43,757 nucleotides of DNA from a virus: positions 1-43,757 of the IMG/VR virus record IMGVR_UViG_3300035698_013396. One strand, given 5' to 3'. Each line of letters starts with the position of its first letter. Within the stretch, counting starts at the first letter, position 1. Below are positions 1 through 43,757 of the stretch, piece by piece. The notes under the pieces are model-generated. The model made no database searches. It was not told where the DNA came from and saw nothing but the letters and a program-made list of their open reading frames with translations. The position numbers and the translations under genes are program-made.

Positions 1-678
1 GCATTAAGCCTTGATGACCAAAAAGACCTCTTCACCCTCCTAATCAAACAAATCACTGTATGGAGCTTTGACCCCGAAAAAGAAAAAGCCCCAGCAAAAA
101 ATGCCAGGGCTTTTATTTCCAAAATCCGAACTAAATGGTATCGAGTCAAGCTCGACCTCTACCAATTCCCCGAAATTGACTCAGTATACAAGTCAATCTC
201 GAAGAACCAGCCAAGTTCGGATATTAGAAAGAATTGGCTCCCCAAGACGGACTCAAGACTAACTACACAACCTCAAGTAATACAACTACTTGTGAAGATG
301 TATATCCTCAGGGGTAAGCGAAAATCAATCAGTTTAGGTGTCCCTTTTCCCGCAAAGCCGAAGCCGCCAGAGCCGGTCTACAAGAATATAGTCATAGAAG
401 CCCTAAGGGTGCAGGCATTCCTCGAAGAAGCCCCATCACAAACCCAAACAGACGCTGGTCAGCACTTCAACGTGACCAGAGCCAGAATATCACAGCTGAC
501 CAAGATAGTCAATAAATTACCGGACGACTTCATAGAAAAAATGAGAGAGTGCGAGGACCGGAGCATGCTCAAGACCTTCTCAGGGAAAAGACTTCTGAAG
601 TTAGCCGCTATTGAAAACGAGAAAGAACGTCAAAACGAAATAGAAAACCTTCTATCAAACATAGCAGTTACTTCCTAG
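1..678 (+). CDS. Large serine recombinase, C-terminal part (5' end outside window)
   Basis: The frame is open from base 1 to the TAG at 676-678 (225 codons) with no stop, so the gene enters from the left; the ATG at 292 is internal. The first residues (LSLDDQKDLFTLLIKQITV) resemble the end of the recombinase/coiled-coil region of large serine recombinases. They are followed by a basic linker and, at about residues 130-190, a helix-turn-helix-like segment (TRARISQLTKIVNKLPDDF) often seen as a C-terminal tail in such recombinases of candidate phyla. The catalytic serine domain is not in the window. The stop overlaps the convergent gene at 668 by 11 bp. It probably belongs to a neighbouring integrated element rather than to the phage, which has its own complete recombinase at 41975. 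Family assignment is fairly sure; element ownership is inference. Confidence 0.72.
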   Translation, partial: ALSLDDQKDLFTLLIKQITVWSFDPEKEKAPAKNARAFISKIRTKWYRVKLDLYQFPEIDSVYKSISKNQPSSDIRKNWLPKTDSRLTTQPQVIQLLVKMYILRGKRKSISLGVPFPAKPKPPEPVYKNIVIEALRVQAFLEEAPSQTQTDAGQHFNVTRARISQLTKIVNKLPDDFIEKMRECEDRSMLKTFSGKRLLKLAAIENEKERQNEIENLLSNIAVTS

Positions 679-1780
679 GTAGCTTTTTGGCCAGTTCCCT
701 AATACTGCTATCCGGATGATTCAAGAGCTTCTTCCTATCATAAGTGATGAAATCAGGATGCGTTGAAATACGATACCGCTTTGATCCATCAGCCTCTATG
801 AAGTCTTGGCCGTCTTTCTTAAGCAGGCTACCCCGCAAAGCTGTCCTAAGGTTACTGTAGACTTGAAACTTATCTACATCTCCAATAATGCCTTCTGACC
901 CCAGTGCATGCCTATTAACCCAGCCGTCTTGTTTCTTCTTAAGTTCAACTGCAAAGCGTAAAAACAGCTTAAAAAGCGAATCACCAATCCGAATCGTATG
1001 GCCGTTGACTTCTATTTCATTGCTCCGCTTTAATGGTACTCTGGCTGGAATATGCACCTTATCGTAGCACTTATAGTCATGAGCCTTGTAATCCTTATCT
1101 TTCTTTTTATCCAGTTCTGTAATCTCTGCCTGAGATTCCTGAACTCCTGAGATCAGTTTTTCAATCGGTAATTTAAATGTCTTGGAATCCAGCGAAGAGG
1201 CGAGCGTAGCAGGAACGATCTTGCAGTTCTGCAAGTTAAAGTTCATCATTATTCCGTCAATCTTCGAAGCTGGAGTAAACACAACAAGAATATCATCGTC
1301 TTTGCAGAGCTTCTTTAATCCAACAAACTTCACAAATTTCCCATCACCTATCTTAGGTACAAAAATAAGCCCAACCCGGCAAGCATCATAAAGCTTATAT
1401 CCTATATAGAAATACCCGCCCTTGATCCTTTCCAAAGGGCCTTCAATCTTATTGGCAGAACGAATGCGGACAAAAAACTTATCAAGCGAAAACATATAGC
1501 GGTTCAGATCTTCCTTTGCAACCGGAATCGGGTCAACATCCGGATCTTCTGAGGAGTATGCGTAATACCGGCCGTTCTTTTTCCTGATAAATCTTTCATT
1601 TCCGCTATCTCCTAATACTGATGAATAATACGGCTCTTTCTCGGGGTCATATTTGATAAGGCTGATGTATTTTTCCTTCTTAAAACTCTGGAAGGTAGGC
1701 TTACAAATGCGTGTTAACTCGCTCTCAGTAAAGGTAGCGGTGGGAAAAGATTCCAGTTGCTTTAAGATAAAGTTTAGCAT
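668..1780 (-). CDS. Unknown protein B of the restriction operon, with winged-helix-like C-terminus
   Basis: Last gene of the five-gene operon, 370 aa. I chose the ATG at 1780, which overlaps the upstream TGA as TGATG; an in-frame TTG lies three bases earlier. I do not recognise the family. The N-terminal 230 residues look like a mixed alpha/beta globular domain with hydrophobic strands (ILVVFTPASKI). A charged Lys/Asp-rich linker follows near residues 225-240. The C-terminal third (NGHTIRIGDSLFKLFL through LRTALRGSLL to KRYRISTHP) has the spacing of an OmpR-like winged helix, so DNA binding is plausible. Translational coupling to protein A and co-transcription with mod and res suggest an accessory role in restriction or another defence function. 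No catalytic motif is evident to me. Confidence 0.8.
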   Translation of the reverse strand: MLNFILKQLESFPTATFTESELTRICKPTFQSFKKEKYISLIKYDPEKEPYYSSVLGDSGNERFIRKKNGRYYAYSSEDPDVDPIPVAKEDLNRYMFSLDKFFVRIRSANKIEGPLERIKGGYFYIGYKLYDACRVGLIFVPKIGDGKFVKFVGLKKLCKDDDILVVFTPASKIDGIMMNFNLQNCKIVPATLASSLDSKTFKLPIEKLISGVQESQAEITELDKKKDKDYKAHDYKCYDKVHIPARVPLKRSNEIEVNGHTIRIGDSLFKLFLRFAVELKKKQDGWVNRHALGSEGIIGDVDKFQVYSNLRTALRGSLLKKDGQDFIEADGSKRYRISTHPDFITYDRKKLLNHPDSSIRELAKKLPRK

Positions 1781-2886
1781 CAAGCTAATAGTACTCCTTG
1801 CTCACGCAAATAAGCCTCGATAATTCCTTTTTCCTTCTTCTCAGGCAGTTTTGTATTTTCAGGCGGCTTTATTTCAACTGTTATGGATTTGGCTTTTTTG
1901 CCGCTTCGACGAATGCAAAACCTAAGCTTAGCGGAAACATATTCAGCATCTCCTAAAGACAATCCTAAATCTGAAAAAGCCTGGGTTACATTCCCACAAC
2001 CAATTGCCACCCTGATAACCTGTGTTCCTCTGCACTTAACACGGACCTCGGTTAGGCGAATTGACTCAATATGCTCATTGCCCGAATAATTAAACGATCC
2101 ATTTTTTATTGGATCGATAACAACCAAGGTGCTATTCAGTGTCTTGTCGTCAATTTTATCCAGCCCTAAAATAGCATTGCCGAATATTTCTATATATTTC
2201 TTCTTATCAGCGTCGCTGTAACCGCTTGTGTTTACGCTTAGAATGCATTTCCTTGCATCGAATACAAGCATATCTTCTTTAGCTGGCCTAAAAGACTTAA
2301 TATCAACTTTACCTTCATCAAAAACAAGGTGTGTTTTCATGAAATCACCGTGAGCGATTAACACGATGTGTTTATCGCCGTCAGAGCGCCACCGGATATC
2401 GCAGTTTTCACTCTTGCCAGTTTCCTTAAAATGCGCCTCAATTGCGGATTTCAGCTGAGCGATCTTATCATCAGCAAAATCACAGTTGTTATGCTCAAAT
2501 TTATGGTGGCTTAATTTTTCAGAAAAGACTACGAAAAGGTAGAAGTCATAAGCAAGGGAAAAAGCTTCTTCACTATGAAGGAATACCCGCATAGCGGTTG
2601 TCTCAGATAACTCGTTGTCTTGGACTTGGATATTATATTCACGCTTGGCTCTTTCCAGATAACTACGTGCCCGGTCAGCTATATCGTTAATGCACTGTAA
2701 TTCTTCCTCAATATAAGACCGTTTGTTATCATTACCAATGCCATCTAAGAAATCATGGATATTATCCTTATCAAAGACAATATCATCAGGGACCGTAACC
2801 TTGCGCTTGGTAAAATACGCCTTAAGCAAGTCATTATCAACCGCCCTAATGAATTTCTCAAGTTTAAATGATCTGTGTTTTGCCAT
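1780..2886 (-). CDS. Unknown protein A of the restriction operon
   Basis: A 368-aa protein starting at ATG 2886 with a weak AAAGG ribosome site, 42 bp after the res stop codon. I do not recognise it. The N-terminal 100 residues are predicted helical and charged. The middle has alternating strands (DKHIVLIAHGDFMKTHLVF, MLVFDARKCILSVN) and a helix (DKKKYIEIFGNAILG), followed by a strand-rich C-terminal region ending in a lysine-rich tail. There is no Walker motif, no obvious PD-(D/E)xK or HNH motif, no membrane segment and no signal peptide. Its conserved position between Res and protein B in a tightly packed operon suggests the two unknown proteins work together, possibly as a DNA-sensing or effector pair; this is inference from context only. 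Confidence 0.8.
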   Translation of the reverse strand: MAKHRSFKLEKFIRAVDNDLLKAYFTKRKVTVPDDIVFDKDNIHDFLDGIGNDNKRSYIEEELQCINDIADRARSYLERAKREYNIQVQDNELSETTAMRVFLHSEEAFSLAYDFYLFVVFSEKLSHHKFEHNNCDFADDKIAQLKSAIEAHFKETGKSENCDIRWRSDGDKHIVLIAHGDFMKTHLVFDEGKVDIKSFRPAKEDMLVFDARKCILSVNTSGYSDADKKKYIEIFGNAILGLDKIDDKTLNSTLVVIDPIKNGSFNYSGNEHIESIRLTEVRVKCRGTQVIRVAIGCGNVTQAFSDLGLSLGDAEYVSAKLRFCIRRSGKKAKSITVEIKPPENTKLPEKKEKGIIEAYLREQGVLLA

Positions 2887-2928
2887 ATCAAACCTTTAAC
2901 TCTTTTTCAAACGGATTGACCACCTCGT

Positions 2929-5151
2929 CTAAAATACCAAATTTTCCCAGTTATCATTGCTATTCGTTAACGACTTGGCGTTTTTATTAAAATAAATCCA
3001 TCGTCCTGTAAAATTGCGAGGATTAGTATTTGTGACAATTCCACCGAATAGCTTATGACCTTTTTTATTCTGTTCGTTGATATACGTATTAAGGCCATCG
3101 ATTTTAGGGCCTGCCACTTGCCGGGTCAAACCTGATTTAGTATCAAAAAGACCTGTAGAGCCGTCTTTCATGTGGACTATAAAATCAACATAAAAGGGTT
3201 TTTTATCGCCATTCTCTTGATAAGGTACCGCAAAGAAAACCGCATCTCGATCGCCATTTTTAAACCACCAATGAATCTGATTCTGTTTCTCAAGGAAATT
3301 TACATACGCCATCTCGATTTTGGATGTTTCGTTACAGAAAAACGGTTGCATTATTGATTTTAGCTTATGATTAATCTGTGAATAAGCCGAGCTATAACTT
3401 ATACTGTCCGGCACGTCCCAACTGTCGTCATAATCAAGCTCTTTTCCCCGCTTTGAAACATCCTCCAGATACTTTGTCTTAGCCTGATCAATGATGTTGA
3501 CAAAATGCTGAATGTTCTCCTCGCTTAGTACCATATTAACGATCGCTTCTTGAACATCCTCGTATTTCATGTCCATCGTCTGGTCAAAAAAATAGTAAAT
3601 GGCTTCTTTCAACCTTCCAATTGAGCGATCCTCTGGATAAAACGGCGTAAGATTTTTTCTGACGAAATAGTCGAAATACTTTTGCAGGTCAAAGCCTGTT
3701 ATCTTAATATCTTTACTACCGGCTATTTTTTGCCCGACTAGAGCGTCAATACTCTCAGCCTTAAAATCTGAGATAAACTTCACGTTTAGCCCTTTGGATT
3801 TCTTTTTTATCCTCTTATCAAGACCGTAGGCTTCGGCTTCTCGAGAGAAAATCTTAATAAAAAGCGGCGAAAGCCTTGTTTTCTCACGATGTCGCTTCGA
3901 ATGGCATGACAGCAGGTCCAAAGATGGATAATCGCCACGGCGACGTGCCGTGTGAATCGTGATATAATCTTTGGCGATATCCTCTTGGATTTCTATATCG
4001 TCCAAATTCGTAAAGATGTATCCGCAATTAATGATTTCGTTCGCATAGTGGCCATAATCAGGCTCGGGCATCCGCATAATCCTGCCGATCGTCTGAATCG
4101 AAAAGACAATGCTCTTCCAGTCACGGAAAAGCACTAATATGTGAGCCCGGGGACAATCCCAGCCAAGAGCAAGAGCCTGTTTGAAGATTAAGATTTCCGC
4201 TTCGCTGTCAAACCTTGAAATATTCTCCAAGTTTTCGTGATGCCCCGAAAGATGAATTGCCAGCTTGCCATTTTCGGTAGCAATCTTGTGCTTGTCCTTT
4301 AAGATCGCAATAACCTTGTTTTTGATAACATCCTCAAGCGATGTCTTTCTGTCCGGCAACTGCACAAGCACCAGAGGATTGATATCTACTTTTTCTTTTG
4401 CGTATGCTTCCTTCAGTGCTTTTCTTTTTTTTAGGGCAAGCTCAATGACCAATTCTTCGGACTGTTTGCTAAGTTGGCTTTGGATTTTTGTATCTTTGAG
4501 AATATTGTCAAACTCGGGATTAAGAATAACGAGCTTTTTAATCATGCCTTCAACCTTTACATCCTCTAATTGAACAGAAACTCTTTCATCGGCAAGGCCC
4601 TCTAAAGTGGGAGTGGCGGAAACTTCGACTGTCAGCTTAGGGCCGATATCCCTGATAAGTTTTTGGGATATTTCACTCGTAGCGTGATGATGACTTTCAT
4701 CAATGATAAGAATTATTGTCCGTCCTTCTTCCTTGGTCTGGGTGATAACATTTGACAGATTGTTATCCTGTTCATTATCTCGGATGTAGATATTGCCTTC
4801 CTTGTTAATACTTTCCCAGTTAAAGAAAAGAATCTCGTTTTGATCAATCCTCTTGTTATCCAAGTCCTCGAAGAACGAACACCGCAGGGCCTGACTCGGC
4901 TCATAATAATGATCCAGCTTATTTTTACTCTGCTCGTGCAATTGCCGTGGAGCCGTCCAGATTAATGAAAGCGGAGATTTGACTTCTTTATCCTCGCATA
5001 ACTGTTTCAAAAACTCTGCCATCATTATAGTCTTACCTGAGCCAGTAGGAGCCTTGAATATCAATTTTTTATTATCAGCATAGCTCAACAGCTTTTTGGC
5101 TTTGCCCAACAGTTCATCAATAGCGTTTATTTGATAGTTTTTAAGCCGCAT
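2929..5151 (-). CDS. res: Type III-like restriction helicase-nuclease (Res)
   Basis: A 740-aa SF2 translocase with a nuclease end. Walker A is APTGSGKT at residues 34-41, the DExH box is DESH at 151-154, and helicase motif VI is in the QTIGRIMRMPEP region. The C-terminal 80 residues hold a PD-(D/E)xK-like arrangement (YVDFIV, then FDTKSG), as in type III restriction subunits. It is shorter than typical EcoP-type Res proteins of about 970 aa, mainly in the middle. Its ATG overlaps the mod stop as TAATG, so the two are translationally coupled. Expected role: ATP-dependent translocation and cleavage of DNA lacking Mod methylation, in complex with the neighbouring Mod. Family is sure; subtype is less sure because of the short length and the two extra genes downstream. 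Confidence 0.92.
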   Translation of the reverse strand: MRLKNYQINAIDELLGKAKKLLSYADNKKLIFKAPTGSGKTIMMAEFLKQLCEDKEVKSPLSLIWTAPRQLHEQSKNKLDHYYEPSQALRCSFFEDLDNKRIDQNEILFFNWESINKEGNIYIRDNEQDNNLSNVITQTKEEGRTIILIIDESHHHATSEISQKLIRDIGPKLTVEVSATPTLEGLADERVSVQLEDVKVEGMIKKLVILNPEFDNILKDTKIQSQLSKQSEELVIELALKKRKALKEAYAKEKVDINPLVLVQLPDRKTSLEDVIKNKVIAILKDKHKIATENGKLAIHLSGHHENLENISRFDSEAEILIFKQALALGWDCPRAHILVLFRDWKSIVFSIQTIGRIMRMPEPDYGHYANEIINCGYIFTNLDDIEIQEDIAKDYITIHTARRRGDYPSLDLLSCHSKRHREKTRLSPLFIKIFSREAEAYGLDKRIKKKSKGLNVKFISDFKAESIDALVGQKIAGSKDIKITGFDLQKYFDYFVRKNLTPFYPEDRSIGRLKEAIYYFFDQTMDMKYEDVQEAIVNMVLSEENIQHFVNIIDQAKTKYLEDVSKRGKELDYDDSWDVPDSISYSSAYSQINHKLKSIMQPFFCNETSKIEMAYVNFLEKQNQIHWWFKNGDRDAVFFAVPYQENGDKKPFYVDFIVHMKDGSTGLFDTKSGLTRQVAGPKIDGLNTYINEQNKKGHKLFGGIVTNTNPRNFTGRWIYFNKNAKSLTNSNDNWENLVF

Positions 5152-6842
5152 TATTTAAAAATTCTCCTGTATACCCTTAATATTACTTCTGGAATAGGCG
5201 ACAGCTTAACCTTTTGCTTAACGTCGTCAAATTCATCTTCGAAAGAATCGTCGCCAAGCGAGAACACATAAACACTGAATTTACCTTTCAGCTTAGCAAT
5301 GGCTTCCTTGAAATCCGGGATCGCCATCTGATCGAAAATTATACCAGTATAGTGATTTGTGTTCTTGTAAATTTTAAAGACTTTTTTGTTAGTTACTTTT
5401 TGAAACGTTCCTTCCTTAAGACAAAGCATTGCCGTTGCCATCTCCGTCAGTTTCTTTTTGTTTTTATCGGTAGGATCTGCATCGACAAATTCTGTACGGA
5501 AATATTTAAGATTTCCGCCAAGGCCATCAACTTTCTGGCCTTTAGAATTTTTGTATCCATTCATGACTTTCTTCACTCGAGGATAGCAAACATCTGAACA
5601 GATATCATTTTCGTTATTTGTGCAAATAATAAATTGCCGATTCCCGTCATCTTCTTCGTTAAGCTCCAAAACAGCTTGGGCTGTTGTTCCAGAACCTGCA
5701 AAAAAATCTACAACAACTGCATTTTTATTTGTGCTTGCTACTTTTATACACTCTGCTACAGCATGCGGAGATTTAGGATATTGGAAAGCTTCTCTTACAC
5801 ACAAAATCTTATCTAATAATTGTGTCCCGTGTTCGCTAGCCGAAAACTTTGATTCATACCAAATACTTTCAGGTGGTTCACCATCTAATCCGCCCCTAAA
5901 TTTGAAATAAACCTGATCCCCATATGATGTTTTTTTATACCATAGGTCACCTCTGGCATACATTTCATCGATAACATCTTTGCCCCGTCGCCAAATTCTC
6001 TTTTGGTCATTAACGTCGATAGGCAATATCTTTATGGGGTACTTGTTTCTTGAGCTTATCTTTCCAGTCTTAGGATCATAATAAATTGGGTAGTATCTAT
6101 TAGACTTCTTTCCTTTTGAATTAGTAGCAAGGCTATCGACACCTTGCTTTCTAAGATTGACTGGTAAATACCACGATCCATCTTCATCCTTTTTGTAGTT
6201 ATGCGTTTTGTCTTCCGGTGCAACCTCTAATTTCTTAATTTTCGCTTTTATTCCTCTACCATAAAATATAGCATACTCATGTATCAATGAAACCTTTCGC
6301 TCTGTTTTACGACCTTTTGGGTTGTTCCTAATGACCACTGTTCCTAGGTGATTATTTTCTCCAAAAATTTTATCCATTAAACACCACAGGCGTGGGGCCT
6401 CATTATCATCAATCGTTACACAGATAATGCCGTCATTAGCTAATAAATCTTTTGCCAATTTGAGTCTTTTCTCTATAAAAGAAAGCCATTTAGAATGCCT
6501 GTATGGATCCGATGCATCAACAAAGGCATTATTGTATTTCCAATCTCTGGCTCCAGTATTATATGGAGGATCGATATAAATTACATCGACTTTTTTCCCG
6601 TGAGTATAACTGAGAACAGCAAGGGCATGATAGTTATCTCCTTCAATTAAAATATTAGCCGAACCATTTTTCTCGGTAGAAATCTCCTTGCCTTCGGCTT
6701 CAACTAAAACAGGTAATTTTTCTTTACAAAGTCCAGCTACTTCTTCAGGCTTATCATCCCAAATCAAGCCGTAGGTAGTTTTTTTAAGCTGTTTAATCTC
6801 TGCAATAAGTTTTTCTTTTGACCAACCAACATATTTACTCAT
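5151..6842 (-). CDS. mod: Type III-like DNA adenine methyltransferase (Mod)
   Basis: A 563-aa beta-class N6-adenine methyltransferase. The catalytic motif DPPYNTG lies at residues 91-97, well before the AdoMet-binding motif FAGSGTT at 381-387, the order seen in type III Mod subunits. Residues of about 190-350 between them are the likely target-recognition region. The N-terminus (EKLIAEIKQLKK) is helical. The gene starts 2 bp after the HTH gene and its stop overlaps the res start. Expected role: methylate the recognition sequence on host DNA and provide sequence specificity to Res. It is somewhat short for Mod, and nothing suggests inactivation because both motifs are intact. Confidence 0.93.
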   Translation of the reverse strand: MSKYVGWSKEKLIAEIKQLKKTTYGLIWDDKPEEVAGLCKEKLPVLVEAEGKEISTEKNGSANILIEGDNYHALAVLSYTHGKKVDVIYIDPPYNTGARDWKYNNAFVDASDPYRHSKWLSFIEKRLKLAKDLLANDGIICVTIDDNEAPRLWCLMDKIFGENNHLGTVVIRNNPKGRKTERKVSLIHEYAIFYGRGIKAKIKKLEVAPEDKTHNYKKDEDGSWYLPVNLRKQGVDSLATNSKGKKSNRYYPIYYDPKTGKISSRNKYPIKILPIDVNDQKRIWRRGKDVIDEMYARGDLWYKKTSYGDQVYFKFRGGLDGEPPESIWYESKFSASEHGTQLLDKILCVREAFQYPKSPHAVAECIKVASTNKNAVVVDFFAGSGTTAQAVLELNEEDDGNRQFIICTNNENDICSDVCYPRVKKVMNGYKNSKGQKVDGLGGNLKYFRTEFVDADPTDKNKKKLTEMATAMLCLKEGTFQKVTNKKVFKIYKNTNHYTGIIFDQMAIPDFKEAIAKLKGKFSVYVFSLGDDSFEDEFDDVKQKVKLSPIPEVILRVYRRIFK

Positions 6843-6844
6843 GG

Positions 6845-7036
6845 CTATTTTTTATTCTCGACCTTTCCTTTCAAGAACTTCTCAATATGATATGTCTGAA
6901 TTTTATTCGGTTTTACTTTGCCATTAAGCCACCGGCTAATGGTAGAGAAGGCTACACCTAAATCCTTTGCGAGTGTCTCCTGCGTAATCTTATTTTCAAG
7001 CCGGTAATGTTCTAATTGTTTAAGAAGTTTATCCAT
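6845..7036 (-). CDS. Small XRE-family HTH regulator, probable controller of the restriction operon
   Basis: A 63-aa protein that is almost only a helix-turn-helix: LEHYRLENKITQETLAKDLG, then FSTISRWLNGKVKP as the recognition helix, followed by a basic tail. The frame is open farther upstream, but the ATG at 7168 lies inside a terminator hairpin and the next ATG near 7102 lies inside the promoter at 7082-7110. The ATG at 7036, about 40 bases after the expected transcription start, is therefore the supported start. It lacks a clear Shine-Dalgarno sequence. First gene of the operon, 2 bp before mod. By analogy with C proteins of restriction systems it probably autoregulates the operon; it could alternatively be the missing phage repressor. 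Confidence 0.8.
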   Translation of the reverse strand: MDKLLKQLEHYRLENKITQETLAKDLGVAFSTISRWLNGKVKPNKIQTYHIEKFLKGKVENKK

Positions 7037-7081
7037 AGAATTTTGAACTATGCCGAATTTAACTGATATTCCATTTGTTCC

Positions 7082-7110
7082 ATTATATTTCACTACTTCC
7101 ATTAAGTCAA
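7082..7110 (-). promoter_or_regulatory. Near-consensus sigma-70 promoter for the restriction operon
   Basis: On the minus strand TTGACT (7110-7105) is followed by a 17-base spacer and TATAAT (7087-7082), giving a start near 7075. It is the best vegetative promoter I see in this part of the window. It lies just downstream of the phage late terminator, so the restriction operon is transcribed independently of phage genes and probably in the lysogen. It rules out upstream start codons for the HTH gene. Confidence 0.8.
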
Positions 7111-7147
7111 TGATTTTATGTGTGTTGTTTTGCTCGCCATACCTAAA

Positions 7148-7184
7148 ACAAAAAACCTCCGCTAGCATAACACCAGCGGAGGTT
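7148..7184 (-). terminator. Rho-independent terminator of the phage late operon
   Basis: Perfect 10-bp inverted repeat, AACCTCCGCT at 7154-7163 against AGCGGAGGTT at 7175-7184, with an 11-base loop. On the minus strand it is followed by TTTTTTGTTTT. It lies just beyond the last late gene (stop at 7203) and separates phage transcription from the restriction operon. Confidence 0.88.
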
Positions 7185-7202
7185 CAATGGGATATTAATG
7201 TC

Positions 7203-7454
7203 TTATGGTTTCGTCTTGGCTTTGTCCTTTTTTGAACCCCATCCGGACTTCCATCTGGCAACGGCCCCGGATACGACCTTATTGATTTGATCCTGCGTTA
7301 CTCCATCAGCCAAAACCGATTCAAGCTCCTTTTTGTTAAGGACACGGAAATTCTTTATGCCCCGTTCCTTTGCTTTTAGCATAAGAGACTGGCGGGTTAC
7401 TTTAGCTTCCGGCTGAACTGGTTCAGCTTTTTGTTTCTTCTTTTTCTTCCTCAT
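7203..7454 (-). CDS. Small basic phage protein with Rho_N/HeH-like fold
   Basis: An 83-aa very basic protein. The ATG at 7454 is chosen because AGAAAGGAGA lies immediately upstream; the longer frame would use a TTG at 7478 without a site. After a Lys-rich head, residues of about 25-60 (LKAKERGIKNFRVLNKKELE) match the pattern of short Rho N-terminal/HeH-LEM-type helix-extended-helix domains that occur at the ends of phage late operons and in head or tail-associated proteins, usually binding nucleic acid. Last gene of the late operon. Its start overlaps the preceding gene by about 30 bp. Exact role unknown. Confidence 0.75.
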   Translation of the reverse strand: MRKKKKKQKAEPVQPEAKVTRQSLMLKAKERGIKNFRVLNKKELESVLADGVTQDQINKVVSGAVARWKSGWGSKKDKAKTKP

Positions 7455-7638
7455 TATTAATCTCCTTTCTGATTTCAATATCCCCGGATTTTACACAGTT
7501 CAACTTATCGCCGTAAGACATATGGACGGCCAGGCGCAATAATTCACAGATGCTTTTTCTGGTTTTCTGTTTTTCATAAAACAGCAACGCCATTTCTTTC
7601 TCATCTAATCGTGAAGCCGGCCATTGATACTTATTCAT
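7423..7638 (-). CDS. Unknown small phage protein
   Basis: A 71-aa soluble protein, helical, with an acidic C-terminal tail (INNEEEKEETKS). I recognise no family. It starts at ATG 7638 with only a weak upstream site and overlaps the next gene by 32 bp in another frame. The overlapped region carries the strong ribosome site of that downstream gene. Its position after the lysis-type cluster suggests a late-expressed accessory protein. Confidence 0.6.
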   Translation of the reverse strand: MNKYQWPASRLDEKEMALLFYEKQKTRKSICELLRLAVHMSYGDKLNCVKSGDIEIRKEINNEEEKEETKS

Positions 7639-7685
7639 AATGCCGTAAGTAGGCCGTAGAATCGAAAGGATTGCAAGGCATTTAT

Positions 7686-7931
7686 TTAGCCTTTCCGGAT
7701 AAGCGCTTTTACCGCCAGCGGTATATCTTTTGCTTCCTTTACAATCGTATCAATCTCATCCTTTGTGAGTTTCTTATCTGCAAAGGCAACCACAATAGCG
7801 TTCAACAGCTCGCTGATTTCTTTCAATACTTTCGTAGCCTTTGACAGGATAACCCACACAGCGCCTATGCCTATAAGCGCAGTCAACAACTGAGGAATGT
7901 TCCCTGACAAATAATCCATTATGAGATTCAT
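7686..7931 (-). CDS. Small membrane protein, holin candidate
   Basis: An 81-aa protein with one clear hydrophobic segment (LLTALIGIGAVWVILS, about residues 15-32). An amphipathic helical region and a charged tail (DKKLTKDEIDTIVKEAKD) follow, ending in lysine and arginine. Size, single N-terminal membrane span and location in a run of three tiny late genes fit phage holins or related lysis proteins. I cannot assign a named holin family. Confidence 0.62.
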   Translation of the reverse strand: MNLIMDYLSGNIPQLLTALIGIGAVWVILSKATKVLKEISELLNAIVVAFADKKLTKDEIDTIVKEAKDIPLAVKALIRKG

Positions 7932-7944
7932 GATTTCACCCCCT

Positions 7945-8214
7945 TTAGTCTAACTCGTTAAACTTCTGAACCAGCTTCCTATACCGCTTTTCAAGCCCTC
8001 TGAATTTTGCCTCATCAGACAAATTCTTCTTATGAGCGATCACAAGCATATCGTCAACAACAAAGAAGATACGCTCAGCAATATCAGTTGCCTTTTTAAT
8101 GCGCTGGATCCTGCGCAGGGCATACCGCTTCTGACGCTGATCTGCGTTATTCCATTCCCGCAGGAATCCAAACACTTCCTTTATTGCATCGGCGATTTTC
8201 GATGGCTCTAACAT
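7945..8214 (-). CDS. Unknown helical phage protein in the lysis-type cluster
   Basis: An 89-aa, highly charged, all-helical protein without a membrane segment (YALRRIQRIKKATDIAERIF). It lies 1 bp downstream of the TM/coiled-coil gene and 13 bp upstream of the holin candidate. Similar small proteins occur in phage lysis regions, but no function can be read from the sequence. Confidence 0.62.
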   Translation of the reverse strand: MLEPSKIADAIKEVFGFLREWNNADQRQKRYALRRIQRIKKATDIAERIFFVVDDMLVIAHKKNLSDEAKFRGLEKRYRKLVQKFNELD

Positions 8215-8215
8215 A

Positions 8216-8446
8216 TTAATTGCCTATCTTCTTATCTATCCGCTCAACAAGCGTTTCAACCCTGACCAAACGCTCTCTGATCTCCTCGATACAGCTTATC
8301 CTTGACTCCATAGACTCTACTTTGTTATTCAACTGCCCATAACCAAAGGCAATCCCAGTAAGAGTCAAAATCAAAGTAATACTCGCACCGACAAGACCAG
8401 CTTTCAATCTCACTTTAGTTTCACCATTCATTTGCCCCTCACTCAA
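8216..8446 (-). CDS. Membrane-anchored coiled-coil protein of the lysis-type cluster
   Basis: A 76-aa protein with one membrane helix (LVGASITLILTLTGIAFGYG, about residues 19-38) followed by a heptad-rich coiled coil to the C-terminus (VESMESRISCIEEIRERLVR). The layout is that of small phage lysis accessory proteins (holin-associated or spanin-like), with the coiled coil on the far side of the membrane. There is no lipobox. Its start overlaps the stop of the tail-tip gene upstream by 4 bp. Confidence 0.65.
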   Translation of the reverse strand: MSEGQMNGETKVRLKAGLVGASITLILTLTGIAFGYGQLNNKVESMESRISCIEEIRERLVRVETLVERIDKKIGN

Positions 8447-9135
8447 AATGACTTTTTTACAGTTATAATTGTCCAGACACTAGGCCAATATCCAAGAGAA
8501 GCGTCTATCTGAAATGGAATCGCACCAGTAGAAACCTGCCGACCCCCAAAACTAACCGTAGTATCATTAACTTTTTTTAATATTGCGGCCCAATTTCTTA
8601 TGGTAGAAACAAATCCATTCCATTCACCGACTGTCTGCCATTTTCCCGAAGGAGATACAATAAAATAAGCATTAGAATCAGAAGGTATAGATACGCTTGC
8701 AACGCTGTTATAAGCAGGACTGCAGGTATCTACATCAGCGATTATCATAGGGGCATACCCACTATCAAAAACTAAAACACTACTTGCGTTATATACCCTC
8801 AGCCCATACGCTTCGGAACTTTTGCCTGTTCTTGGAACAAAGGCCTGCCAGCTAAACGTAACTACTTTATCTTCCGAATACACTGTGAATCCAGAATAAT
8901 CACTACCAGAACGAAGATAAAGGACTAACCCACAGTAATCGTCCGTATCCGGCTTAATCGCTATTAACGGCGGCTGAGATGTATTGGAAGAAAAAGTTAC
9001 GTCCTTTTTATGATACGAGCCCTGATCGACCGTATTTACATTTTCGCCATGATCCCAAAGAGCGTAATTTATATACAAAGAATCGATTTGTAATTTTAAG
9101 TTATCATTTAGAATTTTAAGTCCGTAATCTGACAT
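8443..9135 (-). CDS. Tail-tip/fibre protein, long paralogue A1
   Basis: A 230-aa beta-rich protein opening with SDYGLKILNDNLKLQIDSLY, nearly the same as the protein at 9459-10127. A second related element, AYGLRVYNASSVLVFDSG, occurs mid-protein. It lies immediately downstream of a short paralogue and of the host-specificity protein gene, where lambda-like phages keep side-fibre and receptor-binding genes. Together with the next three genes it forms a duplicated long-short pair. Expected role: small tip decoration or receptor-binding subunit (inference from position). No chaperone or catalytic motif seen. Confidence 0.7.
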   Translation of the reverse strand: MSDYGLKILNDNLKLQIDSLYINYALWDHGENVNTVDQGSYHKKDVTFSSNTSQPPLIAIKPDTDDYCGLVLYLRSGSDYSGFTVYSEDKVVTFSWQAFVPRTGKSSEAYGLRVYNASSVLVFDSGYAPMIIADVDTCSPAYNSVASVSIPSDSNAYFIVSPSGKWQTVGEWNGFVSTIRNWAAILKKVNDTTVSFGGRQVSTGAIPFQIDASLGYWPSVWTIITVKKSF

Positions 9136-9136
9136 T

Positions 9137-9436
9137 TTAGTCTACAATAATTACTCCAACAATCGACTGAGAACTCGCAAAAGAAAGTGGAGGTGAAGAG
9201 GCTGTTTGCGCCGTCCAGCTGAATGTAGTTCCGCTGATCGATACAGAATGAGCAAGCTTATTTTCTTCTAACGGTATAGAAAAAGCATAAACCGTTTTTC
9301 CTGCTATATCTGACAATACAGTAGAACTTGACGCTCCAGCTGCCACCACATTAGAATACCGTATCCGTCCAGCCATATCAGGCGTATTTAAAATAACAGT
9401 CCCATCAGCTTTTTTAACTCTTAATCCGTATGCCAT
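9137..9436 (-). CDS. Tail-tip/fibre protein, short paralogue B1
   Basis: A 99-aa protein from ATG 9436 (AYGLRVKKADGTVILNTPDM). An upstream in-frame ATG at 9466 adds ten residues unlike the paralogues and overlaps the previous gene, so the later start is preferred. The opening motif and a Thr/Ser-rich beta tail match the protein at 10137-10436. It is probably a single beta-sandwich domain, equivalent to the N-terminal or middle module of the long paralogues. Confidence 0.66.
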   Translation of the reverse strand: MAYGLRVKKADGTVILNTPDMAGRIRYSNVVAAGASSSTVLSDIAGKTVYAFSIPLEENKLAHSVSISGTTFSWTAQTASSPPLSFASSQSIVGVIIVD

Positions 9437-9458
9437 TATGACAATAACCCCATACCTA

Positions 9459-10127
9459 TCATTCACATAAAATTATCGTAAATGTCGTCCCGGAAAAGTC
9501 CGCAAAATTCATATTAGTTACACCGAGCTGAGCGCAAATCGTCCACATACCCTTTATGCTTGTAGAACTCTGCTTACCAATGCCGGATTTAAGACTAAAT
9601 ACAGGACCTTGAGGCGGATAATATATACCAACAATACCAGAGTGCCAAGGTGAAAAAATGTAGTAAGGATCCGTATGGCTCGGATGACTATATGTAGTTC
9701 CAATAGTAGCACTGCCTACTTCCAATATTTTAAACGGGATACGACCGCTGTCATAAACCAACTTTTCTGCCGCATCATATACCCTTAACCCATATGCCTC
9801 AGCGCTTTTACTTTCCAATAATGTAAATATTTTATAATCAAAGGAACAAGATGCTGAACCGCCACCAGCAAATTCTTTCCCGCCAAAAAATCTTACTGCC
9901 GTATAGTTTGGAGAAGAATAGCTTACATCAAAAACACCGCAGACCCTGTCCGTCCCTCCAGTAGGCCTAATGGCCGCTATCGGGGGATTCGGGTTATTAG
10001 CGATGGATATGCTCTGGAGCCCATTTATGTCAAGACTCCCACTTTTCTCCAAAACATAATTTCTATATAAGGAGTCTATTTGTACTTCACTGTCCGAATT
10101 TTTTATTTTTAATCCATATTCCGACAT
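9459..10127 (-). CDS. Tail-tip/fibre protein, long paralogue A2
   Basis: A 222-aa protein that begins SEYGLKIKNSDSEVQIDSLY and contains AYGLRVYDAAEKLVYDSG mid-protein, both shared with A1. The C-terminal halves differ strongly (A1 ends TIITVKKSF, A2 ends TFTIILCE), as expected if the distal part contacts a variable receptor. It sits 9 bp downstream of short paralogue B2. Confidence 0.7.
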   Translation of the reverse strand: MSEYGLKIKNSDSEVQIDSLYRNYVLEKSGSLDINGLQSISIANNPNPPIAAIRPTGGTDRVCGVFDVSYSSPNYTAVRFFGGKEFAGGGSASCSFDYKIFTLLESKSAEAYGLRVYDAAEKLVYDSGRIPFKILEVGSATIGTTYSHPSHTDPYYIFSPWHSGIVGIYYPPQGPVFSLKSGIGKQSSTSIKGMWTICAQLGVTNMNFADFSGTTFTIILCE

Positions 10128-10136
10128 AAGCTACAC

Positions 10137-10436
10137 CTATGTATAAGCAAAACAAAATATTACACAATCGGCTGGCGATAGATGAATCGTATAACTAAAT
10201 GTCGTCCAGCTGATTACATTTCCACTTCTCGATACAATATGCGCCGTTTTAGTTACATCGGCATTGACGGGAACAGCAAAATTGCCGGTCAAGATACCAT
10301 CTATCTGGCTTAACTCTCCAGAATTACCCGCAGAACTTGTGTGGCTTGATTTCCACATCAACCGTGTAATTTTATCGGTTATGCTCAATATCGTATTCCC
10401 GACAGCATCTTTTACCCTTAATCCGAAATCAGACAT
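10137..10436 (-). CDS. Tail-tip/fibre protein, short paralogue B2
   Basis: A 99-aa protein (SDFGLRVKDAVGNTILSITD) homologous to B1, located 1 bp downstream of the large host-specificity gene. Like B1 it has a glycine-leucine-arginine beta motif at the N-terminus and a beta-rich body. First member of the A-B duplicated set in order of transcription. Role inferred from position: tail tip. Confidence 0.66.
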   Translation of the reverse strand: MSDFGLRVKDAVGNTILSITDKITRLMWKSSHTSSAGNSGELSQIDGILTGNFAVPVNADVTKTAHIVSRSGNVISWTTFSYTIHLSPADCVIFCFAYT

Positions 10437-10437
10437 G

Positions 10438-13400
10438 TTATGATAATAATCCCAATTCTACTCTTAAATTCATGGAAGCATCATATACCTTTATAACCTT
10501 ATTCGCTCCGTCTATTACTACTTTGTTATCTCCGACCTGGATAGTTTCATCTACCGTTAAGCTCCCGGTATTGGTCGTCAACGCATCCAATTGATTTACA
10601 TTTATTTTGTCAGCATCGATTGAATCTGTATAAATTTTCCCGCCATCAATCTTTGTTACATCAGAGCCGTGCGCCCAGCCTGTCGCAGTAGCCGCATCTA
10701 TCAATTCCCATTCTCCTGCAACTATCTCATCATCGCCTGGATTAGTAGCACGGTACATCTTATCTCCGTCGTCAGTATCAATCCATAAGTCGCCCGTGGA
10801 TAAAGCAGTAGGAATGGCGTCTTGCCGAAAGACGGTTATACCTCCGCCGCCGCCGCTCTCGGACACTATTTCCCATGTATCAACCTGGTAGATATAAAGC
10901 TTATTATCATCGTCTGTGTCAATCCAATAATCTCCGTCGTTCATACCAGAGGTAGGCTCCGCATCCTGATAATACGTCTTAGGCGGGATAGCGTCGCTTG
11001 CTAATTTGGAAAGCGTTATGGATTCTGCTGTGATCTTGCCGCCATCTAGACTGAGGATCTTTGCATTTGTGACAATAAGGTCTTTTATCTGAGCGGATAA
11101 AGTAATCAATTCTCCCGCAATAAGCTTTCTTGCCGATATTATGGCGTCGCCTATTTCCGCTTCGGTCAAAGGTGTAAAGTTTATCGTAACAGCAGAAGAG
11201 AAGCTACCGGGCCCATAAGTGTCTACCGCCCTGACTTTATAGTAAGCCCTGTCTTTTATGACGAACTCATCATCGACATCAGGCGTGCCGGACGGCCAGG
11301 AAGCCACTGAAACCTGCCCTGTTGAATTATTGTAGGCTGTGATTACTGCCTGCTGATCTTTATAGGTACCGCTTGTCTGGACAATCACATCGCCGACAAA
11401 ATAATCAGTGCCATAGCCGGCTATATCTGCGTCTGTAATGCTTGTTGCATCAGCCACATCCGCCTTGGCGTCAATCGGGGCATTACCCTGAACCGTCGCC
11501 GCTGTGCCGGGGACCTTTACTTCTAAAAATTCTTCTCCGCCCCAGACATTGGTAGGGGATTTATAGATTTCATAATATTTTAAATCCGTATCGCTGACAT
11601 CAGACCATTCTATCTTTGCAAACCCGAACCACTGCGTAGCCGCTATGGTTGGAGTAGAAGGAGCCGCGTTTGTCGGCACCACAGACTGCGCTGTTTCGGA
11701 ATAGTTGCCGGACGTATTGTAAGCTTTGATATAATACGTGCCTGGAGTTCGTGATGATGGCGTAACGATCGTGAATGTGTTTGCCAGCCCGCTATATATG
11801 AGGGCGGCACTCTGTGTTCCCCAATTTGCATCTTCCGTCCTGATCTCGTAGCCCGCCAAATCCATATTCGGGATTTCATCCCAGGAAAAGACTATCTCAT
11901 TCAAAAAAGTGTAAGCAAAATTTGAAACGTCATTAGGTAGCGTAGTGTTACCTGTAATGGTAATCTCGGCAGTAGGAGAGTCAGCCTTTGCTGTTTCCTG
12001 GTCATCGTAAGATACGCTTGTCACGCAAATCTTGTAAGTCGAGCCGACCTCTATATTGCCGATTATCGACATGCTACTGCCTTCGGTGTATCCCACGTAA
12101 TACCAATTCAAGCCGTCGTTATCTGAATAATAAACATTAACCCCTTTGAACCTGTTCATCAATTCCGAAGCGCCCAAGTCGGGAAGTTCGAAGCATACAT
12201 CTATTGCGTTTTCTATCGTGCCGTCTGCCAGGGTAATAATTCTTTCGGTCAGTACCACATTCGAAACAAAAGGAATTGTAAAGTCCAAAGAGGAATAATT
12301 ATTGTCGGGGATGATTACGTCGCTATCATCGTAAACATTCTCGTTATATTCCAAAGCCGATATCTGGACTTCGTCCTTACCTTCCCTTTGGATAGACACG
12401 ACCCTGAAATCCTTTTTGACTTTATTCGTTTCGCCAATCGCATATACATCAAACGCCTGTGGTGCAGATGCAAACGCCGTGCATTCCACCTCTGTATAAT
12501 TCCCTGTGGGAGATGTTATAGATTGCTCTTCTATGGTATCGTCGGAAAACCTGACTTGAATCTTATAGGACTTGCCGTCTTCGATCACCATCGTCCGGTC
12601 CAGCTTTACCAGTGTTGTTGTCGAGCCTGCCTGAACCCTGCCCGAAAAACCCCATTGAGGCACATCGTGCGAAACCGAGATAATATCTCCTGCCTGGCAT
12701 GCAACCGCGTCAATCCCAGCCTTAAACGAAATGGATCTATTGATATACTTAGCGACCTTCAATGCATATCTGCCTGCACGAATAGCATAGCTTGCCTTTG
12801 TAGTAAACAGCCTCAGTTGGCTCTTGCGCATAGGATCCCCATCCGCTAGAGCGTCCTCATCGATATATGCTATTGTTTCCTGCCGATATCCTTTAGCTTT
12901 ATCCATAAACTGAATCTCGATTACATTAGGGATTTCTTTCAGCGTCTTCCAGCTTTGAACGAAACTATCTTTGACGATATTGCCCATGCTGAATAGCTGT
13001 GTGGGATTTGCCTGCTTATCGATCTTAAATGATATTCCGCCTGCGCTATATACCGGCATAGCGTTGAACGTGGCGCATAACTGGATCAAGACGTCCAGCG
13101 CCTTTGTATTGGAATCAATTACAACATCCAATCTAAACCGCTTCTCATATCCGGCCGCTCCGTCCTCAAGTTTTTCTTCGCAATACCTCGACATCTCTAA
13201 TAATGAAACAACGTCTAAGCTCCCGCTGGATATAAACTCGCCTAACCCATACCGGGCGTTTGTTATAAAGTCTTTCAAGCACCATACAGGATTAGCGCAG
13301 TATTTCTCGACATAGGTCGAGCCGTCCCAAGAAAGCAATGTATCGTCTGCTAACAATCTATAATCAGACCCATCCCAATAATAATCTTCCCAATCGACAG

Positions 13401-14601
13401 GAGTTGCGCCATTTAAGATATTAGGAACGAGGACTTTTTTACCTTTAACGACAGTCGTGATATTAGGCATACCGCCGGAAAGCTGGTCTGTGGCTAAAAG
13501 CTTCAATCCTAATAACGCTATGTTTGGATAATTAAGACTGTCAGTTTTGAGTTCATCTAATTGATACCAGGCTAAATCACCCTGCTTTAAGGGATCGAGG
13601 GAGCTGTCATCGGATGTTCTCGTCACCCGAATATCATACTGTCCAGGAGTAAGCCCTGTTTTCCTGAAAGTTCTTCTGACAGGGGAGCGGGAATTATCGG
13701 AAATAGTCGTCTCACCCAAATCTATATAAGTCGGGTCTATATGCAGTTTGTATTCCACCTTATAAGTTACGCTCCAGCTGTTTATTCCGCCGCCAGAACT
13801 TTGCTGATATAGCCCATTATTCAGCCTTAAAAGAATCTCGAAGCCTTCGACATCCGAATCAATTGTTTCATAAACATGAGGATCGTCTTTTAGAAGATTT
13901 ACATTAACCGTATAAAGATTATGCAGATCCTCGAAATCTTCGATTAATGATTGGTCATTCGTACCGTAACGCTTGACTGTGTCAACACCGTCAAAATTAT
14001 CGATTGAATTATTGTTTATTTCGATATCATCGATCGCCTCGATTTCGCCTTCGCATAAAGCCAAGAGAACATTCAAATAATGTTTATCCCCAGCATCCCG
14101 TATAAATTGGTTTATAATATTTCCGCCGATCTTATGTTCTCCGTAAACAACCGCAACCGGCACTCCGACCTCTTGTATCGTCTGAACGCCGTCCCATCCG
14201 TATGTGGGAGAGCCTTCATCTAATCCAGCGGATCCCAAATTAAAATCAGCCATCTTCGGCTGGTTCATGTATTGATAAATCGAATACCCCATAGACAAAA
14301 CAAAGAAAGCAAATATAAAGGGGTGGGCTACCGCATACGCCGCTATGGCCGATACAATCCAAGAAACAACAGCTATTACCGGCGCCTTAACCTCAGGGAT
14401 AACAGTTATCTCGTCGCCTTGTTCAATTCTAACATCGAGATCCTTGATCTTTTTGCCGGTGACAATAACCCGCTTATCCTTATAATCGAACCCGGACTTA
14501 TCCAGCAGACTGCGGACAGTTTCGCTTCGTGAATAATCAAACTCTTTGATTTCCGCCTGGTCTAATTTAAAAGGATTTTCGATATTGCGTATAGTTACCA
14601 T
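10438..14601 (-). CDS. Tail tip host-specificity protein (gpJ-like) with N-terminal gpI-like module
   Basis: A 1387-aa protein. Residues of about 1-72 form a beta-grasp (ubiquitin/ThiS-like) module and residues 73-115 are two hydrophobic segments. This pair resembles lambda tail assembly protein gpI, here fused to the front of gpJ. The body (DEGSPTYGWDGVQTIQEVGV, VPVAVVYGEHKIGGNIINQF) matches gpJ-type hubs. Two fibronectin III-like stretches follow at about 780-1080 (FSWDEIPNMDLAGYEIRTED, IEWSDVSDTDLKYYEIYKSP). The C-terminal region has two repeats of the form GDYWIDTDDDNKLYIY and GDLWIDTDDGDKMYRA. It forms the central tip and contacts the receptor. It overlaps the gpK-like gene by 7 bp. Confidence 0.92.
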   Translation of the reverse strand: MVTIRNIENPFKLDQAEIKEFDYSRSETVRSLLDKSGFDYKDKRVIVTGKKIKDLDVRIEQGDEITVIPEVKAPVIAVVSWIVSAIAAYAVAHPFIFAFFVLSMGYSIYQYMNQPKMADFNLGSAGLDEGSPTYGWDGVQTIQEVGVPVAVVYGEHKIGGNIINQFIRDAGDKHYLNVLLALCEGEIEAIDDIEINNNSIDNFDGVDTVKRYGTNDQSLIEDFEDLHNLYTVNVNLLKDDPHVYETIDSDVEGFEILLRLNNGLYQQSSGGGINSWSVTYKVEYKLHIDPTYIDLGETTISDNSRSPVRRTFRKTGLTPGQYDIRVTRTSDDSSLDPLKQGDLAWYQLDELKTDSLNYPNIALLGLKLLATDQLSGGMPNITTVVKGKKVLVPNILNGATPVDWEDYYWDGSDYRLLADDTLLSWDGSTYVEKYCANPVWCLKDFITNARYGLGEFISSGSLDVVSLLEMSRYCEEKLEDGAAGYEKRFRLDVVIDSNTKALDVLIQLCATFNAMPVYSAGGISFKIDKQANPTQLFSMGNIVKDSFVQSWKTLKEIPNVIEIQFMDKAKGYRQETIAYIDEDALADGDPMRKSQLRLFTTKASYAIRAGRYALKVAKYINRSISFKAGIDAVACQAGDIISVSHDVPQWGFSGRVQAGSTTTLVKLDRTMVIEDGKSYKIQVRFSDDTIEEQSITSPTGNYTEVECTAFASAPQAFDVYAIGETNKVKKDFRVVSIQREGKDEVQISALEYNENVYDDSDVIIPDNNYSSLDFTIPFVSNVVLTERIITLADGTIENAIDVCFELPDLGASELMNRFKGVNVYYSDNDGLNWYYVGYTEGSSMSIIGNIEVGSTYKICVTSVSYDDQETAKADSPTAEITITGNTTLPNDVSNFAYTFLNEIVFSWDEIPNMDLAGYEIRTEDANWGTQSAALIYSGLANTFTIVTPSSRTPGTYYIKAYNTSGNYSETAQSVVPTNAAPSTPTIAATQWFGFAKIEWSDVSDTDLKYYEIYKSPTNVWGGEEFLEVKVPGTAATVQGNAPIDAKADVADATSITDADIAGYGTDYFVGDVIVQTSGTYKDQQAVITAYNNSTGQVSVASWPSGTPDVDDEFVIKDRAYYKVRAVDTYGPGSFSSAVTINFTPLTEAEIGDAIISARKLIAGELITLSAQIKDLIVTNAKILSLDGGKITAESITLSKLASDAIPPKTYYQDAEPTSGMNDGDYWIDTDDDNKLYIYQVDTWEIVSESGGGGGITVFRQDAIPTALSTGDLWIDTDDGDKMYRATNPGDDEIVAGEWELIDAATATGWAHGSDVTKIDGGKIYTDSIDADKINVNQLDALTTNTGSLTVDETIQVGDNKVVIDGANKVIKVYDASMNLRVELGLLS

Positions 14602-15095
14602 GCCTTATTCCTTAATTTATAAAAGCCTTCGATTCTTTTCTTCCAAGACTCATCATCCAGCCTTGACACAATCACGCCTGCCCGGCAACAATGAATAAAC
14701 TTCCTGTTCTTAAAAACGACACCAGCATGATTTGCCACTCCCCGGGAGTTCAAAAACAACACCGCGTCCAGCACCTCGGGAACTTCGCTCCTTTCCCAAT
14801 CATTGACGTAATTCTCCTTGAAATAATCTTTATTGCGAAGCCCCCATGCCTGACCATATTCCAAATCATCGATGTCAAACAATTTAAAACCCAGGTCCGC
14901 ATACACAAACTTCAAGAACCCCCAGCAGTCCAGGCCAGCCATCTCCCGGCCCCTGTGCTTATAAGGAACACCTAGATACTTATCGATGATAAGCTTCTCT
15001 ACATGATGTATATCCGTCCTGTCGGCACCGAAGGGAAAGCTCCGAACCTCGAGTAATTTCCTATCTCTTTGCATCTTTGCTGTGTCTTGTTGCAC
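14595..15095 (-). CDS. NlpC/P60 cysteine peptidase, tail tip assembly protein (gpK-like)
   Basis: The conserved domain has the catalytic Cys in GLDCWGF and the catalytic His in NHAGVVF, as in lambda gpK and other tail-associated NlpC/P60 peptidases that cleave peptidoglycan during DNA entry. Start is uncertain. The frame opens at ATG 15122, and a GTG at 15095 has GGGAGG nine bases upstream and is used here. Either start overlaps the gpL-like gene by about 100 bp in another frame. No start codon exists between 15074 and the ATG inside the domain, so the overlap or a non-standard start must be real. No JAB/MPN domain is attached, unlike lambda gpK. Confidence 0.85.
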   Translation of the reverse strand: MQQDTAKMQRDRKLLEVRSFPFGADRTDIHHVEKLIIDKYLGVPYKHRGREMAGLDCWGFLKFVYADLGFKLFDIDDLEYGQAWGLRNKDYFKENYVNDWERSEVPEVLDAVLFLNSRGVANHAGVVFKNRKFIHCCRAGVIVSRLDDESWKKRIEGFYKLRNKAW

Positions 15096-15610
15096 GACGT
15101 TTCGCCTCCCGAATATCCGCATTCGCTTGATTTAAACTTCCACGCGCAATAGTTTCTGGTATACCTTCGTGACGGCAAGTCCACTCCTAAGACATCGAAC
15201 TTGCCCGTTAAAGTAAACTCGACATTATTCTGGTCTGCCACATAGTTATCGATATAGAAGACATCATCTATATATGCGTCTGGATCAGACAGCTGATTAG
15301 CCCAGACCATGCGGATAGTGACTTTTTTGCCCCTGAAATCATACTGCTCAAGATATGACTGGATAAGCCTCGACACATTGGCCAGTCTAACCTTGACCTG
15401 GTCGATCTGCCCTTGGTTGTTTTCACCTACGAACTCATGGGCTATCGGAAACCTCGAATAAAGAACCGAATTATAAGTAATGTCCGTATCGTATCCGGCA
15501 AGATGAAGATCACTGACACCATCGTAATCTTCTATTGTGTATAAAAAAATCGGCTGATTTTCCTGCTTGGCTTTTTCTGCTTTAAATGTCGGATCAATAT
15601 CCCTCGGCAT
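14999..15610 (-). CDS. Minor tail protein, gpL-like with four-cysteine C-terminal motif
   Basis: A 203-aa protein. The N-terminal 140 residues are a beta domain typical of the gpL/DUF2163-type tip protein. The C-terminus has four cysteines spaced NYCAW, SECGY, TSCNK, QRCKE, followed by FGAFPSVP. This matches the pattern by which lambda gpL binds a [4Fe-4S] cluster (established for lambda; assumed here). It sits between gpM-like and gpK-like genes in lambda order, with its ATG overlapping the gpM-like stop. The cysteine region is encoded where the gpK frame overlaps. Confidence 0.86.
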   Translation of the reverse strand: MPRDIDPTFKAEKAKQENQPIFLYTIEDYDGVSDLHLAGYDTDITYNSVLYSRFPIAHEFVGENNQGQIDQVKVRLANVSRLIQSYLEQYDFRGKKVTIRMVWANQLSDPDAYIDDVFYIDNYVADQNNVEFTLTGKFDVLGVDLPSRRYTRNYCAWKFKSSECGYSGGETSCNKTQQRCKEIGNYSRFGAFPSVPTGRIYIM

Positions 15611-15948
15611 TATTTCACCTCTATAAAATCCAATTCAAAGTCATAGATCTGATATGCTTTTAAAACGAACTTAAAACTATCCTCGACAAACCTAACCGTA
15701 TACTCCACGGAATCATTGGGATTTGTCCAGGTGAATGACGTAAGCGCCCCATACTTACTCATGAAAAAGTCCCTGACATTATTCATGTCAGCCAGCGTCC
15801 TATGCTTAAACCTCAACGTCCACTTTCTCAAAGGGTTCGCCCATTTGCGCCTGCGCTGTTCAACTCCATTCTCGAACTCGGAAACAAGCGTCTTATACTG
15901 AACCGTTTCCTCAACCGTAAAGTCCGGCGTATAATTGAAATCGCTCAT
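15610..15948 (-). CDS. Minor tail protein, gpM/DUF2460-like
   Basis: A 112-aa protein with the pattern of the gpM-type family: an early FENGVEQRRRKWANPLRKWT stretch, a middle MNNVRDFFMSKYGALTSFTW helix-loop, and a terminal beta strand set (YDFELDFIEV). It overlaps the tape-measure stop by 4 bp and the gpL-like start by 1 bp. It is a structural subunit of the tail tip, between the tape measure and gpL in assembly order. Confidence 0.85.
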   Translation of the reverse strand: MSDFNYTPDFTVEETVQYKTLVSEFENGVEQRRRKWANPLRKWTLRFKHRTLADMNNVRDFFMSKYGALTSFTWTNPNDSVEYTVRFVEDSFKFVLKAYQIYDFELDFIEVK

Positions 15949-17873
15949 GTGTAACTCCTGATAACCGACCGTATCTTTCCGTTATTGTAAATGTCGTCGG
16001 CAATAGCATTCGACAACGCTTTTCTGTTTCGCCATACATCCTGCGCGTCCCATGCCCGAATAACCTGATTGATATTTATCGTCACTCCGCCTGCGCCTGC
16101 CTGTTCGCCTCTGTTAAGGCTCCTTAGATTATCCGGTCCGCCTAAAGCCCTCACACCTTGTCTTGACAATATTCCTTCTCCGGTCTGAGCAATGATCGGC
16201 ACCTCATCCGGAGAAAGCCCGCCATGCGCCCTTATAAGTCCGCCTTGATGCTTTCTAACCATTCCGCCATGATGAAACAAAGCTCCAACATCCACCCCGA
16301 ATATCTTGCCACCGGGCCCGGCCATAGCCGTAAAGAGTTTAATCAAAAGTAATTTCGCTAATATATTTGATATCATCTGCAATACCGCTCTTCCGAAATC
16401 AGCAAATATCTCCTTTAAATTCCTCAACTCACCTGTAAACGCCTTGAAGAAAAACTGGGAAAAGGCATTCTGCATATTACGTGCGGACTGCTTGGCAAAC
16501 TCTTCCATGGCATTAAACTGCTTTTTTAGATTGCCTAAGCCTTTGCCCGGTTTGCTTAGTTCTTCCATAAATTTTGCATATTTATCTTTAATCGAATCAA
16601 ATACGCTTATTATTTCTTTTGCGGACTCCTTGGTTTTGGCAGTATTTTCTTTCAAAGCGTCTGCTGCTTTCTTCATGGCTATCCTGTAGCTCTCATCAAA
16701 TGTTTTGGCGAAATCAATAAGATTGGAGGCAATTTCAGTAAAAGCCTTTTTATGCGGGCCTGGCAACTGCGATATCTTTAATGCCCATCGGGCAAGTGTC
16801 GTGATGATGGATTTTATTCCTTCATTAACCCCTGCGACAAACGACCAAAATAACGCTTTAATCACATTCCATTTTTTAAAAGCGATCCATATTGCTATTA
16901 TGCCAGCGGCAACACCAATCAATATTGGGGCAATGGGTGCCAAAGCCACCCATAATCCTGCAAACGCTCCCGACATAACACCCATGCCTGTGGAAACAGC
17001 GGGGATGGCAAGCCCCACCACTCCTAAAATAGCCGCCAAAGACGTAAGCGCAACGACTGTAAACAGTATACTTTTAACAAGTAGGGGATGTTCTTTTGCC
17101 GCATTTTTCAGCCAATTGGCAAAAAGAGCCAGGGCAAAGGCAATCTTGCTCACAGGCGGAAGCAACACTGACCCGACAACGATTCCAAGCTCCTCTGCAG
17201 ATGATTTAAGTCTTCGCAATAGGTTCGTCAATGAATCGGCTGTTCTCAGCATATCCCCCTGCGATGTCTCTGTCTGTTCCAATATAACCCTAAACCTCGC
17301 CCAAATCTTCTGCTGCTCTGTCATGACTTCGCCCTGCTTCATCATTCCACTTGTCAGGGCCCATGTCTTTATCGTATTCTCATTGACAAGAATACCCAAG
17401 CGTTTCAATGGCTCGATCTCTCCTGATATACCCGACTGCAGTTTCGTAAAAGCTTCTTCAGGTCTTAAATTATAAAACGATGCCATATCATAACTCAGTT
17501 GCGTTAACGACTTCGACATCTCATAAGCCATCTCTTCTGAGAGCTTCATGGATTTCAACATAACATTAAAGGTACTGACCACTTTTCGTATTTCAAAAGA
17601 GTTTAACCCAAGAGTTTTAGAGAGTTCATCACTCCACTCACGCGCTATCTCTGCCATATTTGCCATAGACTCCTTAAATAAGTTTTCAGACTCCTGGGCA
17701 TCCATGGCCAATTTGGTAAGCGCGGCACTGATAGCGGCAATAGCTGCTGTTGCTATAATTCCGTATCTCTTCCATGCGCTCCCAAAGCGCACAAGGCTTC
17801 CACTCACACCTTTGAGTTTTTTGCTGGCTTCGTCTCTCAGCTTCAAAATAATAGATAATTGTTTATTGGTCAT
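15945..17873 (-). CDS. Tape measure protein
   Basis: A 642-aa protein. It starts with a short coiled region and a hydrophobic helix (GIIATAAIAAISAALTKLAM). The region near residues 60-200 is typical of tail tape measures (FNVMLKSMKLSEEMAYEMSK, RPEEAFTKLQSG). Long hydrophobic segments follow at about 265-345, then a helical rod and a glycine-rich C-terminus (HHGGMVRKHQGGLIRAHGG). If the usual relation of about 0.15 nm per residue holds, the tail would be near 95 nm. Its ATG overlaps the stop of the frameshift ORF by 4 bp. It determines tail length and is ejected at infection. Confidence 0.93.
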   Translation of the reverse strand: MTNKQLSIILKLRDEASKKLKGVSGSLVRFGSAWKRYGIIATAAIAAISAALTKLAMDAQESENLFKESMANMAEIAREWSDELSKTLGLNSFEIRKVVSTFNVMLKSMKLSEEMAYEMSKSLTQLSYDMASFYNLRPEEAFTKLQSGISGEIEPLKRLGILVNENTIKTWALTSGMMKQGEVMTEQQKIWARFRVILEQTETSQGDMLRTADSLTNLLRRLKSSAEELGIVVGSVLLPPVSKIAFALALFANWLKNAAKEHPLLVKSILFTVVALTSLAAILGVVGLAIPAVSTGMGVMSGAFAGLWVALAPIAPILIGVAAGIIAIWIAFKKWNVIKALFWSFVAGVNEGIKSIITTLARWALKISQLPGPHKKAFTEIASNLIDFAKTFDESYRIAMKKAADALKENTAKTKESAKEIISVFDSIKDKYAKFMEELSKPGKGLGNLKKQFNAMEEFAKQSARNMQNAFSQFFFKAFTGELRNLKEIFADFGRAVLQMISNILAKLLLIKLFTAMAGPGGKIFGVDVGALFHHGGMVRKHQGGLIRAHGGLSPDEVPIIAQTGEGILSRQGVRALGGPDNLRSLNRGEQAGAGGVTININQVIRAWDAQDVWRNRKALSNAIADDIYNNGKIRSVIRSYT

Positions 17874-18193
17874 CGCTTGAATAAATTCCTTTTCCGTTCT
17901 CTTTCCAGTTCGATTGCCTGTAACTCTTTCTCAATTGCATCGAATGCGTCTAACATTTTGGCTGACTGATTTATCCATCCCCCAGAGTTTGGTAAATACC
18001 CCTGCCTATAAAAATTAAATGCCCTTAGAAAATTCGCACTTTGCCGTGTGACGATTCTAAAAGGGCATCCTTTATACTGCTCGCCGTTTAGCTCCCAAAT
18101 CTCTTGTCCCGGTATCTCAAACTCGCATTGAATCTTCTTCCCCGATAAACAGCTCCGGCAGTTCATTGTAAGTGAGCCCAGATGAACCGCCAC
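17870..18193 (-). CDS. Tail assembly chaperone, frameshift extension (gpT-like)
   Basis: The reading frame, 107 codons from the GTG at 18193, has no good ribosome site of its own. It is in the -1 frame relative to the upstream chaperone gene, which ends in A AAA AAC TAA. It is therefore most likely translated as the C-terminal extension of a roughly 250-aa fusion. Conserved cysteines (NCRSC, GCPF) and an NFYRQGYLPNSGG segment are typical of chaperone extensions that bind the tape measure. An internal ATG at 18166 is an alternative independent start but also lacks a clear site. Confidence 0.8.
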   Translation of the reverse strand: MAVHLGSLTMNCRSCLSGKKIQCEFEIPGQEIWELNGEQYKGCPFRIVTRQSANFLRAFNFYRQGYLPNSGGWINQSAKMLDAFDAIEKELQAIELERERKRNLFKR

Positions 18194-18195
18194 TA

Positions 18196-18621
18196 TTAGT
18201 TTTTTCTTTCATTCTCCGAAAGCTTGGACTCATCCAATATTACCTCCGAAAGCTCCTGCCTAAGCTCGCTCGGAAACATCGCAATAATCCTATCCGGCAC
18301 GCAATCCCTCATCTTACCGGCATAGCGAATAGTTTCACACTTAAGCTCGATTGCTTTCTTGGTCTGAGGATCCAAGAAGTTCTCCAATCCTTTAAGCCCA
18401 AATTTAATGGCTGTGATCTGCCTCTTATTCCAGCTAAGCTTTACCTTTGCCTTATCATTGGGATTCGTAGAACTCATCTCATAGCTAGATGAGTCATCGT
18501 CAATCTCTGCCCTTAACGCTGGATCCAGAAACCCGATATGAAAAACCGTAGGACTATCTTTGTCTGGATCAAGCTTCGATACATATTTTCTGGTAGCAGT
18601 TACATCAATGCCTATTAACAT
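18196..18621 (-). CDS. Tail assembly chaperone (gpG-like)
   Basis: A 141-aa protein from ATG 18621, preceded by AAGGAGGTG. The N-terminus is beta (MLIGIDVTATRKYVSK) and the C-terminus is helical (RIIAMFPSELRQELSEVILD). Its position between tail tube and tape measure, and the slippery heptamer at its stop, identify it as the shorter of the two tail chaperones. It coats the tape measure during tail assembly and is absent from virions in lambda. I recognise the role by context more than by sequence. Confidence 0.82.
   Translation of the reverse strand: MLIGIDVTATRKYVSKLDPDKDSPTVFHIGFLDPALRAEIDDDSSSYEMSSTNPNDKAKVKLSWNKRQITAIKFGLKGLENFLDPQTKKAIELKCETIRYAGKMRDCVPDRIIAMFPSELRQELSEVILDESKLSENERKN
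18199..18205 (-). promoter_or_regulatory. Programmed -1 ribosomal frameshift site (A_AAA_AAC)
   Basis: On the minus strand the last two sense codons of the upstream chaperone gene are AAA AAC, preceded by A, giving the canonical heptamer in the correct phase, and the next codon is the TAA stop. A -1 slip continues as CTA ATA GTG GCG into the downstream frame. The gene order (tail tube, G, T, tape measure) is where lambda and many siphoviruses use such a site. A downstream stimulatory structure was not resolved by eye. Confidence 0.85.
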
Positions 18622-18650
18622 AAAACACCTCCTTAGTTTGATACGCTCTT

Positions 18651-19802
18651 TTACAGAAGTAAAATAGCCAGCTCATCGTCTCCCGGCTCCATCGAACCAG
18701 TTATGTCGAACGCCGTCTGAGCAAGCTGTATGCCGTCCCGATCCGCATCATCTACTTTGTTATAGATAATGCTCGGGGTATAAACCCTGATCTTATTGCC
18801 TTCTACAGAGCCATAGGCCATGTCAAGGACCATAGGCGTATTGCTGAACCACTTGTCATAAAAATCATGTGTTGCCACCAGCACCATTTCAGGATTAAAC
18901 GATCCTTGCGTATCACGCTCGGTGATCATAAAGGATAAAATACCTTTTGCATCGTCAATCTTATCTTTTGGAGCCAGTGTGTTAGCGACATCGATATCCA
19001 GCTCTCCAAGATTCAGAGAAACCTCATCACATGACATCACTGCATTCAAGAGAACCGGCGGAACCACATCGTCGTAAGTAATCCCCGTAAGCAACGCTAA
19101 GTCTGACACCCCCGCTTCAACTCCCCTGAAGCTAAAATCCACTGTTGCCGGTTCGCCTATCCTGAAATTAAACTTAGCTGTTCCGCGGCATCCTTTAAGA
19201 AGCTTCCTTATGCCGTCTTCATACAATCCCATGGTCAACGAAGGAACAGAACTCGAGATAGGCTTTATTTCATACCCGGCATCGGAAGGATCTGAACCTG
19301 CCGTTGCGCTTGCTCCGGAAGTACCACCTGTTATTGTGTCAGCATCCGCAAACGTGCCTGTCAAGGTAACGAAATAGAGCGTAGTAGTGCCGTCTGCGGT
19401 TTCTATCACTACCCGGCCGGTTGCACCACTTGGCGCACCGGTTATCGTTTCACCATGCTGGAACGGACCTGCGGTGACAGCGCCTATGGTAATCTTCTCG
19501 AGAACATTAATCTCAAAGCCGCATGCCTTAATCAGCTTCGCCCATTCCGGCTCTGTTGTTAATGAACCCGAACCTTTCAACTCGATACTGAAATCAAGGC
19601 CTGCCGAACGCTTACCGGTTAGCTTGCCCATCTTGGTAAGCGAGGAGCGCACAGGATTCCTTTGATACATCTGCGGGTCATAATTCGCCTTAGGCGTGAA
19701 ATTAACCAACAGCCCTGCATCTGCGGCCGCCAAAGCTTCGGCTGTGCCTTCAACACTCTCAATCTTAGCCGCTAACTGCCTTTTACGTATTAGCATTGAC
19801 AT
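18651..19802 (-). CDS. Major tail tube protein with inserted repeat domain
   Basis: A 383-aa protein from ATG 19802 with a GGAGGG site. The N-terminal region (IRKRQLAAKIESVEGTAEAL) and the C-terminal part match phage tail tube proteins. Between about residues 100 and 175 there is an inserted module with two similar halves (PFQHGETITGAPSGATGRVV and FADADTITGGTSGASATAGS). Such Gly/Thr-rich units are common surface add-ons on phage structural proteins and probably project from the tube. Length is above the usual 250-300 aa because of this insertion. Confidence 0.88.
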   Translation of the reverse strand: MSMLIRKRQLAAKIESVEGTAEALAAADAGLLVNFTPKANYDPQMYQRNPVRSSLTKMGKLTGKRSAGLDFSIELKGSGSLTTEPEWAKLIKACGFEINVLEKITIGAVTAGPFQHGETITGAPSGATGRVVIETADGTTTLYFVTLTGTFADADTITGGTSGASATAGSDPSDAGYEIKPISSSVPSLTMGLYEDGIRKLLKGCRGTAKFNFRIGEPATVDFSFRGVEAGVSDLALLTGITYDDVVPPVLLNAVMSCDEVSLNLGELDIDVANTLAPKDKIDDAKGILSFMITERDTQGSFNPEMVLVATHDFYDKWFSNTPMVLDMAYGSVEGNKIRVYTPSIIYNKVDDADRDGIQLAQTAFDITGSMEPGDDELAILLL

Positions 19803-19817
19803 AATTCATCCCTCCTT

Positions 19818-20285
19818 TTAATTCTTTGCGGTTGGGTCGGACCTTAAGTGGCGATACCTTATACCCAACTCCATTATTATCCCTGCATAAGGCTGGCCTT
19901 CCGTAGTTTCAAACGGAGTCGTTCCTAAAACGTCCGTATCTATTGCCTCAGCCCCACGAGTATGGTCTTCTAAAATCGCTTTTTTCATATCGCCCTGTAA
20001 TCTATTTAAATAGGTGTCTGTGACTACAGCATCACCTTCGTCATTTACGAAAAATACATCGAGATAAACAATCAAATAGCATTCCTCAAAAGGATTGGGC
20101 GATCCTTTTTCTTCTTCATCACCTGGGCTTATTACAACAGCAGGGAGATCGACCAATCTATTGCCATGCATTGACCATCTCTGGACAGTGTCGGCAGTAA
20201 AATCAAAATTATACCCGTTGGCGATCGTTATGCCCTCAAGCGTCGTTTTGATGTTGGCCATTATTCTTTCTCTTACCGTTTCCAT
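19818..20285 (-). CDS. Tail terminator/completion protein (gpU-like)
   Basis: A 155-aa protein with a helical start (METVRERIMANIKTTLEGIT) followed by alternating strands (DLPAVVISPGDEE, EECYLIVYLDVFFV) and ending in a strand typical of tail terminators (AGIIMELGIRYRH). It lies between the tail tube and the gpZ-like gene, the usual place for the protein that caps the growing tail and joins it to the head. Assignment rests on fold pattern and order. Confidence 0.75.
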   Translation of the reverse strand: METVRERIMANIKTTLEGITIANGYNFDFTADTVQRWSMHGNRLVDLPAVVISPGDEEEKGSPNPFEECYLIVYLDVFFVNDEGDAVVTDTYLNRLQGDMKKAILEDHTRGAEAIDTDVLGTTPFETTEGQPYAGIIMELGIRYRHLRSDPTAKN

Positions 20286-20287
20286 GA

Positions 20288-20893
20288 TTAAATTTTCCTT
20301 AAAGCGTTTTCTATTTTCTTATTAAGAATCTCAATCCTGTAATTTGCCAAACTATCCCATACTCTATAAAATCCCAACCGCGGCTTTAACCTTACCGATC
20401 TCTTTAAGACATACAAAGGCAATATCTTTTGCGCCCGTTTTTTCACTCTCACAAGAAAAGTCTGTCCTTTAAATCTCATCGGCTCCACGTTTTTTAACTG
20501 ACGAGGCTTTTTATACTTTCCCCGTAACTTTCCTTTTGCAGTAAACATCTGACTTCTTGCAGATAGAGGAACCGCCATCCTTCCCCCGCTTGGATCCGTA
20601 ACGATTCCGCCTGTTTCATGGAGCTTGGCAATCTTCGAATCCGAATAAATCTGCATGCCCATGCCTTCTATGGTGGGGGATACAAGAGATACTCTTTTGA
20701 ATGTGCCGAAAAGCCCATGGCCTGACGCTCCGCGTACTCCAGGCGGTCCCTGAAGCCTCTGTTGCCTGAATCTCTTTAAGAATCCTTTACTGATGCGATC
20801 CATGCCGTCGCCAAGCTCAAACTTCAGTACTCTCGGCGCAATCTTTATTGCCTTATCCAGCGCCCTCATATCGATTTCCGTCATCAATCTCAT
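20288..20893 (-). CDS. Minor tail/head-tail joining protein (gpZ-like)
   Basis: A 201-aa basic protein. The helical N-terminus (ALDKAIKIAPRVLKFELGDG), the KLHETGGIVT motif and the GGRMAVPLSAR stretch are features of the gpZ/HK97 gp10-type tail completion group. It starts 3 bp after the stop of the connector gene. Its place between head-tail joiner and tail terminator supports a neck role. Confidence 0.75.
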   Translation of the reverse strand: MRLMTEIDMRALDKAIKIAPRVLKFELGDGMDRISKGFLKRFRQQRLQGPPGVRGASGHGLFGTFKRVSLVSPTIEGMGMQIYSDSKIAKLHETGGIVTDPSGGRMAVPLSARSQMFTAKGKLRGKYKKPRQLKNVEPMRFKGQTFLVRVKKRAQKILPLYVLKRSVRLKPRLGFYRVWDSLANYRIEILNKKIENALRKI

Positions 20894-20896
20894 AGC

Positions 20897-21241
20897 TCAC
20901 CATCCCACGAGTAAATGCCATGCGCCTTCGTCTTTATGCAAAACCTCGATGATGCGCGCCTCACGGCTCGTTCCTTCAACGTCGTTCAAGGTTATGCGAT
21001 CGTCTTTTTTATCCACGGATGTAACACCTTCTGTCGCATCGTTAGCAATATAAATCTCCACCTGATTCTGCAAACCTCTGCCTTGATCTTCGCTCCCTGG
21101 CTCAAGCCTGCCGCGCACCACAATAGCGTCAATATCTTTCGCCGACTGACCTTCGGGCGTATAGGTAATCACCTCTGCGAATTCAGCAGTATTTAAAAAG
21201 CAATCGATTACATCAAGAGGAAACTGATCTTTAAGGCTCAT
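20897..21241 (-). CDS. Head-tail joining protein (FII-like)
   Basis: A 114-aa beta-rich protein (AIVVRGRLEPGSEDQG, NQVEIYIAND, DRITLNDVEGTSREARIIEV) with the pattern of small beta-barrel joiners that form the head-tail interface. It follows the capsid region and precedes the gpZ-like gene, as in lambda gene order (E, FI, FII, Z). A terminator-like hairpin lies just upstream at 21252-21289. Confidence 0.72.
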   Translation of the reverse strand: MSLKDQFPLDVIDCFLNTAEFAEVITYTPEGQSAKDIDAIVVRGRLEPGSEDQGRGLQNQVEIYIANDATEGVTSVDKKDDRITLNDVEGTSREARIIEVLHKDEGAWHLLVGW

Positions 21242-21251
21242 GGATTATTCC

Positions 21252-21289
21252 TTTAAAAAGCAGGGAGGCCCCTTACTCAAGGAGCCTCC
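21252..21289 (-). terminator. Intra-operon terminator-like hairpin after the capsid genes
   Basis: GGAGGC-C-CCTT at 21264-21274 pairs with AAGG-A-GCCTCC at 21279-21289, giving 10 pairs with one mismatch and a 4-base loop. On the minus strand it is followed, after CTGC, by TTTTT. It straddles the stop codon of the 63-aa gene. Probably it attenuates transcription so that capsid mRNA exceeds connector and tail mRNA. Confidence 0.6.
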
Positions 21290-21468
21290 TTACTATCGTT
21301 CTTGGATTTTACAACCTTAACCTGACCGAGGCGGATAGACTCTCCCACATCATCGACGGTCATCTTTTCCGGACATACTCCCTCTAAGAGAACATACCCG
21401 GGATTTCTGACTATCCCGCCAATGTCTTTCTGCTCAGTCAAGACTATACGAATAGACTCATTTCCCAT
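21277..21468 (-). CDS. Small unknown head-region protein
   Basis: A 63-aa protein from ATG 21468, preceded by AAGGAG. Strand-rich start (SIRIVLTEQKDIGG) and basic tail. It lies 45 bp downstream of the major capsid gene, where lambda-like phages keep FI or small connector proteins, but I recognise no motif. Confidence 0.65.
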   Translation of the reverse strand: MGNESIRIVLTEQKDIGGIVRNPGYVLLEGVCPEKMTVDDVGESIRLGQVKVVKSKNDSKEAP

Positions 21469-21513
21469 AACCGCTCCTTCTTTTTAACCAAGAATTAAAA
21501 GTCAAAAGACCGA

Positions 21514-22476
21514 TTATGCGTCTACCTTCAGCAAATGAGCAAAGTACTTGTCAATAACTTTCTCATCGACATTCTGACGCACCCGGAAGATATCGCTACG
21601 ATGCTTTTCGTCTCGATATGACTCAACCGTGGCATTGTCAGGTGAATCAGCCACCCACAAGAAGGTCCTGCCCACACTGGGCAGAATCAAATTCTGACCG
21701 TCTTCGGCAACTACCCCGACCATGGCATAATCATCGTTCCAGATGTCGGCGCTTACGAAAGTCTGTCCTTCTTTGGAGCTGTTGTAAATTGCCTTCCCGA
21801 CAATTATCTTCTTCAATCCCAAGATGTCAGCCAGGGCATTAAGGATCTCTGCTTCCGTCAAACGAGCAACGTACTTGATCGAATCCTTAATCCCGGTATT
21901 ATCCATCAACCGGTCGATGTTTGCCTTATTGCAGATAAGCGCACTGGGATCGATTCCGCAGTTTGCCCGCACTTTTTCCCTTGCCGCACGAATCTGGCCG
22001 ATAACATCAGTTGCAATGTCATCCCAAGGATTCGCAGAGTGATCCGTATAAAGATCCGCCCCTGTCCAAGTTGTCGTATTGAAAAGAAGCTCTGCAACCC
22101 TTCGCTCCTGCGCCTGCATTAACCGGCGAGCCGTAATCTGCGATGTTATAAGCTCTGCATCGAAGTCAGACGCATACATTTCTCTTTCACCGTCATCCAA
22201 GGCTCCCTCAAGACCGTGCTCTTCGCACTTATAAGAAAGATCCTTTGCCTCGAACCCATCACGGTTGTATGCACTACGCGGCGCACGCTTGGTATCAGCG
22301 TCCCGTGTTATGCTTGCCCTGGTGATAGCCGAGAAAGAGGACTCTTTCTTTTTGGTTTTGAAGATAGGCAAACAAAACGAACCGATAAACTCTTTCGCCT
22401 GTTCAACATACTCCATAACCGCCACGCCTAACTCAAGGCGCGGTTTTGCATGAGTTCCTGAATATTCTACGCCCAT
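21514..22476 (-). CDS. Major capsid protein
   Basis: A 320-aa protein from ATG 22476 with a GGAGG site. Typical capsid features include a central DPSALICNKANIDRLMDNTG helix region, the QTFVSADIWNDDYAMVGVV strand set, and a C-terminal VESYRDEKHRSDIFRVRQNV segment common in HK97-fold capsids of this phage group. The N-terminus is not obviously a long delta domain; a separate scaffold is encoded upstream. Flanked by decoration protein and small head protein genes. Confidence 0.9.
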   Translation of the reverse strand: MGVEYSGTHAKPRLELGVAVMEYVEQAKEFIGSFCLPIFKTKKKESSFSAITRASITRDADTKRAPRSAYNRDGFEAKDLSYKCEEHGLEGALDDGEREMYASDFDAELITSQITARRLMQAQERRVAELLFNTTTWTGADLYTDHSANPWDDIATDVIGQIRAAREKVRANCGIDPSALICNKANIDRLMDNTGIKDSIKYVARLTEAEILNALADILGLKKIIVGKAIYNSSKEGQTFVSADIWNDDYAMVGVVAEDGQNLILPSVGRTFLWVADSPDNATVESYRDEKHRSDIFRVRQNVDEKVIDKYFAHLLKVDA

Positions 22477-22533
22477 TTTAGTTCCTCCTTTTTTTCAAAC
22501 ACAATTTTTAAACTCTCTTTTAACATCCCGTTC

Positions 22534-22902
22534 TTAAGAACTCATAATCGCTTCTATGATGTCCCCATCTGCTGTCGTAGCCTCAAGCGCAGTGCCTCTA
22601 ATCGTTCCTGCACCCGGATCCGTATCCTGAACCTTACCGTCGGCCCCAGCGTAAATAGGAGCTCCGGCCGCCATTGCCTCATTGGCGGTAACCTTGAAGG
22701 TTCTGCCGGTAGTAACCAATGCAAGGGTTACCATATCTCCGATGGCCTCGGCTTTCTTCTGGGTAATTCCGATACAAGCCTCATCCGAATCGGCATACTC
22801 AACCTGAGTACCGCTTCCAGCGCTCAGCTTTACCCGGCGATAAGCCTCTAATACTTCTCCCGCCGTAAAGGTCTTTAAACCATTTTCTGTTTGCTGTGAC
22901 AT
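22534..22902 (-). CDS. Capsid decoration protein (DUF2190/gpD-like)
   Basis: A 122-aa Ala/Gly/Thr-rich beta protein (VTLALVTTGRTFKVTANEAM, GAPIYAGADGKVQD) with the pattern of DUF2190-type decoration proteins that stabilise the expanded head. Strong GGAGG site. Located between the protease-scaffold gene and the capsid gene, as gpD is in lambda. Confidence 0.85.
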   Translation of the reverse strand: MSQQTENGLKTFTAGEVLEAYRRVKLSAGSGTQVEYADSDEACIGITQKKAEAIGDMVTLALVTTGRTFKVTANEAMAAGAPIYAGADGKVQDTDPGAGTIRGTALEATTADGDIIEAIMSS

Positions 22903-22934
22903 TTTTATTCCTCCTTTTTTGAAAGTAACTTCCG

Positions 22935-23354
22935 TTATTTCTTTACTGTTTTCTCTGCCGTCGCCTTTAAGGCCTCGGTCATGCTTCCGCCATGCTCTGC
23001 CTGATAGGCCTTTGCCTTGTCAAGATGGTTCTTAGCACCTTTTTCAGGATCGTCAGCATTAGGCCCAAGGTTGGAAGGCGCATTTTTCTCCAGCTCTGCA
23101 AGCCTCTTGTCCTTGAACTTGCCGACTGTAACCTCAACGCTGTCGCCTTTTTCTATCGCCTCATTGGCAACATCTCCCATCCCTTCGAAGCCCTTAGCCT
23201 CTTTCAAGATAGAGAGGACCCTTTCGCGCTCCTGCTTTACTCCTGCATCCAGGCTCTCTTTAGCTCCGGATTCCTTACCTTCTTTCAAAAGGACTTCGGC
23301 TAAATCAGACCTCTCGGTCTTTAGCATCTCCAGTGTTAAATCAGTAAGCTCCAT
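22935..23354 (-). CDS. Nested in-frame scaffolding protein (Nu3-like)
   Basis: Inside the protease gene, the ATG at 23354 is preceded by AAAAAGGAGG with 8 bases of spacing, one of the best ribosome sites in the window and not needed for the long protein. It would yield a 139-aa protein beginning MELTDLTLEMLKTERSDLAE, helical with a basic end, identical to the C-terminal part of the protease fusion. Lambda makes gpNu3 from gene C in the same way (known). Production of the short form here is inferred from the site. Confidence 0.75.
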   Translation of the reverse strand: MELTDLTLEMLKTERSDLAEVLLKEGKESGAKESLDAGVKQERERVLSILKEAKGFEGMGDVANEAIEKGDSVEVTVGKFKDKRLAELEKNAPSNLGPNADDPEKGAKNHLDKAKAYQAEHGGSMTEALKATAEKTVKK

Positions 23355-23963
23355 GTTATCCACCTCCTTTTTGTTTTCTATGATCTCGACATCCAAATCT
23401 ATGTTATCGCTCTTATCTTTAAGAGCGCTTGCTGAGGTATTCTCATCAGCCCCCAAAGCACAAAAAGAAACCTCTCTCAATATCGATTTTCTGAATATTG
23501 TTCCAGGCCCCTTAATCTTCCTGCCGTTAACTTCGGCTGTTTCCCCATCCTTTACTCTCTCGATTGCAAGAGGAGGGATGTAAATAGAAGCTTGCCAGGG
23601 GAAGCCTTCATCAGCGAGTTCCAGAGCCTGTATGCCGTCTTCTGTTTTTCCCGAGAAGATACCCTCAGCAACAATACCTCTTTTTTCATCTATGTTAATG
23701 CCTTCTGTCCAGCCAACGATGCGATTGGAATTGTGTTCCCTTAATGCTGGCTTTTTCTTCCGGCCGATTGAAACCCCGGATAAATCTATTGCCAGATTCC
23801 CCCAGAGCCAGTGGTTAAGCATAATCTTTCCGCTATGAGCAACCATGCTGAATTTCCGCTTCTTTGTTTTTTCTCCTTCCTGCGATGCTAGAATCTCAAC
23901 AGGCACATCTTCTTCCTTGAACTTCAAAGCCGCTTTCGGTATCTTTTCGGTTTTATATGGCAT
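22935..23963 (-). CDS. Prohead protease fused to scaffold domain
   Basis: A 342-aa protein. The first 190 residues have prohead serine protease features: His in REHNSNRIVGW and a region near the catalytic serine at KSILREVSFCALGADENTSA. After an acidic linker, the C-terminal 139 residues are helical and charged, like a scaffolding protein. That part has its own internal start at 23354. This mirrors the lambda C/Nu3 arrangement. It processes and organises the capsid shell during assembly. Confidence 0.86.
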   Translation of the reverse strand: MPYKTEKIPKAALKFKEEDVPVEILASQEGEKTKKRKFSMVAHSGKIMLNHWLWGNLAIDLSGVSIGRKKKPALREHNSNRIVGWTEGINIDEKRGIVAEGIFSGKTEDGIQALELADEGFPWQASIYIPPLAIERVKDGETAEVNGRKIKGPGTIFRKSILREVSFCALGADENTSASALKDKSDNIDLDVEIIENKKEVDNMELTDLTLEMLKTERSDLAEVLLKEGKESGAKESLDAGVKQERERVLSILKEAKGFEGMGDVANEAIEKGDSVEVTVGKFKDKRLAELEKNAPSNLGPNADDPEKGAKNHLDKAKAYQAEHGGSMTEALKATAEKTVKK

Positions 23964-23981
23964 GTTTATCCCCCTTTTTAT

Positions 23982-24536
23982 TTATACTTTTTCCAATAAC
24001 ATTTCCGTTAAAGGCTCGGGCGCTGGCGTCGGCGATATCTTTGCCCGCTCGCCTAAAATGTTTCTTTGCCTGTTTACACTTCTGACATCCCGATCATAAA
24101 ATTCAATATTGGTTATGCTTGAGAAAGGAGTCGAATTGTAAGCATCGATTTGCTCTCCCCAAGAAGCATCAACGTCTCGAAGTTTACAGCTAAACACATC
24201 ATGTTCTTCATTTACCTTTAACCCGAATGGGGCAGGGGTTAAACTCAATCGAGAACGAATAGTCAGTAAATACATTTCACTGCCAATAACTTTGAATCTA
24301 TCGAAATCGTAAATCATCTGCGGAACAGCAGTCTGTTTTCTAAAACTCCAAGTTGCCCGATAGCCTTCTACGATAAATTCAAAAGCATTAAATCCTTCAA
24401 CAAAATAAGCCGAACGTGATGTAAAATTCTTGTTAAATAAAATTATTCTGTTGTAGGTTTGAAGTTCAACCCCGGCAGAATGAACTCTGCTCAAACGATA
24501 CTGAATATTTAATAAAATTATAGGAACAATCGGCAT
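23982..24536 (-). CDS. Unknown virion-region protein
   Basis: A 184-aa protein from ATG 24536, chosen because AGAGGA lies upstream; an in-frame upstream ATG at 24566 would overlap the previous gene by 20 bp. Strand-rich, with hydrophobic start PIVPIILLNIQYRLSR and many aromatic residues. I recognise no family. It forms a set of three unassigned genes between the protease and the coiled-coil protein, likely minor head or decoration proteins. Confidence 0.65.
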   Translation of the reverse strand: MPIVPIILLNIQYRLSRVHSAGVELQTYNRIILFNKNFTSRSAYFVEGFNAFEFIVEGYRATWSFRKQTAVPQMIYDFDRFKVIGSEMYLLTIRSRLSLTPAPFGLKVNEEHDVFSCKLRDVDASWGEQIDAYNSTPFSSITNIEFYDRDVRSVNRQRNILGERAKISPTPAPEPLTEMLLEKV

Positions 24537-24546
24537 AACAAATCCT

Positions 24547-25632
24547 CTATAGTGGTATAAGTTCACGACCTTTGGGATAAAGAATAATCGTTCCCTTTCC
24601 AGCGTCTACAACCAAATGAGTCGTTAGAGAAGTATAAGAAAAATAAAAATCCACTGATCCTCTAAAAATGTGTACTCCGTTTCCAAACTTGATCGTAAAA
24701 GTTGCATTCGGAAAAGCATCCTTGTAAATATCGAATTTTCCGCCAATCCACATTTCTGCATTATTGGTAGCACAATCAAATTCGGCAGTATTAACCGAAG
24801 TTTCATCACACAAAATAGTTAATTTCCCTAAAAAATAATGTCTTGCACTTCCGTCTAATCTAAAGATCTGGCCGTCGTTATTGTATTCAATTTCAACCTC
24901 GCAATTAGATTCGTAATTTCTCGGATTTAATACCGCCAGAGCGTCTTGTAAGCTGAACAGCCAATACCTGATTGAAATAGTTCCTGTGGCAGGCATAACG
25001 CTGGTATTCCTATAACCATATCTAAATCTTCCATTGCCGTTTATTGTTCCAGTAAATACATCGAATCCTGCATCAGGCCCGTCTAAATCGATCCTTTTCC
25101 CGGAAGCAATAGTTATTGTTCCAGTGACGCTGATTTTCTGGGATATATTGGCAACGGTCAGTCTTATTCCTGAGAATGTATAGCTTCCAGTCACACTGAA
25201 ATTTTGATATGACGCCGATCCCACTTGATTCAACTGATATGTTTTAGCTATCCCGGAAAACAAACAGGTTAGGTCTATGCCTGATCCAGTACCGATTGCA
25301 AACGTGCCTCCCGTACTTTCCCAGTTACCCTTAAATTCCAATACGTAGCCACCGCCACCAGTTCCCCCGAAATAACCTGCCTCTTGTAAAAAATCGCCAT
25401 TAATTATTCCGCCTTGTTCAAAGATAAAAAATTTACTTGATGCCGTTGACTCAAAGGTTAAATTCCTACATTCAAAAGCCGGAGTAAACCATATAAGGGC
25501 ATTGCCGTTAGCATCAAAATAAACATCATCGATTGCGGTTGGAATGCCCGCACCGCCAGCGCCGCCGCTTGTTAAGGCCCAATTATTATCATCGTGCCAA
25601 TATTGATTTGTGCCTACCCAGTATTTATTCAT
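24547..25632 (-). CDS. Adhesin-like beta-rich virion protein
   Basis: A 361-aa protein beginning NKYWVGTNQYWHDDNNWALT, SGGAGGAGIPTAIDDVYFDA. This W-x-G...W...NW...P-T motif opens many phage and cell-surface beta-solenoid or carbohydrate-binding proteins. The rest is repetitive beta strand (GTITIASGKRIDLDG, GTINGNGRFRYG). No signal peptide. Its place inside the head gene block is unusual for an adhesin, so it may be a head fibre or surface decoration that binds polysaccharide or host surface. Good GGAAG site at 25632. Confidence 0.68.
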   Translation of the reverse strand: MNKYWVGTNQYWHDDNNWALTSGGAGGAGIPTAIDDVYFDANGNALIWFTPAFECRNLTFESTASSKFFIFEQGGIINGDFLQEAGYFGGTGGGGYVLEFKGNWESTGGTFAIGTGSGIDLTCLFSGIAKTYQLNQVGSASYQNFSVTGSYTFSGIRLTVANISQKISVTGTITIASGKRIDLDGPDAGFDVFTGTINGNGRFRYGYRNTSVMPATGTISIRYWLFSLQDALAVLNPRNYESNCEVEIEYNNDGQIFRLDGSARHYFLGKLTILCDETSVNTAEFDCATNNAEMWIGGKFDIYKDAFPNATFTIKFGNGVHIFRGSVDFYFSYTSLTTHLVVDAGKGTIILYPKGRELIPL

Positions 25633-25633
25633 A

Positions 25634-26224
25634 TTACTTCCTTAAAATTAACTCTAGTTGCAAGCTGACTGTCTGCGCACTGGCAAAACTAATCCGCAGA
25701 TAAACTTCTTTACCGGCTTCATTATTAAATAACGAGAAGCCGCTAAACTCCGATACCCTCACCAGTCCTGCGTCAATCGGGTGAGCCCCAATAATATCTT
25801 CGGCAATCATTGTGTTGGCTATTGTTTGCAATCTGATAAATTCCAAGCCATCTAAAATCAAAGCTAAATCATTAGGATTAAAATCGGTGTGATCGTCTGG
25901 CGTAATGTTCTCATCCGCTCCCGTTGTAGCCACTTCCAGTTCGGTATAAACCAGCTTAGCGGCCGTTCTGTAGAATGCGTCTTCGCCTTTTTTGGCGATC
26001 TTATTGTAAAAGGTGTAGGTTGCCCACGCTTCAAACGGCGCTCCTGGGTCTTCGTCTATGTATAATCTGGCTCTTAGTATTTCTTTCACGCAGTCAAGCG
26101 AAATCACGATATCTTCTTGAGCGCTGTTATTAAAATCGATGTCAAAGATTAAAGCTCCGGCAGTTTTTGCTTTTGCCCGCACAATATCCAGTTTTGCCGT
26201 AGTTGGATTAAATTTCATCGACAT
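25634..26224 (-). CDS. Unknown virion-associated protein
   Basis: A 196-aa protein beginning SMKFNPTTAKLDIV, a phrase typical of small phage fibre-type or head-fibre proteins. The middle is helical and acidic (AATYTFYNKIAKKGEDAFYR is not exact; the visible stretch is ATYTFYNKIAKKGEDAFYR) and the end is beta (EVYLRISFASAQTVSLQLEL). Its stop is 1 bp before the adhesin-like gene. Role not identifiable; proximity suggests it partners with the adhesin-like protein or anchors it to the capsid. Confidence 0.65.
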   Translation of the reverse strand: MSMKFNPTTAKLDIVRAKAKTAGALIFDIDFNNSAQEDIVISLDCVKEILRARLYIDEDPGAPFEAWATYTFYNKIAKKGEDAFYRTAAKLVYTELEVATTGADENITPDDHTDFNPNDLALILDGLEFIRLQTIANTMIAEDIIGAHPIDAGLVRVSEFSGFSLFNNEAGKEVYLRISFASAQTVSLQLELILRK

Positions 26225-26225
26225 A

Positions 26226-27062
26226 TCAAGTCCTTGCTATTGTGGCGATTTCGTCATCAGAATTATAAGCCAAAGTCAAGACTGCAACCGTGGTGCCGCC
26301 AGCCCCACCAGTTTTATAAGTCACGGTTTCGATTTCTCCCTGGCCATCGCCGGAAGATACATACGTCAAAGCGATATAATCGTAAGCCGGGATTTCAAAG
26401 CCGATTAACTTTCTCAACTCAGTTAAAACAGCGCTGTCGCTTCCGCCCCCGACATAAACATTCCCAGCCCGATAAAATTTCTCGCCATCTTCCGTTACCA
26501 GCCTGACCGGTATCGCTTCTTTAGGCTTTATGTTTTTAATAAGGCTCTTAAAAATAGTTGTCTTGACCTGCTTAAAAATACTCTCGTTCGAATCTTTGGC
26601 GAATTTGAACAATTTTCTGAAATCAAACTCTTTATACCAGAGAGGCTTTTTGATGCTTACTTCCCCAGGGTGTTTTTCGGGTTTTATCTCTTTTAAATTA
26701 GATACCCTTATCTCCTTAGGGTGTTCGTGTTTGAAATCTTCTGTATTGGATATTCTTACCTCTCCGGCAGGGGGCGGGAAATTGCTGACAAACACCTTAA
26801 ACTCTTTGCTAAATACTTGCTGGTATTTGTCCAATGTTTCTGCCAATCCGCGTATCTCATCCTTGATATCTTTAAATGCCTTGGAGTCTGACTGTCCTTC
26901 TTTTATCAACACATAAACCTTGCTGATGATACTGACGATGTCTTTCTGCCTATCCAAAGACTGAAGCAGAAAAATATTCCTCTCCAAATTATCGTCCTGT
27001 GTTTCGGTGCCTAATAATTTGCTTATTTTGTTTCTTTCTAAGAGGGCGTCTTTCTTATCCAT
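26226..27062 (-). CDS. Coiled-coil virion protein with distal beta domain
   Basis: A 278-aa protein. The N-terminal half is helical and charged (QSDSKAFKDIKDEIRGLAET). Short repeats of the form GEVRISNTEDF, KEIRVSNLKEI, GEVSIKKP lie near the middle. The end has AIPVRLVTEDGEKFYRAGN and a Gly-rich beta tail (YKTGGAGGTTVAVLTLAYN). Such proteins are found next to portals and may be head-fibre bases. It overlaps the portal stop by 8 bp. Function unassigned. Confidence 0.65.
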   Translation of the reverse strand: MDKKDALLERNKISKLLGTETQDDNLERNIFLLQSLDRQKDIVSIISKVYVLIKEGQSDSKAFKDIKDEIRGLAETLDKYQQVFSKEFKVFVSNFPPPAGEVRISNTEDFKHEHPKEIRVSNLKEIKPEKHPGEVSIKKPLWYKEFDFRKLFKFAKDSNESIFKQVKTTIFKSLIKNIKPKEAIPVRLVTEDGEKFYRAGNVYVGGGSDSAVLTELRKLIGFEIPAYDYIALTYVSSGDGQGEIETVTYKTGGAGGTTVAVLTLAYNSDDEIATIART

Positions 27063-28800
27063 TGATCAAAACCTTTTCGAGTTTGGTTTTTATATTAGTC
27101 AGTTCCTTTTTTAAGATGCCGTTGTCATTCCCCATCTTCGCAAGATCACCGCTCAATTTTTCGTTCTTCCTCGTAACTTCTTCGGCGTCTTTCAATATCT
27201 CTCGAATATCTTCTGCTTGCTTGGCTTCTTCTTTTTTCTCTTCTTCATCTTCTGCGGGAGTTTTTGAGTTGGTGGTTGTTTCCGGAAGATCAAGCTCTTT
27301 CCGTTTCTGTTCTTCTCTTGCCCTTTGCTCTAAAATCTCTTCCCAGTCCTTGCCTTGTCCAGCTGCTTCGTCAGCCAAACTTGAAATGTTTCCTGCGATA
27401 GCCTCTTTAGATGCCTTAACCTCTTTAAGCGGATCCACCCAGGACCAGCCAGGAGCTATCCATCTCGCCCTAACCCAATCAAGCCGCTTCTCATAAAAAT
27501 TATTAGCCTTCAGTTCTCCTTTTAAATAAGCCTCTTCCAAAAGCATCTCCCAAACAGGCTGACAGAGTTTCTGAGCTATCCATTCCTGCCTGACCTTAAA
27601 ATATCTTCTGGCCTCTAATAACGCGGCTCTTGCGCTTGAATAATTTGTCTTTGAAAAGTCTTTTGCAACTAACTCATAAGGAAGGCCCAGTGCCGCAGAT
27701 ATTGCCTTTAAGATCCTGTCGACAAACGGCTCGAATGTCGCGCTTGGCCTCTGCGGATTGAATGACGTGATAGATTCACCCGGCATAAGGTGTTTAATCA
27801 TCCCCGGTTCTAAAGATTCAAGCATCTGCCCAGCTGCATTCTTCTCATATGCAGAATTAACTGCTACATCCATCGATGACTCGGAAGTTATGAAAAGCGA
27901 GAAGCATGCCGAAATACGTGCGGCAACAAGTTCTGCCTCGGCATACTCGGCCAAATCTTTGAAATAAGTCAATACGGGAGCAAAGAAGGGGACACCTCTG
28001 GTCTGACCGGCCCGTGAAACATAATACAAATGAAAAATATTTTTTCTGCCATATTCGCCTTTAGCCTGAATCTCTACGTATTGTCTTGCTTCTTCTCTAG
28101 TCCTATGGTTGATATCTCCAGGATGTGTCTTTTGAATGAAATAAGAAATCGGCTCGCCCTTTTCGCCAATCTTTACGCCAGACCTGATTGATTTATCGCT
28201 TCTCTTATCGGATGGCGTGTTAAGCCTGTCCGACTCTATCAACTGCAGGGCCAATGAATACGGCCTGCCTTTATCTTTCAACATCAATGGAACTATTATC
28301 GCCTCGCCGTTTTCAAGGATCTGTCTATCCACCAGCTGTTGAATTTCGTAGAAGTCCATACGTTCTCCTGCATCGGCATACGGCGACCAACGTTTCCATA
28401 TTCTCTCGGTTTTTTTCTGGAAGTTCTTTGCCGACTTCTCGCTTATGCCAAGGGAATCCTTATCCATCCTGCACTGAGGCCTGATGCCCGTTCCAATGAC
28501 ATTCGTGGTCATAGTAGAAGTAATCCCGGAAGCGTGGGCGTCATTTCTATTTAGATCACGGCTACGTTCCCGAATATCAGCTAACTCAGGAAGCAAATCC
28601 TGATCTGCCGAACCCCCTCCGGGAAGCCAAGAAGAACGCAGGCGATCCCTGCTCGCTCCTTTGTAAGAGCCGAACTTATGCGAAACATTAATTGCCTCCC
28701 GATACATCCTTCGTTTAAACCCAGCCTTAGGGGAGAAAAACGAAATGACGTTGTCTATCCCGGACGACAACTTTTCTGAGATTTTCTTTTTATTTTTCAT
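27055..28800 (-). CDS. Portal protein (lambda gpB family)
   Basis: A 581-aa portal. Typical lambda-family features include SADQDLLPELADIRERSRDL, NDAHASGITSTMTTNVIGTG, and the RAGQTRGVPFFAPVL and FSKTNYSSARAALLEARRYF stretches. The C-terminus is acidic and coiled (EDEEEKKEEAKQAEDIREIL), longer than the core. It forms the dodecameric DNA channel at the head vertex and binds terminase. Its start overlaps the gpW-like stop by 4 bp. Confidence 0.93.
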   Translation of the reverse strand: MKNKKKISEKLSSGIDNVISFFSPKAGFKRRMYREAINVSHKFGSYKGASRDRLRSSWLPGGGSADQDLLPELADIRERSRDLNRNDAHASGITSTMTTNVIGTGIRPQCRMDKDSLGISEKSAKNFQKKTERIWKRWSPYADAGERMDFYEIQQLVDRQILENGEAIIVPLMLKDKGRPYSLALQLIESDRLNTPSDKRSDKSIRSGVKIGEKGEPISYFIQKTHPGDINHRTREEARQYVEIQAKGEYGRKNIFHLYYVSRAGQTRGVPFFAPVLTYFKDLAEYAEAELVAARISACFSLFITSESSMDVAVNSAYEKNAAGQMLESLEPGMIKHLMPGESITSFNPQRPSATFEPFVDRILKAISAALGLPYELVAKDFSKTNYSSARAALLEARRYFKVRQEWIAQKLCQPVWEMLLEEAYLKGELKANNFYEKRLDWVRARWIAPGWSWVDPLKEVKASKEAIAGNISSLADEAAGQGKDWEEILEQRAREEQKRKELDLPETTTNSKTPAEDEEEKKEEAKQAEDIREILKDAEEVTRKNEKLSGDLAKMGNDNGILKKELTNIKTKLEKVLING

Positions 28801-29009
28801 GATGGATTATCGAACGTTGCGTATGTTGTAGTGTCCTTCGATCCTGCGATTTCCTTCCGCAATTGATCACGTAGCTTTATTAACTCGCTAATACTTATAT
28901 ATTGAAGATTTCTTCCGCCGATAGAGTAGGACTGCACAGCACCGCCTGTCATTCTTGCGTTTATGGCAGTTTCAAGATTATCAAGCATTTCTTGTTTTGT
29001 AGGCGCCAC
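28797..29009 (-). CDS. Head completion/connector protein (gpW-like)
   Basis: A 70-aa protein. The frame opens at a GTG at 29060, but that lies in a terminator loop. The GTG at 29009 has AAGGAG six bases upstream and is the supported start, giving a length close to lambda gpW (68 aa). The sequence (TKQEMLDNLETAINARMTGG, SIGGRNLQYISISELIKLRD) has the gpW pattern of a helical pair around a beta hairpin. It joins head to tail. First gene after a terminator, so it opens the structural transcription unit. Confidence 0.85.
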   Translation of the reverse strand: MAPTKQEMLDNLETAINARMTGGAVQSYSIGGRNLQYISISELIKLRDQLRKEIAGSKDTTTYATFDNPS

Positions 29010-29034
29010 GTAAAACTCCTTTTCGATTCCCAAT

Positions 29035-29073
29035 AAAAAAACCCGAAACCGCCCGTGCACGGTTATCGGGTTT
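29035..29073 (-). terminator. Strong rho-independent terminator ahead of the structural operon
   Basis: Bases 29039-29046 pair with 29066-29073 (8 bp). After one bulged base, 29047-29051 pair with 29060-29064 (5 bp), with an 8-base loop. The minus strand then reads TTTTTTT. It ends 26 bases before the gpW start, so transcripts entering from the right need antitermination or another promoter. Confidence 0.85.
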
Positions 29074-29127
29074 TTATTAACTATTGGGTGCGCTTGAGGT
29101 GGCCAAACCCCTTGCGCAAAGTTCTAT
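29035..29127 (-). ncRNA. Candidate short structured RNA or leader RNA upstream of gpW
   Basis: A possible promoter at 29134-29162 would start a transcript near 29127 that ends at the terminator at 29035, about 93 bases. It contains a hairpin at 29089-29118: TGCGC, AA, GGGG, loop, CCTC, AA, GCGCA on the minus strand, with a symmetric internal loop. No open reading frame is apparent. It could be a small RNA, or a paused leader ahead of late genes comparable to the lambda pR'-tR' leader. Confidence 0.35.
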
Positions 29128-29133
29128 AACTCT

Positions 29134-29162
29134 ATATTACTCGCAATATATATATTTTTCAA
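29134..29162 (-). promoter_or_regulatory. Possible promoter for the short RNA/late leader
   Basis: TTGAAA (29162-29157), a 17-base spacer rich in AT, and TAATAT (29139-29134) on the minus strand. The -35 is 5 of 6 and the -10 is 4 of 6 against the consensus. It is supported mainly by the hairpin and terminator placed downstream. Confidence 0.4.
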
Positions 29163-29190
29163 TATAGTCGTTACTACAAAATAGTAAAAA

Positions 29191-29218
29191 TAAAAAACCC
29201 ACTAATAAGCTAGTGGGT
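29191..29218 (-). terminator. Rho-independent terminator after the broken small gene
   Basis: ACCCACTA (29197-29204) pairs perfectly with TAGTGGGT (29211-29218) around a 6-base loop. The minus strand continues TTTTTTA. It follows the stop codon at 29248 of a small decayed gene by 30 bases, suggesting that gene was once a separate transcript. Confidence 0.8.
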
Positions 29219-29247
29219 ATATTTATAAAAACAAAAAATATATTGGA

Positions 29248-29365
29248 TTAGTCTACTTGGTGTGCAGTCAAAAAGAGGGCTTTTTCTAGAGCGTTGAAAA
29301 AATCTTGATATAGCTCTGGAGCGTCAATGGGCTTTATTCCAAACTACCTCCGATCCCGGCCCCAT
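29248..29365 (-). pseudogene. Small gene broken by a one-base frameshift
   Basis: On the minus strand, the frame from ATG 29365 reads MGPGSEVVWNK and then stops. The frame shifted by one base continues PIDAPELYQDFFNALEKALF and ends LTAHQVD at the TAA at 29248. The join (WNK-PIDAPELY) is natural if a single extra G near 29325 is removed. Open frame also continues upstream of the ATG to a TAG near 29400 (PAFGKISSES). Function unknown. It could be real decay, a programmed +1 shift or an assembly error. Too short for confident calling. Confidence 0.4.
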
Positions 29366-29410
29366 ACTTTCAGATGAAATTTTACCGAATGCGGGCTACC
29401 TTTAAAACTA

Positions 29411-29437
29411 AAAGCGCCTCCCAAAAAGAGGCGCTTT
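29411..29437 (-). terminator. Terminator of the outer-membrane protein gene
   Basis: Perfect 10-bp inverted repeat AAAGCGCCTC/GAGGCGCTTT with a 7-base loop, followed on the minus strand by TTTTAG and preceded by a matching A-run, so it can act in both directions. It lies 30 bp after the stop of the outer-membrane gene and insulates that cargo gene from the phage transcripts. Confidence 0.85.
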
Positions 29438-29466
29438 TAAGAAACTTGATAAATACTTAACCTTGT

Positions 29467-30231
29467 TTAAAACCTGTAATTCGCACTAACTGTGAAGGCG
29501 GTCTCATCAATAAATCTACCTTCTACACCAATGGAAAGATTTTTGGTAGGAAGAAAATCACAGCCAACGAAGATGCCAACTACGCCATCGCTATTTATAT
29601 CGTCTGTTGTGTAAGTTGTGCCTGAAATTGTAGCTTGCATCGATGCTTCAACATCAGTATATTTAATTCCACCATATGGAACAAATTGTCCTATTTCCTT
29701 AGATATTCCTAAAGCTACCTGCCATTCTTTATATTCAATACTAGCTTCTGATATACCTACATCGCCTGGCGAAAAACTAACACCATTAAGTGTAATTTTA
29801 TCAATATCTGGTTCTGTTTGGCGATATCGACCGTCCAAACCAACTCTGATGCCATTCTCAAACTCATGAAGAAAAACAGTTGCTCCTATTCCCCAGGCAA
29901 ATGCACTTTTCGTCTCATAGTTTAAATCCACTCCACTATATTTTTCGGAAAATTCTCCATTAGCGGCACCTAATAAAACATATGGTTCTACTCTATCTGC
30001 AAGAACATAGGATATCTTGCCCGCATACCAATTAAGGTTCTCTACAGTCACATCCTCGTCAGAAACATCTAAATCTCTTTCGGTAACAAAATCTAATTCA
30101 GTTCCGACTTTGAAAGGTGTATCGCCTTCTTCCAGTATTGGTTTGGCAGGATTTCCTATAGGCGCTGCATTAGCCACAGAGTAAGCACTCAAAAATATCG
30201 TTACTAATCCAAGTAACCATAACTTTTTCAT
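29467..30231 (-). CDS. Prophage-encoded outer-membrane beta-barrel protein (moron)
   Basis: A 254-aa protein. Residues 1-22 are a signal peptide (KKLWLLGLVTIFLSAYSVANA, then APIG). The mature part is a series of alternating amphipathic strands (ENLNWYAGKISYVLADRVEP, GIRVGLDGRYRQTEPD) ending in VSANYRF, the terminal aromatic signature of BAM-inserted barrels. GAGGTG ribosome site. It lies between terminase and head genes with its own promoter and terminator, the hallmark of a lysogenic-conversion cargo gene, analogous to lambda Lom. Possible roles: receptor masking against superinfection, adhesion or surface variation. The promoter has a G10 tract, so expression is probably phase-variable. Confidence 0.85.
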   Translation of the reverse strand: MKKLWLLGLVTIFLSAYSVANAAPIGNPAKPILEEGDTPFKVGTELDFVTERDLDVSDEDVTVENLNWYAGKISYVLADRVEPYVLLGAANGEFSEKYSGVDLNYETKSAFAWGIGATVFLHEFENGIRVGLDGRYRQTEPDIDKITLNGVSFSPGDVGISEASIEYKEWQVALGISKEIGQFVPYGGIKYTDVEASMQATISGTTYTTDDINSDGVVGIFVGCDFLPTKNLSIGVEGRFIDETAFTVSANYRF

Positions 30232-30366
30232 TTCTCACCTCACATTTTTTTGGTTAAAACTAAAACGAATTATCTTTACTCTTTATTAGGATAGGATGAC
30301 CTTCTACCTCCTTTCTATCCAAAGTTTAAAAAGCAACTCTTCTTTTTATTGTTTATAATTATTACT

Positions 30367-30395
30367 ATTTTATACCCCCCCCCCAGTTTTGTCAA
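30367..30395 (-). promoter_or_regulatory. Probable phase-variable promoter with G10 tract in the spacer
   Basis: Minus strand: TTGACA (30395-30390), AAACT, ten G (30384-30375), then TATAAAAT. The -10 is either TATAAA (15-base spacer) or TAAAAT (17-base spacer). A change of one G moves the spacer toward or away from 17. This is the design of the Neisseria porA promoter. It sits about 145 bp upstream of the outer-membrane gene. The leader between also has GGATAG...CTATCC flanking an AAAGGAGGT sequence (about 30290-30325) of unknown meaning. Confidence 0.8.
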
Positions 30396-30437
30396 GTTTT
30401 TTTGCGGCCAGCAAATCAAGGCAAACATCTATCCAAA

Positions 30438-30683
30438 CTAAACACCCTCAGCCTCCACGCTCTTAAAATTCTTCCCACACTTCCTACAGACATGATACCT
30501 GACCGGCAGATGACTCGAATAACATTTTACGTTTTTACTTCTGCATCTCGGACACCGCAGGGGAATAAAAGTAACACCATAATCTTGACTGTTGTTTGCA
30601 GGTCTGCCGGGTGATTTTCTTTCAAAATTATTGCTGTTGTCATTTCTTAACCAATTGCTTTTTCTTTCAAGCCATTTTCCCAT
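30438..30683 (-). CDS. Zinc-ribbon protein next to terminase
   Basis: An 81-aa basic protein with two CxxC pairs, RCPRCRSKNVKC and HVCRKCGKNF, forming a zinc ribbon at about residues 44-74. It begins directly after the terminase stop (TAAATG). Small zinc-ribbon proteins of this kind often follow phage terminase genes or act as Com-like translational regulators. I cannot say which. The N-terminus is Asn/Ser-rich and probably disordered. Confidence 0.72.
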   Translation of the reverse strand: MGKWLERKSNWLRNDNSNNFERKSPGRPANNSQDYGVTFIPLRCPRCRSKNVKCYSSHLPVRYHVCRKCGKNFKSVEAEGV

Positions 30684-32561
30684 TTAAAGCCAGTTTCCTT
30701 CACGTTTTTTTATCCAATTTCCTCGACTGGTATCTTGGGCGACTATGCGCTGATGTATTTTAACTGATTCGTCTTTTCTGATATTTAACGCCCGGATAAT
30801 ATCCGCCGCCGCAACCGCATATACCTCAGCATCAAGATAATGATTTGCGACTGCGGCTCTTTTCTTCTGCCAGACTTCTTTAGCCTTGCCGGTGTTTCTG
30901 TTTCTAACTAAAACCTTATGTTCTGAGGTAAACTGATTTAAATATTCCTCAGTTGGGTTTTTGAAGATATGCCACTTGCAGGGATCCTTAGTAGTCACCA
31001 AGCGGGTAATCTTGTCTTTGTACTGACTGACATTTAAATTCCATAAGACTAAACCGCTTTTGATAACACTGCCGGTTCTTGAGTTAATGTCGATTTTTGA
31101 CGCACGATAGAAGCGGCCGCCTGTGATTTCTTCCTGACCTTTAATAGCTTTTGTTTTATCCCGCCACTGACGGCAGAATCTATACACCTCATCAGTGCGA
31201 TATCCTGAGTCAATACAGCTCATGTATACCGGCAAAGTCTCATTGTCTGATAACCGTTTGTATTCCGTATTAAAAAGAACATCCACAATATCTTCCCAGT
31301 ACTCAACACGATCCGCTCTGATAAGCCATGACTCTTCATAATATCCCCATCCGCGGATCGCATAATAAAAATGGTCTTTCTGCACATCAATGCCGGCTGT
31401 TAACACAATCACATCATCAGGCACAAGCCCTTCGTCATAATCGCAGGATAAAATCTTGATCTTATCAACTGTAGTTTCCTCGATTTTTTCTTCCCAGACT
31501 TCGGCAAGCCATGAGTTAACAAAATTCATTAAAAGTTCAATATAATCTTTTGACTTTAAAAACTCACTTGCTATATCACTCCAAGTAAGCCAGGGGGAAT
31601 AGAGGGAGTTAATCCAATAACCCTGGTGCTTGCTTTTAATTACATTTCCCGAAACTTCTCCGTAATCATCAATCTCCGCATCATGCGGAACCCATTTTCC
31701 CTGCAACAGAATTTTGTTTTTCTGATAATCTTTTATCTGCTTACTGCAGTGGCAACACTCATACCATGCAAGCCTCTCATTCTTAATGCGTTCTGCAGAC
31801 TTTTCTTTTTTAGGCCACTTAATCTGACCGAACACTAAAACCTGATATTTACCACAATGAGGACAAGGGACGTAGAAGCGTCTTTTGTCTGACTTTTCAT
31901 ATTCCCTAAAAATATATCCGTCTCTTATTGTCGGCGTGGATACTTTGATAGTTTTTTTATTCCAAAAAGTCTTTTGACGTTCACTTGCTAACTTAATCGG
32001 ATCAGCTTCACGGCCTGAAAACTTAGGATATTTATCAATCTCATCTAAGAAGAGATATCGGATAGGCCGAGAGGCTAGATCCGCCGGTGAGTTTGATCCG
32101 GCAAAATATAAAATCATTCTATCCAAACGATATTCCAGGCGTGTTATATCATCTGAAAGCTTCGGCAGGTGTTTCTGCAGAGCATGAGAGCCTTCAATCA
32201 TAGGCAGAACCCGGTTGCAGGAAACGCTTCTTGCGTCGCTCTCACGAGGCAGAACCACAAGCGTCGGACCCGGATCCTGATCAATAATAAAACCCAGCAT
32301 ATTAAACATAGCCTCTGTTTTGCCGACCTGCGAAGCGGCCATAACAGTTACTTCCTCAACATATGGGTCGGTGAAGGCATCCATAACGCCTCTCATATAG
32401 GGAGTTCTGCTTGTTTTCCACCGGCCCGGCTCAGCTGAAGTAACCGGATTAAGCACACGATAACGATCAGCCCACTGGCTGACTGTTATCTTTTCCGGCC
32501 GTTTCCACGCTTGCCTCTCTTGATGTAGCCAAATTTCCCTGTCCTGTTTCTTTGTGAGCAT
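30684..32561 (-). CDS. terL: Terminase large subunit (lambda gpA family)
   Basis: About 625 aa from ATG 32561, preceded by AGGAGA; an upstream GTG at 32594 adds 11 residues and also has a weak site. Motifs: N-terminal KITVSQWADRYR, deviant Walker A AASQVGKTE near residue 75, Walker B YLFLDEIDKYP near 172, a zinc-ribbon-like CPHC...CCHC insert, and RNase H-type nuclease acidic residues in AGIDVQKD, CIDSGYRTDEV and HYLDAEVYA. It cuts and pumps phage DNA into the prohead. It overlaps the small subunit by 95 bp. GpA-type terminases are usually cos-cutting. Confidence 0.93.
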   Translation of the reverse strand: MLTKKQDREIWLHQERQAWKRPEKITVSQWADRYRVLNPVTSAEPGRWKTSRTPYMRGVMDAFTDPYVEEVTVMAASQVGKTEAMFNMLGFIIDQDPGPTLVVLPRESDARSVSCNRVLPMIEGSHALQKHLPKLSDDITRLEYRLDRMILYFAGSNSPADLASRPIRYLFLDEIDKYPKFSGREADPIKLASERQKTFWNKKTIKVSTPTIRDGYIFREYEKSDKRRFYVPCPHCGKYQVLVFGQIKWPKKEKSAERIKNERLAWYECCHCSKQIKDYQKNKILLQGKWVPHDAEIDDYGEVSGNVIKSKHQGYWINSLYSPWLTWSDIASEFLKSKDYIELLMNFVNSWLAEVWEEKIEETTVDKIKILSCDYDEGLVPDDVIVLTAGIDVQKDHFYYAIRGWGYYEESWLIRADRVEYWEDIVDVLFNTEYKRLSDNETLPVYMSCIDSGYRTDEVYRFCRQWRDKTKAIKGQEEITGGRFYRASKIDINSRTGSVIKSGLVLWNLNVSQYKDKITRLVTTKDPCKWHIFKNPTEEYLNQFTSEHKVLVRNRNTGKAKEVWQKKRAAVANHYLDAEVYAVAAADIIRALNIRKDESVKIHQRIVAQDTSRGNWIKKREGNWL

Positions 32562-33144
32562 TTCTTTCTCCTGCAAACTCATCAATGATTTCACTTATCG
32601 CCTCATACAACTCAACTTCAATCTCCCTGGGTTCTTTCATTGCCAGAAGCGGAGCAAGCCTTGTCGGCAGGGCAAGAAAAGCCCGCTTAACCGCAATGAT
32701 CCTTGCAATTCTTCCTTTTTCAACCTCGTCCCGTGGCAGAAGCTCTCCTGTGACTCTTTTAAGTTCCAGCTCAAGCAAAGATGCTTTATATTTCCTAAGC
32801 TTGATCTCCCAATAAATCTTGCCTTCGATTTCTTCATTAGTATTGCCAGTTTTTCCGTCATACCATTTCTTGATTTCTTCCAAATCGTAAAATCCGTTTT
32901 TCGTAACAGGCATGCCGTCACGCTTCCATCTGTATACCGTGCGCCAATTAACTTCCATAATCTTGGCAACTTCCTCAATTGTCTTTACAACAGTGTCTCC
33001 AAGCGGTTCGGCTTCAAAATCTTCAAGTTCTTTTATTTCCTGTTTAGACAGAGCAGTACCGCCGTGCAGTTTTTCGATTAAATGCAGGTATCGTTTCTTG
33101 CGGGCAATCTCCGCTAAATTCTGGTTCTGCTTCTGTTCCGTCAC
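32467..33144 (-). CDS. terS: Terminase small subunit (Nu1-like)
   Basis: A 225-aa protein. It starts at GTG 33144, overlapping the previous stop as GTGA. The winged-helix DNA-binding part is at about residues 55-95 (TIEEVAKIMEVNWRTVYRWK, then FYDLEEIKKWYDG). A coiled region follows (YKASLLELELKRVTGELLPR), ending in EISEIIDEF and a flexible tail. This layout matches Nu1-type small subunits that recognise the packaging site and recruit the large subunit. Confidence 0.88.
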   Translation of the reverse strand: MTEQKQNQNLAEIARKKRYLHLIEKLHGGTALSKQEIKELEDFEAEPLGDTVVKTIEEVAKIMEVNWRTVYRWKRDGMPVTKNGFYDLEEIKKWYDGKTGNTNEEIEGKIYWEIKLRKYKASLLELELKRVTGELLPRDEVEKGRIARIIAVKRAFLALPTRLAPLLAMKEPREIEVELYEAISEIIDEFAGERNAHKETGQGNLATSREASVETAGKDNSQPVG

Positions 33145-34445
33145 TTAGGTTCCTCCAATACAGCCTTCTTGCCTGAAAACTCTTCCCAGCGCCTAACCGT
33201 GACATCACAGAATACAGGCTCTATCTCCATTGCAAAGACGCGTCTGTTAAGACGCTCGCCCGCGATAATCTGCGAACCTGAACCGCAAAACGGTTCGTAG
33301 CAAATCTCACCGGGCGAAGTATGCACTCTCATGGGAATGGCAAACACCTCTGTGGGCTTAACCGTTGGGTGGTTAATCCCAGTGTTTCGTTTTTTGCCTT
33401 CCCAATCCAGCTCCCAAAGGTCCGTGTAATATTCAGGCTTTGTAGGATCGCCTGACTTGATCAAATCAATAGTCCAGACGGTTCCGATTGATTTGTTTTT
33501 AGGCTTATACAACGGCTTGTTGCCGCGCACCCACATAAGAAGACACGGCTCGTGCCGCCACGAATAAAACGAATAGGTAAGTATAGCGCAGGGCTTCACC
33601 CAGATAATCTGCTGATGAATAAGCAAGTTCAACTCATCACAAACTTCCTCAATCATGGCTTTGCGTTTTGAAGCATGCCATAAGTAAAGGGCAACGTTTT
33701 CTTTGATATACTGAAGTCCCACTTTATAAAACGATTTTATAAATTCCCTTGCGTCCGGTATGTCGACTTCATGATACACCCCGGACCAGTCTTTTCCGCC
33801 AGTCGGTCTGTCGGCCCCAGTATAGTCAACGCAATAGGGCGGATCCGTGGCAAACAGACTTGCCTTATGCCCAACCATAAGCCTTGCGACATCTTGATCT
33901 TTGGTAGAATCGCCGCACAAAAGACGGTGTTCTCCAAGTATCCACAGATCGCCTTTTTTAGTGATAGGCTTTTCCGGCGGCTCCGGGATATCGTCAGGCA
34001 GTGTCTTGCCCTCACCTGTGTTTTCAATTTCAAACTCCGCGACTTCTTCCCGCAGTTCCTTCATACGAAGCGCCACATAGTCGTCCGCGGCTTCAGTCCG
34101 TAGTTTCTCCAAGAGAGGAATAATAGCCTCTGTCCACGATCCCACAATCTGCTGAGAATTGAGAGTAAGATTCATGGCCATTTCGGACACCTCGTCAAGA
34201 TCAACCATAATTGCAGTGACGTTCTCAACGCCTTCCTGCTGTAAAATCTTATACCTCTGATGACCCGAGATGATCCTCATATTGCGTTTATTGACTACCA
34301 AGAGATCCACCAGCCCGAACTTTTCAAGCGACTGCCTAAGGCCCGCGAGAGCCGCATCCGAGATCCCTCTTGGGTTGTAGGGGGCCGGTTTTATTTCTGA
34401 CATTTTGACATCGCAAATGTCAGGTTTTACGTTAATTTTTGCCAT
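33141..34445 (-). CDS. ParB-like nuclease domain fused to DNA methyltransferase
   Basis: A 434-aa protein. Residues 1-110 form a ParB/sulfiredoxin-fold domain (PAPYNPRGISDAALAGLRQS, IISGHQRYKIL with the GHxR motif). Residues 150-425 are an N6-adenine methyltransferase with DPPYCVDYTG near 200 and EPFCGSGSQ near 385, in beta-class order. AAAAGGAGG ribosome site. Such fusions are common next to phage terminase. They probably methylate phage DNA to evade host restriction or mark it for packaging. Both motifs are intact. Confidence 0.92.
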   Translation of the reverse strand: MAKINVKPDICDVKMSEIKPAPYNPRGISDAALAGLRQSLEKFGLVDLLVVNKRNMRIISGHQRYKILQQEGVENVTAIMVDLDEVSEMAMNLTLNSQQIVGSWTEAIIPLLEKLRTEAADDYVALRMKELREEVAEFEIENTGEGKTLPDDIPEPPEKPITKKGDLWILGEHRLLCGDSTKDQDVARLMVGHKASLFATDPPYCVDYTGADRPTGGKDWSGVYHEVDIPDAREFIKSFYKVGLQYIKENVALYLWHASKRKAMIEEVCDELNLLIHQQIIWVKPCAILTYSFYSWRHEPCLLMWVRGNKPLYKPKNKSIGTVWTIDLIKSGDPTKPEYYTDLWELDWEGKKRNTGINHPTVKPTEVFAIPMRVHTSPGEICYEPFCGSGSQIIAGERLNRRVFAMEIEPVFCDVTVRRWEEFSGKKAVLEEPK

Positions 34446-34645
34446 TTTCGCCTCCTTTTGACTATAATTCTAAACGACATAACTCCTTTATTTACAGGGT
34501 GTTTCGAGCAGGTTGCCCCCTGGTTGCCCTTTTTCTGAGCTGTCTAACCTAATTGACCCTGACATCGATTTTTGAACCTAATATCACTGACAAGGTGCGC
34601 CTCACCTGACCCTCGGCCCAAGCCCCCCCAGGAAGGACCCACGAC
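34446..34645. other. Non-coding, repeat-bearing region upstream of terminase operon; cos candidate
   Basis: About 200 bp without a gene. It contains two direct repeats of AACCTAAT-(4-5)-CTGACA at 34546-34564 and 34575-34592, two GGTTGCCC repeats 11 bp apart at 34511 and 34522, and an imperfect palindrome AGGTGCGCCTCACCT at 34593-34607 beside a GC-rich stretch with runs of seven C. Paired repeats plus a dyad near terminase genes resemble a cosB/cosN layout. The cut site itself cannot be read from sequence. Confidence 0.4.
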
Positions 34646-34780
34646 TCAATACGTTACACACGCTGTTAACGTGGCCGCCGCCAACCAATAAATCATGCGC
34701 TTGATATCGCCGCCGCAGGCATAGACAACAGCCGCACATACATCAAGCACGATTAATAGGGTAGGGAATAGCTTCTCCAT
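34646..34780 (-). CDS. Small two-helix membrane protein (44 aa)
   Basis: Starts at ATG 34780, overlapping the upstream stop as TAATG, and ends at TGA 34646. MEKLFPTLLIVLDVCAAVVY forms one membrane helix. A short polar loop (GGDIKR) and a second hydrophobic segment (MIYWLAAATLTACVTY) follow. Very small two-span proteins of this pattern are frequent in phage genomes. Role unknown. It could be a minor holin or superinfection-exclusion protein. Confidence 0.68.
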   Translation of the reverse strand: MEKLFPTLLIVLDVCAAVVYACGGDIKRMIYWLAAATLTACVTY

Positions 34781-35007
34781 TACACAATCGTTCCATTAAA
34801 GGTATCAACAGCATTTTTAACTTTCTCCCAATACTCTTTCTCCTCATCACTGAACGTAGCCCACAGCTCATCCATCGGCTTAACGACAGTTTCTTGAAAC
34901 ACTTTTTTATCTTCTTCCAGCTTCGCCATCTGCTTATTAATCCAACGCGTGCCATCTATGAATTTCTTATACACATTCTTGAACTCATCAAACTTTGTCT
35001 CATCCAT
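34780..35007 (-). CDS. Unknown small helical protein
   Basis: A 75-aa charged helical protein (KFDEFKNVYKKFIDGTRWIN, WATFSDEEKEYWEKVK) from ATG 35007 with a run of five G upstream. It is translationally coupled to the 44-aa membrane protein. The 34743-34955 frame on the same strand is an out-of-frame shadow. No family recognised. Confidence 0.7.
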   Translation of the reverse strand: MDETKFDEFKNVYKKFIDGTRWINKQMAKLEEDKKVFQETVVKPMDELWATFSDEEKEYWEKVKNAVDTFNGTIV

Positions 35008-35148
35008 AACAACCCCCTGGGTGAAGAAGTGAAGGAAATTTGTCTGTTTTCTTTTTATCCCTATATATCTTTTATATTTTTATTTATTTTATTTACTATA
35101 AAGAGAAAACTTTATTTCACTATATCCACTGTCATCATAACCCCTTGT

Positions 35149-35177
35149 AGATATTGCTGTTGCAATGTTGCATATCT
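35149..35177. promoter_or_regulatory. Dyad and direct repeat in the gap before the primase end
   Basis: The 215-bp gap 35008-35222 has no gene. Within it AGATAT (35149-35154) and ATATCT (35172-35177) form a dyad enclosing two copies of TGTTGCA at 35158 and 35166. It may be an operator or the start region for the 75-aa gene transcript. Otherwise the gap is AT-rich and featureless. Confidence 0.35.
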
Positions 35178-35222
35178 CCAAAAATGCTTCACTTTTGCTC
35201 AACTATCTTCACTAAAACGTGG

Positions 35223-37364
35223 CTAAAACGGTCTTTTCTCATTAAAAAGCCCCTGAGAATTTTCACTATTTCCACCGGCATAGCCGTCTCCTGCTTTCAT
35301 ACCAATCCCGAACCAAAAAATATTTCCACGACTTTCACCGGACGTCAGCCTGTCTTTTTTAAATCCGCGCTTTTTCATGTAGCCAATAAACTCGTTCCTG
35401 TTGATATACCGAAGCCCGTTATCCTTTGCCCAGTACTGTATATCCTTTAAAATAACGCTTGTCTGCACCTTGCACTCAGAACCAACCACACAACGTTCTT
35501 CAATATAATTACCAACAACATCCGACTCTTCCTGGTACTCATGGGTTGCCTCTGTAATCTTCGCTACATTGCCTAATCCTTCTTTTTGCCACGCTTGAAA
35601 ACCTTTAACCGCCCAATTTAAAATGCCTTCGTATTCTTTTGCTATTTTTGCGTCAATCTCCGGATCTCTTTCTTTTGACAAAATAACCCTTTCAAACGGT
35701 ATAGTTACAATCCGTCTCCAAATGCCTTCATCTGTGCCTGATATTTTCGGTTTATGATTCGTGGCAAAGAAAATCTTGAAAGTTGCAAAGAAATCAAAAT
35801 ATTCCCTATGCAGGAATCTTGCAGAGATAGGATCATCGCCGGTAAGATGTTTGATCTGCGCTTCTGCCAATGATCTTGATTTTCCCGATTCAACAGCCGT
35901 AACAAACCTGCTTCCTTTAAGCCTCGCCACATCATTGGGTATAGAATCATTATATTTTTCCATCAATGTATTTGCCGGCGTATTCATCGCGTAATCGCCT
36001 AAAATCCTAAATATATGCTTTAGGAAAGTAGATTTGCCGTTCATCCCAACGCCGTAAAGAATAAAAATGCACTGCTCTTTGATTGAACCTGAGAGGGAAT
36101 AGCCGACCGCCTTCTGCATAAAATCTATAAGCTCCTGATCTGCCTTAAATACAGTCATCAAAAATCGCCGCCACTCGGGGCAATCTGCAGATTCGTTATA
36201 GTTAAGTTCAACCCTTCGGGTGATATAATCCGTTTTATTGTGCGGCCGCAGTTTTCCTGTTAAAAGATCGAGCGTACCGTTTCTGCAGTTCAGCAAATAC
36301 ATATCATTATCAAACTGTTCGCTTCGTGTCGCAATATCGCCTTCGCACCTGACAAGGTTAATCATCGCCCTCAGGCGTGATTCGGCTTCTGATTTAACAC
36401 TGTGCTTAAACAAAAATTTATCGTTATTAACCTTTGCCATTTGGTACATCTGCTTAACCGTATTCTTGACCAGCCTTATAATCTGGAATGTATCGTCTTT
36501 TTTCCATCTTGTGCCGTCCCAGATAAACCAGCCACCCAAAGCGTCGCAATACTTGATGACATCGCCGTATTTCTCGAAGAAAATGTTTGCGCTCCATACA
36601 TCCGTAAACGGCTCTTTCAGGTGGTCTTTGTTTTGCTTGCCAATGCTATATCGTGAAACGCTCTTTGCGATATTTGAAACTTCCTTTTTAGACAGTGGAG
36701 GCAAGCAACGGCTCTCATTGATTGAATGCAGAGTTAACTCAACCTGGGGATGCTCTAATCCCATTTTCCGCAATTTCACACCCATAATCATAAGTGTGTT
36801 ATTTCTATTCTCTGCGATCTTTGCTTTGCCGTCCGATAAATCAACGTTCGGATGAGTATCTTCTAATAAATCCATAAGCCAATCAGGCGCTTCGGCGATC
36901 ATAGTTTCATCCGGATGGTGAGAAACTTCCCATGCATACTCCCGGCCGTCAATGACGCTTGGCGGGGCAACAACGTATCCGCCGTCCCCGCGGATATCGA
37001 TTCCAGGCCTGATGCCTGCCTTACAGCCGATTCCTTTATCCGGATACCTAAAGAATATGTGCCTGCCGCCTGACCACGTCAGGGCTTCAACAGTATGCGG
37101 CAACTCGCCGTATTCTTTCTCAAGGTCCTGAAGGGAATCATCGCCGAGAGCACCGTTCTTAACATCAATATCTAATACGAATATCCCTGACACTTTGCCG
37201 GTCGCAATTGCGATATTCACGTTCTGATGCTGTAAAAATAACTGCCTTACAGCATCAGCGTCTTTCGATGCGTCTTTGTATCCATGCGAAGTTAATGGGA
37301 TCTTATTCCTGCAGGGAAATACAGCCCAGCCCTTCTTAATATAATTAATTGCGCATTCAATCAT
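35223..37364 (-). CDS. Primase-polymerase/SF3 helicase replication protein
   Basis: A 713-aa protein from ATG 37364 (AGAGG site five bases upstream; a GTG precedes it). The N-terminal prim-pol domain shows IFVLDIDVKNG (metal-binding Asp pair) and GGRHIFFRYP. A linker and D5-type N-terminal region follow. The superfamily 3 helicase has Walker A LYGVGMNGKST near residue 445, and then SRFVTAVESG and FFATNHKPKISGTD. A winged-helix tail (RNEFIGYMKKRGFKKDR) closes it. This P4/D5-type protein primes and unwinds phage DNA at the replication origin. Confidence 0.92.
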   Translation of the reverse strand: MIECAINYIKKGWAVFPCRNKIPLTSHGYKDASKDADAVRQLFLQHQNVNIAIATGKVSGIFVLDIDVKNGALGDDSLQDLEKEYGELPHTVEALTWSGGRHIFFRYPDKGIGCKAGIRPGIDIRGDGGYVVAPPSVIDGREYAWEVSHHPDETMIAEAPDWLMDLLEDTHPNVDLSDGKAKIAENRNNTLMIMGVKLRKMGLEHPQVELTLHSINESRCLPPLSKKEVSNIAKSVSRYSIGKQNKDHLKEPFTDVWSANIFFEKYGDVIKYCDALGGWFIWDGTRWKKDDTFQIIRLVKNTVKQMYQMAKVNNDKFLFKHSVKSEAESRLRAMINLVRCEGDIATRSEQFDNDMYLLNCRNGTLDLLTGKLRPHNKTDYITRRVELNYNESADCPEWRRFLMTVFKADQELIDFMQKAVGYSLSGSIKEQCIFILYGVGMNGKSTFLKHIFRILGDYAMNTPANTLMEKYNDSIPNDVARLKGSRFVTAVESGKSRSLAEAQIKHLTGDDPISARFLHREYFDFFATFKIFFATNHKPKISGTDEGIWRRIVTIPFERVILSKERDPEIDAKIAKEYEGILNWAVKGFQAWQKEGLGNVAKITEATHEYQEESDVVGNYIEERCVVGSECKVQTSVILKDIQYWAKDNGLRYINRNEFIGYMKKRGFKKDRLTSGESRGNIFWFGIGMKAGDGYAGGNSENSQGLFNEKRPF

Positions 37365-37387
37365 CACTACCTCTTATAAACAGAAAG

Positions 37388-37412
37388 AGGGCGACCCCCG
37401 ATAAGCCGCCCT
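37388..37412 (-). terminator. Weak hairpin between two replication genes
   Basis: AGGGCG (37388-37393) pairs with CGCCCT (37407-37412). On the minus strand a T-rich CTTTCTGTTT follows. The stem is short and the loop long, so it may be a weak attenuator between the ssDNA-binding candidate and the primase rather than a true terminator. Confidence 0.35.
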
Positions 37413-37429
37413 GCATTCCGTATAGCTTT

Positions 37430-38185
37430 TTAGTATGGCCTTTTTTCTTCAGTTTCTTCTACATTCTCATCATCATGCACCTGAATCTTGCGTGCCTTAG
37501 CTGAGAAATCATTCCACAGCTTCTCGCACAGCTTAAACTCTTCAGGTGTCGGCGCACCCACCGGCATGATTTTAAAAACAGCGTAAGTCGCAATATCATT
37601 CGACTCCATGACCGATGTGAGCTTATATTTTCTTGAGAACATATCCCCGCCGCAGAACTTAGCGAGAGATAGAAGCTGTTTGCCTGATTTATAGCTCGTT
37701 TTTGAAAAACTCACAATGATCGGCATCGGGCTTCCTTTAAAGAATGAGAAGAAGTTAAGGAAGGTCGTTGCTAGGGGCTTTTCACCATTAGGGCCGAACT
37801 TTGCCTCTTCCTGAACTTTCGAATCAAGCGGGTCTGTTGATTTCCAAATAACAGCTCCCGGCTCATACGAGGGGTCAAAATTCGGATCATCTTTGCTTCT
37901 CGGGTTGAAGCGGATGAAATTCTTAAAAGTGAAGATTGGGATAAACTCATTCGGCAGGTTAACTTTAGTAAGCGAATTTATGATCGAGCCGACCTTAACG
38001 CCTTTCAGTCCTTCTGAGATCTCCGGTGATAACGCCTGCATCAGCTTCGCCCGGGGGATAATAAGGTCTTCCTGATCAACTCCGCCTTCAAAGCCACGCT
38101 GTGGCTTCATAGGATTTGCTAATGCGCTCTGATCTTTCTTTGCTGGAACTTGTGATTTTGCGTTTTTTCCATTTTTCTTTGTCAT
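37430..38185 (-). CDS. Possible ssDNA-binding or replication accessory protein
   Basis: A 251-aa protein from ATG 38185 (GGAGG site). Basic disordered head, a beta-rich core with many aromatics (NEFIPIFTFKNFIRFNPRSK, FLNFFSFFKGSPMPIIVSFS), and an acidic C-terminal tail (DDENVEETEEKRPY) like those used by single-strand binding proteins to recruit partners. It lies in the replication operon. I do not recognise a named family, so the function is inference from layout and neighbours. Confidence 0.7.
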   Translation of the reverse strand: MTKKNGKNAKSQVPAKKDQSALANPMKPQRGFEGGVDQEDLIIPRAKLMQALSPEISEGLKGVKVGSIINSLTKVNLPNEFIPIFTFKNFIRFNPRSKDDPNFDPSYEPGAVIWKSTDPLDSKVQEEAKFGPNGEKPLATTFLNFFSFFKGSPMPIIVSFSKTSYKSGKQLLSLAKFCGGDMFSRKYKLTSVMESNDIATYAVFKIMPVGAPTPEEFKLCEKLWNDFSAKARKIQVHDDENVEETEEKRPY

Positions 38186-38198
38186 GGCAATACCTCCT

Positions 38199-38600
38199 TT
38201 AAGGATATAGTCTTACTGACGATTTTAAATAATAGTTAATGCACTCTGGAACCTCGAGGCCATCCTCTATGCATTCCTTTGTAAAACTCGAGAGGCTTTG
38301 CGGCATGACAGTAGTCTTAATCAGATCTTCTCTTTGCTGGTCTTTCAGAAAAGAGAACAGCTTATCCATGTTTTCCTGCCTGCAACTTGCATAGAGTCTT
38401 GGCTTCTGAATCTGCGCATATCCTAAGCCGTCATATTTGGCAGTGGATACCGCAGAGTTTGATTCCAAAAACTCAATCAGACGAGATTCAGCCGAGTCAT
38501 ATTCAGCCTGCGCATTTTTCAGAGATTCTTTCATGCTATCTCGTTTTTCCTTTACGCATTTGAACTGCAGAACCAAATCTCTCTCTGTAGTTTTTTCCAT
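38199..38600 (-). CDS. Coiled-coil phage protein (Gp157-like pattern)
   Basis: A 133-aa protein from ATG 38600, with GGAGGTG upstream. The N-terminal half is a coiled coil (RDSMKESLKNAQAEYDSAES). The C-terminal part (LIKTTVMPQSLSSFTKECIE, DGLEVPECINYYL) resembles the end of siphovirus Gp157-like proteins, where a conserved N/V-P-x-S-L-S-x-F motif precedes a helix. It sits directly upstream of the ssDNA-binding candidate, a common pairing in phages. Role unknown, possibly recombination-related. Confidence 0.68.
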   Translation of the reverse strand: MEKTTERDLVLQFKCVKEKRDSMKESLKNAQAEYDSAESRLIEFLESNSAVSTAKYDGLGYAQIQKPRLYASCRQENMDKLFSFLKDQQREDLIKTTVMPQSLSSFTKECIEDGLEVPECINYYLKSSVRLYP

Positions 38601-38614
38601 CAATCATCACCTCC

Positions 38615-38776
38615 TTATCTTTCAATGGACGACTGGATATCGTCTTTTATAATTCTCATCGTATGGTAGGACCGTTTTTTATCGTCTGGCGAAACTACGT
38701 AATGCACACCTTCTTCGTCTTCGACAATCTGAACGATCCTTGCCAACACAAGGACTTTCTCTCCAACCTTAATCAT
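38615..38776 (-). CDS. Small phage protein, 53 aa
   Basis: Starts at ATG 38776 with AAGGAGGTG seven bases upstream, overlapping the VRR-NUC stop as ATGA, and ends at TAA 38615. Strand-rich (IKVGEKVLVLARIVQIVEDE, then VHYVVSPDD), like a small SH3-type barrel. Too short for most gene finders but well supported by the ribosome site and overlaps. Function unknown. Confidence 0.72.
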   Translation of the reverse strand: MIKVGEKVLVLARIVQIVEDEEGVHYVVSPDDKKRSYHTMRIIKDDIQSSIER

Positions 38777-39063
38777 CGCTGGACACCTCCTTCTAAAAAG
38801 TTTTTAACGTCATCAACACTCCAACACGCTGACGCACGGCCGCCGGCGGAACGGATCCTCTTAAGAACACACTGCTGAATCCTTGTCGGCCTGTTTTTCC
38901 CGGCCTTAAGCTCAATGGCGCACAGCATGCCTCTATCGCACAAAAGCAAATCTGGAATGCCGGCAGTCCACCGATCCGCCGTCTTATATATCCAGATATG
39001 CGGATAATTTTTCTTTATAAACTGGATAACCTTATTTTTTAGATCTCTCTCTGACAATGGCAT
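38773..39063 (-). CDS. VRR-NUC domain nuclease
   Basis: A 96-aa stand-alone VRR-NUC (PD-(D/E)xK superfamily) enzyme. The active-site pattern is GIPDLLLCDRG with the Asp, then AIELKAGKNRPTRIQQ with the E-x-K pair and the conserved Gln. Phage members of this family are structure-specific nucleases acting in recombination or replication-fork processing, next to SNF2-type helicases. Its start overlaps the helicase stop by 32 bp. Confidence 0.9.
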   Translation of the reverse strand: MPLSERDLKNKVIQFIKKNYPHIWIYKTADRWTAGIPDLLLCDRGMLCAIELKAGKNRPTRIQQCVLKRIRSAGGRASACWSVDDVKNFLEGGVQR

Positions 39064-40450
39064 AAACGATATCCTGTAAACTTTGTTTTTTCTGCAACAC
39101 CTTTAAAAGCTGTCCATCAATAGAATCCTTTGCAATAACGTAGAGATATAAACAGCTGTTTTTCTGTCCTATCCTGTGGATCCTCTCACGGGCCTGAGCA
39201 TGCGACTCATACGAATAATCAAGGCTGTAAAAAACCATTGTGCTACAATTAATAAAGGTAAGGCCGTGCCCGGCTGATTTAGGGTGCGCTATCAAATACC
39301 GCACCTCGTTATTTTTGAATCTGTTAATCGATCCGTCTTTATCCTTAGTTTCTGAATAAAGCGTCGCAACGCTGTCTTCGCCGTATGTATCCGCTATCAG
39401 CTTGCGTATCGTTCTGACTTCATGGTGAAACTGCACCCAAATAATGACCTGCTGATTGCCTAACTCCTCAAGAATTTCAGACAGTTCTTTCATCTTTGAT
39501 GACTTGCCGATTTCAAGCGCATCGCCGCGCTCGGAATAGAAGAAGCCGGACGTCGCCTGCCTAAGCTTCATCAGCTTTGCAAGCGCAACCTGCACACTGA
39601 TCTCAGTTCCTTCAACCTCCGTAACAAGATGATTTTTCATCTCGGTATATGCTTTCTGTTCTTTTGCTGTAAGCGTAACTTCCCGCATCTCATCTATTTT
39701 TTCCGGCAGATCAAGAGCGTCTTTTTTCTTAACCCAATGCGTAAACGGCTTGATAACATCCATCAGCTCTTCACGCTTGCCGGGATCTATTACATACTTC
39801 CAGCCTTTGCTTAGAATCTCCCGCATCGCTTCACGAGTCATATACTTGCCCTGCGTGAACATCGTGCGGCCGTTACGCTCCAGATGAAAATACGTGTTGC
39901 GGAAGGCATAAAACGAGCTATACAACAAGCGCGGGTGGATAAAATTTATCTGACCCCACAGCTCAAACTCGCTGTTAGGCATAGGCGTACCTGAGGCAAT
40001 AAGCCGGTAGTTAAAATAATCTGTTAAACGGAGAAGCGTCTTTGTAGTAACGCTCTTATGGTTTTTGAGGCGGGAACTCTCATCCAGCACGCACATAAAA
40101 TCATGCTGTGTGATCATTCTATGAATCTGCGGAAGGTAACGCTTTGAAATCAATCCTTCATAATTGATAATTACAATATCCGGCAGGGTGTCTTTGATTT
40201 CCTTAAACGGCGCATAACTGAACGTCGTAAACTTCTGTATATCTTCACCCCAAGCCGCATTGACTAAAGAGAGAGGACATACAACAAAAAGCTTCAGCTT
40301 AGGATTGCCTGCCCTGAAATATTTATAGGCTTCGAGGGCTGTACGTGTCTTTCCTAAGCCCGGCTCATGAAACAGTGCGCATCTGCCGTCATTCTCTATG
40401 GCAAATCTGACTGCGTCACTCTGATGTCTATATAAAGGTTGCTTAAGCAT
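39032..40450 (-). CDS. SNF2-family DEAD-like helicase
   Basis: A 472-aa SF2 ATPase. Walker A-like EPGLGKTRTA near residue 30, DExx box as LDESS near 122, motif III ASGTPMPNS, a C-terminal helicase domain with AHPKSAGHGLTF, and motif VI as QARERIHRIGQK. The compact SNF2 form, common in phages, usually pairs with VRR-NUC, as here. Probable role: translocation on DNA during phage replication or recombination. Starts four bases before the stop of a 36-aa gene. Confidence 0.92.
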   Translation of the reverse strand: MLKQPLYRHQSDAVRFAIENDGRCALFHEPGLGKTRTALEAYKYFRAGNPKLKLFVVCPLSLVNAAWGEDIQKFTTFSYAPFKEIKDTLPDIVIINYEGLISKRYLPQIHRMITQHDFMCVLDESSRLKNHKSVTTKTLLRLTDYFNYRLIASGTPMPNSEFELWGQINFIHPRLLYSSFYAFRNTYFHLERNGRTMFTQGKYMTREAMREILSKGWKYVIDPGKREELMDVIKPFTHWVKKKDALDLPEKIDEMREVTLTAKEQKAYTEMKNHLVTEVEGTEISVQVALAKLMKLRQATSGFFYSERGDALEIGKSSKMKELSEILEELGNQQVIIWVQFHHEVRTIRKLIADTYGEDSVATLYSETKDKDGSINRFKNNEVRYLIAHPKSAGHGLTFINCSTMVFYSLDYSYESHAQARERIHRIGQKNSCLYLYVIAKDSIDGQLLKVLQKKQSLQDIVYAIVRERSKK

Positions 40451-40553
40451 ATTTTTTCTTCCTCAGCGTTTTGCAATTCGCCTCAAGCAACCGCATGCGG
40501 TTATACCAGCTGAGCCGCTTATAGAGTTCTTTTAGCCCTTTAACGACTCTCAT
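40443..40553 (-). CDS. Tiny basic protein (36 aa), coupled on both sides
   Basis: ATG 40553 overlaps the stop of the preceding gene (TTATGAG) and its own TAA overlaps the start of the helicase gene (ATGCTTAA). The product (MRVVKGLKELYKRLSWYNRM...) is helical, basic, and aromatic-containing. Precise start-stop overlap at both ends supports translation. It may be a small protein or a coupling ORF that delivers ribosomes to the helicase. Confidence 0.6.
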   Translation of the reverse strand: MRVVKGLKELYKRLSWYNRMRLLEANCKTLRKKKYA

Positions 40554-40828
40554 AATTCGTTATCCTGCTTTCTGATTCTTTCAATCGTGAACTTATCCTC
40601 GCCGAACTTGCGGGTCATTAAGCCTATGAAGACCTGAGCGATATGCTCACCAACCTGATTCGACACATCAATCACAGCCTTATGATTTGAAGCCAGATAT
40701 GCCGCATTAAGCCGAACCTTAGCCTGCCCAAAGGTGCATTCAGCGGTAATGATCGCAAGAGCAATCTGCTCCTCAATCGTTTCCTTATTTACGCTTTCGT
40801 GGAATTTGAATTTGCATACATCGGTCAT
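40550..40828 (-). CDS. Unknown small early protein
   Basis: A 92-aa protein from ATG 40828 with AGGAG upstream. It is mainly helical (NKETIEEQIALAIITAECTF, GEHIAQVFIGLMTRKFGEDK). No family recognised. First gene of the replication operon, directly behind the copy of the 34-bp control motif at 40847-40880, so it is probably expressed immediately after induction. Confidence 0.72.
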   Translation of the reverse strand: MTDVCKFKFHESVNKETIEEQIALAIITAECTFGQAKVRLNAAYLASNHKAVIDVSNQVGEHIAQVFIGLMTRKFGEDKFTIERIRKQDNEL

Positions 40829-40846
40829 CTTGTTTCTCCTGATAAC

Positions 40847-40880
40847 CGTACATACAGATTCCGTTGCGGAAATGTCGCAC
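40847..40880 (-). promoter_or_regulatory. 34-bp control motif, copy 1
   Basis: Minus strand: GTGCGACATTTC, 8 variable bases, AATCTGTATGTACG. Both arms are identical to copy 2. It ends about 18 bp before the start codon of the 92-aa gene. GCGACA and TATGTA, separated by 18 bases, may be -35 and -10 elements. Confidence 0.75.
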
Positions 40881-40892
40881 TCTTTTAGAAAA

Positions 40893-41465
40893 TTATTTCA
40901 GGTAGTCCCTAAGGCCTTCCTTTTCAAAGATCTCCCTGATCCTGATCACATCCCTATACACATTGCTCCTGTGCTTGCCGAAATGCCTGCAGGCCTCATT
41001 GATGCTTAGGCCTTCTTCACCAAGCAACCTGCACAATTTCTTCTGTTGGGGTGTAAGTTTCTGGAGTGTTTTGGAAAGTTCTATCTTGAGTTCTGCTTTA
41101 ATCTGGGGCAGATCATCTTGCCTGTCTGCAATCCGATCCTTTAAGGTAGGAGCGTCCTCATCATCATTGAGGGGTTCATCTAATGAAACGCTTTCATAAA
41201 TGGTCTTTCGTTTTTCCGCTGTTGCCTTTTCAACAATATTGCTGAGCCTGTTCCTGATGATCTTTGCCATGAAAGTCTTTTTTGACGCTTCCCGGCTAGG
41301 ATCATATCTGTCACGGACATCCAGCCAGTGCATAAGACCTTCCTGCAGGAGATCATCAAAACCTTCCCGCTCTAAACATTTCCATTTCTTCCTGTACTCA
41401 TTAACCAGCTTCTTTGCGACTGCGATTTCCCAGCTTTCAAATAAACCTCTGTAATTCGGATTCAT
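40893..41465 (-). CDS. Sigma-70-like RNA polymerase sigma factor
   Basis: A 190-aa protein. Region 2-like segment FDDLLQEGLMHWLDVRDRYD followed by a basic RNRLSNIVEKATAEKRKT stretch. Region 4-like helix-turn-helix LSINEACRHFGKHRSNVYRD near residues 152-175. Short form without regions 1 and 3. Probably directs host RNA polymerase to phage promoters. Start ATG 41465 has its AAGGAGAGG site within the loop and base of an 8-bp inverted repeat (41466-41498), so translation may be controlled. Confidence 0.85.
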   Translation of the reverse strand: MNPNYRGLFESWEIAVAKKLVNEYRKKWKCLEREGFDDLLQEGLMHWLDVRDRYDPSREASKKTFMAKIIRNRLSNIVEKATAEKRKTIYESVSLDEPLNDDEDAPTLKDRIADRQDDLPQIKAELKIELSKTLQKLTPQQKKLCRLLGEEGLSINEACRHFGKHRSNVYRDVIRIREIFEKEGLRDYLK

Positions 41466-41498
41466 AAGACACCTCTCCTTTCTTTTTTTTGGTGTCTT
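41466..41498 (-). promoter_or_regulatory. Inverted repeat enclosing the sigma-factor ribosome site
   Basis: On the minus strand AAGACACC, a 17-base A/G-rich loop containing AAAGGAGA, then GGTGTCTT directly followed by the ATG. In the mRNA the 8-bp stem would hold the bases adjoining the start codon and part of the Shine-Dalgarno sequence, which could delay initiation until the stem opens. Confidence 0.55.
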
Positions 41499-41569
41499 AA
41501 TTGAACCCCAACTAAATGATATGACTTTTAGAGGCAGGGGTAAATCACGGAGGGCTCACGGATGTTAAA

Positions 41570-41794
41570 TCACTTTCGTTTGCGTCTTTTATGTACCGAA
41601 ATATCGTCGATGCCTAACAATTCATTCTGCGTAGGCTCACGGCCTAAAATGCCGGATATAACGCTGGTTACAGCTTTGCAGATCTTGCTATTCTGCATCC
41701 GTCCCTCTGATGCCCTGAGAGGCTTATCTGCATAAACCACATTAATCCGATCCCCGAAACGTTTCTTAAAAATGCTTGTCATTTTCTGACTCAT
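41570..41794 (-). CDS. Small basic early protein
   Basis: A 74-aa protein from ATG 41794, chosen because GAGGTG lies six bases upstream; the longer frame opens with a GTG inside control motif copy 2. Contains KMTSIFKKRFGDRINVVYAD and a basic end (SVHKRRKRK). Not recognised. As first leftward gene behind the divergent control region, it is a candidate regulator (nucleic-acid-binding by charge). Confidence 0.7.
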   Translation of the reverse strand: MSQKMTSIFKKRFGDRINVVYADKPLRASEGRMQNSKICKAVTSVISGILGREPTQNELLGIDDISVHKRRKRK

Positions 41795-41811
41795 GTTTTT
41801 CACCTCTACTG

Positions 41812-41845
41812 CGTACATACAGATTTGCACCCCGAAATGTCGCAC
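41812..41845 (-). promoter_or_regulatory. 34-bp control motif, copy 2
   Basis: Minus strand: GTGCGACATTTC, GGGGTGCA, AATCTGTATGTACG. Identical arms to copy 1. It lies about 18 bp before the 74-aa gene and head-to-head with copy 3, so that TGTCGCA (41838-41844) and TGCGACA (41852-41858) form a perfect 7-bp inverted repeat with a 7-base centre. Confidence 0.75.
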
Positions 41846-41850
41846 CTCTC

Positions 41851-41884
41851 CTGCGACAAATCAGACAAAAAATCTGTATATATT
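41851..41884 (+). promoter_or_regulatory. 34-bp control motif, copy 3 (faces the recombinase)
   Basis: Plus strand: CTGCGACAAATC, 8 bases, AATCTGTATATATT. It has the same 12-8-14 layout as the other copies with five substitutions. It ends 90 bp before the recombinase start, so it probably serves the recombinase promoter. The region 41885-41974 otherwise contains only the AAAAGGAGAG ribosome site. Confidence 0.65.
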
Positions 41885-41974
41885 AAGTAGGCGGCCTGTT
41901 GAAACAGACCCCTTGATTCAGCTTGACTTGTACGCCTATTTGTTATAGGGGTGTTGTAAAAGGAGAGTGAACTT

Positions 41975-43672
41975 ATGATAAGACCCAATAAAAATACCGA
42001 AAAAAAGCGGTTCGTGATCTACACACGATGCTCGACTGATGATCAGTCCCAGGGCGAATACACTACACTGGATGCCCAAGCCCACCATTGCCAGAATATG
42101 CTCGACGCATTCGGATACGAACGTGCCGATTTCGGCAAAAAGGGAATTATCAACGAGGACGGCTTTTCAGGAAAAGACCTCAACCGCCCCGGCATACAAT
42201 CGATCCTGAAAAGCGTAAACAAAGAAAAACGATTTGACGGCATCATTTTCTTCCGCCTTGACCGCCTCACTAGGAATCCACGAGACTTATATGCGCTCAT
42301 AGACTTATTCAAAGCAAAGGACATTGATTTTATTTCAGTGCGTGAGAACCTTGACAGCTCAACAGCCATAGGCCGAGTAGTGATCGGCATACTCGGGCTT
42401 CTATCAGCATTTGAGCGTGAACTTACCGGCGAACGTGTAAAGGCATCAGCGATCGCCAGAGTGCGCCAAGGCAAATGGGTAGGCGGAATTGTGCCTTACG
42501 GATACAAACTTATCAACGACGGTCAGCAACTGCCCAACGGCAGACAGCCCCATAAGATTGTCATTGATGAAGAAAAGGGACCGAAATTAAGAATTATCTG
42601 GGAAATGGCTTCTGACAATAAGTCTCTTATGGCGATAGGCCACGAGCTGTCAAAGCGGGGCATTAGAACAGCCGGCGGAAAAGAATGGAGAAAACAAACG
42701 ATCTCAACTATCGTTAAAAACAATTTTTACAAGGGATATTTAAAATACAAAGAAGAGTTCCACAAAGGCAAGCATCCTGCGCTTGTGGATGAAAAGCTGT
42801 GGGATAAAGCGAATAGGATTTTGTCAGGGAAACTGCCCGGACATCGTTTTTCAAGGAAGCCGAGAGAATACAGCTACCTGCTGGCCGGACTGCTTAAATG
42901 CGGGAAATGCGGAAGTCACTATGCCTGCACGTTTGCCAAAGGCTACTCAGGCAAAAAGTTTTTCTATTATATCTGCGGAAGGTCTAAACAAGGATTGGGA
43001 TGCGACGCATCACGAATATCTGCCACTGCCTTTGACAACGCAATTATTGATTATTTTAAGCGGGCATCAAAAGATCAGGACATTATCGTGAAGGCAATCG
43101 GAGATGCAATATTAGACAGTCAAATTAAACTGGATAAATTAGAAAAGATGATTAAAGAGGCTGAAGGTAAGCTGACAGCTACCCGGCATGAAGCAGATAA
43201 ACTACTTGAGCTTGCCATGAACAACAAGGTGTCTCAAGGCAATACCTACAAATCTAAAATGGCGAAACTTGATGAAGAGATAACCAAGCTTGAAGATGAG
43301 ATAGAAAAGCTACAAGCTAAAAAGAACGTGGCTCAAATGTCTGCGAACTCAGGACAGTTCCTGCACTCAAACCTCAAGTTTGCCATGCAATACCTCGATA
43401 AGGCCCCGCCTGAAGCCCAGAAGAGCCTGCTGACAGCCCTTATCAAAGAGATCGTACTTCATGAAGACAATATCGAAATCAAGATGTTCATCGACAAACC
43501 CGCCGAACAAACCATCATAAGCGACCTGCCAGTCACCCGATCCAAAGACATGCCTGAAAATGGAAAACGCCCCACAGAAAACTGTGAGGCGTTAACCGCA
43601 AAGGCAAGTAGTTTGCCTGAGCGTCCATTATGGCTCCCCCGCGAGGACTCGAACCTCGGACCTGGTGGTTAA
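41975..43672 (+). CDS. Large serine recombinase (phage integrase)
   Basis: A 565-aa protein with AAAAGGAGAG upstream. Resolvase catalytic domain with nucleophile Ser20 (YTRCSTDDQ) and FRLDRLTRNPRDLY. Recombinase domain follows (GGIVPYGYKL). The zinc ribbon KCGKCGSHY...GLGCD lies near 305-345, then a long coiled coil (ITKLEDEIEKLQAKKNVAQM). It integrates and excises the element. The last 28 or so residues (from RPTENCEALTAKASS) are encoded by a hairpin and by the antisense of the tRNA-Asn gene, and the TAA lies opposite the anticodon loop. They are probably a by-product of the integration site, and the excised form may end differently. Confidence 0.93.
   Translation: MIRPNKNTEKKRFVIYTRCSTDDQSQGEYTTLDAQAHHCQNMLDAFGYERADFGKKGIINEDGFSGKDLNRPGIQSILKSVNKEKRFDGIIFFRLDRLTRNPRDLYALIDLFKAKDIDFISVRENLDSSTAIGRVVIGILGLLSAFERELTGERVKASAIARVRQGKWVGGIVPYGYKLINDGQQLPNGRQPHKIVIDEEKGPKLRIIWEMASDNKSLMAIGHELSKRGIRTAGGKEWRKQTISTIVKNNFYKGYLKYKEEFHKGKHPALVDEKLWDKANRILSGKLPGHRFSRKPREYSYLLAGLLKCGKCGSHYACTFAKGYSGKKFFYYICGRSKQGLGCDASRISATAFDNAIIDYFKRASKDQDIIVKAIGDAILDSQIKLDKLEKMIKEAEGKLTATRHEADKLLELAMNNKVSQGNTYKSKMAKLDEEITKLEDEIEKLQAKKNVAQMSANSGQFLHSNLKFAMQYLDKAPPEAQKSLLTALIKEIVLHEDNIEIKMFIDKPAEQTIISDLPVTRSKDMPENGKRPTENCEALTAKASSLPERPLWLPREDSNLGPGG
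43554..43593 (-). terminator. Terminator of the tRNA-Asn transcript, inside the recombinase 3' end
   Basis: AACGCCCCACAG (43566-43577) pairs with CTGTGAGGCGTT (43582-43593) with one mismatch and a 4-base loop. The minus strand continues TTTTCCATTTTC. It follows the 3' end of the minus-strand tRNA by about 40 bp. If it is host DNA, the integration junction is to its left. Confidence 0.7.
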
Positions 43673-43706
43673 CAGCCACTCGCTCTACCAACTGAGCTAC
43701 GGGGGA
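43631..43706 (-). tRNA. tRNA-Asn (anticodon GTT), CCA encoded
   Basis: Complete cloverleaf on the minus strand: acceptor TCCCCCG/CGGGGGA, D arm GCTC...GAGC, anticodon stem AGTGG/CCACC (one G-C/A-C imperfect end pair), loop CTGTTAA with anticodon GTT at 43673-43671, T arm CGAGG-TTCGAGT-CCTCG, discriminator G and an encoded CCA at 43633-43631. 76 bases. The recombinase frame enters from the opposite strand and stops at 43672. The gene is intact, so integration did not destroy it. Confidence 0.95.
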
Positions 43707-43710
43707 ATAT

Positions 43711-43757
43711 CTATTTTTTCTTTATCTTCCTTGCTTCTTCAATGATCGATTTCAAAC
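43711..43757 (-). CDS. 3' end of a host gene upstream of the tRNA (fragment)
   Basis: Minus-strand frame from the window edge to a TAG at 43713-43711 reads LKSIIEEARKIKKK, a plausible lysine-rich C-terminus ending 4 bp before the tRNA 5' end. Only about 15 codons are visible. No function can be inferred. Confidence 0.3.
   Translation of the reverse strand, partial: LKSIIEEARKIKKK

Follow-up and report, generated by a model that had tools for sequence, protein, structure and literature searches.

A gene for an outer-membrane beta-barrel protein, preceded by a promoter-like sequence with ten consecutive G residues in its spacer, lies between late genes of the phage described here (Table 1). 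The window, that is, the whole stretch of DNA analyzed, is an IMG/VR virus record of 43,757 nucleotides, and its genes include a gpA-type terminase, a lambda-type portal, a J-like tail fiber, and a tape measure. A gene for a large serine recombinase overlaps tRNA-Asn at its 3′ end, and this overlap likely marks an attachment site. The sequence-only reading that preceded this analysis had called the DNA a prophage. The virus record itself, the recombinase gene beside the tRNA gene, and the existence of integrated relatives agree with that description, while the prophage state as such is something that we infer. A further open reading frame at 1-678 resembles a recombinase C terminus by eye and has no Pfam match. 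The window also contains a Type III restriction-modification pair (Mod and Res; 2929-6842, minus strand), neither gene of which has a repeat tract, followed by two open reading frames of no assigned function at 668-2886. The phage-encoded sigma factor is perhaps used for the late genes.

TABLE 1 Features of the barrel-gene insert and related elements of the window
Feature	Position	Strand	Remarks
Terminase large subunit	30684-32594		Precedes 81-aa gene
Late gene upstream of insert, 81-aa CxxC protein	30438-30683	minus	Follows terminase large subunit
Whole moron-like insert	29192-30437	minus	About 1.25 kb; promoter, leader, barrel gene, terminators
Sigma-70-like promoter, G10 in spacer	30367-30395	minus	Sequence and promoter scan
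-35 TTGACA	30395-30390	minus	Exact search
AAACT	30389-30385	minus	Exact search
G10 tract	30384-30375	minus	Exact search
TATAAAAT (-10 region)	30374-30367	minus	Exact search
-10 read as TAAAAT	30372-30367	minus	Spacer 17 bp
Alternative -10 TATAAA	30374-30369	minus	Spacer 15 bp
Leader element AAAGGAGGT	30306-30314	minus	83 nt before ATG; no start codon behind element
Outer-membrane beta-barrel protein gene	29467-30231	minus	254 aa; signal peptide, C-terminal Phe
Terminator-like hairpin AAAAGCGCCTC-TTTTTGG-GAGGCGCTTTT	29406-29438	minus	Directly 3′ of barrel gene
Second terminator-like hairpin	29197-29218	minus	Near insert 3′ end; terminator scan
Late gene downstream of insert, 87 aa	28797-29060	minus	gpW-like by position
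Lambda-type portal	27055-28800		Comes after 87-aa gene
Sigma-70 family factor, phage encoded	40893-41465	minus	TIGR02937, 2.4e-16
Large serine recombinase	41975-43672	plus	Ccr/XisF-like
tRNA-Asn	43631-43706	minus	Only Rfam gathering-score match

Among 285 Omnitrophota genomes, 18 contained homologues of the terminase with 52 to 86% identity, and the late genes stand in the same order there. Thus, the host is very probably an omnitrophote, and the phage of this record is very probably one that infects Omnitrophota. Integrated relatives (prophages) of this phage were found in Omnitrophota genomes, and no relatives were found in INPHARED.

The 81-aa gene and its gpW-like neighbor are separated by about 1.38 kb in the window versus about 130 to 190 bp in most relatives, which comprised related phages and prophages in Omnitrophota genomes. 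Homology with these relatives ends within 30450-30637, in the last part of the 81-aa gene, and returns at about 29191. The G+C content of the insert is 37%, compared with 43% for the record. The hairpin directly behind the barrel gene was read in the sequence and is absent from the list of the terminator scan; an inverted self-match at 29409-29439 coincides with it. Because extra DNA separates genes that are adjacent in related phages, with its own predicted promoter and terminators and a lower G+C content, the insert has the anatomy of a moron. The description of the barrel gene as phage cargo was therefore borne out: it is a host-derived insert between late genes that adjoin each other in relatives. 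A few more distant phages hold other, unrelated inserts in the same gap, indicating that it is a cargo site. In two of the more distant phages (L046, 5060-8980; L059, 6371-11045), the gap holds several kilobases of exported-protein genes with signal peptides and LamG-like or repetitive domains, as judged by eye.

A conserved intergenic element was observed between the 81-aa and gpW-like genes (window 29030-29190, minus strand) in at least 15 related phages, including L007, L010, L012, L013, L015, L030, and L031. It contains the palindrome TTACCAGATTCTGGTAA, carries in many phages a promoter-like TTGAAA/TAATAT pair, and then runs for about 100 nt to a terminator hairpin enclosed by an invariant CCCAATA...TATTGGG. 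Two-sided changes occur at 10 of 31 predicted pairs. The element, which had no Rfam match, is a possible phage small RNA or attenuator. In the neighborhood of the insert, the Rfam scan gave nothing at the gathering score except the tRNA.

The minus strand reads TTGACA-AAACT-GGGGGGGGGG-TATAAAAT at 30395-30367, and an exact search reproduced this order of elements as first reported. With TAAAAT as the -10 element, 11 of 12 positions agree with the sigma-70 consensus, and this is the strongest sigma-70-like promoter of the whole record. The spacer reaches the optimal 17 bp exactly at G10, so that by its sequence any one-base change would leave the optimum. A homopolymeric tract thus lies between the -35 and -10 elements of a recognizable promoter, and the earlier comparison with porA holds at this level. 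The tract ends 144 bp before the barrel-gene ATG (30231), close to the 145 bp originally estimated.

The tract is the sole G/C run of at least 8 in the window (43.7 kb), the longest other run being 7, and a Markov null predicts 0.043 G/C runs of at least 10 per window. Only 0.38% of window positions are inside the spacer of a promoter with at most one mismatch per hexamer, and 0.034% if TTGACA must be exact. Moreover, no other exact-TTGACA promoter in the window has a -10 element with at most one mismatch at 17 bp. The coincidence of the G10 tract with a promoter therefore has a probability of about 1e-4 or less and is beyond chance, although the test was post hoc.

The barrel protein matched two Pfam profiles, Chlam_OMP (5.8e-15; 55.3 bits with a cutoff of 20) and OMP_b-brl (1.6e-10; 41.8 bits with a cutoff of 28.7), the best Chlam_OMP stretch spanning just residues 159 to 193. 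Its family profile matched the major outer membrane porin PDB 9oq7 (5.7e-28). The AlphaFold2 model (pLDDT 85.8) shows a barrel with about 10 long strands behind a signal helix; together with the terminal Phe, it agrees with the signal peptide and beta-barrel noted at first sight. The nearest solved folds are OmpT-type barrels with a TM score of about 0.54. This score denotes a similar barrel only, and the OmpT/Pla match does not imply protease activity. The profile matches above the curated cutoffs and the modeled barrel place the protein in the MOMP-like/OMP beta-barrel family, and by sequence and model it is a distant relative of chlamydial MOMP and a predicted porin.

Barrel homologues with 89%, 78%, and 87% identity, the last of them partial, are encoded in three Omnitrophota assemblies, and the family is present in 97 of 285 Omnitrophota genomes. 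In the tree, the phage copy and two chromosomal copies form a clade with 100/100 support, and the rest of the family is otherwise chromosomal. No homologue was found in INPHARED, nor in any other contig of IMG/VR except a near-duplicate record. These comparisons indicate that the phage gene is an intact, host-derived copy of an Omnitrophota chromosomal family. The dN/dS ratios of the phage gene against two host homologues were 0.15 and 0.11, which indicates purifying selection and thus a working protein.

The barrel genes of two chromosomal loci (L003 and L004) were compared with the phage copy. The block common to the phage and L003 extends from 30315 to 29366; it includes the leader element and the hairpin behind the gene and excludes the promoter. 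The leader element is retained in both loci and resembles the mRNA-stabilizing "STAB-SD" of Bacillus cry genes. Chromosomal barrel homologues have TTGACA-type promoters with spacers of 16 to 17 bp, and the promoter type of the phage copy therefore fits the host. In L003 and L004, the promoter is of the TTGAC type, and its 17-bp spacer has no run of G residues (L004 was read by eye). Both barrel genes adjoin a divergent helix-turn-helix gene, and the L003 spacer is a palindrome, likely an operator judging from its sequence. At both loci (L003, 4603-5765; L004, upstream of 5001), an ORF6N gene is also nearby; the L003 locus is near a serine recombinase gene as well, and the L004 locus is located among housekeeping genes.

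Poly-G in host barrel promoters was considered and rejected: no G run of at least 7 was found upstream of the more distant chromosomal homologues, and the G6 runs found upstream of host homologues are mostly Shine-Dalgarno-like leader elements. Since chromosomal homologues have ordinary promoters without a long G run, only the phage copy has the G10 tract, and since the block conserved with L003 starts at the leader (30315), the phage either acquired the G10 promoter separately or changed an existing one. A regulated host promoter has thus been replaced in the phage by a G10-spacer promoter without a linked regulator. This contrast between L003 or L004 and the phage is the most telling comparison for a changed regulatory mode, and the change may have been adaptive.

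Poly-G promoters gave 3 matches versus 1 control in the 285 Omnitrophota genomes, which is chance level, and a general host use of such promoters was rejected. G10 runs are also very rare in host-type genomes (2 in about 14 Mb from 10 genomes). Both results indicate that the host does not make general use of poly-G switching. One Omnitrophota genome, a member of the family, has two diverged copies of a promoter whose spacer contains seven G residues (L119, 86-113; L120, about 1501-1528); both retain G7, which counts against the contingency-promoter reading proposed below, and at least one copy stands ahead of a type IV pilin-like gene. Among viral contigs in general, 6 poly-G promoters were found versus 1 with a scrambled pattern and 4 with a C tract, and some of the matches fall inside coding sequence. 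The most porA-like viral match, TTGACA-ATA-G11-TATAAT in an unrelated phage (L077, 2320-2344, minus strand), precedes a gene flanked by a tail gene and the tape measure. It was rejected as a surface-protein switch: the gene is a weak match to the Mu-F head protein. The relatives of L077 are too distant for a tract comparison.

We also searched for the mismatch repair protein MutS. MutS_V was found in none of four near genomes, among them the three that encode close homologues of the phage barrel. In the family of genome G001, it was found in 10 of 105 genomes. RecA was present in 102 of these 105 genomes (92 over the cutoff), so genome incompleteness does not account for the missing MutS. Across the phylum, MutS_V was detected in 42 of 117 sampled Omnitrophota genomes and is thus absent from roughly two-thirds. 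The host lineage therefore probably lacks MutS repair, as measured in relatives that are partial assemblies and from which the phage's own host could differ. In Neisseria, loss of mismatch repair raises the switching of mononucleotide tracts 100- to 1,000-fold (PMC3639595).

The best explanation, which we hold with moderate confidence, is that the phage carries a porin gene as a moron behind a contingency promoter in the porA/tp0126 mold, present at the predicted "on" length. A MOMP-like porin gene of the host would have entered the late block of a temperate lambda-like Omnitrophota phage as a moron. Because the gene has its own consensus promoter, it should be readable by the main RNA polymerase of the host in the lysogen, with no need of the late program. 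Slippage at the G10 tract during replication would alter the distance between the -35 and -10 elements and thereby expression. G10, with 17 bp, is predicted to be on; G9 and G11 would be reduced, G8 or fewer would be largely off, and at G12 the alternative TATAAA would be placed at 17 bp. If MutS is missing from the host lineage, as is probable, the tract would be unusually unstable, and lysogen populations would be mixed for the extra porin. Promoter activity, slippage, switching, and benefit are parts of this model that we infer. By analogy with the 11G, 10G, and 9G forms of porA and with tp0126, control of the porin may be on/off or graded, and by analogy with phage-borne outer-membrane proteins, the porin might mask receptors; uptake and adhesion are other possible roles. 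The stronger form of the proposal, in which a phage with a captured porin under a G-tract switch exploits a MutS-less host and its cargo brings about very rapid surface diversification among lysogens, is tentative, and we doubt it somewhat more than we credit it.

The leading alternative is a fixed constitutive promoter, with the G run as a neutral quirk of the spacer and the porin made in every lysogen. The spacer sequence of sigma-70 promoters is weakly constrained, such promoters are not enriched in Omnitrophota, and the tract is G10 in both records. A flank-anchored IMG/VR scan, which would have shown copies with other tract lengths, gave a single other copy of the insert, L082, also with G10. 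However, L082 is almost identical to the window over 8.7 kb, differing by end-of-contig substitutions and one indel outside the insert, and the two records say little about variability because they are probably from the same population and not independent. The rarity of G10 in these genomes and the drift expected in MutS-less hosts make its long-term fixation without selection unlikely. We consider a fixed promoter rather improbable, albeit deserving of serious weight. Transcription of the porin gene mainly in lytic growth, with its own promoter minor and the protein altering the cell or its debris at lysis, would fit the shared orientation of the barrel gene with the terminase and portal genes and the sigma factor encoded by the phage. 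But the near-consensus promoter of the gene, and the terminator-like hairpins close behind it that would block late transcription, make this reading quite unlikely. Homopolymers are error-prone and both records are metagenome assemblies, but it is very improbable that assembly or sequencing error produced the motif or its tract length, as the insert is identical at every base in the two records and a one-G error would leave the motif in place.

Most known promoter contingency loci are chromosomal and belong to host-adapted pathogens. If the contingency-promoter reading is true, phages can bring stochastic surface switching to free-living Omnitrophota that do not otherwise use it, and the locus would allow phage-host relations to be tested in a little-known phylum with almost no cultured members.

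The Neisseria meningitidis porA promoter has a poly-G tract of similar length between the -35 and -10 elements of a porin gene; its expression is high with 11G, medium with 10G, and low with 9G, with 2-fold and 13-fold drops, and its on-state has a 17-bp spacer, as at G10 here (PMC3639595). In contrast to the phage-borne locus from an uncultured phylum, porA is chromosomal in a pathogen, and its variants have been demonstrated. Treponema pallidum tp0126, an OmpW homologue, is likewise an outer-membrane barrel gene whose promoter has poly-G in its spacer, with an optimum of 17 bp (PMC7864442). However, tp0126 is chromosomal, and its variation and activity were measured in reporters. By these features, the phage promoter may be assigned to the porA/tp0126 class as an incomplete member. 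Outer-membrane morons of phages include lambda lom and the lc/nmpC porin of phage PA-2, which are similarly prophage-borne genes apart from phage functions. To our knowledge, neither has a poly-G promoter, and the barrel described here, unlike theirs, belongs to an Omnitrophota MOMP-like family. Campylobacter phages reportedly carry hypermutable poly-G tracts (Sorensen et al., 2021, as cited in PMC10877375) and so share with our phage a phage-carried poly-G sequence of the contingency type. Those tracts reportedly lie in coding sequences of virion genes, whereas the tract described here is in the promoter of a host-surface cargo gene. Phage outer-membrane morons and phage poly-G tracts are each already known; among open-access papers, no example was found of the two combined, with poly-G in the promoter of a barrel gene carried by an Omnitrophota phage.
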